Positions 1 through 64,000 of a DNA stretch of 64,000 bases are shown here, one piece after another. Source of the DNA: Streptomyces sp. NBC_01571 (GTDB lineage Bacteria; Actinomycetota; Actinomycetes; Streptomycetales; Streptomycetaceae); NCBI RefSeq assembly GCF_026339875.1, contig NZ_JAPEPZ010000001.1, positions 8,184,001 to 8,248,000 on the forward strand. Reading direction: 5' to 3'. Numbering within the stretch: position 1 is the first letter of the stretch; the number at the start of each line of letters is the position of its first letter. Below the pieces are notes generated by a model. The model had not been told where the DNA came from, did no database searches, and worked only from the letters and a program-made list of their open reading frames with translations. The position numbers were made by a program, and so were the translations under genes.

Positions 1-35
1 GGGAACTGCTGGTGGAATCCGGAGTGGCCCTGTGA
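1..35 (+). CDS. 3' end of an upstream gene (partial)
   Basis: Reading back from the TGA at 33-35 gives an open frame to the window edge that ends ELLVESGVAL. The composition fits Streptomyces coding sequence, but eleven residues cannot identify a product. It lies about 60 bp upstream of the MATE exporter gene on the same strand, so it may belong to the same cluster. It could also be a chance open frame. Confidence 0.3.
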   Translation, partial: ELLVESGVAL

Positions 36-96
36 CCGGCGCCCGTCCGTCCGCCGCGCTCCGGCGCGGCGGGCACCCCGGCCGCGGTGGCCACCG

Positions 97-1503
97 ATGA
101 GCGCTACCCGGGCGCGGTTGCTCGACCTGGACACGGTGCGCGAGGTCGTGCGCGTCTCGGTCCCGCTGATGTTCGGCATGCTCGGGAACCTGATCCTGCT
201 GCTGGTCGACCGGATCTGCCTGGCCCGCTACTCGGAGGACACCCTCACCGCGTCCGGCCCCGCCGTCTTCACCGCGACCACGGTGATCATGGTGACCACG
301 GGGGCGGTCGGCATCACCCGCTCCTACGTGGCGCAGGCCCGCGGCCGCGGGGAGAAGCGCGAGGCGATGGACGAGGGCGCCAACGGCTTCGTCCTGGCCC
401 TGCTGCTCTGCGCGCTGCTGTTCGCCTCCACCCCGCTGCTGATGTGGGTGCCCACGCTGAGCGGGCAGCCCACGCACATCCAGGAGCTGGAGGCGCAGTT
501 CCTCGGCCTGTCCACGCTCTACGGCGCGGTCATGACCCTCAACATGGCGCTGTCCTCCTACTTCAACGGCATGGGCCGGACCCGGGTGCCGATGGTCGTC
601 GGCATCCTCGGCCAGATGGTCGGCGTCGTGATGACGATCGGCCTGGTCTTCGGCCGCTTCGGCCTGCCGGAGCTGGGCATGCGGGGCTCCGCGCTCGGCA
701 CGCTGAGCGCGGTGTCCGTCATGTTCGTCGGCTACGCCGTGTACCTGCCCAAGGGGTACGCCGCGGGCTTCGGCCGGCTCGTCCGCCAGGGCGGCCGCCG
801 GGCCGCCGGGACGCTGTGGCTGCGGCTGCGGCGCGGCGCCCCCGCCGGCGGCTCCCTGAGCCTGGAGGAGCTGGGGCAGACCGCGTTCGTGTGGCTGGCC
901 GGCGTCCTGGGCCCGGTGGCGCTCGCCGCCAACAACGTGGCGCTGGCCCTGAACTACGCGGCCGTCATTCCCCTGATCGGCCTCGGCATGGGGTGCAACA
1001 TCCTGTGCGGCAAGGCCGTCGGCGCCGGAGCGCACCGGAACATTCCGCACATCATGCGGGTCACCCTGAGCATCTCGGGCCTGTACGTGGCCGTGGTCGC
1101 GCTCTTCCAGATCGTCACCCCGACCCTGCTGCTGAGTCCGTTCGGTCTCGACGGAGCCGACTCCGCCGTCACCGCCCACGCCGTGGCCACCTCGCGGGTG
1201 CTGTGGACGTACTCCTTCGCGTTCATGTTCTCGATGGTCGGTTCGGCGGTCCTGGAGTGTCTCGGCCTGGCCCGCTTCGGGTTCCTGGCGCGCGTCGTCC
1301 TCATGTGGTGTCTGTGCGTTCCCACGATCATCGCGTTCGTGCTGCTCAACCGTGATGACGCGGACATGCTGCCGGCGATGTGGGTGATCTTCTCGGCCTT
1401 CGAGGCCGCGATGGCCGCGGTCTGCCTGTGGCGCGTCAGGCAGGCCGTCGCCAACGAGGAGAACCGGCTCCACCACACCGAACCGGTCCAGCAGACGATC
1501 TGA
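97..1503 (+). CDS. MATE family efflux transporter
   Basis: This 468-residue integral membrane protein of the MATE/MOP family would export a small molecule in exchange for Na+ or H+. The length and the pattern of about 12 hydrophobic segments (for example around residues 20-45, 55-75, 100-115 and 150-190) in two similar halves are typical. The N-terminal half has the family-like stretch SVPLMFGMLGNLILLLVD. The ATG at 97 is chosen because the frame upstream is poor coding sequence; no strong ribosome site is visible. It is the first complete gene of the cluster that runs to 11865, so the likely role is product export or self-protection. MATE pumps are less common than MFS or ABC pumps in such clusters. 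The substrate cannot be read from the sequence. Confidence 0.85.
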   Translation: MSATRARLLDLDTVREVVRVSVPLMFGMLGNLILLLVDRICLARYSEDTLTASGPAVFTATTVIMVTTGAVGITRSYVAQARGRGEKREAMDEGANGFVLALLLCALLFASTPLLMWVPTLSGQPTHIQELEAQFLGLSTLYGAVMTLNMALSSYFNGMGRTRVPMVVGILGQMVGVVMTIGLVFGRFGLPELGMRGSALGTLSAVSVMFVGYAVYLPKGYAAGFGRLVRQGGRRAAGTLWLRLRRGAPAGGSLSLEELGQTAFVWLAGVLGPVALAANNVALALNYAAVIPLIGLGMGCNILCGKAVGAGAHRNIPHIMRVTLSISGLYVAVVALFQIVTPTLLLSPFGLDGADSAVTAHAVATSRVLWTYSFAFMFSMVGSAVLECLGLARFGFLARVVLMWCLCVPTIIAFVLLNRDDADMLPAMWVIFSAFEAAMAAVCLWRVRQAVANEENRLHHTEPVQQTI

Positions 1504-1523
1504 CCGACCACCCGACAGAGAGT

Positions 1524-2747
1524 GTGGCCTTTTCCGTGAACGTATTGATCCTCGGCCGCGAGGAAGACTGCCGCGACTACCTCGACTACGCGCACCAACG
1601 AGGCTTCACCGTCCGGTTCTTCGCCCCGCCGCGGCTCACCGCCGACGACCGGGCGAACTGGCAGCGGACCGTCGCCGACGCCGCGCGCGAGACCGTGGAC
1701 CTGAGCACCGTCGACGACATCATCTCCTTCCACGACAGCCACCAGATCCAACTGGAGCTGCTGCGCGGCGAACTGGGTATGCCCACTCGCGACATCGACA
1801 CCCTGCTGTGCCTCGCCGACAAGACCCGGTTCAAGGCGCACCCGGCGGTCCGTGACCACATCACCCGCCACATCGAGCTGGACACGTCGGCGAAGGCGCC
1901 CGCGGCGCTGGCGGCCGTCGACGCCGCCCTCACCTTCCCGGTCGTCGTCAAGCCGTCGAACGGCTTCTACAGCGCGGGCGTGGTGAAGGCCGCGACGCCC
2001 GAGGAGTTCCCCAAGGCGTTCATCCAGACCAAGCGGGTCTGCACGGTCCTGCGGGAGAGCTCCGGCGAGTCGCGGATGCTCGCCGAGGAGTACCTCGAGG
2101 GCAACGAGTACGCCATCGACGGCATGGTCAGCGAGGGCCGGGTCATCCCCCTCCAGATCCACCGCAAGCTGCCGCCCCTGGTCGGCCCCCTCTTCCATGA
2201 AGTGGCCTACCTGACCGAGCCGTTCGACGCGGAGCTGGGCCGCGACTTCACCGCCCTGCTGGAGAGCATCGTCCCGGGCGTCGGCCTCGACAATTCCCCC
2301 TTCCACGCGGAATTCCGCTTCGACGGCCAGGGCCGGCTGCGCGTCCTGGAACTCGCGCCGCGGCTGTGCGGCGGCGGCACCACCACCTATCAGCAACTGC
2401 GCATCTGCACCGGCCTCGACGCGTACGACCTGCTGCACCGGCTGGGCCGTGAGGCCATCGCCCCCGAGCCGCTCTACCACCGGGTGGCGCTGGAGTACGA
2501 CGCTCCCATCGAGAGCAGCGGCTTCCTGAAGAACACCGCCCGCGCGGTCGAGGTGTGCCACAAGAACGATGTCACCACCGTGCATCTGCACCGCCCGGAC
2601 GGCCAGTTCGTCCTCGCCCCGCCGCTCAACTTCGAGACGGTCCTGACCGCCTACTTCGCCCGCGACACCCGCGAAGAGGCCGAGGCACTGCTGGACGTCC
2701 TGATGATCGACTGCACGATCGACACCGAAAAGGAAAAATCCTCATGA
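1524..2747 (+). CDS. ATP-grasp ligase (carboxylate-amine/thiol ligase family)
   Basis: This 407-residue ATP-grasp enzyme is expected to activate a carboxylate as an acyl phosphate and join it to an amine or thiol. Visible elements are an N-terminal pre-ATP-grasp fold (VNVLILGREEDC), the ATP-binding VVVKPSNGFYSAG near residue 140, EEYLEGNEYAIDG near 200 and the metal site ELAPRLCGGG near 275. In that last motif Ala replaces the common Asn, a variant also met in amino-acid ligases. The GTG at 1524 follows a purine-rich stretch (acagagagt); GTG 1536 is an alternative. The stop overlaps the next gene's ATG (ATGA at 2744), so the two are translationally coupled and probably act on one intermediate. 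Family is sure; substrate is not. BtrJ of butirosin synthesis, which loads a carrier protein, is one functional precedent. Confidence 0.8.
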   Translation: MAFSVNVLILGREEDCRDYLDYAHQRGFTVRFFAPPRLTADDRANWQRTVADAARETVDLSTVDDIISFHDSHQIQLELLRGELGMPTRDIDTLLCLADKTRFKAHPAVRDHITRHIELDTSAKAPAALAAVDAALTFPVVVKPSNGFYSAGVVKAATPEEFPKAFIQTKRVCTVLRESSGESRMLAEEYLEGNEYAIDGMVSEGRVIPLQIHRKLPPLVGPLFHEVAYLTEPFDAELGRDFTALLESIVPGVGLDNSPFHAEFRFDGQGRLRVLELAPRLCGGGTTTYQQLRICTGLDAYDLLHRLGREAIAPEPLYHRVALEYDAPIESSGFLKNTARAVEVCHKNDVTTVHLHRPDGQFVLAPPLNFETVLTAYFARDTREEAEALLDVLMIDCTIDTEKEKSS

Positions 2748-4024
2748 GGCCGGAAATCAAGCGCGCCCAGCACGTCATCCCCATCGGCGCCAGCTCGCCG
2801 CTGCGCGCCTGCCGCAACGTGGAGACCGACCCACTGGTCGTCGCCGAGGCACACGGCCAGTACCTGCACGACATCGACGGCACCCGGTACGTGGACTTCA
2901 TGTACGGGTTCGGGCCGTTGATCCTCGGACACGCGCCACCGGCCGTCAGCTCCGCCATCGCCCGGCAGGCCGCCAACGGCACACTGTTCGGCACGTACTC
3001 CACGCAGGAGATCGAGCTCGCCGAGCGCATCGCCGAGACCGCCGAGCACCTGGAGCAGCTGCGTTTCGTGTGCAGCGGCACAGAGGCCGTGATGTCCACC
3101 CTGCGGCTGGCCCGCGCCTACACCGGGCGCACCCGCGTGCTGCGCTTCAACGGCGGCTACCACGGCCACTTCGACCTGGTCCAGAACAAGGACGAGGCCC
3201 GTATGCGCGACGCCGGCCTCGACCCGGACGCCATGCGCTCCAACGTCTTCGCGGAGTACAACGACGCCGAGAGCGTCGAGCGGGCCTTCGCCGACCACCC
3301 CGGCGAGATCGCGGCAGTCGTCGTCGAGCCCGTCGCCTGCAACATGTCCCTCGTCCTGCCCGAGGAGGGGTTCCTCGCCGATCTGCGGCGCATCTGCGAC
3401 CGCGAGGGCGCCCTGCTCGTCTTCGACGAGGTCATCACCGGCTTCCGGCTCACCTACGGCCCGGTGAGCAACCTTCTCGGCGTCTCTCCCGACCTCACCG
3501 CCTTCGGCAAGATCATCGGTGGTGGCACGCCCGTCGGCGCGTTCGGCGGCCGCCGCGACATCATGCGGCTGCTCGACGAGGAGCGGGTCCTGCAGGGCGG
3601 CACCCTGGCCGGCAATCCACTGACCATGGCGGCCGGTCTGGCCACCCTCGACGTCCTGGCGCAGCCGGGCTTCTACGAGGAGCTGGAGCGCAAGGGCGCC
3701 CTCCTGCAGGCCGCCGTGGAGCGCCACCGGGCCGAGCAGGGACTCGACTTCACCTTCACCCGGACCGGCAGCATCTTCGCGTTCATCTTCGTCCCGCAGC
3801 GCTCGCCGATCCGCGTCAAGGCGGACGTCGCCGCGCAGGCGCACTCGCCGTACACCACGCTGTACGCGGGCATGCGGCAGGCCGGCTACCACCTGGCGCC
3901 GGACATCGAGGAGCCGATGTACGTGTCCGCCGAGACGACGGACGAGACGATCGAGGACTTCGCGGCCCGCGCCGTCGCGCTCCTCGCCACGGACCCGAAC
4001 ACGCCGGTGGCCACCGCGGCCTAG
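2744..4024 (+). CDS. PLP-dependent aminotransferase/aminomutase, glutamate-1-semialdehyde aminomutase (HemL)-like
   Basis: This 426-residue fold-type I class III aminotransferase is related to glutamate-1-semialdehyde 2,1-aminomutase. The PLP site is clear: LLVFDEVITGFR holds the aspartate that pairs with the pyridine nitrogen, and FGKIIGGGTPVGAFGG holds the Schiff-base lysine. VCSGTEAVMSTLRLAR is the cofactor-phosphate region. The ATG at 2744 overlaps the ATP-grasp stop by four bases. A heme-pathway role is unlikely given the cluster context. Within a biosynthetic cluster such enzymes transaminate an aldehyde or move an amino group between neighbouring carbons, for example to make a beta- or diamino acid; which one is inference. 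The stop codon lies in a CTAGTGCCGC motif resembling the end of the hairpin element at 16894. Confidence 0.82.
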   Translation: MRPEIKRAQHVIPIGASSPLRACRNVETDPLVVAEAHGQYLHDIDGTRYVDFMYGFGPLILGHAPPAVSSAIARQAANGTLFGTYSTQEIELAERIAETAEHLEQLRFVCSGTEAVMSTLRLARAYTGRTRVLRFNGGYHGHFDLVQNKDEARMRDAGLDPDAMRSNVFAEYNDAESVERAFADHPGEIAAVVVEPVACNMSLVLPEEGFLADLRRICDREGALLVFDEVITGFRLTYGPVSNLLGVSPDLTAFGKIIGGGTPVGAFGGRRDIMRLLDEERVLQGGTLAGNPLTMAAGLATLDVLAQPGFYEELERKGALLQAAVERHRAEQGLDFTFTRTGSIFAFIFVPQRSPIRVKADVAAQAHSPYTTLYAGMRQAGYHLAPDIEEPMYVSAETTDETIEDFAARAVALLATDPNTPVATAA

Positions 4025-4190
4025 TGCCGCCGCACCAGCCCGCGTTCGACCCTTCGTGCCGCTCAGCGGGTGCCGTCCGGTGCCGTGCGTCGCAAGACGG
4101 AGGATCTCCCGCGTACCGGGCGTACTCGGGTGATCCGACGACGCGGCGAGGCGCCGTGCCGGCGCCGACCGTCTGACCGGAATCGTCAGG
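4021..4190. repeat. Divergent copy of the hairpin element family, in the aminotransferase-NRPS gap
   Basis: The 336-bp gap between the aminotransferase and the NRPS begins with CTAGTGCCGC at the stop codon. It then shares ordered blocks with the inverted complement of the element at 16894-17062: CGTCCGGTGC, a GTAC-n4-CGTACT-n-GGG block, GCGGCGAG and GTGCCGG. No matching right-hand inverted arm is present, so this would be an end-truncated or diverged copy. The rest of the gap to 4360 shows no gene and no recognisable promoter. The assignment rests on alignment by eye. Confidence 0.4.
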
Positions 4191-4360
4191 AACCAGCCCC
4201 GTCCACGGGCCGTGCTCCTCGGAGCGCGGCCCCCACCGCCCCGCACCGCCGTACGGCCCCGCGTCACCGCACGGCACGTGCGGGCCCTCCGCCGCCCGGC
4301 CCATGCCGCCCGCAACGCCGGACCTCCGCGCTGCCCGCCCCCTGCCGACGGGACTCCACC

Positions 4361-7300
4361 ATGAACGACGAGGCCAGGAACCTCCCCCTCCTCCCTGCCC
4401 AGGAGAGCATGCTGTTCGCCGAAGCGGCGCACGGCCGACCGGGCACCCACAACCTGGCTCTGGCGCTGCGGCTCACCGGGCCGCTCGACCGGCGCGCCCT
4501 CGACGCCGCACTGCACGCCCTGACCGAGCGGCACGAGGCGCTGCGGGTGAGCATCACCGAGCACGAGGGCGTGCCGCGGCAGACGATCGCCGCCGAGGTG
4601 AGCGTCACCGTCGAGGAGGCCGACCTCACCGCCCCGGACCCGGACACCACCGACCTCGACGGGCACTTCGCCGCGGCGCAGGACCGCCCGTTCCCACTCG
4701 ACCGGGCGCCACTGCTGCGGGCCACCGTGTTCCGGCTCGGCGAGCGGCAGCACGTCCTGCTGCTCGTCGCGCACCACAGCGTCGCCGACGGCCACTCCAT
4801 GGACGTCCTCGCCCGCGAGTTCGAGACGCTCTACGAGGCATTCGCCGAGCACCGGCCGAACCCGCTCGGGCCACCTGCCCTGAGCTACAGCGAGCACGTC
4901 GCCGCCACCCTCGCCGGCGTCTCCGACCGCCGCCGGGCCCGGGCCCTCGACCACTGGCGCACCGAACTCGACGGCGCCCCCGCCACCCTCGACCTGCCCA
5001 TGGCCCGACTGAGCGGCACCACCCGCCGACACGCGGCCACGCACCGCCGTGACCTGCCCAGGCCCGTCGTGGCCCGGCTGCGCGAGCTCACCGGCGAACA
5101 CCGCACCAGCCTCTTCGCGGGGCTCGCCGCCGGCGCCTTCGCGCTGTTGGGCCGCTACACGGGCGAGAGCGACCTCGTGCTGGGCGTACCCCTGTCCACC
5201 CGCACGGAGGCGGGCTCGGAGAGCGTGGTCGGGCTCACCGTCAACACCATGCCGCTGCGTGTCGGATACGACGCCCGTGAGGGCTTCCTGCCCCTGCTGC
5301 GCCATGTCCAGGGCCGCACCTTCCAGGCGATGCGCCACCAGAACACTCCTTTCCACGAGCTGGTCCAGGCGCTCAACCCGCCCCGCTCCGCGCACCGTCA
5401 ACCGGTGTTCCAGCTGGGCCTCAACCACGTACGGACCGGCCCCGCGGCCACCCCGCGGGCCGGGCTGCTCATCGAGGCGATGCCGATCGCCAACGCGACG
5501 GCCGCGTTCGAACTGATGCTGACCTTCGTGGAGTCGGACGACGACGTCCGGGTGTACGTCGAGTACGACACCGAGCGCTTCGACGCGAACGCCGTCCACG
5601 CCCTCGCCGACCACCTCGCGAACCTCCTCGCCGGGGTCTCCGCCGACCCCGGCGTCCCGCTCGCCGACATCGAGCTGATGGACGAGGAGGAACGGCAGCG
5701 CGCCCTGCACCTGTGGAACGACACCGCAGCGCCCCTCACCGACGACACCGTCGTGTCCCTGTTCGCCCGGCAGGCCGCCCGGCGCGGTGACGCCACCGCT
5801 GTCGTCTGCGGCCAGCACAGCCTCGGCTACGACGCCCTGGACCGGCGCTCCGCACGCCTGGCGCGGCTGCTCGCCGAACGCGGCGTGGGACAGGGCGCCT
5901 TCGTCGGCATCTCGCTGCACCGTTCCACGGCCACCGTCGTGGCCGTGCTCGCCGTGCTCAGAGCGGGCGCCGCTTATGTGCCGCTGGACCCGGCCTACCC
6001 CGCGGAACGGCTGGCGTTCATGGTGCAGGACGCCGCCCCCGCGCTGGTGATCACCGAGTCGTCGGCCCTCGGCAGCTTCGGTGCCGGTCCCGGCACGCCC
6101 CCCGTGCTCCTGCTGGACGACCCCGCCGTGCAGGCCGCCCTTGACGCGTACGACGACACGTTCGAGCGGGAGGTGACACCCGACCACACCGCCTACGTGA
6201 TCTTCACCTCCGGCTCCACCGGCCGGCCCAAGGGTGTCCGCGTCACCCACCGTAACGTCGCCAACCTCACCGCGTGGGCGGCGGCCGCCTTCGGCGACGG
6301 GCTGCAGCGGGTGCTCGCCGCGACCTCCCTCAATTTCGACGTCTCCGTGTTCGAGATCCTCGCGCCGCTGCTCAACGGCGGCAGCGTCGAGATCGTCCGC
6401 GACCTCCTGGAGATAGGCGAACGCGGCGGATGGCAGGGCACGCTCGTCAGCGGCGTCCCCTCGGTGCTGGCCCGGCTGATCGCCGACGGTGCCCTCGACC
6501 TGCGCGTCGACCACCTCGTCCTCGCCGGCGAGGCGCTGACCCCGCAGGTGGCCGGGCGGCTGCGGGCCGCCGTGCCGGGGGCCCGGCTCGTCAACGCCTA
6601 CGGGCCCACCGAGACCACCGTGTACGCCAGCGCGTCGGCCACCGGCAGCCACGGCACGGACGTGGCCGAGGAGGACACCCCGCCCATCGGCAGCCCCCTG
6701 CGCAACACCCGTCTGTACGTGCTCGACGACCGGATGCGGCCCCTGCCCCTCGGGGTGCCCGGCGAGCTGTACATCGCGGGTGCCGGCGTCGCCCAGGGCT
6801 ATCTGCACCGCCCCGACCTCACCGGATCCCGCTTCGTGACCGACCCCTTCGGGGCGCCCGGCGAGCGCATGTACCGCTCCGGCGACGTGGTGCTGCGCCG
6901 CTTCGACGGACAGCTGCAGTACGTAGGCCGCTCCGACGACCAGGTCAAGCTGCGCGGCTTCCGCGTGGAGCCCAGCGAGGTGGAGGCGGTCCTCGCCGAG
7001 CAGCCCGAGGTCGCACAGGCCGCCGTCGTGCTGCACGAGGACCGGCACAGCGAACGCCGGCTCGTCGCGTACGTCACTCCCGTGCCCGGCGCCACACCCG
7101 ACCCGGCACGGCTGCGCGCCGCCGCCGCCCGGCTGCTTCCCGAGTACATGGTCCCGGCGGCCGTCGTACCCCTGGACGTACTGCCGCTCTCGCCCAGCGG
7201 CAAACTCGACCGCGACCGGCTGCCCGGCCCCGGCTTCGGCACCTCCGCCGGCCGGCCGCCCGCCACCCCCGACGAAGTCGCCCTCGCGACCCTGTTCGCC

Positions 7301-8275
7301 GACGCGCTCGGCCAGCCCGACGTGTCGGCCACCGACAGCTTCTTCGACCTCGGCGGCCACTCCCTGATGGCGATCCGGCTCGTGGAGCGCATACGCGCGG
7401 AACTGCGCACCGAACTGACCGTGCGCGACCTCTTCGAGACACCGACCGTCCAGGGCCTGGCCCAGCGGCTGCGCCCGGACGGCACCGTACCCGAGAACAC
7501 GCCGGCCGCCGGCAGCCCGGCCGACGACTTCGCGGTCCTCCTTCCGCTGCGCACCCGGGGCAGCAGGCCCCCACTGTTCTGCTTCCACCCCGGATTCGGG
7601 CTCAGCTGGAGCTACGCCGCACTGATGCGCAGGCTCGACCCGGACCAGCCGGTGTACGCGCTGCAGGCGCGCGGTGTCGCCTCCGGTGAGCAACTCCCCA
7701 GCACCTTCGAGGAGTTGCTAGAGGACTACGTGCGGCACATCCGCGCGGTCCGCCCGCACGGACCGTACCGGCTGCTCGGCTGGTCCTTCGGCGGCCTCGT
7801 CGCCCACTCGCTGGCCACCCGGTTCCAGGCCGAGGGCGAACAGGTCGAGCTGGTCGCGATGCTGGACACCCTGATGGTCGGCACCGACGAGGAACTCGAT
7901 CCGCAGGAGATGCGCCGGCTCATCGAGTCCGAGACCGCCGCTGTGCGCCAGGTCGTGCCCGACGCCCGGCGGTTGCTGGCGGTCATCGAGAACCTGATCC
8001 GGCTCCGTGGCCAGTTTCGTCCCGGACGGTTCCGGGGCGACGTGCTGTACTTCACCGCCGCGCACGAACCGGGCCGGTCGGAGTCGGTCAGCGAACCGTG
8101 GGAGCCGTACGTCGAGGGGCGGCTGGTGGAACACCGAGTCGCCTGCGCCCATCTGGAGATGATGAACGCCCACCCCGCCCGCGAGATCGGCAACGCGGTG
8201 AGCAAGGCACTGGACGCGCTCGGAGGCACCGCACCGGAGCAGGACGCCCGCGGCACCGGCGCCCCCACCGCGTGA
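4361..8275 (+). CDS. Single-module nonribosomal peptide synthetase, C-A-PCP-TE
   Basis: This 1304-residue NRPS module has a condensation domain (about 1-430) with intact HHSVADG at 138-144. The adenylation domain (about 460-950) has the phosphate loop FTSGSTGRPKG near 615-625, NAYGPTE, YRSGDVV and PSGKLDRDRLP. A carrier domain has FDLGGHSL with the phosphopantetheine Ser at 1001, and a type I thioesterase has GWSFGG with Ser about 1142. The ten specificity positions, read by eye against GrsA, are D V F S V A A V Y K; I do not assign a substrate. The ATG at 4361 is chosen because the C domain starts immediately after it. An N-terminal C domain with no upstream module means the acyl donor must come from another route, such as the ATP-grasp enzyme or a free acyl carrier. 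A dedicated PPTase lies downstream. Confidence 0.92.
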   Translation: MNDEARNLPLLPAQESMLFAEAAHGRPGTHNLALALRLTGPLDRRALDAALHALTERHEALRVSITEHEGVPRQTIAAEVSVTVEEADLTAPDPDTTDLDGHFAAAQDRPFPLDRAPLLRATVFRLGERQHVLLLVAHHSVADGHSMDVLAREFETLYEAFAEHRPNPLGPPALSYSEHVAATLAGVSDRRRARALDHWRTELDGAPATLDLPMARLSGTTRRHAATHRRDLPRPVVARLRELTGEHRTSLFAGLAAGAFALLGRYTGESDLVLGVPLSTRTEAGSESVVGLTVNTMPLRVGYDAREGFLPLLRHVQGRTFQAMRHQNTPFHELVQALNPPRSAHRQPVFQLGLNHVRTGPAATPRAGLLIEAMPIANATAAFELMLTFVESDDDVRVYVEYDTERFDANAVHALADHLANLLAGVSADPGVPLADIELMDEEERQRALHLWNDTAAPLTDDTVVSLFARQAARRGDATAVVCGQHSLGYDALDRRSARLARLLAERGVGQGAFVGISLHRSTATVVAVLAVLRAGAAYVPLDPAYPAERLAFMVQDAAPALVITESSALGSFGAGPGTPPVLLLDDPAVQAALDAYDDTFEREVTPDHTAYVIFTSGSTGRPKGVRVTHRNVANLTAWAAAAFGDGLQRVLAATSLNFDVSVFEILAPLLNGGSVEIVRDLLEIGERGGWQGTLVSGVPSVLARLIADGALDLRVDHLVLAGEALTPQVAGRLRAAVPGARLVNAYGPTETTVYASASATGSHGTDVAEEDTPPIGSPLRNTRLYVLDDRMRPLPLGVPGELYIAGAGVAQGYLHRPDLTGSRFVTDPFGAPGERMYRSGDVVLRRFDGQLQYVGRSDDQVKLRGFRVEPSEVEAVLAEQPEVAQAAVVLHEDRHSERRLVAYVTPVPGATPDPARLRAAAARLLPEYMVPAAVVPLDVLPLSPSGKLDRDRLPGPGFGTSAGRPPATPDEVALATLFADALGQPDVSATDSFFDLGGHSLMAIRLVERIRAELRTELTVRDLFETPTVQGLAQRLRPDGTVPENTPAAGSPADDFAVLLPLRTRGSRPPLFCFHPGFGLSWSYAALMRRLDPDQPVYALQARGVASGEQLPSTFEELLEDYVRHIRAVRPHGPYRLLGWSFGGLVAHSLATRFQAEGEQVELVAMLDTLMVGTDEELDPQEMRRLIESETAAVRQVVPDARRLLAVIENLIRLRGQFRPGRFRGDVLYFTAAHEPGRSESVSEPWEPYVEGRLVEHRVACAHLEMMNAHPAREIGNAVSKALDALGGTAPEQDARGTGAPTA

Positions 8276-8331
8276 ACACCACCGGGACGACTCACGCACC
8301 AAGCCCTGGAAGAACGACGAAGGAACCTCAC

Positions 8332-9036
8332 ATGCCCCGTACTGCCCTGGTCCTCGGTGGGAACCGCGGCATCGGCCTGGCCGTGGCGCGCCATCTGGCC
8401 GCCCGCGGCGACCGGGTCGCGGTCAGCCACCGTACGGGCGAGCCGCCCGAGCAGCTGTTCGGCGTGCGCTGCGACGTCACCGACGCCGAGGCGGTGACCG
8501 CGGCCTGCGCGCGGGTCAAGGAGGAACTGGGCCCGGTGGAGGTACTCGTCCTCAACGCCGGCATCACCCGCGATCGGCTGTTCGCCGTCATGACCGCCGA
8601 GGACTTCGAGGCACCGCTGCGCACCAACCTGCTCGGCGCGTTCCACGGGGTCAAACCGGTGCTGCGGGGCATGATGCGCGCCCGGTGGGGGCGGATCGTC
8701 CTGATGTCCTCGACCGTGGCGCTGTCCGGCGCGACTGGCCAGACCAACTACGCGGCCTCCAAGGCCGGTCTCATCGGCTTCGCCCGGTCGCTGGCGCTGG
8801 AGGTGGCCGCCCACGGCATCACCGTCAACGTCGTCGCTCCCGGCTACACGGACACTGACATGGTCGCGGCCATGCCCGAGGAGCAGCGCAGAAGCCTGCT
8901 GGCGACCGTCCCGATGCGCCGGATGGCCACCTCCGACGAGATCGCGGCCGCGGTCGGCTATCTCACCGGCGAGGACGCGGGCTACGTCACCGGCACGGTC
9001 CTGCACGTCGACGGCGGCATCGGCATGGGCCACTGA
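8332..9036 (+). CDS. Short-chain dehydrogenase/reductase, FabG-like
   Basis: This 234-residue NAD(P)-dependent SDR resembles 3-oxoacyl-ACP reductase. The Rossmann motif GGNRGIG is at the N-terminus, followed by NAGITRD. Catalytic Ser126/127, Tyr140 and Lys144 lie in SS-x11-NYAASK, and VVAPGYTDTDM follows. The ATG at 8332 has a good ribosome site (aaggaa, about 8 bases upstream). It follows the NRPS on the same strand by 56 bp. FabG-type members reduce beta-keto thioesters on carrier proteins, so this one may act on a carrier-bound intermediate of the pathway; the actual substrate is inference. Confidence 0.85.
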   Translation: MPRTALVLGGNRGIGLAVARHLAARGDRVAVSHRTGEPPEQLFGVRCDVTDAEAVTAACARVKEELGPVEVLVLNAGITRDRLFAVMTAEDFEAPLRTNLLGAFHGVKPVLRGMMRARWGRIVLMSSTVALSGATGQTNYAASKAGLIGFARSLALEVAAHGITVNVVAPGYTDTDMVAAMPEEQRRSLLATVPMRRMATSDEIAAAVGYLTGEDAGYVTGTVLHVDGGIGMGH

Positions 9037-9113
9037 CCCGGCGCGCTTCCCCGCACACCACCCGGCGCCTCACCTCAGGCGGCCGGACGAACCGACACAC
9101 GGAGGGACCGCCA

Positions 9114-9914
9114 GTGCTCACCCGACCGCCGCAGCCACCGCGCACCGGCCCCGGCACGCCCACAGACGCGCTCACCCGACCGGCCGCCGCGCCGTCCCCC
9201 CGGTCCCCTTCGCGGCCGGCCGGCCACCTGCCGTACGACGCCCCTCTCGTCATGTTCCGCCCCACCGCGGAGGTCCTGCGGCTCATCGGCTCGGTCACTC
9301 TCGCCCCCTACGAACAGCAGCGCGCCGCCCGGCTTCCCGTCGGCCCCCACGAGGACTACCTGGCCGCGCACATCCTGGTCCGGCTGTGCGCGGCACGCCT
9401 CACCGGCGTACCCCTGGCCACCCTGGTCCTCGGACAGCTCTGCGGCGACTGCGGGGGAGAGGACCACGGCAGGCCCTTCCTCCGGGGCCGTCCCGGCATC
9501 CAGGTCAGCCTCTCGCACGCCCGGGGCGCGGTCGCCGCCGCCGCGGGCGCGGACCCCGTCGGCGTCGACGTGGAGGACGTCGCGACCGCGGCCTTCGACC
9601 CGCGGGTCGCCGCCCGGGTACTGGCGCCCGCCGAACTCGACGCCGTCCGCGCCGACCCCGACCCCGCACGGGCCTTCCTGTGCCTGTGGGTCCGCAAGGA
9701 GGCCCTGGTGAAGGTGGGCGTCGCGACGCTCGGCCGACTGCGCGATCTCGACCTCACGGCCCCCGGCGCGCTGCCCGGCTGGCGGTTTCTCGAATGGAAC
9801 AGCCCGGACGGCGGCGTCACCGCCGCCGCCGTCGCCCGCACCACGCCGGCCGCCGACGGCGCCCATGACCTCGGCCCCTCTCGTTTCCCCTACCAAGGAG
9901 AGCAACAGACATGA
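9114..9914 (+). CDS. 4'-phosphopantetheinyl transferase, Sfp type
   Basis: This 266-residue enzyme transfers phosphopantetheine from CoA to a carrier-protein serine, so it can activate Ser1001 of the neighbouring NRPS. The two family signatures are present: GVDVED (Asp152, Glu154, metal ligands) and LWVRKEALVK near 190-200. The GTG at 9114 follows ggaggg with 7-base spacing. The first 35 residues are Pro/Ala/Arg-rich and probably disordered. Its stop overlaps the next gene's ATG by four bases, so it is translationally coupled to the hydrolase. Confidence 0.9.
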   Translation: MLTRPPQPPRTGPGTPTDALTRPAAAPSPRSPSRPAGHLPYDAPLVMFRPTAEVLRLIGSVTLAPYEQQRAARLPVGPHEDYLAAHILVRLCAARLTGVPLATLVLGQLCGDCGGEDHGRPFLRGRPGIQVSLSHARGAVAAAAGADPVGVDVEDVATAAFDPRVAARVLAPAELDAVRADPDPARAFLCLWVRKEALVKVGVATLGRLRDLDLTAPGALPGWRFLEWNSPDGGVTAAAVARTTPAADGAHDLGPSRFPYQGEQQT

Positions 9915-10750
9915 CTGCGAACCAGTCCGTCGCACACGACAGGACCCGCACGGCGACCCCGCGCCGGCTCCTGATGTGCCCTCCCGACCACTTCGACGTC
10001 ACCTACTCCATCAACCCGTGGATGCACCCCGGCAAACCCGTGGACGGCGGCCTCGCGCTGCGCCAGTGGGAGGGGCTGCGCGCCCTGTACCAGGAGCTGG
10101 GCCACACGGTGCTGGAGATCGACCCCGTCCGCGGGCTGCCGGACATGGTCTTCGCCGCCAACGGCGCGACCGTCGTCGACGGCAAGGTGTTCGGCGCCCG
10201 CTTCCGCCACGTCGAGCGCACCGCGGAGGGCCCCGCCTATCTGGAGTGGTTCCGGCGCCAGGGGTTCGAAGAGCTCTACTGGCCCGAGCACATCAACGAG
10301 GGCGAGGGGGACTACCTGGTCGCCGGCCGCCGACTGCTCGCCGGCACGGGCTTCCGCACCGACCAGCGCTCGCACTTCGAGGCCCAGGAGTTCTTCGGGC
10401 TGCCCGTCACCGGCCTCCGGTTGGTGAACTCCTCGTACTACCACCTGGACACGGCGCTAGCGGTGCTGTCGGCCGACGAGGTGGTGTACCACCCCGAGGC
10501 GTTCTCCGAGGGCAGCCAGGCGGTGCTGCGCGAGATGTTCCCGGACGCGATCCTGGCGAGCGCCACGGACGCGGCGGTGTTCGGGCTGAACATGTTCTGC
10601 GACGGCCGGCACGTGCTGCTGCCCAAGGCGGCCACGGGGCTCGCGCGGCAACTCGCCGAGCGGGGCTTCGAGCCGATCGGAGTGGACCTCACCGAACTCC
10701 TCAAGGCCGGCGGCAGCGTGAAGTGCTGCACGCTCGAACTGCGGGGCTGA
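9911..10750 (+). CDS. DDAH/arginine-dihydrolase-type guanidino-modifying enzyme
   Basis: This 279-residue member of the guanidino-group-modifying superfamily includes dimethylarginine dimethylaminohydrolase, arginine deiminase and amidinotransferases. It has the family opening CPPDHFDVTYSINPWM, DMVFAANG, acidic GEGDYL (Glu132/Asp134), catalytic His178 in YYHLDTALAVL, and a nucleophilic Cys at 272 or 273 in GGSVKCCTLEL. The catalytic set therefore looks complete. Known members hydrolyse an amidine or guanidine C-N bond, giving citrulline- or ornithine-type products, or transfer the amidino group. In a biosynthetic cluster it may process arginine, a guanidino precursor or the product itself. 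The ATG overlaps the PPTase stop. Confidence 0.82.
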   Translation: MTANQSVAHDRTRTATPRRLLMCPPDHFDVTYSINPWMHPGKPVDGGLALRQWEGLRALYQELGHTVLEIDPVRGLPDMVFAANGATVVDGKVFGARFRHVERTAEGPAYLEWFRRQGFEELYWPEHINEGEGDYLVAGRRLLAGTGFRTDQRSHFEAQEFFGLPVTGLRLVNSSYYHLDTALAVLSADEVVYHPEAFSEGSQAVLREMFPDAILASATDAAVFGLNMFCDGRHVLLPKAATGLARQLAERGFEPIGVDLTELLKAGGSVKCCTLELRG

Positions 10751-10755
10751 CGCCG

Positions 10756-11865
10756 ATGAACAGCCACATCCTCGAGCGGTTCGAGCAGACGGCCGTCAAC
10801 TGCCTGACCGGAAGCTACTCCGTCCTCGCCGGCATCGCGGGCCGCACGGTCGAGGAACGGGCCGTCTTCGAGCGGGGGGACGGCTACCTGTTCCAGGCGG
10901 GCCTGGACGAGTCCGGGTACCCGGAGTACATCTTCCCGGTGGAAGAGGCCGGCGCGCTCGGCATCACCCGGTCTGCCTTCACCGTGCACAAGGAACCCGT
11001 CGACTTCGACGCGACGGGCCCGCAGCTCGCCGCGCTCCTGAAGCGGTACCGGGCGGTCATCGTCTGGGTCAACACAGCCCACCTCAACTACGCCGACGTG
11101 TACCGCGACAACGCCCCGTATCTGCACGCGGTCGTGGTCGACAAGATCGCCGACGACCACAGCCATGTCGAGGTCCACGACTCGCTCGTCGTCGACCTGA
11201 AGCCGTTCAGCTGCCGGGCCGTGGTGACCCTCGACGACCTGGTCCGGTCGGCCGCCGACCGGATCAGGAGCGAGGCCCACGACGCCATGGGCTTCTTCTA
11301 CGCCATATCCGACGACGCGACCGGCCTTCCCGGCGAAGGACGCCCGGACGAGGCGGCGTTGAGCGGCGCACTGACCCGCCAGGCGGAGCGCTTCTTCGCG
11401 GAGGACCGCTTCCGGGAGGCCATCCGCCGCTACCAGGCGCTGTGCGAGGAGTGCTTCGCGGGCTCACCCGAGCGCGCCGCCCGCGGCGCCCGCCGTCTGT
11501 TCCACCACGCCTCGGTCCTCTACGCGGTGCCCAGCCTGAAACTGATGGCCGAGTCCCTGCACGCCGCAGGCGCGTCGGCGGACAGCCTCGCCCTGCACGC
11601 GGCGGCCACGCGGCACTGGGAGGCGATGGGTGTGCTCGCGCTGCGTCATGAGGCGACGTCCTCTCCGGCGGTGCTGCATCGGATGACGCAGCGATTCGGT
11701 CTGCTGGACGAGGTGACCGTGAAGCTGTGGGAGTCCGTCGCGGCGGACACCGGGGCGCGCGACGACGCACCCGGCGCTCCGACACGGACCGCCGGGCATC
11801 GGACGGCGACGACCGGGACACCGCAGGGCGCGGGACTCCCTCCTGGACAGGGGCTCCGTCAGTAG
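10756..11865 (+). CDS. BtrH-like (butirosin biosynthesis H) acyltransferase-type protein
   Basis: This 369-residue protein has an N-terminal half resembling the BtrH N-terminal domain, a papain-like fold. Cys16 sits in AVNCLTGSYSVLAG, and a His-Asp pair sits in YLHAVVVDKI and HVEVHDS, a plausible Cys-His-Asp triad. The C-terminal half (from about 190) is helical and Arg/Glu/Ala-rich and I do not recognise it; the last 30 residues are low complexity. BtrH moves an acyl group from a carrier protein to an amine in butirosin synthesis, so a transfer step after NRPS loading is a reasonable inference. The ATG at 10756 lies 5 bp after the hydrolase stop. The 3' end overlaps that of the convergent XRE gene by 7 bp. 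The family call is by motif memory only. Confidence 0.6.
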   Translation: MNSHILERFEQTAVNCLTGSYSVLAGIAGRTVEERAVFERGDGYLFQAGLDESGYPEYIFPVEEAGALGITRSAFTVHKEPVDFDATGPQLAALLKRYRAVIVWVNTAHLNYADVYRDNAPYLHAVVVDKIADDHSHVEVHDSLVVDLKPFSCRAVVTLDDLVRSAADRIRSEAHDAMGFFYAISDDATGLPGEGRPDEAALSGALTRQAERFFAEDRFREAIRRYQALCEECFAGSPERAARGARRLFHHASVLYAVPSLKLMAESLHAAGASADSLALHAAATRHWEAMGVLALRHEATSSPAVLHRMTQRFGLLDEVTVKLWESVAADTGARDDAPGAPTRTAGHRTATTGTPQGAGLPPGQGLRQ

Positions 11866-12725
11866 GAGTCGCGCAGTTCCCGCAGGATCTCCTTCGTGCG
11901 GGGGACGGAGGCGGCCTGGGCCGACATGTGGTCCAGGACCTCCAGATGCGTGGCCACCTCGCGCCGCGAGTCGAGATAGACGGCACCGGTCAGGTACTCG
12001 CTGTAGACCATGTCCGGCAGTTCCGGCTCCGCGAAGCGGAACAGGGCGAAGGACGTGTACGTCCCCGGATGCGGCCCGCTCGCGTACTCGGCGACCTGGA
12101 GGGAGATGTCGTCGCTCTCCAACTCCCTCAGGAGCCGGTCGATCTGGTGGCGCATCACCTCGCCGCGGATGCTCACGGGCCGCCGCAGCGCCGTCTCGTC
12201 CATGATCACCCAGAGGTGGGGCCGGTTCTCCCGTCCCAGCAGCAGTTGCTGCCGCGTCATGCGCAGCGTGACATGCCGCTCGATGGCCTCCGGACCCCTC
12301 TGCCCGACCGTCCCGGCCTCCAGCACGGCCCGCGCGTACTCCTCGGTCTGCAGCAGACCGGGCACGAAGTGTGGCTCGTACGAGCGGATCATCCGGGCGG
12401 CGCCCTCCAGACTGACATGCAGGCTGAACCAGTCCGGCAGTACGTCGTGGAACCGCTGCCACCACCCCGGCCGGTTCGCCTCCTCGGCCAGCGCGACGAA
12501 AGCGGCGACCTCTTCGTCCGCCACCCCGTACGTCGTCAGCAGCACCTGGAGGTAAGGGATCTTGAGGGCGACCTCGGCCATCTCCATGCGCCGCACGGTC
12601 GCCGGAGCCACACGCAGAACACGCGCGGCCTCCTCCCGCCGCAGACCGGTCGCCTCCCGCAACTCCTGCAGCCGCCGTCCGAGCACCACTTGCCCCACGG
12701 TGGGCGCAGCCCGCCGTTCACTCAC
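11859..12725 (-). CDS. XRE-family transcriptional regulator with DUF5753 domain
   Basis: This 288-residue regulator has an N-terminal helix-turn-helix (LGRRLQELREATGLRREEAA) followed by a DUF5753 effector domain with the typical segments VPGLLQTEEYARAV and GRENRPHLWVIMDETALRR. The GTG at 12725 is chosen because it follows a strong ggggaggg ribosome site; an in-frame ATG at 12788 has none. Such regulators are very numerous in Streptomyces and often sit beside biosynthetic or developmental genes. It faces the cluster tail to tail, overlapping the BtrH-like gene by 7 bp. A 15-bp palindrome lies about 100 bp upstream (12825-12839). Confidence 0.88.
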   Translation of the reverse strand: MSERRAAPTVGQVVLGRRLQELREATGLRREEAARVLRVAPATVRRMEMAEVALKIPYLQVLLTTYGVADEEVAAFVALAEEANRPGWWQRFHDVLPDWFSLHVSLEGAARMIRSYEPHFVPGLLQTEEYARAVLEAGTVGQRGPEAIERHVTLRMTRQQLLLGRENRPHLWVIMDETALRRPVSIRGEVMRHQIDRLLRELESDDISLQVAEYASGPHPGTYTSFALFRFAEPELPDMVYSEYLTGAVYLDSRREVATHLEVLDHMSAQAASVPRTKEILRELRDSY

Positions 12726-12824
12726 GCCACGCCCTCCCCACGCGCCGAAGCCCCCCGAGCAGTGTGTCATGCGCCCCGGGACCTCCATGGGGTCCGACAG
12801 GACGAGAATGACTCAAACGGATCG

Positions 12825-12839
12825 TTGACCGTTCGTCAA
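12825..12839. promoter_or_regulatory. Palindrome TTGAC-n5-GTCAA between the two XRE genes
   Basis: TTGACCGTTCGTCAA is a perfect 5-5-5 inverted repeat. On the minus strand it begins with TTGACG, a fair -35 element for the DUF5753 regulator. It also contains the stop codon of the MmyB-type gene at 12836-12838. An autoregulatory operator is plausible but inferred. Confidence 0.45.
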
Positions 12840-13675
12840 GACGCAAGTGACTGAAGGTATTTGGCTGTGGCCGGGTCGGCGGGCAGGAACGTCTCGATGG
12901 CCAGCTCGGCTACCGTCACGTCCATCGGGGTGTTGAAGGTGGAGATGGACGAGACGAACGACAGGATCCGGCCGTCGTGTTCGATCCGCATCGGCAGCGC
13001 GAAGTACGGAACCGGCTCGGCGGCCTCCGCGCCGGCGGGCTCCGGATCCACGGGCGGAACCGGGTACGCGGCCACCTCCTCGTACAGCGCGCGCAGCGGC
13101 TCGGAGCGGCGCAGGGCGATCTGACGCTCCATCTGCGCGAGCAGGTGCTCACGCCATTCCCGCAGGTTGCGGATGCGCGGAGCCAGGCCCTGGGGGTGCA
13201 GGGTCAGCCGCATCGCGTTCAGCGGCGGCGCGAGCAGCGACTCGGGGACACCGTCGAGGAACATGGCGACGCCCCGGTTCGCGGCGAGCACGGTGTACGT
13301 GGCGTCGACGACCAGCGCCGGGTAGGGCTCGTACCCCTGGATCAGCCGCTCGACGCCCTGACGCACCGCGTCCATCGCCGGGGCGTCGAGCGGGGTCTCC
13401 GGGTAGTGCGGGGCGTAACCGGCGGCCAGCAGCAGCGCGTTGCGTTCGCGCACCGGCACGTCGAGGTGTTCGGCCAGCCGCAGCACCATCTCCTCGCTGG
13501 GACGGGAGCGTCCCGTCTCGATGAAGCTGATGTGCCGGGCGGAGGAGTCGGCCCGCAGCGCCAGCTCCAGCTGGCTGACCCGACGCTGCTCCCGCCAGCC
13601 GCGCAGCAGCGGGCCGACTCCCGCCCCGGCCCGGGGGATCGGGGACGTGCTGGAACCGGACGTGACCATGGGCAT
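12836..13675 (-). CDS. XRE-family transcriptional regulator with MmyB-type ligand-binding domain
   Basis: This 279-residue protein has an HTH at about 20-80 (LLRGWREQRRVSQLELALRA, then SARHISFIETGRSRPS). The MmyB-like ligand-binding domain carries the family segments YPALVVDATYTVLAANRGVA and STFNTPMDVTVAELAIETF, ending normally at ATAKYLQSLAS. These regulators usually control a neighbouring oxidoreductase and sense fatty-acid-like or small organic ligands. It is transcribed toward the DUF5753 regulator, 110 bp away. ATG 13675 or 13669 can be the start. Whether it controls the biosynthetic cluster or the oxidoreductases at 14064-16123 is open. Confidence 0.88.
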   Translation of the reverse strand: MPMVTSGSSTSPIPRAGAGVGPLLRGWREQRRVSQLELALRADSSARHISFIETGRSRPSEEMVLRLAEHLDVPVRERNALLLAAGYAPHYPETPLDAPAMDAVRQGVERLIQGYEPYPALVVDATYTVLAANRGVAMFLDGVPESLLAPPLNAMRLTLHPQGLAPRIRNLREWREHLLAQMERQIALRRSEPLRALYEEVAAYPVPPVDPEPAGAEAAEPVPYFALPMRIEHDGRILSFVSSISTFNTPMDVTVAELAIETFLPADPATAKYLQSLAS

Positions 13676-13793
13676 ACGCCGACCGTAGTCCAGGAGCGGG
13701 CGTCTACGACAACTTGAACCGGGGCCCGCCCTGGGAGACCGCGACCGTTTCCTCGTCCCCGCCGTCCCCGCCGTCCCCGCCGACCCGCTCAGA

Positions 13794-13985
13794 CCTGGGG
13801 GGGCTCGGCCCCGGACCCCCGTCCGGCCTGAACGTCCTTGTTCTCAGGCGCCGGACGGGCCGGGACGGCTGGGCCCGGCCGGCATCTCCCGCCGGGATCG
13901 GAGACGATCCCGCCCGGCCGGAACCATCCGGCGCGGGCCCGCATCCACAGCCCGTCCGGCGTTCGAGGACGAGCCGTCGGGCGCG
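13794..13985. repeat. Streptomyces-type GC-rich dispersed intergenic repeat, two inverted half copies
   Basis: The 388-bp gap 13676-14063 has no convincing gene. It starts with a 9-bp unit (CCGTCCCCG) repeated three times near 13757-13785. It then holds a GGGGCTCGGCCCC hairpin, CCCGTCCGGCCTGAACG and GCGCCGGACGGGCC, and later CAGCCCGTCCGGCGTTCGAG in opposite orientation. Sequences of this kind recur in Streptomyces intergenic DNA and often act as terminators. The family assignment is from memory of such sequences. Confidence 0.45.
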
Positions 13986-14063
13986 AGGCCGGTGCGTTTC
14001 GAGGGTCACCGCCGCGTTCGAGGCCCCCCTGGGCCGGAAGAGGCGAGGCGGCGGCACGGGGGT

Positions 14064-14969
14064 TCAGGGAAGGAGGACGACCTTGCCCTTGTTGCGGCGG
14101 GCCTCGATGTCCCGGTGGGCGATGACGGCCTGGTCGAGCGGGTACGTACGCCACACGGGGATGTCGAGTCCGCCGGCCGCGGCCAGCCGTACCAGCTGGG
14201 GCAGGGGGTCTTCGGCGTGGTCGGCGCCGCCGGCGCTGAAGCGGACACCGTGGTCGGCGGCGGACAGGTCGGCGATGGTGATCACGCGTGCGCTGTCGCC
14301 GGCCAGGGCGACGGATTCGGGGAGGACGCCGGCGCCCGAGGCGTCGAGGACGAAGTCGACTCCCTCGGGGGCGGCGGCCGTCACCCGGTCCGGCCATCCT
14401 TCGCCGTAACGGACCGCGGTGGCGCCCAGCGCGGTGAGGCGCTCGACGTCGTGCTCGCCGACGGTCCCGACGACGGCGATCCCGCGGGCGACGGCCAGTT
14501 GCACCGCGATGGTGCCCACACTGCCCGCGGCGCCGTGGACGAGCAGGGTCTGCCCGGCCCGCGCACCCAGCTGGCGCAGGACGCGGGACGCGGTCTCGCC
14601 GACCGTGACCAGCGAGGCGGCGACCTCCCACGACAGGGTCCGGGGCCGGGGCACCGGCCGCTCCAGCAGGGCGTACTCGGCGTAGCTGCCGCCGACGGCG
14701 GCACCGAGGACCTCGTCCCCCACGGCCGCACCGGCTCCCTCACCGACGGCATCGACGACACCGGCCGCGTCCAGGCCGGGGACCACGGGGAAGCGCGCCG
14801 GGACGGCCTTGGCCATCAGGCCCGACCGGATCTTGAGGTCGAGGGGGTTCACGGAGGCGGCCCGCACCCGGATCCGGACCTGGCCCGGCGCGGGCTCCGG
14901 CGGGGTGACCTCGGACGGCCGCAGCACATCGGGCGCGCCGTACTCGGAGAAGGTGATCGCTTTGGACAT
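14064..14969 (-). CDS. NADP-dependent medium-chain oxidoreductase (quinone oxidoreductase-like)
   Basis: This 301-residue zinc-independent MDR-family enzyme would reduce quinones or enones with NAD(P)H. Visible features are the N-terminal GroES-like domain (YGAPDVLRPSEVTPPEPAPG, VRAASVNPLDLKIRSG, PGLDAAGVVDAVGEGA) and the nucleotide-binding HGAAGSVGTIAVQLA. Zinc-ligand cysteines are absent. The ATG at 14969 follows aggag; ATG 15017 is a weaker alternative. It lies 83 bp downstream of the old yellow enzyme gene on the same strand, so the two probably form an operon for reducing reactive alkenes or quinones. Confidence 0.88.
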   Translation of the reverse strand: MSKAITFSEYGAPDVLRPSEVTPPEPAPGQVRIRVRAASVNPLDLKIRSGLMAKAVPARFPVVPGLDAAGVVDAVGEGAGAAVGDEVLGAAVGGSYAEYALLERPVPRPRTLSWEVAASLVTVGETASRVLRQLGARAGQTLLVHGAAGSVGTIAVQLAVARGIAVVGTVGEHDVERLTALGATAVRYGEGWPDRVTAAAPEGVDFVLDASGAGVLPESVALAGDSARVITIADLSAADHGVRFSAGGADHAEDPLPQLVRLAAAGGLDIPVWRTYPLDQAVIAHRDIEARRNKGKVVLLP

Positions 14970-15052
14970 CGGAAACTCCTGGTCGGATTCGAGAAGGGTG
15001 GCAATCGCACGCGCCACGGCTCACGGTGCGGCTGCCTGGGGGCGGTCGCCGC

Positions 15053-16123
15053 TCAGGCGGTGAGGGTGGGGTAGTCGGTGTAGCCGCGGTGGTCGCCGCC
15101 GTAGAAGGTGGCCTGGTCGGGGTCGTTGAACGGGCCGCCGGAGGCGAGGCGCCGGGGCAGGTCGGGGTTGGCGAGGAACAGCGCCCCGTAGGCCACCATG
15201 TCCGCGCTCCCGTCCTCGATCAGACCCAGCGCGTCGGGGCCGGTGACGTCGGGATAGGTGAACGGGTTGATGACGAACGTGCCGGGCCAGACCTTGCGCA
15301 GCCGCGGGGTCAGGTCGCGGTGCGGGCCTTCCATCAGGTGCAGGTAGGCGAGGTCCAGGCCGGCGAGCCGGTCCAGCAGGGCGAGATAGACCTCGTCCGG
15401 GGTGTCCTCGGAGATGTCGTTGAACTGGTTCCCGGGTGAGATCCGCAGCCCCACCCGGTCGCTGCCGATCGCCTCGGCCACGGCGGTGACGACCTCCACG
15501 GCGAAGCGGATCCGGCCCTCGGTGGTGCCGCCCCACTCGTCGGTGCGGTGGTTGGTGTTGGGCGCGAGGAACTGGTGGATCAGGTAACCGTTGGCGCCGT
15601 GCAGCTCCACGCCGTCGAACCCGGCCTCGACCGCGTTGCGGGCGGCGTCCGCGAAGTCGGCGACGGTCTGCCGGATCTCCGCCCCGCTCAGCTCCTTCGG
15701 CGTGACGAACTCCTTCGGCCCCGCGTGGGTGTAGACCCGCCCCTCGGCGGCCACCGCCGACGGCCCCACCGGCACCAGCCCGTCGGGCAGCAGGCTCGGG
15801 TGCCCGATCCGGCCGGTGTGCATCAGCTGCGCGAAGATCGCACCGCCCTCCCGGTGCACGGCGTCGGTCACCGTCCGCCATGCCCGTACCTGCCCGGGCG
15901 TGTGCAGCCCGGCGGTGTCGGGGTAGCCCTGGCCGAGGGGTGAGGGCTGGATGCCCTCCGTGACGATCAGCCCGGCGGTGGCGCGCTGCGCGTAGTACGT
16001 CGCCATCAGCTCGGTCGGCTCCGCGCCGGGACCGTGGGCACGGCTGCGGGTCATCGGTGCCATCACGAGGCGGTTCGCCAGGCGCTTGCCGCCCAGGACG
16101 ATCGGATCGAAAGCGGTGGTCAT
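15053..16123 (-). CDS. Old yellow enzyme family alkene reductase
   Basis: This 356-residue FMN-dependent ene-reductase is of the NemA/xenobiotic reductase type. Characteristic segments are NRLVMAPMTRSRA, VTEGIQPSPLGQGYPDTAGL, AQLMHTGRIGHP, GFDGVELHGANGYLIHQFL with the flavin-proximal residues, the catalytic-region NHRTDEWGG, and VAYGALFLANPDLPRRL. The ATG at 16123 has a perfect ggaggaa site. The promoter region carries two direct copies of CCTGTCCGAACA at 16187-16224, a probable repressor site. A MarR regulator is divergent. It likely detoxifies electrophilic alkenes or nitro compounds. Confidence 0.93.
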   Translation of the reverse strand: MTTAFDPIVLGGKRLANRLVMAPMTRSRAHGPGAEPTELMATYYAQRATAGLIVTEGIQPSPLGQGYPDTAGLHTPGQVRAWRTVTDAVHREGGAIFAQLMHTGRIGHPSLLPDGLVPVGPSAVAAEGRVYTHAGPKEFVTPKELSGAEIRQTVADFADAARNAVEAGFDGVELHGANGYLIHQFLAPNTNHRTDEWGGTTEGRIRFAVEVVTAVAEAIGSDRVGLRISPGNQFNDISEDTPDEVYLALLDRLAGLDLAYLHLMEGPHRDLTPRLRKVWPGTFVINPFTYPDVTGPDALGLIEDGSADMVAYGALFLANPDLPRRLASGGPFNDPDQATFYGGDHRGYTDYPTLTA

Positions 16124-16186
16124 GGTTTCTTCCTCCGGGGGAGTGGTGCTCCGTGGCAGCGCGCTCACGAGCCGCACCAGTGGATG

Positions 16187-16224
16187 CCTGTCCGAACAAG
16201 TAAATCACCTGTCCGAACAGGTAA
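16187..16224. promoter_or_regulatory. Paired operator upstream of the old yellow enzyme gene
   Basis: Two 17-bp direct copies, CCTGTCCGAACA(A/G)GTAA, start at 16187 and 16208. They are exactly 21 bp apart, two helical turns. The second copy is itself a 6-4-6 palindrome (ACCTGT-n4-ACAGGT). This is the layout of a cooperatively bound repressor site 64-101 bp upstream of the ATG. Confidence 0.65.
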
Positions 16225-16340
16225 TCACCCGGAATGCATTCCCGCTCCCCTCTGTGAACCACGCAACATGGTGCTGGCTGCTCTTATGTGCCCTGGTGGT
16301 GGCGCAGGTGCCGCCAGGTGTCCCTTGGGAGGTAGGCTTA

Positions 16341-16356
16341 TCCTGCCCAAGCAGGA
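16341..16356. promoter_or_regulatory. Palindromic operator upstream of the MarR gene
   Basis: TCCTGCCCAAGCAGGA is a perfect 6-4-6 inverted repeat 14 bp upstream of the MarR start. It overlaps a possible -10 region (TAGGCT at 16333). Its half-site differs from that of the old yellow enzyme operator, so it more likely serves autoregulation by MarR. Confidence 0.55.
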
Positions 16357-16369
16357 AAGTGAGGTTCCG

Positions 16370-16897
16370 ATGACGCAGTCCACGCCCGGCCTCGGGAAGG
16401 GCCCCGCGGAGCAGGAGGTCACCGTCCCGGTGCCGGCCGCCGCCGGCAGCGGGCCGGTCAGTCACGCGATCTTCCGCCTGGCCCGCCTGCACCGCATGTT
16501 CGCCGGACAGCTGCTGCGCCGGATCGGGCTCCATCCGGGCCAGGAGCTGGTGATGATGCACCTGTGGGAGCTCGGCCCCCAGAGACAGGCCGACCTGGTG
16601 CGGCTGATGGACTCCGACGCCGCCACCATGACCCGTACCGTCCGGCGCCTGGAGCAGGCCGGCTTCGTCCGCCGCCGCCCCTCGCCCACCGACAGGCGCG
16701 CCTCGCTCATCGAACCCACGGCGGCCAGTCATGCCCTGCGCCGCGAGGTCGAGCAGGTCTGGAGTCACCTGGAGGACCTCTCCACGGCGGGCCTCTCCGC
16801 CGACGAGCGGACCGCCGCCCTGCACACCCTCGAACGCCTGGAACAGAACCTCGTCCGGGCTGCCGCCGATCCCGACGGAGCGTGCGGGGAGAACTAG
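16370..16897 (+). CDS. MarR-family transcriptional regulator
   Basis: This 175-residue winged-helix regulator has a typical core: FRLARLHRMFAGQLLRRIGL, then PGQELVMMHLWELGPQRQAD, the recognition region DSDAATMTRTVRRLEQAGFV and wing RRPSPTDRRASLIE. The start ATG at 16370 follows gtgagg. It is divergent from the old yellow enzyme gene, and its own promoter holds a palindrome. The stop codon TAG at 16895-16897 lies inside the left arm of the hairpin element that starts at 16894, so the element defines the protein's C-terminus. Control of the adjacent reductases is likely but inferred. Confidence 0.9.
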   Translation: MTQSTPGLGKGPAEQEVTVPVPAAAGSGPVSHAIFRLARLHRMFAGQLLRRIGLHPGQELVMMHLWELGPQRQADLVRLMDSDAATMTRTVRRLEQAGFVRRRPSPTDRRASLIEPTAASHALRREVEQVWSHLEDLSTAGLSADERTAALHTLERLEQNLVRAAADPDGACGEN

Positions 16898-17062
16898 TGC
16901 CGCGGCAGGCAACGTTCGCCCCGTCGCGACGCCCGGCACGCACTCTCGCCGCACCGGCCGAAAGCCCAAGTACGTCCAGTACGAGGACTTCCGGCCGGCA
17001 CGCCGAGAGCACGCACCGGACGCCGCTCCTCGAAGGGCGAACGTTGCCTGCCGCGGCACTAG
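16894..17062. mobile_element. MITE-like element with perfect 28-bp terminal inverted repeats
   Basis: The arms at 16894-16921 and 17035-17062 are exact inverted repeats. They begin and end with CTAG (CTAGTGCCGCGGCAGGCAAC...), which could be part of the arm or a 4-bp target duplication. The 113-bp interior is also partly self-complementary (CCGGCCGAAAGCCC against GGACTTCCGGCC), so the whole 169 bp can fold into one long hairpin. It encodes no protein. It supplies the stop codon of the MarR gene and may act as a terminator. Related pieces occur at 4021 and 52830. Confidence 0.75.
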
Positions 17063-17109
17063 CACCTCGACGGCTCCCATGGCGGTAGAGCCGGTGCGGG
17101 CAAAGGAGA

Positions 17110-17124
17110 CTGACCATTGGTCAG
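17110..17124. promoter_or_regulatory. Palindrome CTGACCA-n1-TGGTCAG, TetR-type operator
   Basis: This perfect 15-bp odd palindrome lies in the 210-bp gap between the hairpin element and the pterin dehydratase gene. Sites of this shape are common for TetR-family repressors in actinomycetes. No TetR gene is present in the window, so the regulator and target are unknown. The rest of the gap 17125-17272 shows only the ribosome site of the next gene. Confidence 0.45.
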
Positions 17125-17272
17125 TGGCCGCCCGGGCTGTCGTCGGCGCCCTGGGTCGGGTAGGGGCGACGGGGGCGCGGAACCCGGGTGACGAGAGCGG
17201 ACACAAGGACTGTGGCACGCTGAGAATCGGCCCCGCCCAAGGACACCCCCGCCGTACCGAAGGAGCAACGTC

Positions 17273-17578
17273 ATGCCCGTCGAACCCCTGTCGCAGAAGG
17301 AGATCGAGACGCGCCTGGCGGACCTGCCCGGCTGGTCGCTCGACGGCGACCACCTCACCCGCTCCTACCGCCTCGCCTCCCACTCCGCCGCGACCGCGAT
17401 GGTCGTGCACATCGCCCAGGTGCAGGATGAGCTCGACCACCACTCCGACCTCACACTCGGCTACAACACGATCACCCTCACCGTGAACACGCACAGCGTC
17501 GGCGGCGCCGTCACCGACCTCGACCTCGCACTCGCCCGCAGGGTGGAGAACCTCGCCCCGGGACACGGCGCGGCCTGA
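17273..17578 (+). CDS. 4a-hydroxytetrahydrobiopterin dehydratase (pterin carbinolamine dehydratase)
   Basis: This 101-residue enzyme dehydrates 4a-hydroxytetrahydropterin, recycling the cofactor of aromatic amino acid hydroxylases. It has full family length. The active-site stretch VQDELDHHSDLTLGYNTIT gives the paired His residues, followed by VNTHSVGGAVTDLDLALA. The ATG at 17273 follows gaaggagc. No pterin-dependent hydroxylase gene is nearby. The next gene, a methyltransferase, starts 6 bp downstream, so the two are probably co-transcribed. Confidence 0.92.
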   Translation: MPVEPLSQKEIETRLADLPGWSLDGDHLTRSYRLASHSAATAMVVHIAQVQDELDHHSDLTLGYNTITLTVNTHSVGGAVTDLDLALARRVENLAPGHGAA

Positions 17579-17583
17579 CCCGC

Positions 17584-18333
17584 ATGCTGGACTACGAGAA
17601 GGAAGCCGCCGCCTACGACGCCAGCCGCGGCGGTGAACCCCGCGCCGAGGCGGCCGCGACGGCGGTGCTCGGCCTCGTCCCCGAGGACGCGCGCAACCTG
17701 CTCGACACGGCCTGCGGCACCGGAACGGTCACCCGCCGACTCGCCGTCGCACGCCCCCGGCTGCGGGTGACAGGCGTGGACGCGGCGCACAGCATGACCC
17801 GGATGGCCGCGGCACGGCTCCCCGGCCGCGTGATACGCACCGACAGCCGCCGACTGCCTTTCGCCGACGGCTCGTTCGACGCCGTCGCCAGCGTATGGCT
17901 GCTGCATCTGGCCGACAGCGGCGCGGACGTCCGGGACATCGTCGCCGAGTGCGCGCGGGTGTTGCGCCCGGGCGGGGTGTACGTCACCACCGTCGACAAG
18001 GCCGCCGCGCACGACGTGGGCAGCGACATCGACGCCGTACTCGCGCCGCGCCCGCGTCGATCCGCCCGGGACGCGGCGGACCAGGTGACGGCGTACGCCG
18101 GCGAGTACGGCCTCGTCCCGGCCGGCCGGAGCCGGTTCCGGGGCCACGGACAGGGCCGCAGCCCGCGCAGCACGGTGGCGGACCTGCGACGCGGCTGGTT
18201 CACCCGGCTGGCGCCCGGCGATCCGCTGACGGAGCACTTCGTCACGCTGCTTGAAGCACTGCCCGGTCAGGAAGTCCCGCGCCCCGAACCCCGGTTCGCG
18301 CTGCGCGCGTTCAGGAAGGCGCCGGCCGGGTGA
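17584..18333 (+). CDS. Class I SAM-dependent methyltransferase
   Basis: This 249-residue methyltransferase has LLDTACGTGTVTRRLA (SAM motif I, about residues 38-53), VTGVDAAHSM (acidic ribose ligand), LPFADGSFDAVASVWLLHL and ARVLRPGGVYVTTVD (motif III). It begins only 6 bp after the pterin dehydratase, starting at ATG 17584. Its 3' end overlaps the convergent gene at 18311 by 23 bp. The substrate is unknown; the layout resembles UbiE/small-molecule methyltransferases. Confidence 0.82.
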   Translation: MLDYEKEAAAYDASRGGEPRAEAAATAVLGLVPEDARNLLDTACGTGTVTRRLAVARPRLRVTGVDAAHSMTRMAAARLPGRVIRTDSRRLPFADGSFDAVASVWLLHLADSGADVRDIVAECARVLRPGGVYVTTVDKAAAHDVGSDIDAVLAPRPRRSARDAADQVTAYAGEYGLVPAGRSRFRGHGQGRSPRSTVADLRRGWFTRLAPGDPLTEHFVTLLEALPGQEVPRPEPRFALRAFRKAPAG

Positions 18334-18781
18334 ACTCCATGACCCAGTTGGTCACCCAGGTTCTCTCCCCGTCCACGGAGAAGGCCTGTTCCCAACGGGC
18401 CGTGGTCGCCGAGATCCCCGACCACACGAACCGCACCCGAACGTCCTTCCCGTCGTACGTGTCGTCGCCGAGGAACACCCCGCGTCCATCGCTCCCGAAC
18501 GCCCCGGTCACCGGCGGGTACAGCTTCCCGCTGCGGCTGGAGGACCAGTTCAGCGACCACGCCCGCGCCACCGGGTCGAACAACCGCAAGGTGAGTCCCT
18601 TCCAGCCCTGACCCGGTACCGCCATCTCGTCGATGTTCGCGGCCGCGTCGAACAGACTCCAGCAGCGGCTCGTGGCCGGGAACTCCTCCCAGCCGCTCTC
18701 GTCGTCGAGGAAGTCCGCCCGGCGCCGGTTGCGGACGTTCCAGTCGCCGTGCAGGAAGTCGAAGTCGTGCGGGCCGCTCAT
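18311..18781 (-). CDS. DUF1579-like hypothetical protein
   Basis: This 156-residue protein opens with HDFDFLHGDWNVRNRRR, typical of DUF1579-type beta-barrel proteins (lipocalin-like). It continues with aromatic-rich strands (WSLFDAAANIDEM, ARAWSLNWSSSRSGKLYPP, VRVRFVWSGI, ARWEQAFSVDGERTWVTNWVMEF). No catalytic motif is evident and no export signal is seen. The ATG overlaps the stop of the upstream gene by four bases, so it is translationally coupled to it. Its biochemical role is unknown. Confidence 0.75.
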   Translation of the reverse strand: MSGPHDFDFLHGDWNVRNRRRADFLDDESGWEEFPATSRCWSLFDAAANIDEMAVPGQGWKGLTLRLFDPVARAWSLNWSSSRSGKLYPPVTGAFGSDGRGVFLGDDTYDGKDVRVRFVWSGISATTARWEQAFSVDGERTWVTNWVMEFTRPAPS

Positions 18782-19422
18782 GAACGGTCTCCCGTGGTGC
18801 CCCCGGGAAGCGAGTCGGCGAGATAGGCGGCGAGGTCGGGGACCGCGGGCGAGAGCAAGTGCCGTACCCAGGCGTCACGTTCGTGCAGGATCGGTGGCAG
18901 TTCCCAGACGCAGCCGATCCAGGGCATCGCGAGCGTCCCGAAGTGGGCGGGGTCCCGGTCCGGGCAGCCCAGGACCGGCTGGCCCGCCGCCGCGCCCCGG
19001 AAGTGCAGGACGTTGTCCCACACCCAGCTGTAGGCGTTGAGGTAGGCGCCGTCGTCCCCGCCCCGGTGCAGGACGACGAACGTCGCAGGCGGGGTGCCGT
19101 CCGGTTCCGGCAGCAGGGCCGGCAGCAGCGCGTACGCCGCCTCCTCGACCTCGGGCGCGATGCCCGCCGGGTCGGCGGTGACGTGATACCGCTTGATCCA
19201 CCGTCCCGCCACCTCGATGGGCGGCGGTACGGTCAGCAGCTTCTCCTTGAAGCCCGTGGGGGCCGCGGCGTCCGCGGGCGCCGCGCGGGACCCGGATGCC
19301 GCCGCGCGGGTCGCGGCCGTCGTGGACGTCGCCGCGGTCGTGGCGATCGGAGGGCGCGCCGGTGACAGGGGATGCGCCGGACTCGTCGAGGTGCTCGGAT
19401 TCGCTGGGGTCGTCGAGGTCAT
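18778..19422 (-). CDS. Hypothetical protein, first gene of a WYL-linked two-gene operon
   Basis: This 214-residue protein has a Thr/Ser/Ala/Pro-rich, probably disordered first 60 residues. A compact domain follows with VAGRWIKRYHVTADPAGIAPEVEEAAY, FVVLHRGGDDGAYLNAYSWVWDNVLH, MPWIGCVWELPPILHERDAWVRHLL and ending near LAAYLADSLPGG. I do not recognise a catalytic motif. ATG 19422 is taken as start; ATG 19452 would begin inside the operator palindrome. It is divergent from the WYL regulator, sharing a 42-bp intergenic region, so regulation by that protein is likely. Confidence 0.65.
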   Translation of the reverse strand: MTSTTPANPSTSTSPAHPLSPARPPIATTAATSTTAATRAAASGSRAAPADAAAPTGFKEKLLTVPPPIEVAGRWIKRYHVTADPAGIAPEVEEAAYALLPALLPEPDGTPPATFVVLHRGGDDGAYLNAYSWVWDNVLHFRGAAAGQPVLGCPDRDPAHFGTLAMPWIGCVWELPPILHERDAWVRHLLSPAVPDLAAYLADSLPGGTTGDRS

Positions 19423-19443
19423 GGCAGGACGGTAGAGCCGCTC

Positions 19444-19464
19444 CACTGACATCCTGTGTCAGTG
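19444..19464. promoter_or_regulatory. Palindromic operator CACTGACA-n5-TGTCAGTG overlapping the WYL gene start
   Basis: A perfect 8-5-8 inverted repeat spans both possible GTG starts of the WYL regulator (19456, 19462) and the alternative ATG (19452) of the divergent gene. With no ribosome site in front of the GTG, the regulator mRNA may be leaderless, its 5' end lying in its own operator. Confidence 0.65.
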
Positions 19465-20406
19465 AAGTCCAGCCGCCTGGTGTCCATTCTTCTGCTGCTG
19501 CAGACACGCGACCGGATGACGGCCGCCCAGCTCGCCGAGGAACTGGAGGTGTCGGTGCGGACCGTGTACCGGGACGTGGAGTCGCTGCACGCGGCCGGCG
19601 TGCCGCTCTACGGAGACGCGGGCCACGCGGGCGGATACCGGCTCCTGGACGGCTACCGCACCCGGCTCACCGGACTCACGGCCGGCGAGGCCGAGGCGCT
19701 GTTCCTCGTGGGCGTGCCCGGCCCCGCCGCCGAACTAGGACTCGGCCGGGTCCTCGCCGCCGCCCGGCTGAAGGTCCGCGCCGCCCTCCCGCGCGAGCTG
19801 CGTGCGCACGCCGACCGGATCAGCGACCGCTTCCACCTCGACGCGCCGGGCTGGTACGCGGACGCCGACGACACCCCGTACCTGCCCGCCGTCGCCGACG
19901 CCGTCTGGAACGGCCGTGTCCTGAGCGTCCTGTACCGGCGATGGCGCGAACCGACCGATGTGCGGCGCCGCCTGGAGCCGTACGGCCTGGTCCTGAAGGC
20001 CGGGCGCTGGTACGTGGTGGCGGGACCGGGGCCGCGAACCTTCCGCGTCGACCAGATCCTCCGACTCGACCCGACGGGGGAGGAGTTCGCGCGACCCGAG
20101 GCCTTCGACCTGGCCGCGTACTGGACCGCGTACCAACGGGACTTCCACGACCGGCTGCACCGGGGTGAGGCGGTGATCAGGGTCGCGCCGGGAACCCGGC
20201 TCACCGGCGTGGCGGGCGACGCCCTGGCGGACAACGGCACCAGGGAGGCGGACGGTTGGACCCGGGCCACCGTCCCGATCGAGTCCGTCGACCGCGCCCA
20301 CGACGAGTTCCTCGCCCTCGGAGCCGGAATCGAGGTGCTGGAGCCCGCCGAACTGCGGAACCGGATCGCGCGGACGGCGACCGCGCTCGCCCGTCTTTAC
20401 GCCTAG
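19462..20406 (+). CDS. YafY/WYL-family transcriptional regulator
   Basis: This 314-residue regulator has an N-terminal DeoR-like HTH (VKSSRLVSILLLLQTRDRMT, LAEELEVSVRTVYRDVESLH). The WYL domain has RVLSVLYRRW and EPYGLVLKAGRWYVVAG, and the WCX extension ends at ARLYA. Family members usually begin MKSSRL, so GTG 19462 is preferred; GTG 19456 adds two residues. It is divergent from the two-gene operon 19422-18311 and likely represses it through the palindrome at 19444. The effector is unknown. Confidence 0.88.
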   Translation: MKSSRLVSILLLLQTRDRMTAAQLAEELEVSVRTVYRDVESLHAAGVPLYGDAGHAGGYRLLDGYRTRLTGLTAGEAEALFLVGVPGPAAELGLGRVLAAARLKVRAALPRELRAHADRISDRFHLDAPGWYADADDTPYLPAVADAVWNGRVLSVLYRRWREPTDVRRRLEPYGLVLKAGRWYVVAGPGPRTFRVDQILRLDPTGEEFARPEAFDLAAYWTAYQRDFHDRLHRGEAVIRVAPGTRLTGVAGDALADNGTREADGWTRATVPIESVDRAHDEFLALGAGIEVLEPAELRNRIARTATALARLYA

Positions 20407-20413
20407 AGCTCGC

Positions 20414-20846
20414 TTGAACCGGGCGCATGTCCTGGTTCCTCCCTGCAACGGAACACCGGCGGCCAGTGGTTCGGGCGGCTTCGGCTTCAACGCCTCCTAC
20501 GGCGGCACCGACGCCCTGCCCACCAGCTTCACCCTCGACGGAGTGACCTGCAACGTCGACGACGGAGGGGGCGGCGGAGGCGGCAGCGACCCGTCCGGCA
20601 GGGTCGACAACCCGTACGCGGGCGCCAAGGTGTACGTGAACCCCGAGTGGTCCGCGAAGGCCGCGGCCGAGACCGGTGGCGGCCGTGTCTCCGGCCGGCC
20701 CACCGGAGTCCGGCTCGACCGGATCGCCGCGTTCCGGCGTGCCGGAACCCGTCGACTGGAACCGCCACGTCGACGAGCTGTCCTTCGGACACTGGATCCC
20801 GGCGCAGTTCCAGCAGCTGCTGACGAACGCGTATCCGCCGCTGTAG
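20414..20846 (+). pseudogene. Remnant of a secreted cellulase (CBM2 + GH6-like), deleted and frameshifted
   Basis: One frame reads the end of a family 2 cellulose-binding module (GGFGFNASYGGTDALPTSF, then LDGVTCN). It continues into a Gly-rich linker and RVDNPYAGAKVYVNPEWSAK, the N-terminus of a GH6 catalytic domain (…RPTGVRLDRIAA). At about 20735 the sequence jumps to another frame (VPEPVDWNRHVDEL … FQQLLTNAYPPL, stop 20844), which resembles a cellulase C-terminus. The signal peptide, most of the CBM and nearly the whole catalytic domain are missing. It lies 8 bp after the WYL regulator stop and cannot give an active enzyme. Confidence 0.75.
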
Positions 20847-20875
20847 GCCCTGTGACCCGGTGATCCGCCGGAGGG

Positions 20876-21646
20876 TCAGGCCTTCTTGGCCAGCCCCCGG
20901 CGGATCGCCGACTCCACCGCCGAGTAGCCGCCGTCCGCCCGCTCCAGCTCGTGGGGCACCGCCGGGTACAGCGGTGGCTGCGCCATGAGACGCGGGCGCG
21001 TGCCGTGGTGCGGCTGCGCCGCGTGCACCAGGAACGGGTGGCAGAGGTACACGTCGCCGGGGCGGCCGGTGGCCAGGGCGAGCGGGCGGTGCGCGGACGC
21101 GCCGGCCACCTTCGGACCGAGTTCGAGGAAGGAGGCACCATCCTCGCCGTACGGCTCCAGGACCGGCGGCACGTCGAGGTGCGAGCCCACCCTGATGCGG
21201 GTCGGGGCGTCGTCCTCGGTCACCTCGCTGAACAGGAAGAGCATCAGCAGCGCCCGGCCCCGTGAGGAGAGGTTGGAGTGGTACAGCGACTGGCCGTCGG
21301 GGAGATAGCTCCCCTCGATGTGCCAGCCCGCGTCGTCCGGCTCGTCCGGGTGCGGGAACCGCAGCGGGAAACTGCCCAGCGCGTAGCGGGGCTGCCAGCG
21401 CCGCTCGCCGACCAGCAGGTCGAAGGCGCGGTGCAGCGCGGGGGAGTTGGCCGCGGCGGCGAACGGGCCCTGCGCCATGCTGCTCACCCAGCGCACGGGG
21501 TCCTCCCAGGTGCCGGGGTCGTCCGGGTCGTATCCCGTCTCCTTCCACAGCAGCCGCGCACCGTCCTCGGCGACGCGGGGCGGGAAGGCGCCCTCGATCC
21601 TGACGAACCCGTCCTCGACGAACCGTTCCACCATCTCGTCGTCCAT
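20876..21646 (-). CDS. Phytanoyl-CoA dioxygenase (PhyH) family protein
   Basis: This 256-residue putative Fe(II)/2-oxoglutarate oxygenase begins ERFVEDGFVRIEGAFP, typical of PhyH proteins. The first metal-binding site appears as GWHIEGSYLP, His-x-Glu rather than the usual His-x-Asp. The distal His and 2-oxoglutarate Arg can be placed in LCHPFLVHAAQPHHGTRPRLM. The ATG at 21646 is chosen from the domain start. It is divergent from the methyltransferase at 21785. The substrate is unknown; relatives hydroxylate natural products or small metabolites. Confidence 0.82.
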   Translation of the reverse strand: MDDEMVERFVEDGFVRIEGAFPPRVAEDGARLLWKETGYDPDDPGTWEDPVRWVSSMAQGPFAAAANSPALHRAFDLLVGERRWQPRYALGSFPLRFPHPDEPDDAGWHIEGSYLPDGQSLYHSNLSSRGRALLMLFLFSEVTEDDAPTRIRVGSHLDVPPVLEPYGEDGASFLELGPKVAGASAHRPLALATGRPGDVYLCHPFLVHAAQPHHGTRPRLMAQPPLYPAVPHELERADGGYSAVESAIRRGLAKKA

Positions 21647-21702
21647 GGGGCCATGGTCGGGGACGGGCCGCCCGGGCCGCACCGGATTTTCCCGGCGCGG
21701 TT

Positions 21703-21717
21703 TTGCTGTTCGAGCAA
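21703..21717. promoter_or_regulatory. Palindrome TTGCT-n5-AGCAA between PhyH and methyltransferase genes
   Basis: This 5-5-5 inverted repeat is centred in the 138-bp divergent promoter region. It is AT-richer than its surroundings (ttttgctgttcgagcaac), as expected for a promoter/operator. No cognate regulator is adjacent. Confidence 0.4.
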
Positions 21718-21784
21718 CACGATTGGCCGTTTCCGGGATCCGTGGAGCACGCTGTGCACCAACCCGGACGAGAGGCCGACCACC

Positions 21785-22702
21785 ATGGCGCACGACCACG
21801 ACCACGAGAACACCCATCGGCACGACCACGCGAGCACTCCCCGGCACGCCCACGACCACTCCTACATGGACTTCGCCGACATGGTTCCCATGCTGGAGCA
21901 GGAGGCGGAGCTGTTCAGCCCGCTCTACGCCGAGGCGGCGGCCTGGCTGCGGGAGCAGCGCCCCGGCTCCGGGCTGATAGTGGACGCGGGCAGTGGCCCC
22001 GGCGTCATCTCCTGCCTTCTCGCGGGCGCCTTCCCCGCGGCGCGGGTCGTCGCCGTGGACGGTGTGGAATCCCTGCTGGAGCGCGCCCGCGCCCGCGCCG
22101 GCCGGCTCGGCGTCGGCGACCGCTTCAGCACGGTGCGGGCCGACCTCGCCGACGGACTGGGGGACGTGGAGTACCCGGCCGACCTGCTGTGGGCCAGCAG
22201 GTCCCTGCACCACGTCGGTGACCAGGGCGCCGCACTGGCCGGGTTCGCGCGCGCCCTCGCGCCCGGCGGCATCCTCGCGCTCCTGGAGGGTGGTCTGCCT
22301 CCTCGCTACCTCCCGCGTGACATCGGCATCGGCCGTCCCGGTCTGCAGTCCAGGATCGACGTGGTCCACGACGAGTTCTTCGACCGGATGCGCGCCGAGC
22401 TGCCCGGAGCGGTGGCGGAGACCGAGGACTGGCCCGCGCTGCTGACGGCGGCCGGTCTGCGTCACACGGCGACCCGCACCTTCCTCGTCGATCTGCCCGC
22501 CCCGCTGTCGGAGGAGGCCCGCGCGTTCGTCGTCACGGCCCTCACCCGCCTGCGCGATTCCCTCACCGACGGGCTCGACCCGGACGACCTCGCCACCCTC
22601 GAGCGGCTCCTCGACCCGGAGGACAAGGCGAGCGTGCACCGGCGCCCGGACGTGTTCCTGCTGACGGCGCACACGGTGTACGTCGCGGAGAAGCCGGAGT
22701 AG
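21785..22702 (+). CDS. SAM-dependent methyltransferase with a histidine-rich N-terminus
   Basis: This 305-residue class I methyltransferase has SAM motif I LIVDAGSGPGVISCLLAG, ribose-binding VVAVDGVESLLERA, WASRSLHHVGDQGAAL and ARALAPGGILALLEGG. The first 27 residues are extraordinary, with ten or more His interspersed with Asp (AHDHDHENTHRHDHAS), a likely metal-binding tail. The ATG at 21785 starts this tail. It is divergent from the PhyH oxygenase, so an oxygenase-methyltransferase pair on one substrate is possible. The 3' side runs into a tandem repeat at 22741. Confidence 0.8.
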   Translation: MAHDHDHENTHRHDHASTPRHAHDHSYMDFADMVPMLEQEAELFSPLYAEAAAWLREQRPGSGLIVDAGSGPGVISCLLAGAFPAARVVAVDGVESLLERARARAGRLGVGDRFSTVRADLADGLGDVEYPADLLWASRSLHHVGDQGAALAGFARALAPGGILALLEGGLPPRYLPRDIGIGRPGLQSRIDVVHDEFFDRMRAELPGAVAETEDWPALLTAAGLRHTATRTFLVDLPAPLSEEARAFVVTALTRLRDSLTDGLDPDDLATLERLLDPEDKASVHRRPDVFLLTAHTVYVAEKPE

Positions 22703-22740
22703 CCCGGGCCGGCGGGCACGCGCCCGGCGGCCCGGTCCAC

Positions 22741-22800
22741 CGACGTCCAGGGCGGTCCGCCGACGTCCAGGGCGGTCCGCCGACGTCCAGGGCGGTCCGC
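22741..22800. repeat. Three perfect 20-bp tandem repeats
   Basis: The unit CGACGTCCAGGGCGGTCCGC occurs three times without mismatch, with partial copies on both sides (22731-22740 and 22801-22804). Each junction forms GGCGGTCCGCC, an 11-bp palindrome. It sits in the 210-bp gap between the methyltransferase and the SDR promoter and could be a terminator array, an operator array or a slippage-prone minisatellite. Confidence 0.8.
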
Positions 22801-22848
22801 CGACTGCCGAGTCCGACCGCCCCGCTCGCCGTGCCGCCGCGGTCGTCC

Positions 22849-22879
22849 TTGACTTCGAGAGCGCTTCAAGTGATGTACT
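22849..22879 (+). promoter_or_regulatory. MerR-type promoter with 19-bp spacer upstream of the SDR gene
   Basis: TTGACT at 22849 and TGTACT at 22874 are separated by 19 bp. Between them is the interrupted dyad ACTTcgAG-n4-CTtcAAGT (22852-22871). An over-long spacer with a central dyad is the signature of MerR-family activation. A MerR gene is not present in the window. Confidence 0.5.
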
Positions 22880-22912
22880 CCCGCGGTCGACCGGATGCAT
22901 ACGGGGGTACTC

Positions 22913-23614
22913 ATGAACGACTCGCCTGTCGCGCTCATCACCGGTGGCGGCAGCGGTATCGGTGCCGCGGTCGCGCGACAACTGCTCGATGCCGGGCACC
23001 GGGTCACGGTCACCGGGCGCGGTGCGGAGCGGCTGCGGGCCTTCGCCGAGGAACTCGGGCGTCCCGAAGGGCTGTTGACGGTCGTGGGGAACGCGGCCGA
23101 GTACGACCAGGTGCGGGCGGCCGTCGAGTTGACGCTCAAGGAGTTCGGCCGCCTGGACACCGTCGTCGCCAACGCCGGTTTCGCCACGCACGATTCCGTG
23201 GCCGGGGGCGACCCGGCCGGCTGGACCGAGATGGTGCTGACCAATGTGCTGGGTCCGGCGCTGCTGATCAGGGCCTCGATCGACGCCCTGAAGGAGACGC
23301 GGGGCCGGATCGTGCTGGTCGGGAGTGTGGCGGGCCACGTCCACACGCCGGGCAACATCTACGGGGCCACCAAGTGGGCCGTGACCGGGCTCGCCGAGAA
23401 CGCCCGCCGGGAGGTGACCGAGTTCGGTGTCGGCGTGACCCTGATCTCGCCGGGCCGGGTGGAGACCCCGTTCTGGGACAGCTACGGGAGCCTTCCGCCC
23501 GGCGACCTCCTGACGGCCGATCAGCTCGCCCAGTCGATCGTCTGGGCGATCGGCCGGCCGGCCGGCGTCGATGTGAACACCGTGGTGGTACGGCCGATCG
23601 GTCAGCCCAACTGA
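22913..23614 (+). CDS. Short-chain dehydrogenase/reductase
   Basis: This 233-residue SDR has ITGGGSGIGAAVARQLL for NAD(P) binding, VANAGFATHDS, and the catalytic set Ser in LVGSVAGHVH with Tyr-x3-Lys in NIYGATKWAVTGL. The ATG at 22913 is preferred over ATG 22895 because gggggt lies 7 bases upstream. The promoter looks MerR-controlled, as is usual for actinomycete oxidoreductases responding to electrophiles. It faces the chitosanase gene convergently, with interlocked inverted repeats between them. The substrate is unknown. Confidence 0.87.
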   Translation: MNDSPVALITGGGSGIGAAVARQLLDAGHRVTVTGRGAERLRAFAEELGRPEGLLTVVGNAAEYDQVRAAVELTLKEFGRLDTVVANAGFATHDSVAGGDPAGWTEMVLTNVLGPALLIRASIDALKETRGRIVLVGSVAGHVHTPGNIYGATKWAVTGLAENARREVTEFGVGVTLISPGRVETPFWDSYGSLPPGDLLTADQLAQSIVWAIGRPAGVDVNTVVVRPIGQPN

Positions 23615-23639
23615 CCTGCCCCGTAGGCATCTTTGGGGT

Positions 23640-23713
23640 GTGGGCCGGTGAACTGTGTGCTTCGGCGGGTGGGCGCCGCACCGGCCCACGACGACCCGCG
23701 CCCACCCGCCGAA
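23640..23713. terminator. Two interlocked inverted repeats between convergent genes
   Basis: Arm pair 1 is 23640-23650 with 23679-23689 (GTGGGCCGGTG/CACCGGCCCAC). Arm pair 2 is 23661-23676 with 23698-23713 (TTCGGCGGGTGGGCGC and its complement). Each pair encloses one arm of the other, so both cannot form as simple hairpins; they are mutually exclusive or a pseudoknot. The likely role is a bidirectional terminator for the SDR and chitosanase genes. Confidence 0.65.
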
Positions 23714-23725
23714 CCCGCGCGCGCC

Positions 23726-24427
23726 TCAGTTGCTCTGCAGGAACTGCTTCGCCAGGGAGTCTCCGAGCGACACGGCCGCGGTGTGACTCTCGATCGGCGA
23801 CACCTGTGAGTTCTTGAACAGGATGTACGTCACGCCGGAGTCCGCGCCGCCGGTCTCCGGGTCGGGGTCGACGCCGAGGGCCTTGGCGGTGGCGTACGAG
23901 GCCTCACCGATGATCTGTGTCGGCCCTGTGTCGCCCACGACGGCGTACTCGACCTTGTTGTTGTAGATCACCGCGACGACTCCGCCGCCCTTGATCCCGT
24001 AGCTCGTGTACTTCCAGATGCTGCTGGTGCTCGGCACCACGACGTACGGCAGCGACTCGGCCCGCAGCGGCTTGCCGTCGGACTGGTGGAAGGCGGTGTC
24101 GTCCTGGAACCAGGGGTCGGTGTCGCCGTTGCACTGGGTGGTGACCTGGCCGTCGCAGTCGATGTCCATGTCGGCCTTCCAGAACACGGCACCGTTCTTG
24201 CCGCACACCGGGATGGTGGCCGAGGTCTCGTCGTCGGTCTTGTACTTCCCGCTCGATATCTGCGAACAGGACGTCACCTTGGCGAGCAGGTCGGCCGCGC
24301 TGACCGAGCCCTCCTGGGCGGACGCAGGGGTTCCGGCGCCGGACGGGGCGGCGGTGGCCGGGAGTGCGGCGGTGGCGAGGAGCGCGGCACCGGCGACGGC
24401 CGCGAGGGTCAGTGTTCGAGAACGCAT
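23726..24427 (-). CDS. Secreted chitosanase, glycoside hydrolase family 75
   Basis: This 233-residue secreted enzyme hydrolyses chitosan. A Sec signal peptide (MRSRTLTLAAVAGAALLATA to about residue 35, ending ATAAPS) precedes the GH75 domain. The domain has the conserved blocks GKYKTDDETSATIPVCGKNG, VFWKADMDIDCDG, TDPWFQDDTAFHQSDG, LPYVVVPSTSS and YAVVGDTGPTQIIGEASYA. Cysteines are positioned for disulfides. The ATG at 24427 is fixed by the signal peptide. A perfect AGGAAA-G-TTTCCT palindrome lies 20 bp upstream, matching the kind of operator reported for Streptomyces chitosanase genes (CsnR type). Confidence 0.92.
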   Translation of the reverse strand: MRSRTLTLAAVAGAALLATAALPATAAPSGAGTPASAQEGSVSAADLLAKVTSCSQISSGKYKTDDETSATIPVCGKNGAVFWKADMDIDCDGQVTTQCNGDTDPWFQDDTAFHQSDGKPLRAESLPYVVVPSTSSIWKYTSYGIKGGGVVAVIYNNKVEYAVVGDTGPTQIIGEASYATAKALGVDPDPETGGADSGVTYILFKNSQVSPIESHTAAVSLGDSLAKQFLQSN

Positions 24428-24446
24428 GTGGGGGATCCCTCTGGTT

Positions 24447-24459
24447 AGGAAAGTTTCCT
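24447..24459. promoter_or_regulatory. Chitosanase operator palindrome (CsnR-like)
   Basis: AGGAAAGTTTCCT is a perfect 13-bp palindrome in an AT-rich island 20 bp upstream of the chitosanase start. It resembles the repressor site described for the csnA chitosanase promoter of S. lividans, as I remember it. No ROK-type csnR gene adjoins it; the only ROK gene in the window is at 45415. Confidence 0.6.
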
Positions 24460-24587
24460 TACCGGGTTGCCGTACAAGGTGGCCCCGTTTACATGACCCC
24501 GTCAAGACCTTCGGCGGAGTTGGTCCGGTCCAGGAATCGGATCACGGTGCGTTCCGGGGGCTGACGCCGGTTCAGGGGGTCGGAAAG

Positions 24588-24626
24588 CCGCCGGCCCGGC
24601 CACGCAGGGCGTGTCCGGGCCGGCGG
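24588..24626 (-). terminator. Strong hairpin after the aldo/keto reductase gene
   Basis: CCGCCGGCCCGG at 24588 pairs exactly with CCGGGCCGGCGG ending at 24626. An inner CACGC/GCGTG stem makes a 17-bp hairpin 16 bp beyond the reductase stop. There is no T-run, as is normal for Streptomyces terminators. Confidence 0.7.
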
Positions 24627-24641
24627 ATGGGTCGGGGCTGG

Positions 24642-25475
24642 TCAGCCCACGTCGAAGGTGGCCGGGTCGGGACCGATGCGCCGGTCCTCGTTCAGTGCGC
24701 TGATCGCCGCGATGTCCTCGGCGTCCAGGGAGAAGTCGAACACGTCGATGTTCTCCGCGATCCGGGCCGGGGTCACGGACTTGGGGATCACGACGTTGCC
24801 CAGCTGGATGTGCCAGCGGAGGACGATCTGCGCCGGGGAACGGCCGTGCTTCTGGGCGATGGCGACGATCGCCGGGACCTCCAGCAGGCCCTTGCCCTGG
24901 CCGAGCGGGGACCATGCCTCGGTGGCGATGCCCTGCTCCGCGTGGAACTCGCGCGCCGCGCGCTGCTGGAGGTGCGGGTGCAGCTCGATCTGGTTGACGG
25001 CCGGGATGACGGACGTCGCCTCGATCAGCCTCTCCAGGTGTTCCGGAAGGAAGTTGGAGGTGCCGATGGCCTTGGCGCGGCCGTCGGCGTGGATCTTCTC
25101 GAAGGCCTTGTACGTGTCGACGTACCGGTCCCGGGACGGCAGCGGCCAGTGGATCAGATACAGGTCCACGTATTCCAGGCCGAGCTTCTCCAGGGAGACG
25201 TCGAACGCGCGGAGCGTGGCGTCGTACCCCTGGTCGCTGTTCCAGAGCTTGGTGGTGACGAAGAGGTCCTCGCGGGCGACACCGGAGGAGGCGATCGCCT
25301 TGCCGGTGCCCGCCTCGTTGCCGTAGATCGCCGCCGTGTCGATGCTGCGGTATCCGCTCTCCAGCGCCGTGGCGACGGCTCGCTCCGCCTCGTCGTCCGG
25401 GACCTGCCAGACGCCGAAGCCCAGCTGCGGCATCTCGACGCCGTTGTTCAGGATGATCGGGGGGACCTTGCTCAC
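24642..25475 (-). CDS. Aldo/keto reductase
   Basis: This 277-residue NADPH-dependent AKR resembles 2,5-diketo-gluconate reductase. All four catalytic residues are visible: Asp and Tyr in SIDTAAIYGNE, Lys in VTTKLWNSD and His in LYLIHWPLP. The NADPH-binding end IPKSVTPARIAENIDVFDF is present. GTG 25475 is preferred as start because the fold begins VSKVPPIILNNGVEMP and aaggatcgag precedes it; an ATG at 25526 has no support. It is monocistronic with a strong terminator. Confidence 0.92.
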   Translation of the reverse strand: MSKVPPIILNNGVEMPQLGFGVWQVPDDEAERAVATALESGYRSIDTAAIYGNEAGTGKAIASSGVAREDLFVTTKLWNSDQGYDATLRAFDVSLEKLGLEYVDLYLIHWPLPSRDRYVDTYKAFEKIHADGRAKAIGTSNFLPEHLERLIEATSVIPAVNQIELHPHLQQRAAREFHAEQGIATEAWSPLGQGKGLLEVPAIVAIAQKHGRSPAQIVLRWHIQLGNVVIPKSVTPARIAENIDVFDFSLDAEDIAAISALNEDRRIGPDPATFDVG

Positions 25476-25726
25476 GAGCTCTCGATCCTTCAGTCGTCGG
25501 GTGGTACTGCCATCGTCAACGATCATCGGCCCTGATGCATTCCTGACCGGCTGATTCCCGGTGGATTGACGGCGGGTCCCGGAGATTGGCCGGAAATGAG
25601 CCCGGCCGTGCCGGTGCGGGCGTCGACGGGGTCGAGGGGGGCAGGACGCTTCCGGTCGGAGGTGTCAGGTCACCGTGGGACGGAGGCGTCGGGTCGCTCG
25701 GGTCGGGTGCGGGAGGGCCGGGATCC

Positions 25727-27553
25727 CTATGCCTGGTACAGCGCCTCGACCTCCGTCGAGTAGGCGTTCTCGATCGCCTTCCGCTTCAGCTTCAGCGAAG
25801 GCGTCAGCAACCCGTGCTCCTCGGTGAACTGGTGGGCCAGAATCCGGAAGGTGCGGATCGACTCGGCCTGCGAGACGAGGGTGTTCGCCGCGACCACCGC
25901 GCGCCGCACCTCGGTCTCCAGGTCGGGATCGCGTACCAGGTCGGCGCTGGACAGCGGGGGCTTGCCCCGCATCTGGAGCCAGTGTTCGACGGCCTCCCCG
26001 TCGAGGGTGACGAGCGCCGCGATGTACGGCCGGTCGTTGCCGACGACGATGCACTGCGCGACCAGCGGATGATCGCGCACCCGCTCCTCCAGGACGCCCG
26101 GCGAGACGCTCTTGCCGCCGGAGGTCACCAGGATCTCCTTCTTGCGCCCGGTGATGGTGAGATAGCCGTCCTCGTCGAGGGAGCCCAGGTCGCCGGTGGC
26201 GAGCCAGCCGTCGTGCAAGGTGGCGTCGGTGGCCTTGGGGTCGTTGAGATAGCCCTGGAAGACGTTCCCGCCGTTCAGCCAGACCTCCCCGTCGTCCGCG
26301 ATGTGCACGGTGGTGCCGGGGATCGCCTGGCCGACGGTGCCGAACCGGGTGCGCTCGGGCGGGTTGGCGGTGGCGGCCGCGGTGGACTCGGTGAGTCCGT
26401 ACCCCTCGTACACGACGACACCCGCGCCGGCGAAGAACAGTCCGAGCCGCCGGTCCATCGCCGAACCGCCCGACATCGCGTGTCTGACCCGGCCGCCCAT
26501 CGCGGCCCGCACCTTGGCGTACACGACCTTGTCGAAGAACTGGTGCTGCACCCGCAGGGCCGCCGAGGGGCCGGGTCCGATGCCCCAGGCCTTCTCCTCG
26601 ACCGCGTCCGCGTAGCGCACGGCGACCTCGACGGCCTTCTCGAACGGCCCAGATCTGCCCTCTTTCTCGGCCTTGCGGCGGGCGGCGTTGAACACCTTCT
26701 CGAAGATGTACGGCACCGCGAGGAAGAACGTCGGCCGGAACGCGGCCAGGTCGGGCAGCAGGGCCGCCGCGTTGAGCTGCGGCTGGTGGCCGAACTTGAC
26801 CTTCCCGCGGAACGCCGCGACCTGCACCATCCGTCCGAAGACATGCGCGAGCGGCAGGAACAGCAGGGTGGCCGCCTGGTCACCGCGCCGTGAGTGGAAG
26901 ACCGGCTCCCAGCGCTCGATGACGGTGTCCGCCTCGAACATGAAGTTCGCGTGCGACAGGACACAGCCCTTGGGACGCCCGGTGGTTCCCGAGGTGTAGA
27001 TGATCGTCGCGATGGACTCGGGCGTGACCGCGCGCCGGTGCCGGTGCACCACCTCGTCGTCGAGGTGCGCGCCCGCTTCGTACAGCTCCTGCACCGCGCC
27101 GGCGTCCAGCTGCCACAGCTTGTGCAGCTGCGGCAGCCGGTCGACGACGGTGGCGACCGTCATCGCGTGGTCCTCGTGCTCCACCATGACCGCCGACACC
27201 TGGGCGTCGTACAGCATCCAGAAGACCTGCTCGGCGGAGGAGGTCGGGTAGATGGGCACGACCTGGGCGCCGATCGTCCACAACGCGAAGTCGAAGAGCG
27301 TCCACTCGTAGCGTGTGGGGCACATGATCGCGATCCGGTCACCGAACCGGATGCCGTGGGCGAGGAGCCCCTTGGCCAGGGCGAGGACCTCGTCACGGAA
27401 CTCGGCCGACGTCACGTCGCGCCACTGTCCCTGCTCGTCCTTGCGGCCGAGCGCGATGTGCAGCGGATCCTCCCGGGCATGGTCGAACACGACGTCGGCC
27501 AGGCCGCCCACCGGCGGCGCCGACGCCAACGGAGAGTTGGTGAACTCGCGCAA
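25727..27553 (-). CDS. Long-chain fatty acid-CoA ligase (AMP-dependent synthetase)
   Basis: This 608-residue ligase activates fatty acids to acyl-CoA through an acyl-adenylate. Motifs are IIYTSGTTGRPKGCVLSH (P-loop), GYGLTESTAAATANPP, the hinge region WLATGDLGSLDEDGYLTITG and the C-terminal LTPSLKLKRK. The start is TTG 27553, which follows AGGAG with good spacing and gives LREFTNSPLASAPPVGG; the in-frame ATG at 27664 gives an uncharacteristic Arg/Pro-rich leader. The upstream gap (27554-27877) carries a TACGG-n2-CCGTA palindrome. The length and motif set fit the FadD15-like group. Confidence 0.92.
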   Translation of the reverse strand: MREFTNSPLASAPPVGGLADVVFDHAREDPLHIALGRKDEQGQWRDVTSAEFRDEVLALAKGLLAHGIRFGDRIAIMCPTRYEWTLFDFALWTIGAQVVPIYPTSSAEQVFWMLYDAQVSAVMVEHEDHAMTVATVVDRLPQLHKLWQLDAGAVQELYEAGAHLDDEVVHRHRRAVTPESIATIIYTSGTTGRPKGCVLSHANFMFEADTVIERWEPVFHSRRGDQAATLLFLPLAHVFGRMVQVAAFRGKVKFGHQPQLNAAALLPDLAAFRPTFFLAVPYIFEKVFNAARRKAEKEGRSGPFEKAVEVAVRYADAVEEKAWGIGPGPSAALRVQHQFFDKVVYAKVRAAMGGRVRHAMSGGSAMDRRLGLFFAGAGVVVYEGYGLTESTAAATANPPERTRFGTVGQAIPGTTVHIADDGEVWLNGGNVFQGYLNDPKATDATLHDGWLATGDLGSLDEDGYLTITGRKKEILVTSGGKSVSPGVLEERVRDHPLVAQCIVVGNDRPYIAALVTLDGEAVEHWLQMRGKPPLSSADLVRDPDLETEVRRAVVAANTLVSQAESIRTFRILAHQFTEEHGLLTPSLKLKRKAIENAYSTEVEALYQA

Positions 27554-27704
27554 TCCCGCTCCTAGTGGTGCTCCGCACAGCGCCGTGAAAGCTACCCCAC
27601 CGGGCCGTCGGACGGGAGGGGCGCCGGAGTGGGGGAGCACGCGGCGTCCGCACAGGTCAGTCACGGAAATGCCCGCACATGGGGAAGGGTCGGACAGAAT
27701 CCCT

Positions 27705-27716
27705 TACGGCTCCGTA
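27705..27716. promoter_or_regulatory. Palindrome TACGG-n2-CCGTA upstream of the acyl-CoA ligase
   Basis: In the 324-bp gap 27554-27877, TACGGCTCCGTA forms a 5-2-5 palindrome about 150 bp upstream of the TTG start. It lies in a stretch with promoter-like lower GC. A fatty-acid regulator is a natural guess. The remainder of the gap shows no gene. Confidence 0.4.
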
Positions 27717-27877
27717 GGTTTCGATCCCGTAATCTCCACGGAATCTGTACGACCGAGCTGGCCCCGGCGGCGGGATGCCGGGTGCCGGATTTGTCGGCCT
27801 CGCGCACCGGCGGGAACGCGTGCGACGGCCCCCGCCGGGCGGCCGCGGCGAACGGCCGGGCCATGGTCAGGGGCGGT

Positions 27878-28411
27878 CTACCCCTGGAACTCCGTCAGGT
27901 CGATCCCGAACACCCGCAGGTCGTGCCCGTGCACCGGATCCACCGCGGTGCCCTCCGGCCGCATGTCGAGCTTGCCCAGCACGTTCGTGGACGCGGTGTC
28001 CGCGGTCCGGCACACGGCGACGACCCGGTCGAGGCCGCGGTCCTGCAGGGCGAACTCCAGCGCGCCGTGGGCCGCCTCCGACGCGTATCCCTGCCCCCAG
28101 AACGCCCGCCCGAGCCGCCAGCCGATCGCCACCTCGCCCGCGATCCCGGGCGGGGTGTCGGCCAGGTACAGTCCGACCGCCCCGGCCAGCTCCCCGGAGC
28201 CCAGGAGCTCCACGGCGAAGATCCCGAAGCCCTCCTCGTCCCACTCCTCCTCCCACGCCTCGATGTCCTCGGCCGTCTCCTCCAGGGAACGCGGCGTGCC
28301 GTCGCCGATCCACCGCATCACCTCGGGGTCGGCGTGGATCTCGGACAGGGGGACAAGGTCGTCGTCCAGCCAGCGGCGCAGGAGAAGACGGGGGGTGTGG
28401 ATCTCGCTCAT
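27878..28411 (-). CDS. GNAT family N-acetyltransferase (RimJ/RimL type)
   Basis: This 177-residue acetyltransferase opens EIHTPRLLLRRWLDDDLVPL as RimJ/RimL enzymes do. The acetyl-CoA pyrophosphate loop is in EVAIGWRLGRAFWGQGYASEA, followed by RVVAVCRTADTASTNVLGKL. ATG 28411 is used because the conserved start MSEIHTPRL follows it; ATG 28420 is 3 codons earlier. The acceptor could be a protein N-terminus or a small amine. No operon partner is evident. Confidence 0.87.
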   Translation of the reverse strand: MSEIHTPRLLLRRWLDDDLVPLSEIHADPEVMRWIGDGTPRSLEETAEDIEAWEEEWDEEGFGIFAVELLGSGELAGAVGLYLADTPPGIAGEVAIGWRLGRAFWGQGYASEAAHGALEFALQDRGLDRVVAVCRTADTASTNVLGKLDMRPEGTAVDPVHGHDLRVFGIDLTEFQG

Positions 28412-28478
28412 GGCCCCCATCCTGCCGATCCGCGGACGGGAGGGCGAATGACAGCGGAATCGGATCGAGGCTGCGGGA

Positions 28479-29381
28479 TCATCCAGGTGGCGGCAGCGGG
28501 CGGCCCCGCGGTCCCGGCTGTCCCCGGTGCAGCCGGTCCCCGCCGCCCAGGATCGCCGCCGCCAGCGCGTCCGCCGCCTCCTGCGCGGACGCCGGCCGCT
28601 GTCCGTGGACCAGGACGAAGTCGACCCCGGCGAGCTCCGGCAGTCCCGCCCGCTCCGGGACCGTGACCAGGCCGGGCGGTACGAGTCCCCGGGAGTGGGC
28701 CATCACGCCGAGGCCCGCGCGGGCCGCCGCGACCAGGGCGTTCAGGCTGCCGCTGGTGCAGGCGATGCGCCAGGGCCGGCCCTGGCGCTCCAGTGCCTCC
28801 AGGGCCAGGGCGCGGGTGATGCCCGGGGGCGGGTAGACGATCAGCGGGACCGGGCGGTCGGGGTCCAGGCGCAGGCGTTCCGCCCCGATCCAGACCAGGC
28901 GGTCGTGCCGGACCAGCTCGCCGCGCGGGTCCTCGGGCCGCCGCTTGGCCAGCACCAGGTCGAGTCTGCCCGCCGCCAGCTGCTTGTGCAGCGTGCCGGA
29001 CAGCTCGACCGTCAGCTCCAGATCCACTTCGGGATGGTCGTACCGGAACCCCTCCAGGATCTCCGGCAGCCGGGTGAGCACGAAGTCCTCCGAGGCGCCG
29101 AAGCGCAGGCGCCCGCGCAGCCGGGTGCCCGTGAAGAACGCGGTCGCCTGTTCGTGCACCTCCAGGATGCGGCGCGCGAAGCCCAGCATCGCCTCGCCGT
29201 CCACCGTGAGCTCCACGGAGTGCGTGTCGCGCGAGAACAGCTGCCGTCCGGCGGCGTCCTCCAGCCGGCGCACGTGCTGGCTGACCGTCGACTGGCGCAG
29301 CCCCAGCCGCCTGGCGGCCTGGGTGAAGCTCAGGGTTTCTGCCACCGCGAGGAAGGTACGCAGCTGGGACGGGTCGTACAT
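28479..29381 (-). CDS. LysR-family transcriptional regulator
   Basis: This 300-residue LTTR has its winged HTH at 3-62 (QLRTFLAVAETLSFTQAARR, STVSQHVRRLEDAAGRQLF) and then a periplasmic-binding-like effector domain with RGRLRFGASEDFVL. The last 20 residues are Gly/Pro/Arg-rich and probably disordered. ATG 29381 gives the usual MYDPSQLRTF start. It is divergent from the BASS-family carrier at 29458, the classical LTTR layout, so it likely controls that transporter and itself from the 76-bp region between them. Confidence 0.9.
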   Translation of the reverse strand: MYDPSQLRTFLAVAETLSFTQAARRLGLRQSTVSQHVRRLEDAAGRQLFSRDTHSVELTVDGEAMLGFARRILEVHEQATAFFTGTRLRGRLRFGASEDFVLTRLPEILEGFRYDHPEVDLELTVELSGTLHKQLAAGRLDLVLAKRRPEDPRGELVRHDRLVWIGAERLRLDPDRPVPLIVYPPPGITRALALEALERQGRPWRIACTSGSLNALVAAARAGLGVMAHSRGLVPPGLVTVPERAGLPELAGVDFVLVHGQRPASAQEAADALAAAILGGGDRLHRGQPGPRGRPLPPPG

Positions 29382-29457
29382 AGCCACAGGTTATCGCGCG
29401 TCATGATGGCAGTCAGAACGGTATGACGGATTCCCGATCACGGAGAGGAGGAGGACG

Positions 29458-30609
29458 ATGGAGAGGGCACGACCCGCCCCCGGCGGACGATCTACGACAA
29501 GCGAGCAGTGGAGCACCGTGAAACGCCTGCAGTGGCCGAGTTGGATGCCGATCGACCCCTACATCCTGCTGTTGCTCGGGACGGTGGGTCTCGCGGCCCT
29601 CCTCCCGGCGCGGGGCACGGGCGCCGATGTCGCCTCGGGCGGGTCCACGGCGGCGATCGCCTTCCTCTTCTTCCTGTACGGTGCCCGGCTCTCCACACGG
29701 GAGGCGCTGGACGGGCTCAAGCACTGGCGTCTCCACGCCACGGTGCTCGCCTGCACCTTCGTCGTCTTCCCGCTGCTCGGCCTCGCCGCCCGCGGACTCG
29801 AACCGGTGTTCCTGACCCACAACCTCTACACCGGGCTGCTCTTCCTGACGCTCGTCCCCTCGACGATCCAGTCGTCGATCGCCTTCACCTCCATCGCCCG
29901 TGGCAACGTGCCCGCCGCGATCTGCGCCGGATCCTTCTCCTCGCTCGCGGGCATCGTCGTCACCCCGCTGCTCGCGGCGGTCCTGCTCGGCAACAGCGGC
30001 GGTGGGTTCTCCGCGGACTCGCTGATCAAGATCGTGCTGCAACTGCTGGTGCCGTTCCTCGCCGGGCAACTGCTGCGGCGCTGGATCGGCGGGTTCATCA
30101 CACGGCACAAGAAGGTCCTCGGGTACGTCGACCGCGGCTCGATCCTGCTGGTCGTCTACACCGCGTTCAGCGAGGGCATGGTGCAGGGCATCTGGCACCA
30201 GGTCAGCGCGGTCCGGCTGGCCGGGCTGCTGCTCGTCGAGGCCCTGCTGCTCGCGGTGATGCTGGTGTTGACCTGGTACGGCGGCAAGGCCCTCGGCTTC
30301 GGCCGGGGCGACCGGATCGCGATCCAGTTCGCCGGGTCGAAGAAGTCCCTCGCGTCCGGGCTCCCCATGGCCAGCGTGCTGTTCGGCGCGCACGCCTCGC
30401 TCGCCGTGCTGCCGCTGATGCTCTTCCACCAGATGCAGCTCATGGTGTGCGCGGTGATCGCGAAGCGCCGTGCCCGAGATCCCGAGGCGATCGAGGCCGC
30501 CGGAGAGGCGGGGGACGCCGGGGACGCCCGGACGGGCCGGCCGGGCACGGATCGGAACCGGGGCGCGGGCTCACGCACCGCGGTCGGTACAGCACGACGT
30601 TCCGACTGA
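29458..30609 (+). CDS. Bile acid:sodium symporter (BASS)/arsenical-resistance-3-like family transporter
   Basis: This 383-residue inner-membrane carrier has about ten hydrophobic segments. The family blocks are FLFFLYGARLSTREALDGLKHW, LVPSTIQSSIAFTSIARGN with VPAAICAGSFSSLAGIVVTP, and AIQFAGSKKSLASGLPMA near the second crossover. Relatives move bile acids, pyruvate or pantothenate with Na+. The ATG at 29458 directly follows a strong gagaggaggagg site. The C-terminal 45 residues are Asp/Gly/Arg-rich and cytoplasmic. It is divergent from a LysR gene that probably regulates it. Confidence 0.88.
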   Translation: MERARPAPGGRSTTSEQWSTVKRLQWPSWMPIDPYILLLLGTVGLAALLPARGTGADVASGGSTAAIAFLFFLYGARLSTREALDGLKHWRLHATVLACTFVVFPLLGLAARGLEPVFLTHNLYTGLLFLTLVPSTIQSSIAFTSIARGNVPAAICAGSFSSLAGIVVTPLLAAVLLGNSGGGFSADSLIKIVLQLLVPFLAGQLLRRWIGGFITRHKKVLGYVDRGSILLVVYTAFSEGMVQGIWHQVSAVRLAGLLLVEALLLAVMLVLTWYGGKALGFGRGDRIAIQFAGSKKSLASGLPMASVLFGAHASLAVLPLMLFHQMQLMVCAVIAKRRARDPEAIEAAGEAGDAGDARTGRPGTDRNRGAGSRTAVGTARRSD

Positions 30610-30655
30610 GATCCCCCTGCGCCGCCGGGGGCGGAGCGTACGGCCGTGCACGCGC

Positions 30656-30692
30656 CGCCGCCCTCCCCGTCGTCGTGGGGGAGGGCGGCGGG
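30656..30692. terminator. 14-bp GC hairpin between convergent genes
   Basis: 30656-30669 (CCGCCGCCCTCCCC region) pairs perfectly with 30679-30692 around a 9-base loop. It lies between the carrier gene and the convergent sialidase gene, so it can terminate both transcripts. Confidence 0.7.
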
Positions 30693-30755
30693 CGGCACGC
30701 CGAAGCCGGCCCCGGGCCGCCGTCGTGCGTGTGCGTCGTGGGCGGGGACGGGACG

Positions 30756-32645
30756 TCAGTGGCCCCCGTCCACATGGTCCAGGGGCAGATACACCACGGT
30801 GTCCCGGGTCACCTTCCGGTCCGGTGCGGCGGACAGTTCCGCGTCGCTCAACGCCCGGTCGTAGACCCGGACCTCGTCGATCGCTCCGGTGAAGTAGGCC
30901 CGGCTGTCCATCCGCTGACCCACGTGCACCCCGAACGGTGAGTTGCGGCTGACCGATCCGGGCACGTCCGGCGTGCTCACCGACGTACCGTCGACGAAGA
31001 GCGTGAGCAGCCCGGCGCCCTGGTCGCGGCGCAGCACCAGATGGTGCCACTGGCCGTCGTTGCGGGCGCCGGGGACGCGTACCGACGCGGTGGCCGGGGC
31101 CGTCGCGCCGTCGCGGGTGGTGATCAGCGCGGTGATCCGGTCCGACGCGGGCTCGGCGCGCATCCACACCTGCGGCTGGGTGGTGCCGATCCCGCCCATC
31201 CACAGCAGCGGCTGCTCCCCGGTGGTGGCCGTGTAGCGGAACCACAGGGACGCCGTGAAGTCCTTCGTCCCGAGCGGGAGGCGGTCCTGGTACGGCAGTC
31301 GTACGGCGTCGTCGGTGCCGTCGAACTCCAGGGCGCCGCCCAGGACGCCCGCCGCCTCGTGGGCGCCGCCGAGCACCGCGGCCCGTGCGGTGCGCGGGGC
31401 GAGGTCGACTGTCGTCGGGTCCGGTCCGCGGCGCGGCGCGAGCCAGCCCTCGGTGAAGCGGGCGAAGCGGATCTCGTCGCGCGCGTCGACCGCGCCGCCC
31501 TCGTACAGCAGGCCCACGGTGTCGCCGTCGATCCGGGCCAGGTCCGAGTAGCCGGACCAGTCCGTGGTGACGACCGTGCCGCGGTCCACGCTGTCCCAGG
31601 TGCGGCCGCCGTCGTAGGAGGAGCGGATCATCATGGTCCTGCGCCGGTCGGGATCGCCGGGGCAGGCCAGCAGGATCCGGTCGTCCAGGCGCAGGACGGA
31701 ACCCTGGACCTGGGGTGCGTAGAGGTCCGGGAGGTCGCGGAAGGGGGCGGTGAAGCTGTCGCCGCCGTCACGGCTGACGGTCTGGGTCCTATGGCCGAGA
31801 TCGGTGCCGTCCTGTTCGCGCCCGCTCACCAGGACGGCGCCGTCGGCGCGTTGGGTGAGCGTGAGCTCGGACGGCTTCTGGCGGAAGGTGCCGTCGTCGG
31901 CGATCGGCCACGAGTCCGTCGCGCCGATCCTCCAGTGGTCGCCGCCGTCGTCGCTGGTGATGAGGGCGGCGTTGTTGGCGGTGACCCGACTGCCGTTCCA
32001 GGTCTCGGTGTTGACGCCGAAGACGAGACGTCCGGGGTGCCGGCCGCGGGTCAGCTGGATGCCGTGCACGGGCCCGGTGGCGTACCAGGAGTTCCAGTTC
32101 GGAGGAAGGATCTCGTCACTCAGGTCCCGCGGCCGGGACCAGCTGAGACCGTCGTCGTCGCTGTACTGCAGATGCGGGGTGCGGTCACAGGGGACGTCGC
32201 AGCTGCGGCCGTCCGTCCGGCCCGTGTTGTACGTCTCCGCCAGCACCACGCGGCCGGTCTCGCGGTCCACGACGGGCGCGGGGTTGCCGTGCGTGTCGCC
32301 CGCGCCCTCGTTCACGACCTGGAGCGGGCCCCAGCTGCGGCCGCCGTCCGTCGACCGCTTGACGACGATGTCGATGTCGCCCGCGTCGCCGCAGTCGTGG
32401 ACGCGCCCCTCGGCGAACGCCAGCAGGGTGCCCCGCGAGGTCCGTACGACGGCGGGGATGCGGAAACAGGCGTAGCCGGGGTCCTGGGCGGCCTTGAAGA
32501 GCACCTGTTGCTCGAACTCGGCCGGGGCGGCGGCCTGTTGGGCTCCGGCCGGGCTGGGCAGTGCGATCAGCGCGGCTGCGGTGAGGGCGGCCGTGAGAAC
32601 GGCTGCCGCGGTGGATCTCAGACGTGCGCGGAGGCTTGACGGCAT
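30756..32645 (-). CDS. Secreted exo-alpha-sialidase (GH33) with LamG-like domain
   Basis: This 629-residue secreted sialidase has a signal peptide (1-35, ending SPAGAQ). The GH33 six-bladed propeller has CFRIPAVVRTSRG (the FRIP arginine), Asp boxes STDGGRSW, YSDDDGLSW, TSDDGGDHW and SYDGGRTW, and the nucleophile region DWSGYSDLARIDGDTVGLLYEGG. From about 430 a LamG/concanavalin-like domain follows (FDGTDDAVRLPYQD, FTASLWFRYTATTGEQPLLWMGG, GAIDEVRVYDRALSDAEL). It releases terminal sialic acids from glycoconjugates outside the cell. A clear palindrome lies upstream (32705). No sialic-acid uptake genes are adjacent. Confidence 0.93.
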   Translation of the reverse strand: MPSSLRARLRSTAAAVLTAALTAAALIALPSPAGAQQAAAPAEFEQQVLFKAAQDPGYACFRIPAVVRTSRGTLLAFAEGRVHDCGDAGDIDIVVKRSTDGGRSWGPLQVVNEGAGDTHGNPAPVVDRETGRVVLAETYNTGRTDGRSCDVPCDRTPHLQYSDDDGLSWSRPRDLSDEILPPNWNSWYATGPVHGIQLTRGRHPGRLVFGVNTETWNGSRVTANNAALITSDDGGDHWRIGATDSWPIADDGTFRQKPSELTLTQRADGAVLVSGREQDGTDLGHRTQTVSRDGGDSFTAPFRDLPDLYAPQVQGSVLRLDDRILLACPGDPDRRRTMMIRSSYDGGRTWDSVDRGTVVTTDWSGYSDLARIDGDTVGLLYEGGAVDARDEIRFARFTEGWLAPRRGPDPTTVDLAPRTARAAVLGGAHEAAGVLGGALEFDGTDDAVRLPYQDRLPLGTKDFTASLWFRYTATTGEQPLLWMGGIGTTQPQVWMRAEPASDRITALITTRDGATAPATASVRVPGARNDGQWHHLVLRRDQGAGLLTLFVDGTSVSTPDVPGSVSRNSPFGVHVGQRMDSRAYFTGAIDEVRVYDRALSDAELSAAPDRKVTRDTVVYLPLDHVDGGH

Positions 32646-32704
32646 GGTGCGACCTGCCCTTCATGCGTCTGGGCGACCTGGGTGTGGTGGAGGTCGGACA
32701 TCCG

Positions 32705-32722
32705 ACATCCGACGTCCGATGT
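32705..32722. promoter_or_regulatory. Operator palindrome upstream of the sialidase gene
   Basis: ACATCCGACGTCCGATGT is an 18-bp palindrome with one mismatched pair, preceded by an overlapping half copy (ACATCCGACAT at 32698). It is 60 bp upstream of the sialidase ATG in a 347-bp gap (32646-32992). The shape fits a GntR-type repressor. The rest of the gap holds only the promoter side of the isochorismatase-like gene, with no gene of its own. Confidence 0.55.
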
Positions 32723-32992
32723 GCGGGCCACAGACGCTACTTGGGCTCTCAAGCACCCCACAAGGAGCATGCACCGGTCGTGTTCGCGCCAGATTTGCGG
32801 AGCTCGTGCCGCACCGTTCGCGGGCTGCGCGGGTACGGGACGCACCGTCGACCGGGCCGCGGGCGACGGACCGGCGGTGCGAGGCGAACGGCGTACTGCC
32901 CTCGCCGCTGCTGACGGCCGAACGGGCTCAGTTCATGGGTTTGTTGATCCGGATTTCCGGTACGGACGGCTGAGGACGGCTAACGTTCCGTC

Positions 32993-33535
32993 ATGACCGC
33001 ACCTGAAACCGCACCCCGCCTCGCCCTCGATCCCGCGCGCACCGCCCTGGTGCTCGTGGATCTGATGGACCGTATCGTCGGGCTGCCCGTGGAACCCCGC
33101 GACGGCACCGCAGTCCTCTCCGCCGCCGAGGAGCTGGCGACCGCCTTCCGCAAGGCGGGCGCGCTCGTCGTCCTGGTCCGGGTCGAACGGCCCGGGGCGG
33201 CCGAGCAGCCACCCGGCAGCGGCCTGGTCGCCGGACTCTCCGCGCAGGGCGACCTGGAGATCGTCAAGCGGTCCATCGGCGGATTCCAGGGCACCGGTCT
33301 GGACGCGCGGCTGCGGGAACGCGGCATCTCCACGCTGGTGTTCGGCGGGATCGCCACCAACCTGGGGGTCGAGTCCACCGCCCGCGCCGCCGGGGACCTC
33401 GGCTACGACCTGGTCTTCGCCGAGGACGCGATGGCCGCCCTCACCGCGGCCGAGCACGAGGCCTCCGTCCGCCTCGACTTCCCCCGGCTGGGCACGGTCG
33501 TGACCGCCGGGCAGGTGCGCTTCAGCGCCGGGTGA
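32993..33535 (+). CDS. Isochorismatase-like hydrolase family protein lacking the catalytic Cys
   Basis: This 180-residue protein of the isochorismatase/nicotinamidase fold retains Asp23 in ALVLVDLMDR and the Lys in LEIVKRSIGGF. The position normally occupied by the nucleophilic Cys (in the motif GIATxxCV) reads GIATNLGVESTARAA, so it is not a nicotinamidase-type amidase. This variant resembles true isochorismatases, which hydrolyse a vinyl ether without Cys, and YcaC-like proteins. The ATG at 32993 begins the gene after a short promoter region. Substrate unknown. Confidence 0.82.
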   Translation: MTAPETAPRLALDPARTALVLVDLMDRIVGLPVEPRDGTAVLSAAEELATAFRKAGALVVLVRVERPGAAEQPPGSGLVAGLSAQGDLEIVKRSIGGFQGTGLDARLRERGISTLVFGGIATNLGVESTARAAGDLGYDLVFAEDAMAALTAAEHEASVRLDFPRLGTVVTAGQVRFSAG

Positions 33536-33665
33536 GCGAACCGGGGGTCCCGGCACGTGGCCCGGCGCGTCCCGGAGGCGGCCGGGCAGGACACAGCGGG
33601 ACCCCTTCGGCGCAGGGGGCGCTCCCCGCCGGTCGGGGCCCCGCCGCCGTGTCGCGGGGAGCCGG

Positions 33666-34523
33666 TCAGCCCTGGGCGGCCGCGGCCCGCAGGGCGATGC
33701 GGTGCTCGCCCGCGTACACGTTCATGGAGGCGCCGCGCAGGAACCCGACCAGGGTCAGGCCCGACTCCGCGGCGAGGTCCACGGCGAGGGACGAGGGGGC
33801 CGAGACCGCCGCGAGCACCGGGATGCCCGCCATGACAGCCTTCTGCGCCAGCTCGAAGGAGGCCCGGCCCGACACCAGCAGCACGGTCCGGGAGAGCGGG
33901 AGCCTGCCGTCCTGCAGGGCGCGCCCGACCAGCTTGTCGACCGCGTTGTGCCGGCCCACGTCCTCGCGTACGTCGAGGAGCTCGCCGTCCTCGGTGAACA
34001 GCGCAGCGGCGTGCAGACCCCCGGTCCGGTCGAAGACCCGCTGCGCCGCACGCAGCCGGTCGGGGAGGACGGCGAGGAGTGCGGGCTCCAGCCGGACCGG
34101 GGGAGCGTCGTCACCGTCGTCGATGGTCCAGCGCGCCGTCGTGCGGACCGCGTCCAGGCTCGCCTTGCCGCACAGACCACAGGACGACGTCGTGTAGACG
34201 TTGCGTTCGAGGGTGATGTCGGGCATGACGACGCCGGGCGCCGTCCGTACGTCCACGACGTTGTACGTGTTCGAGCCGTCCACCGTCGCTCCCGCGCAGT
34301 AGACGATGCTCTGCAGCTCGTCCGCCCTGCCGAGGACCCCCTCGCTGACCAGGAAGCCCGCCGCGAGCGCGAAGTCGTCGCCCGGGGTGCGCATGGTGAT
34401 GGCGAGCGCCTTGCCGTTGAGGCGGATCTCCAGGGGTTCCTCGGCGACCAGCGTGTCGGGGCGGGTGCTCTCGGCCCCGTCCCGGATGCGGATCACCTTG
34501 CGTCGTTCCGTGACTCGTCCCAT
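33666..34523 (-). CDS. fdhD: Formate dehydrogenase accessory sulfurtransferase FdhD
   Basis: This 285-residue FdhD protein passes sulfur from IscS-type desulfurases to the molybdenum cofactor, which formate dehydrogenase needs for activity. The sulfur-carrying Cys-x2-Cys is present in TTSSCGLCGK (near residue 116). Other family blocks are DDFALAAGFLVSEGVL, REDVGRHNAVDKLVG and VSGRASFELAQKAVMAGIPVL. It starts 7 bp after the iron-sulfur subunit gene and ends the operon that begins at 40107, the expected location for this maturation factor. Confidence 0.95.
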   Translation of the reverse strand: MGRVTERRKVIRIRDGAESTRPDTLVAEEPLEIRLNGKALAITMRTPGDDFALAAGFLVSEGVLGRADELQSIVYCAGATVDGSNTYNVVDVRTAPGVVMPDITLERNVYTTSSCGLCGKASLDAVRTTARWTIDDGDDAPPVRLEPALLAVLPDRLRAAQRVFDRTGGLHAAALFTEDGELLDVREDVGRHNAVDKLVGRALQDGRLPLSRTVLLVSGRASFELAQKAVMAGIPVLAAVSAPSSLAVDLAAESGLTLVGFLRGASMNVYAGEHRIALRAAAAQG

Positions 34524-34530
34524 GTCCTGA

Positions 34531-35387
34531 TCAGTCCCGGTTCTGTACGTGCTGGTAGCCGAAACGGCCCTTGATGCAGAGATTGCCGTGGGTCACCGGG
34601 TTGTCGTGCGGAGAGGTGACCTTGACGATCTCATTGTCCTGCACGTGCAGCGTGAGGTTGCAGCCCACACCGCAGTAGGCGCACACCGTGGTCGTCGCGG
34701 TCTGCGCCGACTCGTCCCACGTACCCGCCTCCCGCATGTCGAACTCCGACCTGAAGGAGAGCGCGCCCGTCGGGCACACCTCGATGCAGTTCCCGCAGTA
34801 CACGCACGCCGAGTCGGTCAGCGGGGCGTCGTGCTCCACGGCGATCCTGGCGTCGAAGCCGCGCCCGGAGACCGAGATCGCGAAGGTGTTCTGCCACTGG
34901 TCGCCGCAGGCGTCCACGCACTTGTAGCAGAGGATGCACTTGTCGTAGTCGCGCACGTACAGGGTGTTGTCGATCCGGGGTTCCTCGTCGACGCGGGCGG
35001 CGTCGGGGCCGAACCGGTCCGGCTCGGCCCCGTACTCCTCGATCCACTCCGCAACCCGCGCGGTGGTCGAGAGATCCACCGAGGAGGCGAGCAGTTCGAG
35101 GACGACACGGCGACTGTGGCGGACGCGCTCCGTGTCCGTCCGCACCCGCATGCCCTCCTCCGCCTTCCGCGAGCAGGCCGGAGCGAGGGTGCGGGCGCCC
35201 TCGACCTCGACCACACAGACCCGGCAGGCGTTCTTCGGGGTCAGCGTGTCGCCCTGGCACAGGGTCGGGACGTCCTTGCCCGCGGCACGGCAGGCGTCGA
35301 GGACCGTCGATCCCTCCGGTGCGCGCACCGGTTCACCGTCGAGGGTGAATGCGAGCAGCAGGCGGGGAGTCCCGAGCGGTATCGCGG

Positions 35388-35391
<4 letters not shown>
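34531..35391 (-). CDS. Iron-sulfur half of a formate dehydrogenase alpha subunit (2Fe-2S, 4Fe-4S and proximal 4Fe-4S domains)
   Basis: This 286-residue electron-transfer protein has an N-terminal 2Fe-2S ferredoxin fold (CRAAGKDVPTLCQG, NACRVCVVEVEG) and the NuoG-like histidine/cysteine linker. A bacterial ferredoxin pair follows (CILCYKCVDACGDQW, CVYCGNCIEVCP). Finally comes the proximal 4Fe-4S domain normally found at the front of a molybdopterin catalytic subunit (CAYCGVGCNLTLHV, GNLCIKGRFGYQHVQNRD). It stops just where the catalytic domain would begin. The missing part is encoded separately at 37220-39139. The ATG overlaps the NuoEF stop by four bases. It should shuttle electrons between the Mo site and the FMN subunit. 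Confidence 0.88.
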
Positions 35392-37211
<1,820 letters not shown>

Positions 37212-37219
37212 GTCCCGCC

Positions 37220-39139
37220 TCAGCTCCTCACGGTCGTGGCCGGCAGCTTGTCGATCCGGATCGCCGACGCCTTGAACTCCGCCGTCCCCGCGATCGGACA
37301 GTTCGCCTCGATCGTCAGCCGGTTGGTGTCCACGTCGTCGGGAAAGTGCATCGTCATGAACGCCAGTCCGGGGCGCAGCGCGGTGTCGATCCACACCGGC
37401 GCCAGGACGGAGCCCCGGCGCGAGGAGATCCGGACCTCCTCGCCCACCACGACCCCGTAGCGCTCCGCGTCCTCGGGGCACAGCTCGACGTACTCGCCGC
37501 GCCGCAGCGGTGAGGCGAAACCGCCGCTCTGCACACCGGTGTTGTAGGAGTCGAGCCGCCGCCCGGTGGTGAGCCGGATCGGGTACGACTCGTCCGTGAG
37601 GTCCACCGGCGGGTCGTGCCGGACGAGCCCGAAGGGTGCGCGCCGACCGCGCTCGGCGGGGTCGGCGGCCCACAACCGGCCGTGCAGATAGGTGGGTTCG
37701 ATCCGGTCCGGGGCCGGGCAGGGCCACTGGATGCCCTGCTGCTCCTCCAGACGCGCGTACGTCATCCCGTAGTGGTCCGGGGAGAGCGAGCGCAGTTCGT
37801 TCCAGACTGCCTCGGAGTCGGCGTACTTCCACTCGTGTCCGAGGCGCGCGGCGAGGTCGCGGAGGATGTCGATGTCCTCCCGGGCCTCACCGGGCGGGGT
37901 CACCGCCGCACGCACCCGCTGGACGCGCCGTTCGCTGTTGGTGGTGGTGCCCTCCGTCTCCGCCCACCCGGCGGTCGCGGGCAGCACCACGTCGGCGAGT
38001 TCGGCCGTCCTGGTGAGGAAGATGTCCTGGACGACGAGGAAGTCGAGGGCGCCGAGCCGCCGGACGGCCTGCTCGCTGTCGGCCTCCGACTGCGCCGGGT
38101 TCTCCCCGATGCAGTAGACCGCCTTGAGGGTGCCCTCCTCCATCGCCTCGAACATCTCCGTCAGGTTCAGTCCGTAGTGCGGCTCGATGACGGTGTCCCA
38201 GGCGGTCTCGAACTTCAGCCGCGCGTCCGGGTCGAGGATGTCCTGGAAGCCGGGGAGCCGGTTCGGGATGGCGCCCATGTCGCCGCCGCCCTGCACGTTG
38301 TTCTGGCCGCGCAGCGGCTGCAGCCCGGAGCCGTGGCGGCCCACGTGGCCGGTCAGCAGGGACAGGTTGATCAGCGCGCGGACGTTGTCGGTGCCGTTGT
38401 GGTGCTCGGTGATGCCGAGCGTCCAGCACAGCTGGGCGCGTTCGGCGCGGGAGTACGCGTGGGCCAACTCCCTTATGGCGGACGCCGGTACGCCCGTCAC
38501 CTTCTCCGCGAGGGACAGCGTCCAGGGTTCGACGAGCCGCTCGTACTCGTCGAACCCGCTGGTCGCCCTCCGGATGAAGGCGTGGTTGGCGAGGCCCGCG
38601 TGGATGATCTCGCGGCCGATCGCGTGCGCCATCGGGATGTCGGTGCCGACGTTCAGGCCGAGCCAGCCCTCGGCCCACTCGGCCGTCGACGTGCGGCGGG
38701 GGTCGACCGCGTACATCCGGGCCCCGTTCCTGATGCCCTTCAGTACGTGCTGGAAGAAGATGGGGTGCGCGAAGCGGGCGTTGGAGCCCCACATCACCAC
38801 GAGGTCGGTCTCCTCGACCTCCGCGTACGAGGAGGTCCCGCCGCCGGAGCCGAAGGCCGCCGAGAGACCGGCGACGCTCGGGGCGTGACAGGTGCGGTTG
38901 CAGGAGTCGACGTTGTTGGTGCCCATGACCACCCGCGCGAACTTCTGGGCCACGTAGTTCATCTCGTTGGTCGCACGGGCGCAGGAGAACAGGCCGAACG
39001 CCCCGCGCGCGGCACGCAGCCCCGCGGCGGCGCGGCTCAGTGCCTCGTCCCAGGTGGCCTGCCGGAAGGGTTCGTCGCGGCTGTCCCGCACCAGCGGATG
39101 CGTGAGCCGGGTGTAGATCCTCGGGTCGCGTTTCCTCAT
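37220..39139 (-). CDS. Formate dehydrogenase catalytic (bis-MGD molybdopterin) domain subunit, Cys type
   Basis: This 639-residue molybdopterin oxidoreductase lacks the usual N-terminal 4Fe-4S domain and begins directly at RLTHPLVRDSRDEPFRQATW. The active-site region NNVDSCNRTCHAPSVAGL carries Cys84 in place of selenocysteine, followed by the catalytic His. Cofactor-binding blocks are VMWGSNARFAHPIFFQ, LRGQNNVQGGGDMG, VYCIGENPAQSEAD, LPATAGWAETEGTTTNSERR and the C-terminal domain with LTTGRRLDSYNTGVQS. It oxidises formate to CO2. Its ATG (39139) overlaps the stop of the upstream reductase gene. The iron-sulfur domains are supplied in trans from 34531-35391. Confidence 0.9.
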   Translation of the reverse strand: MRKRDPRIYTRLTHPLVRDSRDEPFRQATWDEALSRAAAGLRAARGAFGLFSCARATNEMNYVAQKFARVVMGTNNVDSCNRTCHAPSVAGLSAAFGSGGGTSSYAEVEETDLVVMWGSNARFAHPIFFQHVLKGIRNGARMYAVDPRRTSTAEWAEGWLGLNVGTDIPMAHAIGREIIHAGLANHAFIRRATSGFDEYERLVEPWTLSLAEKVTGVPASAIRELAHAYSRAERAQLCWTLGITEHHNGTDNVRALINLSLLTGHVGRHGSGLQPLRGQNNVQGGGDMGAIPNRLPGFQDILDPDARLKFETAWDTVIEPHYGLNLTEMFEAMEEGTLKAVYCIGENPAQSEADSEQAVRRLGALDFLVVQDIFLTRTAELADVVLPATAGWAETEGTTTNSERRVQRVRAAVTPPGEAREDIDILRDLAARLGHEWKYADSEAVWNELRSLSPDHYGMTYARLEEQQGIQWPCPAPDRIEPTYLHGRLWAADPAERGRRAPFGLVRHDPPVDLTDESYPIRLTTGRRLDSYNTGVQSGGFASPLRRGEYVELCPEDAERYGVVVGEEVRISSRRGSVLAPVWIDTALRPGLAFMTMHFPDDVDTNRLTIEANCPIAGTAEFKASAIRIDKLPATTVRS

Positions 39140-40107
39140 GCGGCGGTCCTCGATGCGAGCAGATCGGAAAGGGCGTGCACGGTACGGAGGGTGGGGACCG
39201 GGACCCCGGTGATCTCCGCCAGTTCCACGACGGCCGCGAGCAGCACGTCGAGTTCGAGCGGCTTGCCGCGCTCCAGGTCCTGCAGCGTGGAGGTGCGGTG
39301 GTCGCCGACGCGTTCGGCGCCGGCCAGCCGGCGTTCGATGGAGACGCCGACCTCGCAGCCGAGGGCCTCGGCGACGGCGAGCGTCTCGGCCATCATGATC
39401 TCGATGACCTTGCGGGTACCGCCGTGCAGACACATCTGCCGCATGGTCGCGCGGGACAGCGCGCTGATGGGGTTGAAGGAGATGTTGCCCAGCAGCTTCA
39501 GCCAGATGTCGTTGCGCAGGTCCGGCTCGACGGGGCACTTGAGGCCGCCCGCCCGCATGGCCTCGCCGAACGTCCGGCAGCGGGTGGAGAGCGAGCGGTC
39601 GGGCTCGCCGATGGAGAACCGGGTGCCTTCCAGGTGGCGGACGACTCCCGGTCCTTCCAGTTCCGTCGCGGCGTAGACCACGCATCCGACGGCCCGTTCG
39701 GGCGCGAGCACGGCGCTGACGGCGCCGTCGGGGTCCACGCTCTCCACACGGTGGCCGTCGTGGGGGCCGCCGTGCCGGTGGAAGTACCACCAGGGGATGC
39801 CGTTCTGGGCGGCGATCACCGCCGTGTCCCGGTGCAGCAGGGGCTCGATCAGCGGCCCGCACGCCGCGTACGAGTTGGCCTTCAGACCGAGGAAGACGTA
39901 GTCGACGGGCCCGACGTCGGCCGGGTCGTCGGTGGCATGGGTGCGCGCGGTGAAGTCGCCGCGCGGGCTGCGTACATGGACTCCGTGCCGCCTCATGGCC
40001 GCCAGGTGCGGTCCACGGGCGATGAGATGCACATCGGCGCCTGCGCGGTGCAGCGCGGCCCCGACATAGGCGCCGATCGCACCGGCGCCGAGAACGGCGA
40101 CTTTCAC
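39136..40107 (-). CDS. 2-dehydropantoate 2-reductase family protein
   Basis: This 323-residue ketopantoate-reductase-like enzyme has the NADPH motif AVLGAGAIGAYVGAALHRAG, VFLGLKANSYAA, AAQNGIPWWYFHR, the conserved Lys-Asn helix NDIWLKLLGNISFNPISAL, and the C-terminal catalytic helix GKPLELDVLLAAVVELAE. GTG 40107 follows ggagcga. It is the first gene of the formate dehydrogenase operon and is coupled by ATGA to the catalytic subunit, an unexpected partner. In this family other 2-keto or 2-hydroxy acids are also used, so a link to glyoxylate or oxalate chemistry is possible but unproven. Confidence 0.85.
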   Translation of the reverse strand: MKVAVLGAGAIGAYVGAALHRAGADVHLIARGPHLAAMRRHGVHVRSPRGDFTARTHATDDPADVGPVDYVFLGLKANSYAACGPLIEPLLHRDTAVIAAQNGIPWWYFHRHGGPHDGHRVESVDPDGAVSAVLAPERAVGCVVYAATELEGPGVVRHLEGTRFSIGEPDRSLSTRCRTFGEAMRAGGLKCPVEPDLRNDIWLKLLGNISFNPISALSRATMRQMCLHGGTRKVIEIMMAETLAVAEALGCEVGVSIERRLAGAERVGDHRTSTLQDLERGKPLELDVLLAAVVELAEITGVPVPTLRTVHALSDLLASRTAA

Positions 40108-40162
40108 TGTGGCTCGCTCCGTTCGGTCGAGGGTACCGAGGAACTGCCGAACTCTGTCGACG

Positions 40163-40180
40163 AAATATTGTCTACAGTAT
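40163..40180 (-). promoter_or_regulatory. GntR-type operator in the FDH operon promoter
   Basis: An AT-rich island 60 bp upstream of GTG 40107 reads, on the operon strand, ATACTGTAGACAATATTTCG. The word ACTGTAGAC recurs exactly in the promoter of the GntR gene (44347-44355). This suggests that the GntR regulator controls the FDH operon. Confidence 0.5.
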
Positions 40181-40286
40181 GGAAGTTGGTGCGGCAAGGC
40201 TTCGCGCAGCACCCGGGGCGGCCGCGGCCTTGTGGAGAGCGGGCCCCGCTCCGACGAACCGCTGGCGGACGCCCTCGTCGCCCCGC

Positions 40287-40349
40287 TAGAATGACGGGAA
40301 TCAAGTGAGCCTTCTCGGCGCGGACCGCCATCCGCCGGAAGGCTTTTTT
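40287..40349 (+). ncRNA. Candidate short transcript: TAGAAT -10 element plus intrinsic terminator
   Basis: A -10 box TAGAAT (40287-40292) is followed 16 bases later by a hairpin, AGCCTTC (40308) with GAAGGCT (40344) and an inner CGGCG/CGCCG, directly followed by six T. T-tailed terminators are rare in this genome type. The implied RNA is about 50 nt, with a five-codon ATG…TGA frame (MTGIK) at its 5' end. It could be a small RNA or an attenuator ahead of the reductase at 40504. The remainder of the gap to 40503 shows nothing further. Confidence 0.5.
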
Positions 40350-40503
40350 CATGCCCGGAGCCGGCCTGCCTCCGGAGCCGGCCCGCCCCGCCTCGGCTCA
40401 GGCGCAACCGCCTCGAAGGCAGTCGCCCCGCCGGGCGGCCTGAACGGCCCGCGCCGCCCACCGGTCGCGCCTTCCCAGCCCCGCAAGAGGAGAGACCCCT
40501 GTC

Positions 40504-41445
40504 ATGAGCGCACGAACGAAACCCGCAACGGCCGCCGGTACATGGCGACTCGGTGACCTGACCGTCAACCGTCTCGGGTTCGGCGCGATGCGCCTGACCG
40601 GTACCGCGCCCTTCGACGGCGGTGTGCCGCGCGACCGTGAGCGGTCGATCGGCGTGCTCCGGCGAGCGGTGGAGCTCGGCGTGAACCACATCGACACCGC
40701 CGCGTTCTACTTCTCGGCTGCGCGCTCCGCCAACGAGCTGATCAACCGGGCGCTGGCGCCGTACCCGGAGGACCTGGTCATCGCCACCAAGGTCTGGCCG
40801 GGCCGCGATCCCTCGGGCGCCTGGTGGTGGGCCACCCCGGCACAGCTGCGCGGCCAGGTCGAGGAGAACCTGCGCCAACTCGGCCGCGATCACCTGGACG
40901 TGGTGAACCTGCGCGTACCGCCGAGCCGGCGGACCGGCTCGATCGGCGAGCACTTCGGCGCGCTGGCCGAGCTGCGCGAGGCCGGGCTGATCCGCCACCT
41001 CGGTGTCTCGCACGTCACCGCCGGGCAACTGGCCGAGGCCCGGGCCATCGCTCCGGTCGTGTGCGTGCAGAACCCCTACGGGATCGGTGCGTCGGGCGAG
41101 GACAGGTCCCTCCTGCGGCTCTGCGGCGAACTCGGCCTCGCCTTCGTCCCGTTCTTCGCGATCGCCGGTTCCGGACGCGAGGCGGGTCCGGCCGCCCGCG
41201 ACAGCGAGACGGTGTACGCCGTCGCCCGCGCCCACGACGTGTCCGTCGCGCAGGTCCGACTGGCCTGGACCCTCCAGCAGGGGCCGCACGTGCTGGCGAT
41301 CCCGGGCACCGGCGATCCGGACCACCTCGCGCAGAACACGGCGGCGGCCGCCCTGCGGCTCTCGGAGGACGAGTCGGCCCGCCTCGGCGCGCTGGGACGC
41401 CGACGGGCAGCGGCCGTTCCGGAGCCGACCGGCCCCTCCAGGTGA
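40504..41445 (+). CDS. Aldo/keto reductase family oxidoreductase, atypical active site
   Basis: This 313-residue AKR-fold protein has TVNRLGFGAMRLTGTAPF, Asp and Tyr in HIDTAAFYFS, Lys in VIATKVWPGRD and the NADPH end LAIPGTGDPDHLAQNTAAA. The strand that normally carries the catalytic His (…LxxH…) reads LDVVNLRVPPS, so that His appears replaced by Arg, as in a known subgroup of actinomycete AKR-like proteins. The ATG at 40504 follows agaggagaga. Its upstream region holds the short terminator-bearing transcript. Substrate unknown. Confidence 0.85.
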   Translation: MSARTKPATAAGTWRLGDLTVNRLGFGAMRLTGTAPFDGGVPRDRERSIGVLRRAVELGVNHIDTAAFYFSAARSANELINRALAPYPEDLVIATKVWPGRDPSGAWWWATPAQLRGQVEENLRQLGRDHLDVVNLRVPPSRRTGSIGEHFGALAELREAGLIRHLGVSHVTAGQLAEARAIAPVVCVQNPYGIGASGEDRSLLRLCGELGLAFVPFFAIAGSGREAGPAARDSETVYAVARAHDVSVAQVRLAWTLQQGPHVLAIPGTGDPDHLAQNTAAAALRLSEDESARLGALGRRRAAAVPEPTGPSR

Positions 41446-41728
41446 AGCCGCCTCCCCCGCCCCGCTGTTGACCGGCGGGCCGAGCCCGCCCCCCGCCCGC
41501 TGGAGCGACCGCTCTCCGTCGTCACCGTCCGGGGGACGAGGGTGGGACCGTGGCTCGGCACGACGGTCGTGAGGCCCGTGCGCAGGGCGCCCTGATGGTC
41601 CGGTTCCGGCCGCCGCACGCTCCCGGCCGACCGTTCGTCGCACCACGGATACCGTTCACCGCATACGGTCGACGAGTTGGTGCCGTACGGCTTCCCAACC
41701 GGACAACCGCTTCCTATCGTCCGGGATC

Positions 41729-43063
41729 ATGAGTCCCCCTGTCGCGCCACCCGGCTGGAGCCGCTGGCTCGTCCCGCCCGCCGCCCTGTCGGTCCACCTC
41801 TCCATCGGCCAGGCGTACGCCTGGAGCGTCTTCAAGCCACCGCTCGAATCCGCGCTCGGCCTCAGCGGCACCCAGAGCGCGCTGCCCTTCCAGCTCGCCA
41901 TCGTCATGCTCGGGCTGTCCGCCGCGTTCGGCGGCACCCTGGTGGAACGCAACGGGCCGCGCTGGGCGATGACGGTCGCCCTGGTCTGCTTCTCCACCGG
42001 CTTCCTGATCGCCTCGCTCGGCGCCGCCACCGAGCAGTACTGGCTGATCGTGTTCGGCTACGGCTTCGTCGGGGGGATCGGCCTGGGCATCGGCTACATC
42101 TCGCCCGTCTCGACCCTGATCAAGTGGTTCCCGGAACGGCCGGGCATGGCCACCGGTATCGCGATCATGGGCTTCGGCGGCGGCGCGCTGATCGCCTCGC
42201 CGTGGTCCGCGCAGATGCTGAAGTCCTTCGGTTCCGACTCCTCCGGCATCGCCCTCGCCTTCCTCGTGCACGGCCTGTCGTACGCCGTCTTCATGACGCT
42301 CGGCGTGCTGCTGGTACGGGTGCCGCGCAGCGAGAAGCCGGTCGAGGCCCGCCCCGGGCCCCTCGACGGGGTACAGGTCTCGGCGAAGAACGCCGTGCGC
42401 ACTCCGCAGTTCTGGTGCCTGTGGCTCGTGCTGTGCATGAACGTGACCGCGGGTATCGGCATCCTGGAGAAGGCCGCCCCGATGATCACCGACTTCTTCG
42501 CGGACACCTCCACCCCGGTGTCGGTGTCGGCCGCCGCGGGCTTCGTGGCGCTGCTCTCGGCGGCGAACATGGCGGGCCGGATCGGCTGGTCCTCCACGTC
42601 CGACCTGATCGGGCGCAAGAACATCTACCGCGTCTACCTCGGCGTCGGCGCGCTGATGTACCTGCTGATCTCGCAGTTCGGGGACTCCTCCAAGCCCCTG
42701 TTCATCATCTGCGCGCTGGTGATCCTCTCCTTCTACGGGGGTGGCTTCGCGACCGTCCCCGCGTACCTCAAGGACCTCTTCGGCACCTACCAGGTCGGCG
42801 CGATCCACGGCCGGCTGCTCACCGCCTGGTCCTTGGCCGGTGTCCTCGGTCCGCTGATCGTCAACTGGATCGCGGACCGGCAGAAGGACGCGGGCAAGCA
42901 TGGCGCCGCGCTCTACGACACCTCCTTCCTGATCATGATCGGGCTGCTCGTCGTCGGCTTCGTCGCCAACGAGCTGATCCGCCCGGTCCACGCCCGCCAC
43001 CACATCCCCGCACCGAGGGAGGCCGCCGATGACGACTCCGTCCAGTCCCAGCAGTCCGCCTGA
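41729..43063 (+). CDS. OFA-family MFS transporter (oxalate/formate antiporter type)
   Basis: This 444-residue transporter has 12 predicted membrane segments. OFA hallmarks are QAYAWSVFKPPLESALGLS, GPRWAMTVALVCF, GFVGGIGLGIGYISPVSTLIKWFPERPGMATGIAIMGFGGGA in pieces along the first half, and AYLKDLFGTYQVGAIHGRLL in the second. Known members exchange oxalate for formate or carry monocarboxylates. The location beside a formate dehydrogenase supports formate or oxalate as substrate. The ATG at 41729 is the first good start. Its 3' end overlaps a 45-codon gene in another frame. Confidence 0.9.
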   Translation: MSPPVAPPGWSRWLVPPAALSVHLSIGQAYAWSVFKPPLESALGLSGTQSALPFQLAIVMLGLSAAFGGTLVERNGPRWAMTVALVCFSTGFLIASLGAATEQYWLIVFGYGFVGGIGLGIGYISPVSTLIKWFPERPGMATGIAIMGFGGGALIASPWSAQMLKSFGSDSSGIALAFLVHGLSYAVFMTLGVLLVRVPRSEKPVEARPGPLDGVQVSAKNAVRTPQFWCLWLVLCMNVTAGIGILEKAAPMITDFFADTSTPVSVSAAAGFVALLSAANMAGRIGWSSTSDLIGRKNIYRVYLGVGALMYLLISQFGDSSKPLFIICALVILSFYGGGFATVPAYLKDLFGTYQVGAIHGRLLTAWSLAGVLGPLIVNWIADRQKDAGKHGAALYDTSFLIMIGLLVVGFVANELIRPVHARHHIPAPREAADDDSVQSQQSA

Positions 43064-43166
43064 CCGACGGCCCCTGATCGCCTTCTCCTGGCTCTGGGTG
43101 GGGGCACCGCTCTGTTACGGCCTGTACGAGCTCGTTCTCAAGGTCAAACAGCTGTTCACGGGGTGA
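43029..43166 (+). CDS. Small single-span membrane protein, MFS transporter small subunit
   Basis: This 45-residue protein, ATG 43029 to TGA 43166, overlaps the last 35 bases of the OFA transporter gene in a different frame. It has a Ser/Pro-rich head (TTPSSPSSPPDRRP) and one membrane segment (LIAFSWLWVGAPLCYGLYEL), and ends VLKVKQLFTG. Short proteins of this kind are known to accompany OFA-type carriers and to be annotated as their small subunit. It is translationally linked to the transporter, so a stabilising or gating role is likely. It is easily missed because of its size. Confidence 0.75.
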   Translation: MTTPSSPSSPPDRRPLIAFSWLWVGAPLCYGLYELVLKVKQLFTG

Positions 43167-43263
43167 GACCCGGGCGTCCGTGCGGACCGTGCTCGCGCGT
43201 CCGAGGGTCTGACAGAAGCCGACAAGCCTGGCGTCGCTTTCCTGTGGCATCACCTGACGTCGT

Positions 43264-43273
43264 ACCCATGGGT
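43264..43273. promoter_or_regulatory. Palindrome ACCCATGGGT in the FabH promoter region
   Basis: A perfect 10-bp palindrome lies 52 bp upstream of the ketosynthase start, next to a second dyad CTGATCAG (43275). Both sit in the only candidate promoter region of the gene (43167-43325). Function is unproven. Confidence 0.3.
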
Positions 43274-43325
43274 CACTGATCAGACTGGAGGATCTCGCTA
43301 CCCAAGGCAACGAGGGAGACCCCCC

Positions 43326-44273
43326 ATGAACGGCTCACGCATCGCGGCCGTCGGCCACTACCAGCCCGCCAAGGTCCTCACCAACGAGGACCTGGCGGGC
43401 CTGGTCGACACCAGTGACGAGTGGATCAAGAGCCGGGTGGGCATCCGTACGCGCCACATCGCCGGACCCGACGAACCCGTCGACGAGCTGGCCGGGCACG
43501 CCGCCGCCAAGGCGCTCGCGGCCGCCGGACTGGCGCCCGGCGACATCGACCTGGTGCTGGTCGCCACCTCGACGGCCGTCGACCGTTCCCCGAACATGGC
43601 CGCCCGGGTCGCGCACCGCCTCGGCATCCCGTCTCCCGCGGCGATGGACGTCAACGTGGTCTGCGCGGGCTTCACCCACGCGCTCGCCACGGCCGACCAC
43701 GCCGTGCGCGCGGGGGCCGCGACCCGGGTCCTGGTCATCGGCGCGGACAAGATGTCGGACGTGACGGACTGGACCGACCGCACGACCTGCGTCCTGGTCG
43801 GGGACGGAGCGGGGGCCGCCGTGGTCGAGGCCGCCGCGCCGGGCGACGAGCCGGGGATCGGGCCCGTGCTGTGGGGCTCGGTGCCCGAGATGGGGCACGC
43901 CGTACGCATCGAGGGCACGCCGGCGCGGTTCGCGCAGGAGGGCCAGAGCGTCTACCGCTGGGCGACGACCCGGCTCCCGGCGATCGCCCGGCAGGCCTGC
44001 GAGCGGGCCGGACTCACCCCCGAGGAACTGGCCGGAGTCGTCCTGCACCAGGCGAACCTGCGCATCATCGAACCCCTCGCGCAGAAGATCGGCGCCGTGA
44101 ACGCGGTGGTCGCGCGCGACGTGGTGGACTCCGGGAACACCTCCGCCGCCAGCATCCCGCTCGCCTTGTCGAAGCTCGTCGAACGCGGTGAGATCGGCAC
44201 GGGCGACCCCGTGCTCCTCTTCGGCTTCGGCGGCAACCTGTCCTACGCGGGCCAGGTCGTCCGCTGCCCCTGA
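43326..44273 (+). CDS. Beta-ketoacyl-ACP synthase III (FabH-like)
   Basis: This 315-residue thiolase-fold condensing enzyme has the full FabH triad: Cys113 in DVNVVCAGFTHAL, His241 in VVLHQANLRII and Asn271 in SGNTSAASIPLAL. Also present are DTSDEWIKSRVGIRTRHI at the N-terminus and the C-terminal FGFGGNLSYAGQVV. It condenses an acyl-CoA starter with malonyl-ACP. No fabD, ACP or other fatty-acid genes adjoin, so it is a stand-alone paralogue. A role in starter-unit supply or acyl transfer for a secondary metabolite is possible. The ATG at 43326 follows gagggag. Confidence 0.92.
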   Translation: MNGSRIAAVGHYQPAKVLTNEDLAGLVDTSDEWIKSRVGIRTRHIAGPDEPVDELAGHAAAKALAAAGLAPGDIDLVLVATSTAVDRSPNMAARVAHRLGIPSPAAMDVNVVCAGFTHALATADHAVRAGAATRVLVIGADKMSDVTDWTDRTTCVLVGDGAGAAVVEAAAPGDEPGIGPVLWGSVPEMGHAVRIEGTPARFAQEGQSVYRWATTRLPAIARQACERAGLTPEELAGVVLHQANLRIIEPLAQKIGAVNAVVARDVVDSGNTSAASIPLALSKLVERGEIGTGDPVLLFGFGGNLSYAGQVVRCP

Positions 44274-44346
44274 ACCCCGTGACCTGCGGCGGAGAACCGA
44301 TGTGACGCGCACGACCGCCCCACCCCCTGGCTTTTGTGCGCCGTAG

Positions 44347-44355
44347 ACTGTAGAC
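44347..44355 (+). promoter_or_regulatory. GntR-type site ACTGTAGAC upstream of the GntR gene
   Basis: The word lies in an AT-rich island (44344-44371, GTAGACTGTAGACGAAAGAC) 164 bp upstream of the regulator. It recurs in the FDH operon promoter. It overlaps a plausible -10 (TAGACT), pointing to autoregulation. Downstream, four imperfect copies of GGAGACGTTCC (44418-44480) fill the untranslated leader. Confidence 0.5.
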
Positions 44356-44518
44356 GAAAGACAATTGATACTGGCTTTCCGAAGAATCTGGCTCACCGGA
44401 GACCGCGGTTCCGGCGACGAAGACGTTCCGGCGACGGAGACGCTTCCGAGGCGGAGACGTTCCCTGGACGGAGACGTTCCGGCCGCTGTGTCCACCGCTG
44501 CCCAGGAGGGGGACCGCG

Positions 44519-45193
44519 ATGTTGTCGACAGGACTGCCGCAGGGGGCGGTGCCCAGGCTCGAGCGGCCCGGCCCGCTGCGCGACCGCGTCTACGAGGCGC
44601 TGCTCGAACTCATCACGACACGCGCCCTCCAGCCGGGCCAGCACCTGGTCGAGAGCGAACTCGCCGGGCACCTCGGTGTGTCCCGGCAACCCGTACGCGA
44701 GGCGCTGCAGCGGCTGAACACGGAGGGGTGGGTCGATCTGCGGCCCGCCCAGGGCGCGTTCGTGCACGAGCCGACCGAGGAGGAGGCCGACCAGCTCCTC
44801 ACGGTCCGTACGCTCCTGGAGGCCGAGGCCGCCCGGCTCGCCGCCGCCAACACGGGCTCCGCCGGCATCACCGCCCTGGAGGAGCTGTGCGCCGAGGGCG
44901 AGCGCGCGGTCGCCGCCGACGACGTGGACGGCGCGGTCGCGATCAATGCCCGCTTCCACGCGAAGGTCATGGAACTGGCCGGGAACACGGTCCTCGCCGA
45001 ACTGGCCGCTCAGGTCGACCGCCGGGTGCGCTGGTACTACACACCGGTCGCCCGGCAGCGCGGCGGACAGTCCTGGATCGAGCACCGCGACCTCATCGCC
45101 GCCATCGCCGACCGCGACGAACCCCGCGCCACCCAGGTCATGCGCGACCACACCGAGCACACGCGCAAGACGTACCACGAGCGCGAGAAGTAG
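44519..45193 (+). CDS. GntR/FadR-family (FCD domain) transcriptional regulator
   Basis: This 224-residue regulator has a winged HTH at about 18-80 (LRDRVYEALLELITTRAL, SELAGHLGVSRQPVREALQRL, GWVDLRPAQGAFV). The all-helical FCD ligand domain includes the metal/ligand histidines in NARFHAKVMELAGN and IEHRDLIAAIADRD. FCD members sense carboxylates such as lactate, glycolate or other short acids, which suits a neighbour of formate/oxalate genes. The ATG at 44519 follows aggaggggga. The promoter word is shared with the FDH operon. Confidence 0.9.
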   Translation: MLSTGLPQGAVPRLERPGPLRDRVYEALLELITTRALQPGQHLVESELAGHLGVSRQPVREALQRLNTEGWVDLRPAQGAFVHEPTEEEADQLLTVRTLLEAEAARLAAANTGSAGITALEELCAEGERAVAADDVDGAVAINARFHAKVMELAGNTVLAELAAQVDRRVRWYYTPVARQRGGQSWIEHRDLIAAIADRDEPRATQVMRDHTEHTRKTYHEREK

Positions 45194-45414
45194 CCGGCCC
45201 GCCGACGCCGGTCCGGAACGCCGACGCCCATCGGGAACACGCCCTGAGTTCCACACGTCCCGCTCTTTGTCCTCTCAGTGGAGAAAGTTGACGGCAATCT
45301 CTGCGCGACTTCTTCCCACTCCCGGCAGCCACTGCTACGTTCCCCTCGAAAGCAAGCCACGGCGATGTGGCCAAATCCCGTTGGACACAGGCCGATCGAG
45401 GCGGGGAGGGGCTC

Positions 45415-46605
45415 GTGAGACGTATGACGGCTCGACCCGCGAACGCACACCAGGCACGACTGCTGCGCCTGTTGCGTGACGGCGGCCCCAACTCCCGCGC
45501 CCAGCTCGGCGATCAGGTCGACCTCTCCCGGTCGAAGCTGGCCGTCGAGGTGGAACGACTCCTGGAGACCGGGCTCGTCGTCGCCGACGGACTCGCCGCA
45601 TCCCGCGGCGGCCGCCGCTCCCACAACATCCGGCTCGCCCCTGCGCTGCGCTTCCTCGGCGTCGACATCGGGGCGACCTCGATCGACGTGGCGGTCACCA
45701 ACGCCGAGCTGGAGGTGCTCGGACACCTCAACCAGCCCATGGACGTCCGTGAGGGCCCGGTCGCGGTGTTCGAGCAGGTGCTCGCCATGGCGGCCAAGCT
45801 GAGGTCCTCGGGGCTCGCGGAGGGATTCGACGGCGCCGGGATCGGTGTCCCGGGGCCCGTCCGCTTCCCCGAGGGCGTCCCGGTCGCACCGCCGATCATG
45901 CCGGGCTGGGACGGCTTCCCGGTCCGCGAGGCGCTCAGCCAGGACCTCGGCTGCCCCGTCATGGTCGACAACGACGTGAACCTGATGGCGATGGGGGAGC
46001 AGCACGCGGGCGTCGCACGCTCCGTGGGCGACTTCCTCTGCGTCAAGATCGGTACCGGAATCGGCTGCGGCATCGTCGTCGGCGGAGGGGTCTACCGCGG
46101 GACGACGGGCAGCGCGGGCGACATCGGGCACATCCAGGCGGTGCCGGACGGCCGCCCGTGCGCCTGCGGGAACCGCGGCTGCCTGGAGGCCCACTTCAGC
46201 GGTGCCGCACTCGCCCGGGACGCCACGGACGCAGCCCAGCAGGGGCTCTCGGCGGAACTCGCCGCAAGGCTGGACGCGGCGGGCGCTCTCACCGCCGTCG
46301 ATGTCGCCGCCGCGGCCGCGGCCGGCGACGCCACCGCCCTCGACCTGATCCGTGAGGGCGGCAACCGCACCGGCCAGGTCATCGCCGCTCTCGTCAGCTT
46401 CTTCAATCCGGGCCTGGTGGTGATCGGCGGTGGGGTGACGGGCCTCGGCCACACCCTGCTCGCCGCGATCCGCACCCAGGTCTACCGTCAGTCGCTGCCG
46501 CTCGCGACGGGCAACCTGCCCATCGTCCTCGGGGAGTTGGGCCCTGCCGCCGGAGTCATCGGCGCGGCGCGGCTCATCAGCGATCACCTCTTCTCGCCCG
46601 CGTAA
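45415..46605 (+). CDS. ROK-family transcriptional regulator
   Basis: This 396-residue ROK protein has an N-terminal winged HTH (QARLLRLLRDGGPNSRAQLG, LSRSKLAVEVERLLETGLV) and a sugar-kinase-like domain. Features are LGVDIGATSIDVAVTNAE, the zinc-binding CACGNRGCLEAH, GIGVPGPV and VIGGGVTGLG. GTG 45415 follows ggggagggg; ATG 45424 is a close alternative. It heads the sugar ABC transporter operon at 46745 and should repress it until a sugar or sugar phosphate binds. Confidence 0.92.
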   Translation: MRRMTARPANAHQARLLRLLRDGGPNSRAQLGDQVDLSRSKLAVEVERLLETGLVVADGLAASRGGRRSHNIRLAPALRFLGVDIGATSIDVAVTNAELEVLGHLNQPMDVREGPVAVFEQVLAMAAKLRSSGLAEGFDGAGIGVPGPVRFPEGVPVAPPIMPGWDGFPVREALSQDLGCPVMVDNDVNLMAMGEQHAGVARSVGDFLCVKIGTGIGCGIVVGGGVYRGTTGSAGDIGHIQAVPDGRPCACGNRGCLEAHFSGAALARDATDAAQQGLSAELAARLDAAGALTAVDVAAAAAAGDATALDLIREGGNRTGQVIAALVSFFNPGLVVIGGGVTGLGHTLLAAIRTQVYRQSLPLATGNLPIVLGELGPAAGVIGAARLISDHLFSPA

Positions 46606-46744
46606 CCGCACCCCCAGCCGTACCTGTATCCGCATCCGCGCCACGCGTTCCGCCGCTGCACCGCTCCGGTCCGCCCTGCCCTGCTCTCCGCGCTGCTCCG
46701 CCCTGCCCTGAAACCGGCCCGCACGCCCGCCAAGGGGAACCGTC

Positions 46745-48262
46745 ATGGCACCAGAACCACCGCTGCTCACCATGTCCGGCATCACCAAGTCGTTCCCCGG
46801 CGTCCGCGCCCTCGACGGCGTCGACCTCGACGTACAGGCCGGCGAGGTCCACTGTCTGCTCGGCCAGAACGGGGCCGGCAAGTCCACCCTCATCAAGGTG
46901 CTGGCCGGCGCGCACCAGCCCGACGACGGCACGATCGGCTGGCGCGGCGCACCCGTCGCGCTTCGCTCCCCGATCGCGGCCATGCGCCTCGGCATCGCCA
47001 CCATCTACCAGGAACTCGACCTGGTGGAGGGCCTGTCGGTGGCCGAGAACGTCCACCTCGGACACGAACCCACCTCGGCCGGCTTCGTCGTACGGGGAAA
47101 GGCGGCGCGCGCGTCGACGGCCGCGCTCCTCGAACGGCTCGGACACCCCGAGATCGATCCGGCCCGGCTCGTCGGTGAACTCTCCGCCGCCCAGCGGCAG
47201 ATCGTCTCCATGGCACGGGCGCTGTCCCACGAGGTACGCCTCATCGTCATGGACGAGCCGTCCGCGGCCCTCGACCCCGACGAGGTCGACAACCTCTTCC
47301 GCATCGTCGCCGGCCTCACCGCGGACGGCGTCGCCGTCGTCTACATCTCGCACCGGCTGGAGGAGATCCGGCGCATCGGCGACCGCGTGACCGTGCTCAA
47401 GGACGGGCGGGCGGTGGCGGTCGGACTCCCCGCCAAGTCCACCCCGACCCGCGAGGTCGTCGCGCTGATGACGGGCCGCAACGTGGAGTACGCCTTCCCG
47501 GACCGGCCCACACGGGAGTCCACGGCCGAGCCCGTGCTACGGGTCCGTGGCCTGGCCCGCGCCGGGGAGTTCGCGCCGCTGGACCTCGATCTGCGCCCCG
47601 GCGAGATCGTCGGCCTGGCCGGGCTCGTCGGCTCCGGACGCTCCGAGATCCTGGAGACGATCTACGGCGCGCGCAGACCGACCGCCGGCCAGGTCCATGT
47701 GGACGGACGCCCGTTGCGGCCCGGCAGCGTCCGCGCCGCCGTCCGCGCCGGACTCGGGCTCGCCCCCGAGGAGCGCAAGGCACAGGCCCTGCTGATGCTG
47801 GAGTCCGTCACCCGCAACGTCTCCGTGTCCTCCATGTCCCGCTTCGCCCGCGGGGGCTGGATCGACCGGGGCGCGGAACGGGGAGCGGCGCGGGCGGCGA
47901 CCCGCGAACTGTCGCTGCGCCCCGACAACCCGTCGGTCCCGGTCCGCACACTGTCCGGCGGCAACCAGCAGAAGGCGGTCCTGGCGCGCTGGCTGCTGCG
48001 CGGCTGCCGGGTGCTGCTGCTCGACGAGCCGACCCGCGGTGTCGACGTCGGCGCCCGCGCCGAGCTGTACGCGGTCGTCCGCCGCCTCGCCGAGGAGGGC
48101 CTGGCCGTCCTGCTGGTGTCGAGCGAAGTGCCCGAGGTGCTGGGGCTCGCCGACCGTGTGCTGGTGCTGCGCGAGGGCCGGGTCGTGCACACCGCCCCCG
48201 CCCGGGAGCTCGACGAACACCGTGTACTCGACCTCGTCATGGAAGGAAGTCCGGCATCATGA
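46745..48262 (+). CDS. Sugar ABC transporter ATP-binding protein (RbsA/MglA type)
   Basis: This 505-residue protein has two fused ATPase domains. The first has Walker A GQNGAGKST, signature LSAAQRQ and Walker B LIVMDEPSAAL. The second has the degenerate Walker A GLVGSGRSE usual in this family, then LSGGNQQK and VLLLDEPTRGVDVGARAEL. It energises import of a monosaccharide or polyol. The ATG at 46745 follows aagggga. The stop overlaps the permease ATG by four bases. Confidence 0.95.
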   Translation: MAPEPPLLTMSGITKSFPGVRALDGVDLDVQAGEVHCLLGQNGAGKSTLIKVLAGAHQPDDGTIGWRGAPVALRSPIAAMRLGIATIYQELDLVEGLSVAENVHLGHEPTSAGFVVRGKAARASTAALLERLGHPEIDPARLVGELSAAQRQIVSMARALSHEVRLIVMDEPSAALDPDEVDNLFRIVAGLTADGVAVVYISHRLEEIRRIGDRVTVLKDGRAVAVGLPAKSTPTREVVALMTGRNVEYAFPDRPTRESTAEPVLRVRGLARAGEFAPLDLDLRPGEIVGLAGLVGSGRSEILETIYGARRPTAGQVHVDGRPLRPGSVRAAVRAGLGLAPEERKAQALLMLESVTRNVSVSSMSRFARGGWIDRGAERGAARAATRELSLRPDNPSVPVRTLSGGNQQKAVLARWLLRGCRVLLLDEPTRGVDVGARAELYAVVRRLAEEGLAVLLVSSEVPEVLGLADRVLVLREGRVVHTAPARELDEHRVLDLVMEGSPAS

Positions 48263-49278
48263 CGCAGCCCGTGTCCCCGCCCCGGGACAGCACCGGCAAG
48301 GTGCCACCGATGGGTGAACTGCCCGCCTGGCGCACGCTCGGAGCCCGCGCCGACGTGCGCACCCTCTCGCTCCTCGGCGTGCTCGTCGCCCTGATCGTCA
48401 TCGGCGGGATCACCAAGCCCGACGAGTTCCTCGACACCCGTAACCTCCAACTCGTCCTCACCCAGGCCTCGGTGATCGGCGTGGTCACCGTCGGCATGAC
48501 CTTCGTGATCACCTCGGGCGGCATCGACCTGTCGGTCGGCGCGATCGTCGCGCTCTCCTCGGTGTGGGCGACCACGGTGGCCACCCAGGAGTACGGCTTC
48601 GCGGGCATCCTCTTCACCGCGGTGCTGGTCGGTGTGGGCTGCGGTCTGGTCAACGGTCTGCTCATCGCGTACGGCGGCATGGTGCCGTTCATAGCGACGC
48701 TCGCCATGCTCGCCTCGGCCCGCGGCCTCGCGCTCCAGATCACCGACGGCAGGACCCAGGTCGTCACCGTGGACGGGATCCTGAACCTCGGCGAACGCGA
48801 CTCGTACGTGCTGGGTGTTCCCCCGCTGGTACTGGTCTTCGCCGTCGTCACGGTCATCGGCTGGCTGATCCTCAACCGCACCACCTTCGGCCGCCGCACG
48901 GTCGCGGTCGGCGGCAACGCGGAGGCGGCCCGGCTCGCCGGCATCGACGTACGACGCCAGCGGCTGTATCTCTACCTGCTCTCCGGGCTGTGCTGCGGCA
49001 TAGCCGCCTTCCTGCTGGTCATCCTGTCCGGCTCGGGCCAGAACACCAACGGCAACCTGTACGAACTCGACGCCATCGCGGCCGCGATCATCGGCGGCAC
49101 GCTGCTCAGCGGAGGCCGCGGCACCATCACCGGCTCCGTGCTCGGCGTACTGATCTTCACCACGATCACCAACATCTTCGCGCTGAACAACCTGCAGAGC
49201 GACGTCCAGCAGATCGCCAAGGGCGCGATCATCGTCGCCGCGGTCCTGGTCCAGCGGCGCACCGCAAGCACGACCTGA
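48259..49278 (+). CDS. Sugar ABC transporter permease (RbsC type)
   Basis: This 339-residue permease has about ten hydrophobic segments. Family signatures are VTVGMTFVITSGGIDLSVGA, GLVNGLLIAYGGMVPFIATL and, in the cytoplasmic coupling loop region, AAAIIGGTLLSGGRGTITGS. A single gene implies a homodimeric channel. It is coupled to the ATPase gene by ATGA, and the binding protein follows after 20 bp. Confidence 0.95.
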   Translation: MTQPVSPPRDSTGKVPPMGELPAWRTLGARADVRTLSLLGVLVALIVIGGITKPDEFLDTRNLQLVLTQASVIGVVTVGMTFVITSGGIDLSVGAIVALSSVWATTVATQEYGFAGILFTAVLVGVGCGLVNGLLIAYGGMVPFIATLAMLASARGLALQITDGRTQVVTVDGILNLGERDSYVLGVPPLVLVFAVVTVIGWLILNRTTFGRRTVAVGGNAEAARLAGIDVRRQRLYLYLLSGLCCGIAAFLLVILSGSGQNTNGNLYELDAIAAAIIGGTLLSGGRGTITGSVLGVLIFTTITNIFALNNLQSDVQQIAKGAIIVAAVLVQRRTASTT

Positions 49279-49298
49279 CACGGGAAGGGTTCACCGCC

Positions 49299-50348
49299 AT
49301 GCCAGCACCCACGCACGTCACCAGCCGCCGAGGACTGCTCCTCGGGACCGCCGCCGTCTCGGCCGGCGCGCTCCTGACCGGCTGCACCAGCAACGACACC
49401 AAGGACGAGAAGCCGGCCTCCGACGACCGGCCGGCCGCCGACGACAAGCCCGGCAAGCACGTCACCATCGGCTTCGCCGGCCCGCAGGCCGACCACGGCT
49501 GGCTCAACGCGATCAACGACAACGCGAAGAGCCGCGCGAAGAAGTACTCGGACGTGACCCTGGAGATCACCGAGGGCTCCAACGACACCGCCGCGCAGAT
49601 CGGCCAGATCGAGACACTGATCAACAAGAAGGTCGACGTCCTGGTGGTGCTGCCCGCCGACGGCAAGGCGCTCACCCAGGTCGGACTGAAGGCGATGCGC
49701 GCCGGAATCCCCGTTGTCAACCTCGACCGGATCTTCAACACCCCCCAGGCGTACCGCTGCTGGATCGGCGGCGACAACTACGGCATGGGCCTGAGCGCCG
49801 GTCGCTACATCGGCGAACAGCTCAAGGACAAGCAGGGCGCCCGGGTCATCGAACTGGCCGGGCTCGACAACCTGGAGCTGACCAAGCAGCGCACCCAGGG
49901 CTTCGACGCGGCCCTGAAGAACTACCCGAACATCAAGAAGGTGGCCCGCCAGGCCGCCGAGTTCACCGTGGAGTCCGGTCAGGCCAAGATGTCCCAGCTC
50001 CTCCAGGCCCAGCCGAAGTTCGACGCCCTGTGGAACCACGACGACGACCAGGGAGTGGGCGCGCTGCGCGCGATCGAGCAGGCCGGCCGTGACGACTTCC
50101 TGATGGTGGGCGGCGCGGGCGCGCTCTCCGCCTTCCAGGCCATCGAGGCCGGCAACAGCGTCCTGAAGGCCACCGTCCTGTATCCGCCGACCATGGCGGC
50201 GTCCGCGATCGACCTGGCCCGCGCCCTCGGTCAGGGCAAGGGGGTGGGCGGCCTAGCCGAGTTCGAGATCCCGGCCTCGATCACGCTCTACTCCGCCGTC
50301 GTCGACAAGGACAACGTCGGCCAGTACATGTCCACCGGCTTCAAGTGA
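49299..50348 (+). CDS. Sugar ABC transporter substrate-binding lipoprotein (RbsB-like)
   Basis: This 349-residue periplasmic-binding-fold lipoprotein has an N-terminus with a Tat-like TSRRGLLLG followed by a lipobox LLTGC, so it is probably exported and anchored to the membrane. The mature part has VTIGFAGPQADHGWLNAIND, DTAAQIGQIETLINKKVDVL, GGDNYGMGLSAGRYIGEQL and ALWNHDDDQGVGALRAIEQAG, typical of pentose/hexose or inositol binders. The ATG at 49299 follows gggaaggg. It supplies substrate to the RbsAC complex. Confidence 0.93.
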   Translation: MPAPTHVTSRRGLLLGTAAVSAGALLTGCTSNDTKDEKPASDDRPAADDKPGKHVTIGFAGPQADHGWLNAINDNAKSRAKKYSDVTLEITEGSNDTAAQIGQIETLINKKVDVLVVLPADGKALTQVGLKAMRAGIPVVNLDRIFNTPQAYRCWIGGDNYGMGLSAGRYIGEQLKDKQGARVIELAGLDNLELTKQRTQGFDAALKNYPNIKKVARQAAEFTVESGQAKMSQLLQAQPKFDALWNHDDDQGVGALRAIEQAGRDDFLMVGGAGALSAFQAIEAGNSVLKATVLYPPTMAASAIDLARALGQGKGVGGLAEFEIPASITLYSAVVDKDNVGQYMSTGFK

Positions 50349-50410
50349 TCCGCCACGTCCACAGCCCCCACAGCGTCACGACGACTCACGACGACGAGGA
50401 GGACATCCGC

Positions 50411-51826
50411 ATGGGAGAGCCGCACCAGGGCGAGCCGGCCGGGGCGGAGGCGGCCCGAGTGGATCAGGCCGGGGCGGCGGCACCCGCGGGGGACGCCGCC
50501 GTGCGCGAGGCGGCGGCACCCGCGGGGGAGGCGGCACCGGGGGAGATCCCGGTGCGGGGGACGCCGGCAGGGAGCACCGCGGTACGGGGGTCCGGGGTGC
50601 GGGAGGCGGACAAGCCGGTGCTCGGCGTAGGCATGGTCGGGTACGCGTTCATGGGCGCCGCCCACTCCCAGGGCTGGCGCACGGTGGGCCGCGTCTTCGA
50701 CCTGCCGCGCCGCCCGGTCCTCGCCGCGGTCTGCGGCCGTGACGCGGAAGCCGTCCGCGCCATGGCCGACCGGCACGGCTGGGCGGCGGCCGAGACCGAC
50801 TGGCGCGCGCTGATCGCCCGTGACGACGTCGACCTCGTCGACATCTGCACCCCCGGCGACAGCCACGCCGAGATCGCGCTCGCCGCCCTCGCCGCCGGCA
50901 AGCACGTGCTGTGCGAGAAGCCGCTCGCCAACACGGTCGAGGAGGCGGAGGCGATGACGGCGGCCGCCGAAGCCGCCACCGTCCGCGGCCAGGTGGCCAT
51001 GGTGGGCTTCAACTACCGCCGGCTGCCCGCCACCTCGCTGGCCCGGACCATGGTCACGGAAGGGCGGCTGGGAACCCTGCGGCACGTACGGGTGACGTAC
51101 CTTCAGGACTGGCTGGTGGACCGGGAGTTCCCGCTCACCTGGCGGCTGCGCAGGGAACGCGCGGGGTCGGGCGCGCTCGGCGACCTCGGGGCGCACATCG
51201 TCGACCTCGCCCAGTACCTGGCGGGCGAGCCGGTCGTCGGGGTCTCCGCGCTCACCGAGACCTTCGTACAGCAGCGGCCCCTTCCCGCCGCCGCGTCGAG
51301 CGGACTGTCCGCGGTGCCGGACGCGGCCGGTCTCGGCACCGTCACCGTCGACGACGCCGCCCTCTTCACCGGCCGATTCGCCTCCGGCGCCCTCGCCTCC
51401 TTCGAGGCGTCCCGGTTCGCCACCGGACGCAAGAACGCCCTGCGCATCGAACTCAACGGCGAGCGCGGCTCGTTGGCCTTCGACCTGGAACGGCTCAACG
51501 AACTCTCCTACCACGACCACACCGAGCCCGGCACCCACGCGGGCTTCCGCCGCATCCTCGTCACCGAGCCCGACCATCCCTACCTGGACGCCTGGTGGCC
51601 GCCGGGGCACGGCCTCGGCTACGAACACACCTTCACCCACCAGGCCCACGACCTGGTGCAGGCCGTAGCGGCGGGCCGGCGGTCCGTGCCGTCCTTCGCC
51701 GACGGTCTGCAGGTACAGCGCGTGCTCGCGGCGGTCGAGGAGAGCGCCGAGAAGAACTCCGTCTACACCCCGGTGGCCGTCACACCCGTGACAGTCGCGT
51801 CCCCAGCGGTTCGAGGAGACCTCTAG
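50411..51826 (+). CDS. Gfo/Idh/MocA-family oxidoreductase
   Basis: This 471-residue NAD(P)-dependent sugar or inositol dehydrogenase starts with about 68 residues of repetitive Ala/Pro/Gly/Glu sequence ([20 protein letters not shown]) that is not part of the family fold. The Rossmann domain follows, with [35 protein letters not shown] and the conserved [12 protein letters not shown], then the C-terminal substrate domain with [13 protein letters not shown] and [13 protein letters not shown] (catalytic Asp-x3-His). The ATG at 50411 has a strong gaggagg site. It probably oxidises the sugar imported by the upstream ABC system. Confidence 0.9.
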
Positions 51827-51828
51827 CC

Positions 51829-52833
51829 ATGCCGCGCACCTTCACGCTCTTCACCGGCCAGTGGGCCGACCTGCCGCTCGAGGAGGTCTGCCGGCTCGCC
51901 CGCGACTTCGGCTACGACGGGCTCGAACTCGCCTGCTGGGGTGACCACTTCGAGGTCGACAAAGCGCTCACCGACCCCGCCTACGTCGAGTCCCGGCACG
52001 CACTCCTCGACAAGTACGGCCTCAAGTGCTGGGCGATCTCCAACCACCTCGTCGGCCAGGCCGTCTGCGACGCCATCATCGACGAACGCCACCGGGCCAT
52101 CCTGCCCGCCCGCATCTGGGGCGACGGCGAGCCCGAGGGCGTCCGGCAGCGGGCCGCCGCCGAGATCGCCGACACCGCGCGCGCCGCAGCGGCCTTCGGC
52201 GTCGACACCGTCATCGGCTTCACCGGTTCTTCCATCTGGCACCTGGTCGCCATGTTCCCGCCCGCGCCCGAGTCGATGATCGCCCGCGGCTACGAGGACT
52301 TCGCGACGCGCTGGAACCCGATCCTGGACGTCTTCGACGCGCAGGGCGTGCGGTTCGCGCACGAGGTCCACCCCAGTGAGATCGCCTACGACTACTGGAC
52401 CACTCACGAGGCCCTGAAGGCGGTCGACCACCGGCCGGCGTTCGGGCTGAACTTCGACCCCTCGCACTTCGTGTGGCAGGACCTCGACCCGGTCGGCTTC
52501 CTCTACGACTTCCGCGACCGCGTCTACCACGTCGACTGCAAGGAGGCCCGCAAGCGGCTCGACGGACGCAACGGCCGCCTCGGATCGCACCTGCCCTGGG
52601 GCGACCCGCGCCGCGGCTGGGACTTCGTCTCCGCGGGCCACGGCGACGTGCCCTGGGAGGACGTCTTCCGCATGCTGCGCTCCATCGACTACACGGGTCC
52701 CGTCTCGGTCGAGTGGGAGGACGCCGGGATGGACCGGCTCCAGGGCGCACCCGAGGCCCTGACCCGCCTCAAGGCCTACGACTTCGAGCCGCCGTCGGCG
52801 TCCTTCGACGCGGCGTTCGGCGGCAACGACTAG
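51829..52833 (+). CDS. Sugar phosphate isomerase/epimerase (xylose-isomerase-like TIM barrel)
   Basis: This 334-residue AP-endonuclease-2-fold protein has [47 protein letters not shown] (metal Glu and His), [13 protein letters not shown] (metal Asp, His), [11 protein letters not shown] and [12 protein letters not shown] (metal Glu), a complete metal site. It begins 2 bp after the dehydrogenase and probably isomerises its keto-sugar product. Its stop codon TAG begins the short hairpin relic at 52830. Confidence 0.9.
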
Positions 52834-52884
52834 AGCCGCAGGCGGCGTTCGCCCCGACGGGCGAACCCTGCCCGCCGCGGCACC
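52830..52884. repeat. Short relic of the hairpin element family
   Basis: CTAG at the isomerase stop is followed by AGCCGCAGGCGGC, GTTCGCCC (52847-52854), four bases and GGGCGAAC (52859-52866), then GCCCGCCGCGGCA. These are the arm sequences of the 16894 element brought together with the interior missing. It forms a compact hairpin and can act as a terminator. The 96 bp up to the next GTG hold only its ribosome site. Confidence 0.55.
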
Positions 52885-52979
52885 GGACCGCGGCGCACGG
52901 TTCACATGCTTCCGGGGTGACGGCGCACCCCGGCGTACCGCACCCGCCCGTACGACCAGCCCCTTCATGGAGGCATTTC

Positions 52980-55469
52980 GTGCACCCGAACGACCGGAAC
53001 AAGAGCCGCACAAGCCACTTAAGACGTCCGAGGCTCCGCGGAGCACTCGCCCTGGTGAGCGGCGCGCTGCTGGCAGCCGCGTCCCTCACGCTCACCGCCC
53101 CCGCGGCCGGCGCAGCCGTCGCCGGTCCGGGTGAGGCTGCCGCCGATGACTTCCAGCAGGTCACCCTCGCCAAGGGCGAACCGGAGGTCGGCGAGCCCAT
53201 GTCGCTCGCCGTGCTTCCCGACCGCTCGGTCCTGCACACCTCGCGCGACGGAGAGCTCCGCCTCACCGACGCCGCGGGCAACACCAGGCTCGCGGGCAGA
53301 CTCGACGTCTACACCCACGACGAGGAAGGCCTCCAGGGTGTCGGCGTCGACCCCGGCTTCGCGACCAACCGGTTCGTCTACCTCTACTACGCACCGCCGT
53401 TGAACACCCCGGCGGGCGACGCGCCCGAGACCGGGACGGCCGCCGACTTCGCCCCCTTCGACGGGGTCAACCGGCTCTCCCGCTTCGTCCTGAAGACCGA
53501 CGGCACGCTCGACAACGCGAGCGAGAAGCAGATCCTCGACGTCAAGACGTCCCGGGGCATCTGCTGCCACGTCGGCGGCGACATCGACTTCGACGCGGCG
53601 GGGAACCTCTACCTCTCCACCGGCGACGACTCCAACCCCTTCCAGTCGGACGGCTTCACGCCCATCGACGAGCGCTCCGACCGCAACCCGGCGTTCGACG
53701 CGCAGCGTTCGGCCGGCAACACCAACGACCTGCGCGGCAAGATCCTGCGCATCAAGGTGAACGGCGACGGCTCGTACTCCATCCCCGACGGCAACCTCTT
53801 CGCGCCCGGTACGGACAAGGCACGCCCCGAGATCTACGCGATGGGCTTCCGCAACCCGTTCCGCTTCAGCGTCGACAAGCAGACCGGCATCGTCTACGTC
53901 GGTGACTACGGCCCGGACGCGGGCACGGCCGACCCGGCGCGGGGCCCCGGCGGCCAGGTCGAGTTCGCCCGTGTCACCGCCGCCGGCAACTTCGGCTGGC
54001 CGTACTGCACCGGCAGGAACGACGCCTATGTGGACTACGACTTCGCGACCGGAACCTCCGGCGCGGCCTTCGACTGCGCCGCCCCGAAGAACACCTCCCC
54101 CCACAACACCGGCCTCACCGACCTGCCCCCGGCCCAGCCCGCCTGGATCCCCTACGACGGCGCGTCCGTCCCCGAGTTCGGCGACGGCTCCGAGTCCCCG
54201 ATGGGCGGCCCGGTCTACCACTACGACGCCGCGCTCGACTCGCCGGTGAAGTTCCCGCAGGCCTACGACGGGAACTTCTTCGCCGGGGAGTTCGGCCGCC
54301 GCTGGATCAAGCGGATCGACTCCGACACCGACGGCACCGTGCGGTCCGTCAACTCCGTTCCGTGGACGGGCACCCAGGTGATGGACATGGCCTTCGGTCC
54401 GGACGGCGCGCTCTACGTCCTCGACTACGGCACCGCCTGGTTCGGCGGCGACGAGAACTCCGGCCTCTACCGCATCGAGAACGCCACCGACGGACACTCA
54501 CCCGTCGCCCAGGCCGCGGCGGACCGTACCTCGGGACAGGCGCCGCTCAAGGTCGCCTTCTCCTCCGCCGGTTCGACCGACGCGGACGGCGACGCCCTCA
54601 CCTACAGCTGGGACTTCGGTGACGGCGGCACATCTACGGCAGCCGACCCGTCGCACCAGTACAAGAGGAACGGCACCTACACGGCGACGGTGACCGCCAG
54701 GGACAGCACCGGGCGCACGGGCGGCGCGAGCGTACAGATCGTGGTCGGCAACACCGCGCCCAAGGTGACCGTGGAACTGCCGGGTGACGGGCAGCTGTTC
54801 GGCTTCGGCGACGCCGTGCCGTTCAAGGTGAGGGTCACCGACCCGGAGGACGGCCGCGCGATCGACTGCGCCAAGGTGAAGGTGACCTTCGTCCTCGGCC
54901 ACGACAGCCACGGCCATCCCCTCACCTCGGCGAACGGCTGCTCCGGCACCCTGCAGACCAGTGCCGACGGCGGCCACGACGAGGACGCCAACATCTTCGG
55001 GGTCCTCGACGCCGAGTACACCGACGGGGGAGGCGGCGGGCAGGCCGCGCTGACCACCCACGACCGCAATGTGCTCCAGCCCAGGCACCGCCAGGCCGAG
55101 CACCACGGCGACGCCTCCGGCATCACCGTCCAGTCGAAGGCCACCGCGCACGGCGGGAAGACCGTCGGCGACATCGACAACGGCGACTGGATCTCCTTCA
55201 CGCCGTACGTCCTGGGCGACGCCGAGAAGATCACGGCGCGTGTCTCGTCGGCCGGCGCGGGCGGCACCCTCGAGGTCCGCGCGGGTTCCCCGACCGGCCG
55301 CGTGCTGGGCAGGGCGACGGTCCCGGTCACCGGCGGCTGGGACACCTTCCAGGACGTCAGCGCGGACATCTCACGCGCTCCGCGCGGCACCACCACGCTC
55401 TACCTCGTCTTCAAGGGAGGCGCCGGCGCGCTCTACGACGTGGACGACTTCACCTTCACCACGGGCTGA
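52980..55469 (+). CDS. Secreted PQQ-type sugar dehydrogenase with PKD and CBM6-like modules
   Basis: This 829-residue exported protein has a signal peptide (1-45) and a glucose/sorbosone dehydrogenase beta-propeller at about 55-500 (LAVLPDRSVLHTSRDGEL, HDEEGLQGVGVDPGF, STGDDSNPFQSDG, AMGFRNPFRFSVDKQTG, YVGDYGPDAG). A PKD domain is at about 505-590 (YSWDFGDGGTS), a linker domain with cysteines follows, and a C-terminal CBM6-like module from about 695 has DIDNGDWISFTPY and GGAGALYDVDDFTF. GTG 52980 follows tggagg. It probably oxidises sugars at the cell surface or on polysaccharide. It lies directly after the sugar import/isomerase genes. Confidence 0.9.
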   Translation: MHPNDRNKSRTSHLRRPRLRGALALVSGALLAAASLTLTAPAAGAAVAGPGEAAADDFQQVTLAKGEPEVGEPMSLAVLPDRSVLHTSRDGELRLTDAAGNTRLAGRLDVYTHDEEGLQGVGVDPGFATNRFVYLYYAPPLNTPAGDAPETGTAADFAPFDGVNRLSRFVLKTDGTLDNASEKQILDVKTSRGICCHVGGDIDFDAAGNLYLSTGDDSNPFQSDGFTPIDERSDRNPAFDAQRSAGNTNDLRGKILRIKVNGDGSYSIPDGNLFAPGTDKARPEIYAMGFRNPFRFSVDKQTGIVYVGDYGPDAGTADPARGPGGQVEFARVTAAGNFGWPYCTGRNDAYVDYDFATGTSGAAFDCAAPKNTSPHNTGLTDLPPAQPAWIPYDGASVPEFGDGSESPMGGPVYHYDAALDSPVKFPQAYDGNFFAGEFGRRWIKRIDSDTDGTVRSVNSVPWTGTQVMDMAFGPDGALYVLDYGTAWFGGDENSGLYRIENATDGHSPVAQAAADRTSGQAPLKVAFSSAGSTDADGDALTYSWDFGDGGTSTAADPSHQYKRNGTYTATVTARDSTGRTGGASVQIVVGNTAPKVTVELPGDGQLFGFGDAVPFKVRVTDPEDGRAIDCAKVKVTFVLGHDSHGHPLTSANGCSGTLQTSADGGHDEDANIFGVLDAEYTDGGGGGQAALTTHDRNVLQPRHRQAEHHGDASGITVQSKATAHGGKTVGDIDNGDWISFTPYVLGDAEKITARVSSAGAGGTLEVRAGSPTGRVLGRATVPVTGGWDTFQDVSADISRAPRGTTTLYLVFKGGAGALYDVDDFTFTTG

Positions 55470-55486
55470 CAGGAGGAGCGACGGTC

Positions 55487-55948
55487 ATGCGCACATCGGC
55501 ACGGATAGCGACCACGGGTGCCGCTGCCGCCCGGCTCCTCGGGTGCGTGTCGGGACCGGCCGCGTCGAAGGGCGCGGCCGGCCCCGGCGGGCGCCGGGTG
55601 CTGGTCTTCTCGAAGACGGCGGGCTTCCGTCACGACGCCGTACCCCAAGGGATCGCGGCCGTGCGGGAGCTGGGGGCGGAGAACGGCTTCACGGCCCACG
55701 CCACCGAGGACGCGGGCGCCTTCACCGCACGCAACCTCGCGCGGTACGACGCCGTGGTGTTCCTCTCCACCACCGGTGCCGGTGCCCGGATCAACGATTT
55801 CACCCATACCGATCCGGGCCGGAGCCTGCGCGACGGGCACATCGGCGTCCAGAACCACGGAGCCGACGACCAAGTGTCGTTCCGTGACGTCCGGATCAGG
55901 GAACTGCCCGCGAAGCCCGTGGCACACACGGTGTCTCCGGGCGACTGA
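55487..55948 (+). pseudogene. ThuA/DUF1080 protein remnant with large internal deletion
   Basis: This 153-codon open frame starts with a signal-like N-terminus (possible lipobox RLLGC) and a ThuA beginning: RRVLVFSKTAGFRHDAVPQG, GFTAHATEDAGAF, YDAVVFLSTTG. At residue 96 it switches abruptly to INDFTHTDPGRSLRDGHIGV, QNHGADDQVSFRDVRIREL, the end of a DUF1080 (3-keto-disaccharide hydrolase-like) domain. In related genes these parts are separated by the rest of ThuA and most of DUF1080. The frame is intact, so a short protein may be made, but neither domain is complete. It follows the PQQ dehydrogenase by 17 bp. Confidence 0.7.
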
Positions 55949-55952
55949 GCGG

Positions 55953-55986
55953 CGGCGGGCGGGGGACGCCGGACCCCCGCCCGCCG
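55953..55986. terminator. 13-bp GC hairpin after the ThuA remnant
   Basis: CGGCGGGCGGGGG (55953-55965) pairs exactly with CCCCCGCCCGCCG (55974-55986) around an 8-base loop, 5 bp after the stop. It marks the end of the sugar locus before the ebo-type operon. The rest of the gap to 56132 shows no gene. Confidence 0.7.
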
Positions 55987-56132
55987 TCTTGTCCGCACCG
56001 CACCCGTCTCCGGCGGCACCACCCCCGCACCACCCCCTCACCCAGCTCCGCCCTGACTTCCCTGACGTCCCCTGACCTCATTCCTCTCCTCCGTCTCTCC
56101 TCTGTGGCGGACGTACGACCAGGAGGCTGCCC

Positions 56133-57356
56133 ATGTCCGCGTCCTCTTCCGAACCCCGGGTGGGTGTGTGGCTGATCGGAGCGCGCGGTTCCGTCGCCAC
56201 CACCGTCGTCGCGGGCTGCGCGGCCGTCACCGCCGGCCTGCACCCTCCGACCGGCATGGTCACCGAGACACCACTCTTCGCCGGGTGCGGCCTGCCTCCG
56301 CTCTCCTCCCTCGTCTTCGGCGGCCACGACACCGTGGACTGCCCGCTGCCCAAACGCGCGGAGGCCCTCGCCTCGGGCGGTGTCCTCCCGACCGGGCTGC
56401 CGGCGGCGGTCGCGGCCGAACTGGAGGCCGCCGACCGGGAGATCCGGCCGGGCGGCCCGGTCCCCGGCGGCACCCAGGACACCGCGGACCTGGTGGACGG
56501 CTTCGCCGCCGACCTGCGGGACTTCTTACGGCGACGGGGGCTGACCCGGGCGGTCGTGGTGAACGTGGCCTCCACCGAGCCCGCACCCACCGGCACCGCG
56601 CTGCCCCCGAGCTCGCTGTACGCGGCGGCGGCGCTCAAGGCCGGATGCCCGTACGTGAACTTCACCCCGTCGACCGGCCTGCACCACCCCGCGCTGGCCT
56701 CGGCGGCGCGGACCGGCGGCGTGCCGTACGCAGGCCGGGACGGAAAGACGGGCCAGACCCTGCTGCGGTCGGTGCTGGGCCCGATGTTCGCGCAGCGTGC
56801 GCTGGAGGTCCGCGCCTGGTCGGGCACCAACCTGCTCGGCGGCGGTGACGGAGCCTCCCTCGCCGATCCCGCCGCCGCGGCCGCCAAGAACGCCGGCAAG
56901 GAGCGGGTGCTCGCCGACACGCTGGGCACGGCCCCGCAGGGCGAGGTGCACATCGACGACGTACCGGCGCTCGGCGACTGGAAGACCGCCTGGGACCACA
57001 TCGCCTTCGACGGCTTCCTCGGCACCCGGATGATCCTCCAGACCACCTGGCAGGGGTGCGACTCCGCACTGGCGGCGCCCCTCGTCCTCGACCTCGCACG
57101 CCTGGTGTCCCGCGCCCACGAGGTGGGCCTGTCGGGGCCGCTCGACGGCCTGGGCTTCTACTTCAAGGACCCCCTGGGGGAGGGGCCGGCGGCGCTCGGC
57201 GAGCAGTACGCCGCGCTGGCGCGGTTCGCGATCCGGCTGCGGACACCGCGCCCGGGACGCCGGGAGCCGCACCCCGAACACCGCGCGCAGCAGCCGGGAC
57301 GACGGAACCCGCAGCCCGAGCGGCGGCCGTCGCACGCGCCCCGGGAGGAGCGGTGA
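56133..57356 (+). CDS. Inositol-3-phosphate synthase family protein
   Basis: This 407-residue myo-inositol-phosphate-synthase-type enzyme would convert glucose 6-phosphate to inositol 3-phosphate by NAD-dependent oxidation, aldol cyclisation and reduction. Visible features are VGVWLIGARGSVATTVVAGC, VVVNVASTEP, PYVNFTPSTGLHHPAL, GRDGKTGQTLLRSVL and WSGTNLLGGGDG with the catalytic-region lysines. The C-terminal 40 residues are Arg/Pro/Glu-rich repeats outside the family. Codon 132 (56526-56528) is TTA, so translation should depend on the bldA tRNA. It heads the ebo-type operon. Its stop overlaps the GTG of the prenyltransferase. Confidence 0.88.
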   Translation: MSASSSEPRVGVWLIGARGSVATTVVAGCAAVTAGLHPPTGMVTETPLFAGCGLPPLSSLVFGGHDTVDCPLPKRAEALASGGVLPTGLPAAVAAELEAADREIRPGGPVPGGTQDTADLVDGFAADLRDFLRRRGLTRAVVVNVASTEPAPTGTALPPSSLYAAAALKAGCPYVNFTPSTGLHHPALASAARTGGVPYAGRDGKTGQTLLRSVLGPMFAQRALEVRAWSGTNLLGGGDGASLADPAAAAAKNAGKERVLADTLGTAPQGEVHIDDVPALGDWKTAWDHIAFDGFLGTRMILQTTWQGCDSALAAPLVLDLARLVSRAHEVGLSGPLDGLGFYFKDPLGEGPAALGEQYAALARFAIRLRTPRPGRREPHPEHRAQQPGRRNPQPERRPSHAPREER

Positions 57357-58285
57357 CGAACCCTCGCCCGGACGCGGGAGCGACCGGTCCCGTGCCGCCC
57401 GCTGCCGGTCCGCATCTGCTCGCCTGGGCCGAACTGCTGCGGCTGCCCGCCCTGTTCACCGTCCCCGGCGACGCCCTCGCGGGAGCCGCTGCCGTCGGCG
57501 GCCGCCCCGGACCGCGCACGCTGCTCGCCGTCGGCTCCTCGCTGTGCCTGTACGAGGCGGGCATGGCCCTCAACGACTGGGCCGACCGGGCCGAGGACGC
57601 CGTCGACCGCCCGCACCGCCCGCTGCCGTCCGGCCGTGTCCGGCCGACCGCGGCCCTCGCGGCGGCGGGCGCCCTGACAGCGGCCGGCCTGGCCCTCGCC
57701 GCCCGCGCCGGCCGAGGCACCCTCGCCGTCGCGTCACCCCTCGCGGCCACCGTGTGGGCGTACGACCTCGTGCTCAGGCGAACTCCCGCGGGGCCGGCGG
57801 CGATGGCGGCCGCCCGGGGCCTGGACCTGCTCCTCGGTGCGGCGGCGTCGGGCGGCAGCATCCGCCCCGCCCTGCCCTCCGCCGCCGCCCTGGCCGGCCA
57901 CACCCTCGCGGTGACCGTGGTCTCCCGCGGTGAGACCCGGGGCGGCTCACCGGTCGCACCGCTGGCCGCGCTCGCCGCGACGGGGGCTCTGACCTGGGCA
58001 TTGACGCGCGGACCGGCCTCCGCCCGCGCTCCGCGGGACGCCGCGCACGTCCTGTGCGGGGTTCTCACGGCCGCCTACGCCGCTACCTCCGCCCGCCCCC
58101 TCCTGCACGCCGCTCTCAACCCCTCGCCCCCACTCACCCAGCGAGCAGTCGGCGGCGGCATCCGCGCGATGATCCCGCTCCAGGCCGCCCTCGCGGCCCG
58201 CTCGGGCGCCCTCACCTCCGCACTCCTCACCGCCGCACTGGCTCCCGCGGCCCGCAGGTTCGCGAAGAAGGTGAGCGTCACATGA
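57353..58285 (+). CDS. UbiA-like prenyltransferase (SCO3242/EboC type)
   Basis: This 310-residue membrane prenyltransferase has eight to nine hydrophobic segments. The first Asp-rich motif is NDWADRAEDAVDRPHRPLPSG, followed by ATVWAYDLVLRR; the second Asp-rich motif appears weak (RGLDLLLGAAASGG). It would attach a prenyl chain to a polar acceptor at the membrane. GTG 57353 overlaps the previous stop, and its own stop overlaps the next ATG. In ebo clusters the equivalent gene, eboC, is needed for metabolite transfer to the periplasm in cyanobacteria. The acceptor is unknown. Confidence 0.82.
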   Translation: MTNPRPDAGATGPVPPAAGPHLLAWAELLRLPALFTVPGDALAGAAAVGGRPGPRTLLAVGSSLCLYEAGMALNDWADRAEDAVDRPHRPLPSGRVRPTAALAAAGALTAAGLALAARAGRGTLAVASPLAATVWAYDLVLRRTPAGPAAMAAARGLDLLLGAAASGGSIRPALPSAAALAGHTLAVTVVSRGETRGGSPVAPLAALAATGALTWALTRGPASARAPRDAAHVLCGVLTAAYAATSARPLLHAALNPSPPLTQRAVGGGIRAMIPLQAALAARSGALTSALLTAALAPAARRFAKKVSVT

Positions 58286-59631
58286 GCCCCACGCCGCGCT
58301 CTGCGGCCGCCGCACCGCGTTCCACGACTCCGGTGCCGCGTTCCACGGCTCCGGTGCCGGGCTCCGCGGTTCCCGTGTCGGGTTCCGCGGCTCCGGCGCC
58401 GCGTTCTACGGTCGCCGTGTCGGGGTCCGCGGCTCCCGCGCTGCGTTCCGCGGTTCCCGTGTCGGGTTCCGCGGCTCGGGCGCCGCGTTCCACGGTCGCC
58501 GTGTCGGGGTCTGCGGCTCCCGCGCTGCGTTCCGCGGTTCCCGTGCCGCGTTCCGCGGTTCCCGTGCCGCGTTCCGCGGTTCCCGTGTCGGGGTCTGCGG
58601 CTCCGGCGCCGCGTTCCACGGTCGCCGTGTCGGGGTCCGCGGCTCCCGCGCCGCGTTCCACGGCTCGCGTGCCGAGGTCCGCGCCCCCCGCCCCGCGCTC
58701 CGCGCCCCCCGCACCGCACCCTGCGACCTCCGCGCCCGACCCCGCACCCCCACCCCCCAACCCCCTGCGCTTCGGCTACGGCACCAACGGGCTGGCCGAC
58801 CTCCGCCTCGACGACGCTCTCGCCCTCCTCGCGGACCTCGGCTACGACGGCGTCGGTCTGACCCTCGACCACATGCACCTCGACCCGATGGCCCCGGACC
58901 TCGCCGCCCGGACCCGGAGGGTGGCCCGCAGACTGGACGCCCTCGGTCTGGGCGTCACCGTGGAGACCGGCGCCCGCTACGTCCTCGACCCGCGCCGCAA
59001 ACACGGACCATCGCTTCTCGACCCGGACCCGGCGGACCGGGCGCGCCGCGCCGGCCTGCTGCACCGCGCCGTGCGCACCGCCGCCGACCTCGGCGCGCAC
59101 GCCGTGCACTGTTTCAGCGGCGTGCCCCCGGCCGGCACCGACGAGGACACCGCCTGGAAGCGGCTCGCCGAGGCGCTGGCCCCGGTGCTGGACGCGGCCA
59201 CCCGCGCCGGTGTCCCGCTCGCCGTCGAACCCGAACCGGGCCATCTGCTCGCCACCCTCGACGACTTCCACCGCCTGCGCCGCATCCTCGGCGACCCGCC
59301 CGCCCTCGGCCTCACCCTCGACATCGGCCACTGCCAGTGCCTGGAACCCCTCCCGCCCGCCGACTGCGTACGTGCCGCCGCCCCCTGGCTGCGGCACGTC
59401 CAGATCGAGGACATGCGCCGCGGCGTCCACGAACACCTCCCGTTCGGGGACGGGGAGATCGACTTCCCGCCCGTGCTCGAAGCCCTGGCCGCCACCGGCT
59501 ACCAGGCCCTGACCGTCGTCGAACTGCCCCGCCACTCCCACGCGGGCCCCCACTTCGCCGAGGAGTCCCTCCCGTTCCTCCACCGCGCGGCCCGGGCGAT
59601 CCCCGACAGCGCCGAAGGGAGCACTTCGTGA
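58282..59631 (+). CDS. Sugar phosphate isomerase/epimerase with a 20-copy N-terminal repeat
   Basis: This 449-residue protein has residues 6-145 as twenty tandem seven-residue units (RSAVPVP, GSAAPAP, RSTVAVS and variants), Pro/Ala/Val/Ser-rich and probably extended. The TIM-barrel domain follows from about 155, with LADLGYDGVGLTLDHMHL, GVTVETGARYVLDPRRK, AHAVHCFSGVPP, LAVEPEPGHLLATL (metal Glu), LTLDIGHCQCLE (Asp, His), VQIEDMRRGVHEHLPFGDGE and VVELPRHSH. The metal site looks complete. ATG 58282 overlaps the previous stop; an internal start after the repeat is not excluded. It probably acts on an inositol- or sugar-derived intermediate of this operon. Confidence 0.85.
   Translation: MSPTPRSAAAAPRSTTPVPRSTAPVPGSAVPVSGSAAPAPRSTVAVSGSAAPALRSAVPVSGSAARAPRSTVAVSGSAAPALRSAVPVPRSAVPVPRSAVPVSGSAAPAPRSTVAVSGSAAPAPRSTARVPRSAPPAPRSAPPAPHPATSAPDPAPPPPNPLRFGYGTNGLADLRLDDALALLADLGYDGVGLTLDHMHLDPMAPDLAARTRRVARRLDALGLGVTVETGARYVLDPRRKHGPSLLDPDPADRARRAGLLHRAVRTAADLGAHAVHCFSGVPPAGTDEDTAWKRLAEALAPVLDAATRAGVPLAVEPEPGHLLATLDDFHRLRRILGDPPALGLTLDIGHCQCLEPLPPADCVRAAAPWLRHVQIEDMRRGVHEHLPFGDGEIDFPPVLEALAATGYQALTVVELPRHSHAGPHFAEESLPFLHRAARAIPDSAEGSTS
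58297..58716 (+). repeat. Coding minisatellite, 20 x 21 bp
   Basis: Twenty tandem 21-bp units, variants of (C/G)GTTCCGCGGTTCCCGTGTC, lie in frame in the isomerase gene. Higher-order pairs (unit RSTVAVS followed by GSAAPA(L/P)) recur four times, so the array grew by duplication of multi-unit blocks. The opposite strand is also open throughout. Confidence 0.9.
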
Positions 59632-60356
59632 ACCACCACCCGCGCGCACCCCACGGCGCCGGCACCCCACCCACCGCCGCTCCACCCACCACGGCCGCAC
59701 CCACCACTGCCACGCCCGCCCTCGCCTCCGTGCGGGCCCGGCTCGACTCCCGCCTCGACGCCCCCGCCCGAGCGTGGCTCGACCGAGCTCTCACCGAAGC
59801 CGCCGACCACCCCGGGACCCACGGGCCGATCTCCGTCTGGGAGCTGCGGATCGCGGAGGCCGGCCGGCGCTGCGGCCACGAGAACGCCGACGGCGTCCGC
59901 GTCCTCCTCCTGCACGCCGCCCGCGCCGATCCCCAGGCGCTCTCCCGTGTCTACCGCCAGGGCACCGCCGCCGAACGCAGGGCCGTCCTGCACGCCCTGC
60001 CCCACCTCGTGCCCGGCCCCGACGCCCTGCCCCTCGTCGAGGACGCCCTGCGCACCAACGACACCCGCCTCGTCGCCGCCGCCCTCGGCCCGTACGCGGC
60101 CCGCCACCTGGACGCCCACAACTGGCGGCACGCCGTCCTCAAGTGCCTGTTCACCGGCGTCCCCGTCGACGCCGTGGCCGGGCTGGCCGAGCGCGCCCGC
60201 GCGGACGCCGAACTCGCCCGGATGCTCGGCGACCACGCCGAGGAACGCACCGCCGCGGGCCGTCCCGTCCCCGAGGACCTCCGGCGCGTACTGGCCCTGA
60301 CCGAGCCCGCCGCCACCCCCACCGGCATCCCCGGCCGATCCGGCAAGGAGTCCTGA
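59628..60356 (+). CDS. eboA: EboA-like protein
   Basis: This 242-residue soluble all-helical protein, with HEAT-like character, resembles EboA. Features are RAWLDRALTEAADHPGTHGP, RIAEAGRRCGHENADGVRVL, RVYRQGTAAERRAVLHALP, VEDALRTNDTRLVAAALGPY and NWRHAVLKCLFTGVPVDAV, the last being the most characteristic. The first 35 residues are Pro/Thr/Ala-rich. GTG 59628 overlaps the isomerase stop and follows gaaggga. EboA is required with EboB, C, E and F for export of the scytonemin precursor in Nostoc. Its biochemical role is not known. Confidence 0.78.
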   Translation: MNHHPRAPHGAGTPPTAAPPTTAAPTTATPALASVRARLDSRLDAPARAWLDRALTEAADHPGTHGPISVWELRIAEAGRRCGHENADGVRVLLLHAARADPQALSRVYRQGTAAERRAVLHALPHLVPGPDALPLVEDALRTNDTRLVAAALGPYAARHLDAHNWRHAVLKCLFTGVPVDAVAGLAERARADAELARMLGDHAEERTAAGRPVPEDLRRVLALTEPAATPTGIPGRSGKES

Positions 60357-61204
60357 TGCGCATCTTCGACCCCCACATCCACATGACGTCGCGGACCACC
60401 GACGACTACGAGGCCATGCACGCCGCGGGCGTCCGCGCCGTCGTCGAGCCCGCCTTCTGGCTCGGCCAGCCCCGCACCTCGGCCGCCTCCTTCCTCGACT
60501 ACTTCGACTCCCTGCTCGGCTGGGAACCCTTCCGCGCCGCCCAGTACGGCATCGCCCACCACTGCACACTCGCCCTCAACCCCAAGGAGGCCAACGACCC
60601 CCGCTGCGTCCCCGTCCTGGACGAACTGCCCCGGTATCTCGTCAAGGACCAGGTGGTGGCCGTGGGCGAGATCGGCTACGACTCCATGACCCCCGCCGAG
60701 GACAGCGCCCTGTCCGCCCAGCTCCAGCTCGCCGCCGACCACGGTCTGCCCGCGCTGGTGCACACCCCGCACCGCGACAAGCTCACCGGCCTGCGCCGCA
60801 CCCTCGACGCCGTCCGGGAGTCCGCACTGCCCCCGGACCGTGTCCTGGTCGACCACCTCAACGAGACGACCGTCAAGGAGGCCAAGGACAGCGGCTGCTG
60901 GCTGGGTTTCTCCGTCTATCCCGACACCAAGATGGACGAGGAGCGCATGGTCGCGATCCTCCGCGCCCACGGCCCGGAGAAGGTTCTCGTCAACTCGGCC
61001 GCGGACTGGGGGAGGAGCGACCCCCTCAAGACCCGCCGGGTCGGCGACGCCCTGCTGGCCGCGGGGTTCACCGACGACGACGTCGACCGGGTGCTGTGGC
61101 GCAACCCCGTCGCCTTCTACGGACTCAGCGGACGTCTCTGCCTCGACCTGACCGGCACCGACGCGACCCACGAGGGCAACTCCGTCCTGCGCGGCGGGGA
61201 GTGA
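60356..61204 (+). CDS. TatD-family metal-dependent hydrolase (EboB-like)
   Basis: This 282-residue TIM-barrel hydrolase has the metal motif RIFDPHIHMTSRT (His-x-His at 7 and 9), Glu in VVAVGEIGYDSM, His in ALVHTPHRDKL, a further His in VLVDHLNETT, and Asp in VNSAADWGRSDPLK. All expected ligands are therefore present. The ATG shares one base with the eboA stop (TGATG). It is the EboB counterpart by position and size. The substrate is unknown; a phosphoester or amide of the trafficked metabolite is possible. Confidence 0.85.
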   Translation: MRIFDPHIHMTSRTTDDYEAMHAAGVRAVVEPAFWLGQPRTSAASFLDYFDSLLGWEPFRAAQYGIAHHCTLALNPKEANDPRCVPVLDELPRYLVKDQVVAVGEIGYDSMTPAEDSALSAQLQLAADHGLPALVHTPHRDKLTGLRRTLDAVRESALPPDRVLVDHLNETTVKEAKDSGCWLGFSVYPDTKMDEERMVAILRAHGPEKVLVNSAADWGRSDPLKTRRVGDALLAAGFTDDDVDRVLWRNPVAFYGLSGRLCLDLTGTDATHEGNSVLRGGE

Positions 61205-61207
61205 GCG

Positions 61208-62377
61208 ATGCGCTTCCGCCACCCCGACGGCTCCACCGTCCACCTCGCCTACTGCACCAACGTCCACCCGGCCGAAACCCTCGACGGCGTGCTCGCCCAG
61301 CTCCGCGACCACTGCGAACCCGTCCGCCGACGCCTCGGCCGCGACCGCCTCGGCATCGGCCTGTGGCTCGCCAAGGACGCCGCCCACGCCCTGGTCACCG
61401 ACCCCGCCGCGCTGCGCGCCCTGCGCACCGAGCTCGACCGCCGCGGCCTCGAAGTCGTCACCCTCAACGGCTTTCCCTACGAGGGCTTCGGCGCCGAAGA
61501 GGTCAAGTACCGCGTCTACCGCCCCGACTGGGCCGACCCGGAACGCCTCGTCCACACCACCGCCCTCGCCCGCGTCCTCGCCCGGCTCCTCCCCGACGAC
61601 GTCACCGAAGGCAGCATCTCCACCCTGCCGCTGGCCTGGCGCACCGCGTACGACGACGACCGCGCGGCGACCGCCCGGGCCGCGCTGACCACCCTCGCGG
61701 AACGCCTCGACGCCCTCCACGAACTCACCGGACGCTCGCTGCGCGTCGGCCTGGAACCCGAACCGGGCTGCACCGTCGAGACCACCGCCGACGCGATCGC
61801 CCCGCTCACCGCCATCGGCCACGACCGCATCGGCGTCTGCGTGGACACGTGCCACCTCGCCACCTCCTTCGAGGACCCGCACACCGCCCTGGACGCCCTC
61901 GCCGAGGCCCGCGTCCCGGTCGTCAAGTCCCAGCTCTCCGCGGCCCTGCACGCCGAACACCCCCGTCACTCCGATGTCCGCGCGGCCCTCGCCGCCTTCG
62001 ACGAACCCCGCTTCCTGCACCAGACCCGCACCACCACCGCCACGGGCCTGCGCGGCACGGACGACCTCGGCGAAGCCCTGACCGGCGACGCGCTGCCCGA
62101 CACCGCCCCGTGGCGCGCCCACTTCCACGTCCCGCTGCACGCGGCCCCCGCCGCACCCCTCACCTCGACCCTCCCCGTCCTCAAGGCCGCGCTGACCCGT
62201 CTCGTCGGCGGCCCGCACCCGCTCACCCGGCACCTGGAGGTCGAGACCTACACCTGGCAGGCCCTCCCGCCCGAGCTGCGCCCCCGTGGCCGCGCCCAGC
62301 TCGTCGACGGAATCGCCGCCGAACTCACCGTCGCGCGCGATCTGTTGACGGACCTCGGCCTCAAGGAGCTGCCGTGA
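61208..62377 (+). CDS. eboE: EboE-like metabolite-traffic protein (xylose-isomerase-like TIM barrel)
   Basis: This 389-residue protein has the EboE pattern: HLAYCTNVHPAETLDGVL, LGIGLWLAKDAAHAL, EVVTLNGFPYEGFGAEEVKY, TLPLAWRTAYDDD, VGLEPEPGCTVETTADAI (metal Glu), GVCVDTCHLATSFEDP (Asp, His) and HFHVPLHAAPAAP, with VETYTWQALPPELRP near the end. It starts 3 bp after the TatD gene and overlaps the next GTG. It is isomerase-like in fold, but the reaction is unknown. Confidence 0.85.
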   Translation: MRFRHPDGSTVHLAYCTNVHPAETLDGVLAQLRDHCEPVRRRLGRDRLGIGLWLAKDAAHALVTDPAALRALRTELDRRGLEVVTLNGFPYEGFGAEEVKYRVYRPDWADPERLVHTTALARVLARLLPDDVTEGSISTLPLAWRTAYDDDRAATARAALTTLAERLDALHELTGRSLRVGLEPEPGCTVETTADAIAPLTAIGHDRIGVCVDTCHLATSFEDPHTALDALAEARVPVVKSQLSAALHAEHPRHSDVRAALAAFDEPRFLHQTRTTTATGLRGTDDLGEALTGDALPDTAPWRAHFHVPLHAAPAAPLTSTLPVLKAALTRLVGGPHPLTRHLEVETYTWQALPPELRPRGRAQLVDGIAAELTVARDLLTDLGLKELP

Positions 62378-63774
62378 CCCACCCCTCGCGCGAGCGTTCC
62401 GGGCCCACCCCCCTCCTCGTCCTCGACGTCGTCGGCCTCACGCCCCGTCTGCTCGACCACATGCCCCGCCTCAAAGCGCTCGGCCGCTCCGGTTTCCGCG
62501 CCCCGCTCGGCACCGTCCTGCCCGCCGTCACCTGCGCCGCCCAGTCCACCTTCCTCACCGGCACCCACCCCGGCGAGCACGGCATCGTCGGCAACGGCTG
62601 GTACTTCCGCGAACTCGGCGACGTACTCCTGTGGCGGCAGCACAACGGCCTGGTGTCCGGCGACAAGCTGTGGGACGCCGCCCGCCGCGCGCACCCCGGC
62701 TACACGGTCGCCAACATCTGCTGGTGGTACGCCATGGGCGCCGACACCGACATCACCGTCACTCCCCGTCCCGTCTACTACGCCGACGGCCGCAAGGAAC
62801 CCGACTGCTACACCCGGCCCCCGGCCCTGCACGACGAACTCACCGGGAAACTCGGCACGTTCCCCCTCTTCCACTTCTGGGGCCCCGGCGCCGACCTCGT
62901 CTCCAGCCGCTGGATCATCGACGCCACCCGGCACATCAACCGCACCCGCCGTCCGGACCTGACCCTCTGCTACCTCCCTCACCTCGACTACGACCTGCAG
63001 CGCTTCGGCCCCGACGACCCACGCTCCCACCGCGCGGCCGCAGACCTCGACGCGGCCATGGCACCTCTTCTCGACGAAGCCGAGGCGGAAGGCCGCACCG
63101 TCGTCGCGCTCTCCGAGTACGGCATCACCCGCGTGGACCGTCCCGTCGACATCAACCGCGCCCTGCGCCGCGCCGGCCTGCTCGACGTGCACACGCAGGA
63201 CGGCATGGAGTACCTCGATCCGATGGCCTCCCGTGCCTTCGCGGTCGCCGACCACCAGATCGCCCATGTCTACGTGCGACGCCCCGAGGACCTGGAGGCC
63301 ACCAGGGCCGCGCTGGCCGGCCTGCCCGGCATCGAGCGGCTCCTCGACGACGAGGGCAAGAAGGCCCACCACCTCGACCACCCGCGCTCCGGCGAACTCG
63401 TCGCCGTCGCCGAACCGGACGCCTGGTTCACGTACTACTACTGGCTCGACGACGCCCGCGCCCCCGACTTCGCGCGGCTCGTCGAGATCCACCGCAAACC
63501 CGGCTACGACCCGGCCGAACTGTTCATGGACCCCCTCGACCCCTACGTCAAGGTGAAGGCCGCCACGGCGCTGGCCCGCAAGAAACTCGGGATGCGCTAC
63601 CGCATGGCGGTCGTGCCCCTCGATCCCTCGGCTCTTCGCGGCAGCCACGGCCGCCTTCCCGCGAGCGACGACGAAGGTCCGCTCCTCATCTGCTCCACCC
63701 CCCGCACCGGCACCGGCCGCATCGCGGCCACCGAAGTGAAATCCCTGCTGCTCGGCCTGGCCGGTCTCGCGTGA
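62374..63774 (+). CDS. Alkaline phosphatase-superfamily phosphodiesterase (EboF-like)
   Basis: This 466-residue protein is of the nucleotide pyrophosphatase/phosphodiesterase type. Metal ligands and nucleophile can be placed: Asp in LLVLDVVGLTPRLLD, Thr in LPAVTCAAQSTFLTGTHP, Asp/His in CYLPHLDYDLQRFG, Glu/His-type sites in VVALSEYGITRVDRP, and His in FAVADHQIAHVYV. GTG 62374 overlaps the eboE stop. No signal peptide is seen, so it is probably cytoplasmic or membrane-peripheral. It likely cleaves a phosphodiester or phosphoanhydride in the trafficked metabolite. Confidence 0.83.
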   Translation: MTHPSRERSGPTPLLVLDVVGLTPRLLDHMPRLKALGRSGFRAPLGTVLPAVTCAAQSTFLTGTHPGEHGIVGNGWYFRELGDVLLWRQHNGLVSGDKLWDAARRAHPGYTVANICWWYAMGADTDITVTPRPVYYADGRKEPDCYTRPPALHDELTGKLGTFPLFHFWGPGADLVSSRWIIDATRHINRTRRPDLTLCYLPHLDYDLQRFGPDDPRSHRAAADLDAAMAPLLDEAEAEGRTVVALSEYGITRVDRPVDINRALRRAGLLDVHTQDGMEYLDPMASRAFAVADHQIAHVYVRRPEDLEATRAALAGLPGIERLLDDEGKKAHHLDHPRSGELVAVAEPDAWFTYYYWLDDARAPDFARLVEIHRKPGYDPAELFMDPLDPYVKVKAATALARKKLGMRYRMAVVPLDPSALRGSHGRLPASDDEGPLLICSTPRTGTGRIAATEVKSLLLGLAGLA

Positions 63775-63862
63775 CGCGGCCGGACGAGCGACCACGGAAA
63801 GTGAAACACGCGCCACTGACAACGCCCCGGCACCGCTGAACACCGACCCGAAAGAGAGAACC

Positions 63863-64000
63863 GTGACCGCGTTCAACGACGAACCCGTGCGCAACGACGA
63901 ACCCGCGACCGGCGAAGCCCTGCGTCGCACGCTCGGAGTCGGCCGCCGCCGCTTCCTCAGCACCTGCACCGCCGCCGCGACCGCGGCGATCGCCGCACCT
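63863..64000 (+). CDS. Tat-exported protein, 5' part only (cut by window end)
   Basis: GTG 63863 follows aaagagagaa. The 46 visible codons give an acidic head (TAFNDEPVRNDEPATGEA) and a twin-arginine signal, GVGRRRFLSTCTAAATAA, so the product is folded in the cytoplasm and exported by Tat, often a sign of a cofactor- or metal-containing enzyme. It continues the ebo-type operon 88 bp after the phosphodiesterase gene. The mature domain lies outside the window and the product cannot be named. Confidence 0.7.
   Translation, partial: MTAFNDEPVRNDEPATGEALRRTLGVGRRRFLSTCTAAATAAIAAP

Follow-up and report, generated by a model that had tools for sequence, protein, structure and literature searches.

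Extent and conservation of the cluster

The left end of the window, by which we mean the whole stretch of 64,000 nucleotides from Streptomyces sp. NBC_01571 that was analysed, raises the question which small molecule is built by a group of genes that the preliminary description took for an unfamiliar, compact cluster making a small amide or dipeptide with modifications. Eight co-directional open reading frames on the + strand span positions 97-11865, with two ATGA overlaps at 2744-2747 and 9911-9914, in agreement with that description, and positions 1-12000 contain no notable repeats. However, the left border of the cluster is not at position 97. Seven additional genes lie just upstream (G000:C1:8178390-8184035), encoding a crotonase, a ketosynthase (KS), a truncated KS partner, the carrier protein ACP1, a 2-oxoglutarate/Fe dioxygenase, an aaRS-like amino acid:[carrier protein] ligase and a second carrier protein, ACP2. 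Of these seven genes, the window contains only the 3′ end of that for ACP2, 35 bases long (1..35, + strand; full gene L001:18775-19035, where the window position is the L001 position minus 19000; weak PF00550 match, E 0.013). The whole cluster comprises 15 genes in 17.5 kb (G000:C1:8178390-8195865), among which the four-gene KS cassette (ACP1-partner-KS-crotonase) forms a separate divergent operon. The preliminary description was right in that there is a conserved cluster, which contains one NRPS module together with an amide ligase and an acyltransferase, and no published equivalent of which was found in open-access literature by searches partly aimed at the gene set, but it was incomplete, as it missed the seven upstream genes. 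With the KS and its partner, the two ACPs, the dioxygenase and the ligase added on the upstream side, the cluster no longer reads as one NRPS module with tailoring enzymes but as a hybrid that includes a type II PKS-like line.

The genes are indeed conserved together. All 15 recur in three other Streptomyces genomes (G293, G193, and G266; main matches with 68-90% identity), and 14 of them recur in G119 and G221, which lack the HemL-like gene and have a different gene order. Due to this co-occurrence, the gene set is more than a chance assembly, and none of the eight flanking proteins matches any protein in the five fetched relative regions. The genes for the aaRS-like ligase and the ATP-grasp enzyme are found in the same six of 392 genomes of the genus (ATP-grasp at E<=1e-40), and the HemL-like gene in four of the 392 (E<=1e-110), all of them among the six ligase-bearing ones. 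The HemL-like enzyme, missing from two of the six clusters, is therefore outside the conserved core. In a class-wide sample, the ATP-grasp gene was detected in one of 394 genomes at E<=1e-40, which is the source genome itself. A plasmid collection contained no ATP-grasp relative at E<=1e-20, and the ligase relatives there (59 records) are distant, all with less than 60% identity. A profile scan of genome contigs gave at least 98 stretches with an ATP-grasp relative; the 80 loci kept, with best segments 21-35% identical, were left out of the synteny comparison. Among the 7997 best word-sharing candidates scored in a protein search, 48 matched the ATP-grasp enzyme at E<=1e-10, and the matches listed include Kitasatospora, Micromonospora, Amycolatopsis, Chromobacterium, Pseudomonas, and Rhizobium. 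Taken as a whole, the 15 genes are probably an orphan biosynthetic cluster with a small peptide-like compound as product.

Enzymes of the cluster

The gene set, its co-conservation, the protein families, two predicted folds and the intact motifs are direct observations. Class II aaRS-type amino acid:[carrier protein] ligases have a carrier protein gene alongside, and the ligase described here likewise has the small ACP2 gene next to it. Its residues C195, E240, and C339 align with the solved ligases of this type over a 222-residue core (Bll0957, 3mey/4h2w), and the Cys/Glu/Cys columns, which we take to be metal-binding, are kept in all six ligase-bearing clusters. Unlike the Bll0957-type ligases, it stays below the equivalog cut-off of NF005479 (117.8 versus 357) and is set within a biosynthetic cluster, and such ligases are not known to have an established role in a pathway of this kind. 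ACP2 carries the motif ISSLDQ or VSSLDQ in all six clusters, and the serine motifs of the ACPs as well as the HxD motif of the dioxygenase are conserved across relatives. The KS has intact Cys and His motifs in seven of eight relatives, the eighth (G119) being frame-broken. For the KS partner, a homologue with 96% identity served as the model, from which the partner is predicted to fold like chain-length factors, namely ApeC and that of the ishigamide system (TM 0.60-0.72, 11-13% identity), and its short length together with this fold would suit a truncated CLF-like partner (CYF).

For the eight genes first described, the family calls were upheld by profile matches. The cluster encodes a MATE-family exporter (97..1503; PF01554, MatE, E 1.6e-29), which is kept in all five other clusters, and an ATP-grasp ligase of the L-amino acid ligase type (1536..2747, GTG start, alternative start 1524; PF13535, ATP-grasp_4, E 1e-23), whose nearest solved chain is the L-amino acid ligase BL00235 (3vot, E 6.8e-17). 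By analogy with BtrJ, reportedly an ATP-grasp enzyme acting as a loader, this protein could be a second carrier loader. The following gene overlaps it by ATGA and encodes a HemL-type PLP enzyme (2744..4024; Aminotran_3/GSA aminomutase, that is, glutamate-1-semialdehyde aminomutase), which exceeds the cut-off of NF000818 (443.2 bits versus 398) but misses the equivalog cut-off of TIGR00713 hemL (409.5 versus 527.3). Its nearest paralogue, the presumed HemL, is encoded elsewhere in the genome with 40% identity, and compared to this paralogue the loop after the YHGH motif is six residues shorter. Judged from these sequence features, the cluster enzyme is probably not the housekeeping HemL. The single NRPS module (4361..8275; Pfam Condensation, AMP-binding, PP-binding, Thioesterase, in the order C-A-PCP-TE) has intact motifs HHSVADG, LGGHSL, and GWSFGG. 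It is followed by a FabG-type short-chain ketoreductase (8332..9036; PF13561/PF00106, adh_short, and FabG models), an SDR with Ser and Tyr/Lys motifs in all six ligase-bearing clusters, and by a 4′-phosphopantetheinyl transferase (9114..9914, start at GTG 9114 or ATG 9252; PF01648, ACPS, E 2.4e-11).

The DDAH-type guanidine hydrolase (9911..10750, with an ATGA overlap to the preceding gene) exceeds the cut-off of the NCBI dimethylargininase model NF045659 (436.8 bits versus 300) and misses that of the arginine dihydrolase model (187.4 versus 450). Its nearest solved structures are the arginine dihydrolases Alr4995 and Sll1336 (AgrE/ArgZ, best E 1.6e-47), for which reason it may just supply ornithine. 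The β- or guanidino-derived amino acid suggested as a building block in the preliminary description is a tentative idea. Residues Asn84, His178, and Cys272 align with those presumed to be catalytic in ArgZ/AgrE, and the motifs are kept in all six clusters. The last gene (10756..11865) encodes P0008, a papain-like cysteine protein that had been called BtrH-like. By sequence this label is weak, as the PF14399 match (E 0.0025) scores 18.5 against a gathering score of 29.7, but it is backed by homologues, 20 of 30 of which match PF14399 at E<=0.01, and by the predicted fold. The model (pLDDT 88) has its best folds with AziU2-U3 of azinomycin, CtaG of closthioamide and CcbD of celesticetin (TM 0.52-0.61), a fold shared with butirosin BtrH; the 19 solved chains matched at E<=0.001 are 10-17% identical to it. 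Cys16, His124, and Asp142, placed by sequence alignment, are invariant in all 30 homologues and correspond in kind to the Cys, His and Asp residues that are changed in the variants named by the CtaG structure-entry titles. According to its model, P0008 is a putative acyltransferase of the BtrH fold with a Cys-His-Asp triad.

Proposed pathway

The architecture is best read as two lines, one aminoacyl and the other type II PKS-like with a single extension, which are linked by the cysteine acyltransferase and one NRPS module. The substrates, the way in which the lines meet, the sequence of the steps and the product are all inferred, as follows. In the first line, the dioxygenase would hydroxylate an amino acid, which the aaRS-like ligase would activate and load onto ACP2. 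In the second line, the KS and its truncated partner would carry out one malonyl extension on ACP1, and processing of the β-carbon would fall to the SDR and the crotonase. It is most likely that both lines join by aminoacyl-ACP2 priming the KS, which would yield an amino acid lengthened by C2, initially γ-amino-β-keto and then β-hydroxy or enoyl. The cysteine acyltransferase would use a carrier-bound acyl group to acylate an amine, the NRPS module would add one further amino acid with release by the thioesterase, and the ATP-grasp ligase may form an additional amide. The arginine dihydrolase-type enzyme may supply ornithine or remove a guanidine group, the MATE protein would export the product, and the HemL-like enzyme would be an optional addition in one sub-clade. 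For this reading as a whole, an orphan 15-gene cluster for a small exported peptide-like metabolite, with two discrete carrier proteins and lines meeting at the KS, we see about even chances of being correct.

Going further, it is conceivable, though on balance unlikely, that the cluster encodes a dissociated type II machine for lengthening amino acids, in which aminoacyl-ACP, supplied by the aaRS-like ligase, primes the KS/cyclization-factor-like pair to give 4-amino-3-oxoacyl-ACP, the ketoreductase and the crotonase lead to statine-like or vinylogous γ-amino acids, and in the HemL-bearing sub-clade a re-tooled aminomutase with a shortened loop swaps the adjacent amine and carbonyl to yield a β-amino acid. 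Such a swap would be a chemical relative of the GSA/ALA pair.

Alternative readings

The point at which the two lines meet is disputable. In three of nine cassette-bearing genomes (G381, G346, and G135), the KS cassette sits inside a different NRPS cluster and is not accompanied by the ligase, ACP2 or the dioxygenase, and the KS and crotonase of the source cluster are nearer to this cassette-only group (74-76%) than to the ligase-bearing G119/G221 (66-71%). Aminoacyl-ACP2 therefore need not prime the KS. Instead, two independent acyl precursors might be made, a short or cyclic acyl group by the cassette from a non-amino-acid starter, and aminoacyl-ACP2 as acyl donor to an amine via the cysteine acyltransferase without C-C extension. 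The separate divergent operon fits with this, the KS partner is also slightly nearer to the cassette-only group (53-55% versus 51%), and BtrH-fold enzymes such as CcbD are known to use carrier-bound acyl groups. On the other hand, ACP1 of the HemL-bearing clusters is nearer to G119/G221 (55-68%) than to the cassette-only group (40-50%), in a comparison for which the cassette-protein trees are unrooted and sister relations of the sub-clades are not readable from them. Moreover, no dedicated starter-loader for the cassette was recognised among the 15 proteins besides the aminoacyl ligase, with the ATP-grasp enzyme as a possible candidate. We regard independent precursors as a serious alternative, yet as the less probable one compared to priming of the KS by aminoacyl-ACP2. 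The HemL-like enzyme might, under either of these two readings, make the amino acid activated by the NRPS rather than act on the KS product. Consistent with this, the four HemL-bearing clusters, which comprise all genomes with this gene among the 392, share the A-domain code DVFSVAAVYK, whereas HemL-less G221 has DGYFWGGTFK and G119 the same in part; these codes were placed by motif anchoring without a trained predictor and assign no substrate. However, only two sub-clades are compared, so that the correlation may reflect a single event, the precursor pathway is not evident, and the code retains Asp235, which is usual for α-amino acids. This role of the HemL-like enzyme appears rather doubtful to us.

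A cispentacin/coronafacate-type cluster making a cyclopentane amino acid was considered as well. The KS matches the AmcF model NF058662 (162.9 bits), ACP1 weakly matches the AmcB model (25.6, cut-off 80), and, like AmcG in the available part of its description, the partner is a short protein that resembles a CLF in its predicted fold (PMC10698177). But the KS remains under the AmcF cut-off of 325 and scores higher on the KAS II model NF005589 (202.2), and NCBIfam, in which the presence of an AmcG model is not established, gave no match tying the partner to the cispentacin family. Furthermore, no hot-dog domain (AmcE) is among the Pfam matches for the 15 proteins, and since AMP-binding is matched solely by the A domain of the NRPS, the AmcH-type 2-oxoglutarate ligase is absent, which weakens this reading to a very improbable one. 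Negamycin had been suspected from the logic of a C2-extended diamino acid and was rejected, as the matches of the 15 proteins include no methyltransferase or radical-SAM family. In the part of the source available, the negamycin cluster involves a KinJ-type enzyme, N-methylation, lysine hydroxylation and β-lysine formation (PMC12154649).

Comparison with known systems

If KS priming by aminoacyl-ACP2 is correct, the starters of short-chain type II PKS-like systems, which were recognised only recently, would extend beyond 2-oxoglutarate to amino acids, and the class II aaRS-like ligases would gain a pathway role. It would also be a compact route, of 17.5 kb and few enzymes, to peptides with γ- or β-amino acids, a class with many enzyme inhibitors. 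With independent precursors, too, the cluster is a conserved orphan that offers experiments a clear point of attack.

The nearest published machinery is that of the cispentacin (amc) and coronafacic acid (cfa) clusters. As far as the available part of the source describes them, they share with the cluster a discrete KS, a short, probably CLF-like partner without functional motifs, a dedicated ACP, a presumed single C2 extension, as performed on the ACP by the published KS-CYF pair, and a class III PLP enzyme in some clusters (PMC10698177). In contrast to the same description, the adenylating AmcH-type loader for 2-oxoglutarate and the AmcE hot-dog domain are not recognised here, whereas the crotonase, the dioxygenase, the aminoacyl ligase with a second ACP, the NRPS with its own thioesterase, the ATP-grasp enzyme and the cysteine acyltransferase go beyond it. 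Arginine dihydrolases in clusters are exemplified by Lon22 and KasD, and, according to the part of the report available, the KasD cluster resembles the one described here in that the hydrolase occurs alongside an ATP-grasp protein, KasC (PMC12305651). Compared by description, and within the available part of that description, the Pbo cluster of Pseudomonas syringae also combines an L-amino acid ligase-like protein, an isoleucine-4-hydroxylase-like dioxygenase, a ketosynthase-like protein and NRPS parts, but differs by a lysine 2,3-aminomutase-like protein, a KAS III-like protein and a split NRPS (PMC8473136).

A conserved hybrid cluster

The eight genes described preliminarily for window positions 97-11865 were all found in one direction by an ORF check, two pairs overlap by ATGA (at 2744 and at 9911), and domain and family model searches returned the families that had been assigned to them. 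The window covers G000:C1:8184001-8248000 of an 11.5 Mb genome, and its edge cuts off the left part of the cluster, which spans C1:8178390-8195865; the 19 kb of DNA read upstream contain seven further genes. Three of them lie immediately before the eight genes on the same strand. They encode a dioxygenase of the 2-oxoglutarate/Fe type (PF10014, E 3.5e-28), an amino acid:[acyl-carrier-protein] ligase that resembles aaRSs, and the small carrier protein ACP2, whose gene has its final 35 bases at window positions 1-35. Divergently oriented from these is a cassette consisting of a second carrier protein (ACP1), a protein of 283 aa that fits no family clearly (KS partner), a ketosynthase (KS) and a crotonase.

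The 15 genes form one unit. Using tblastn with the 15 cluster proteins, all were found together in three other genomes (G293, G193, G266; main matches 68-90% identity), the PPTase of G266 being split into two pieces, whereas G119 and G221 contain all but one of them (14 of 15; 41-79% identity). The one absent from the latter two is the HemL-like gene, and their gene order is altered, as the dihydrolase gene abuts the ATP-grasp gene and both lie beside the crotonase gene. In G119 the KS is frame-broken and the NRPS is visible only in part, as the retrieved stretch stops inside it. Eight flanking proteins, four per side, gave no match at E<=1e-8 in the five other cluster regions, which extend only some kilobases beyond the cluster. 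Among 392 genomes of the genus, own genome counted, the ATP-grasp gene and the ligase each occur in the same six (E<=1e-40), the HemL-like enzyme in four of these six and in no other genome (E<=1e-110), and the KS partner in these six and three more (E<=1e-15). The cluster is real and conserved and, as far as these tools reach, discrete and orphan. It is a new variation on the known class of hybrid type II PKS-like/NRPS clusters, and searches of an open-access literature collection listed no paper on this gene combination.

Proposed carrier-protein lines and priming of the ketosynthase

Among published machineries, the KS-CYF system behind cispentacin and coronafacic acid (PMC10698177) comes closest, and the cluster may work similarly. 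However, neither the 2-oxoglutarate:ACP ligase AmcH nor the hot-dog protein AmcE was recognised among the cluster proteins and the KS scores under the cut-off for the cispentacin KS AmcF, and therefore we do not file the cluster under cispentacin/coronafacic acid. The KS motifs Cys162, His292 and His325 are intact in seven of eight relatives, and the eighth, the broken G119 copy, retains the Cys motif. The KS partner matched no NCBIfam family and shows weak Pfam similarity to ketosynthases (E 0.059); it has 57 homologues at E<=0.001, and FabF models match 6 of 37 homologues weakly. In the structure model of P0057, a homologue 96% identical to the KS partner (pLDDT 81), the closest fold matches are two chain-length factors, ApeC and the ishigamide CLF (TM 0.60-0.72, rmsd 5-9 Å), and each of the 50 rows listed by the fold search is a ketosynthase-containing entry.

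It is most likely that two carrier-protein lines supply a single product. Dioxygenase, ligase and ACP2 would form an aminoacyl line, whereas ACP1, KS, partner, SDR and crotonase would form a type II PKS-like line performing one extension. Both would be joined by the cysteine acyltransferase and the single NRPS module with its thioesterase, a further amide would be added by the ATP-grasp ligase, and the MATE protein would export the product. Since no other starter-loading enzyme was recognised, we infer that aminoacyl-ACP2 primes the KS, which is the simplest connection of the lines, but the ATP-grasp enzyme could be an alternative starter loader.

Alternatively, the cassette might use a non-amino-acid starter, with aminoacyl-ACP2 as a mere acyl donor. 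The strongest fact against aminoacyl-ACP2 priming is that the ACP-partner-KS-crotonase cassette is present in three genomes, in a second cluster type (fetched stretches L117/L118/L125 in G381, L119/L120 in G346 and L121/L122 in G135), where ligase, ACP2 and dioxygenase were not found in the 36 kb retrieved around the cassettes; the ligase is also absent genome-wide from all three at E<=1e-40. Moreover, our KS and crotonase are 74-76% identical to those of this group versus 66-71% to those of G119/G221, whereas ACP1 shows the opposite trend and is nearer to G119/G221. The neighborhood of the G381 cassette encodes a C-A-PCP-TE NRPS whose A-domain code is DVFDFGGVTK, a sulfotransferase, a pair of proteins of acyl-CoA dehydrogenase type, an ATP-grasp protein, a protein of semialdehyde dehydrogenase type and, following a 198-aa protein, a BtrH_N protein. 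This gene set is reminiscent of aziridine-forming azinomycin/vazabitide-type pathways. Sulfate-activation-like and transketolase-like genes were also noticed in the G381 cluster when translations were read by eye.

Individual enzymes

The HemL-like enzyme retains residues that align with the active site of GSA aminomutase, e.g., the lysine and one glutamate of the C-terminal part. The loop after YHGH is six residues shorter than in the presumed HemL of this genome, a difference common to all four HemL-like copies. The four clusters with this gene share the A-domain code DVFSVAAVYK, whereas in the two clusters that lack it the code is DGYFWGGTFK (G221) or agrees with the latter in part (G119). 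Because its presence tracks the A-domain code, the HemL-like enzyme may help to make the NRPS substrate or alter the C2-extended intermediate; with two sub-clades compared, the correlation may reflect one event.

The ligase retains Cys195, Glu240 and Cys339 in the alignment with Bll0957. Cys16, His124 and Asp142 of the acyltransferase are invariant in 30/30 homologues, and its predicted fold resembles AziU2-U3, CtaG and CcbD. By its closest solved chain, the ATP-grasp enzyme is of the L-amino acid ligase type. The guanidine hydrolase scores over the NCBI dimethylargininase cut-off; its six solved relatives are all chains of Alr4995 and Sll1336, known arginine dihydrolases, and the catalytic columns are intact. 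Two arginine dihydrolase-type paralogues lie elsewhere in the genome, one 66% identical to the cluster copy (G000:C1:3518275-3519081), the other 54% identical and adjoining a class III aminotransferase (C1:1672300). The combination of a dihydrolase and an ATP-grasp protein has a precedent in the kasichelin cluster, where the arginine dihydrolase-like KasD occurs together with the ATP-grasp protein KasC, and the authors' discussion speculates that KasD serves ornithine supply (PMC12305651).

Neighboring genes

A Sco1979-family transcriptional regulator (11862-12788; 421.9 bits, cut-off 350) adjoins the cluster end on the opposite strand and probably lies outside the cluster, since none of the regions retrieved around the five other clusters matched it. 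A stand-alone KAS III of FabH type (43326-44270) is distant from the cluster. Furthermore, an EboE metabolite traffic protein (61208-62377; NF035939, 429.7 bits, cut-off 250) is encoded toward the window's right end, where it probably belongs to an ebo-type operon.
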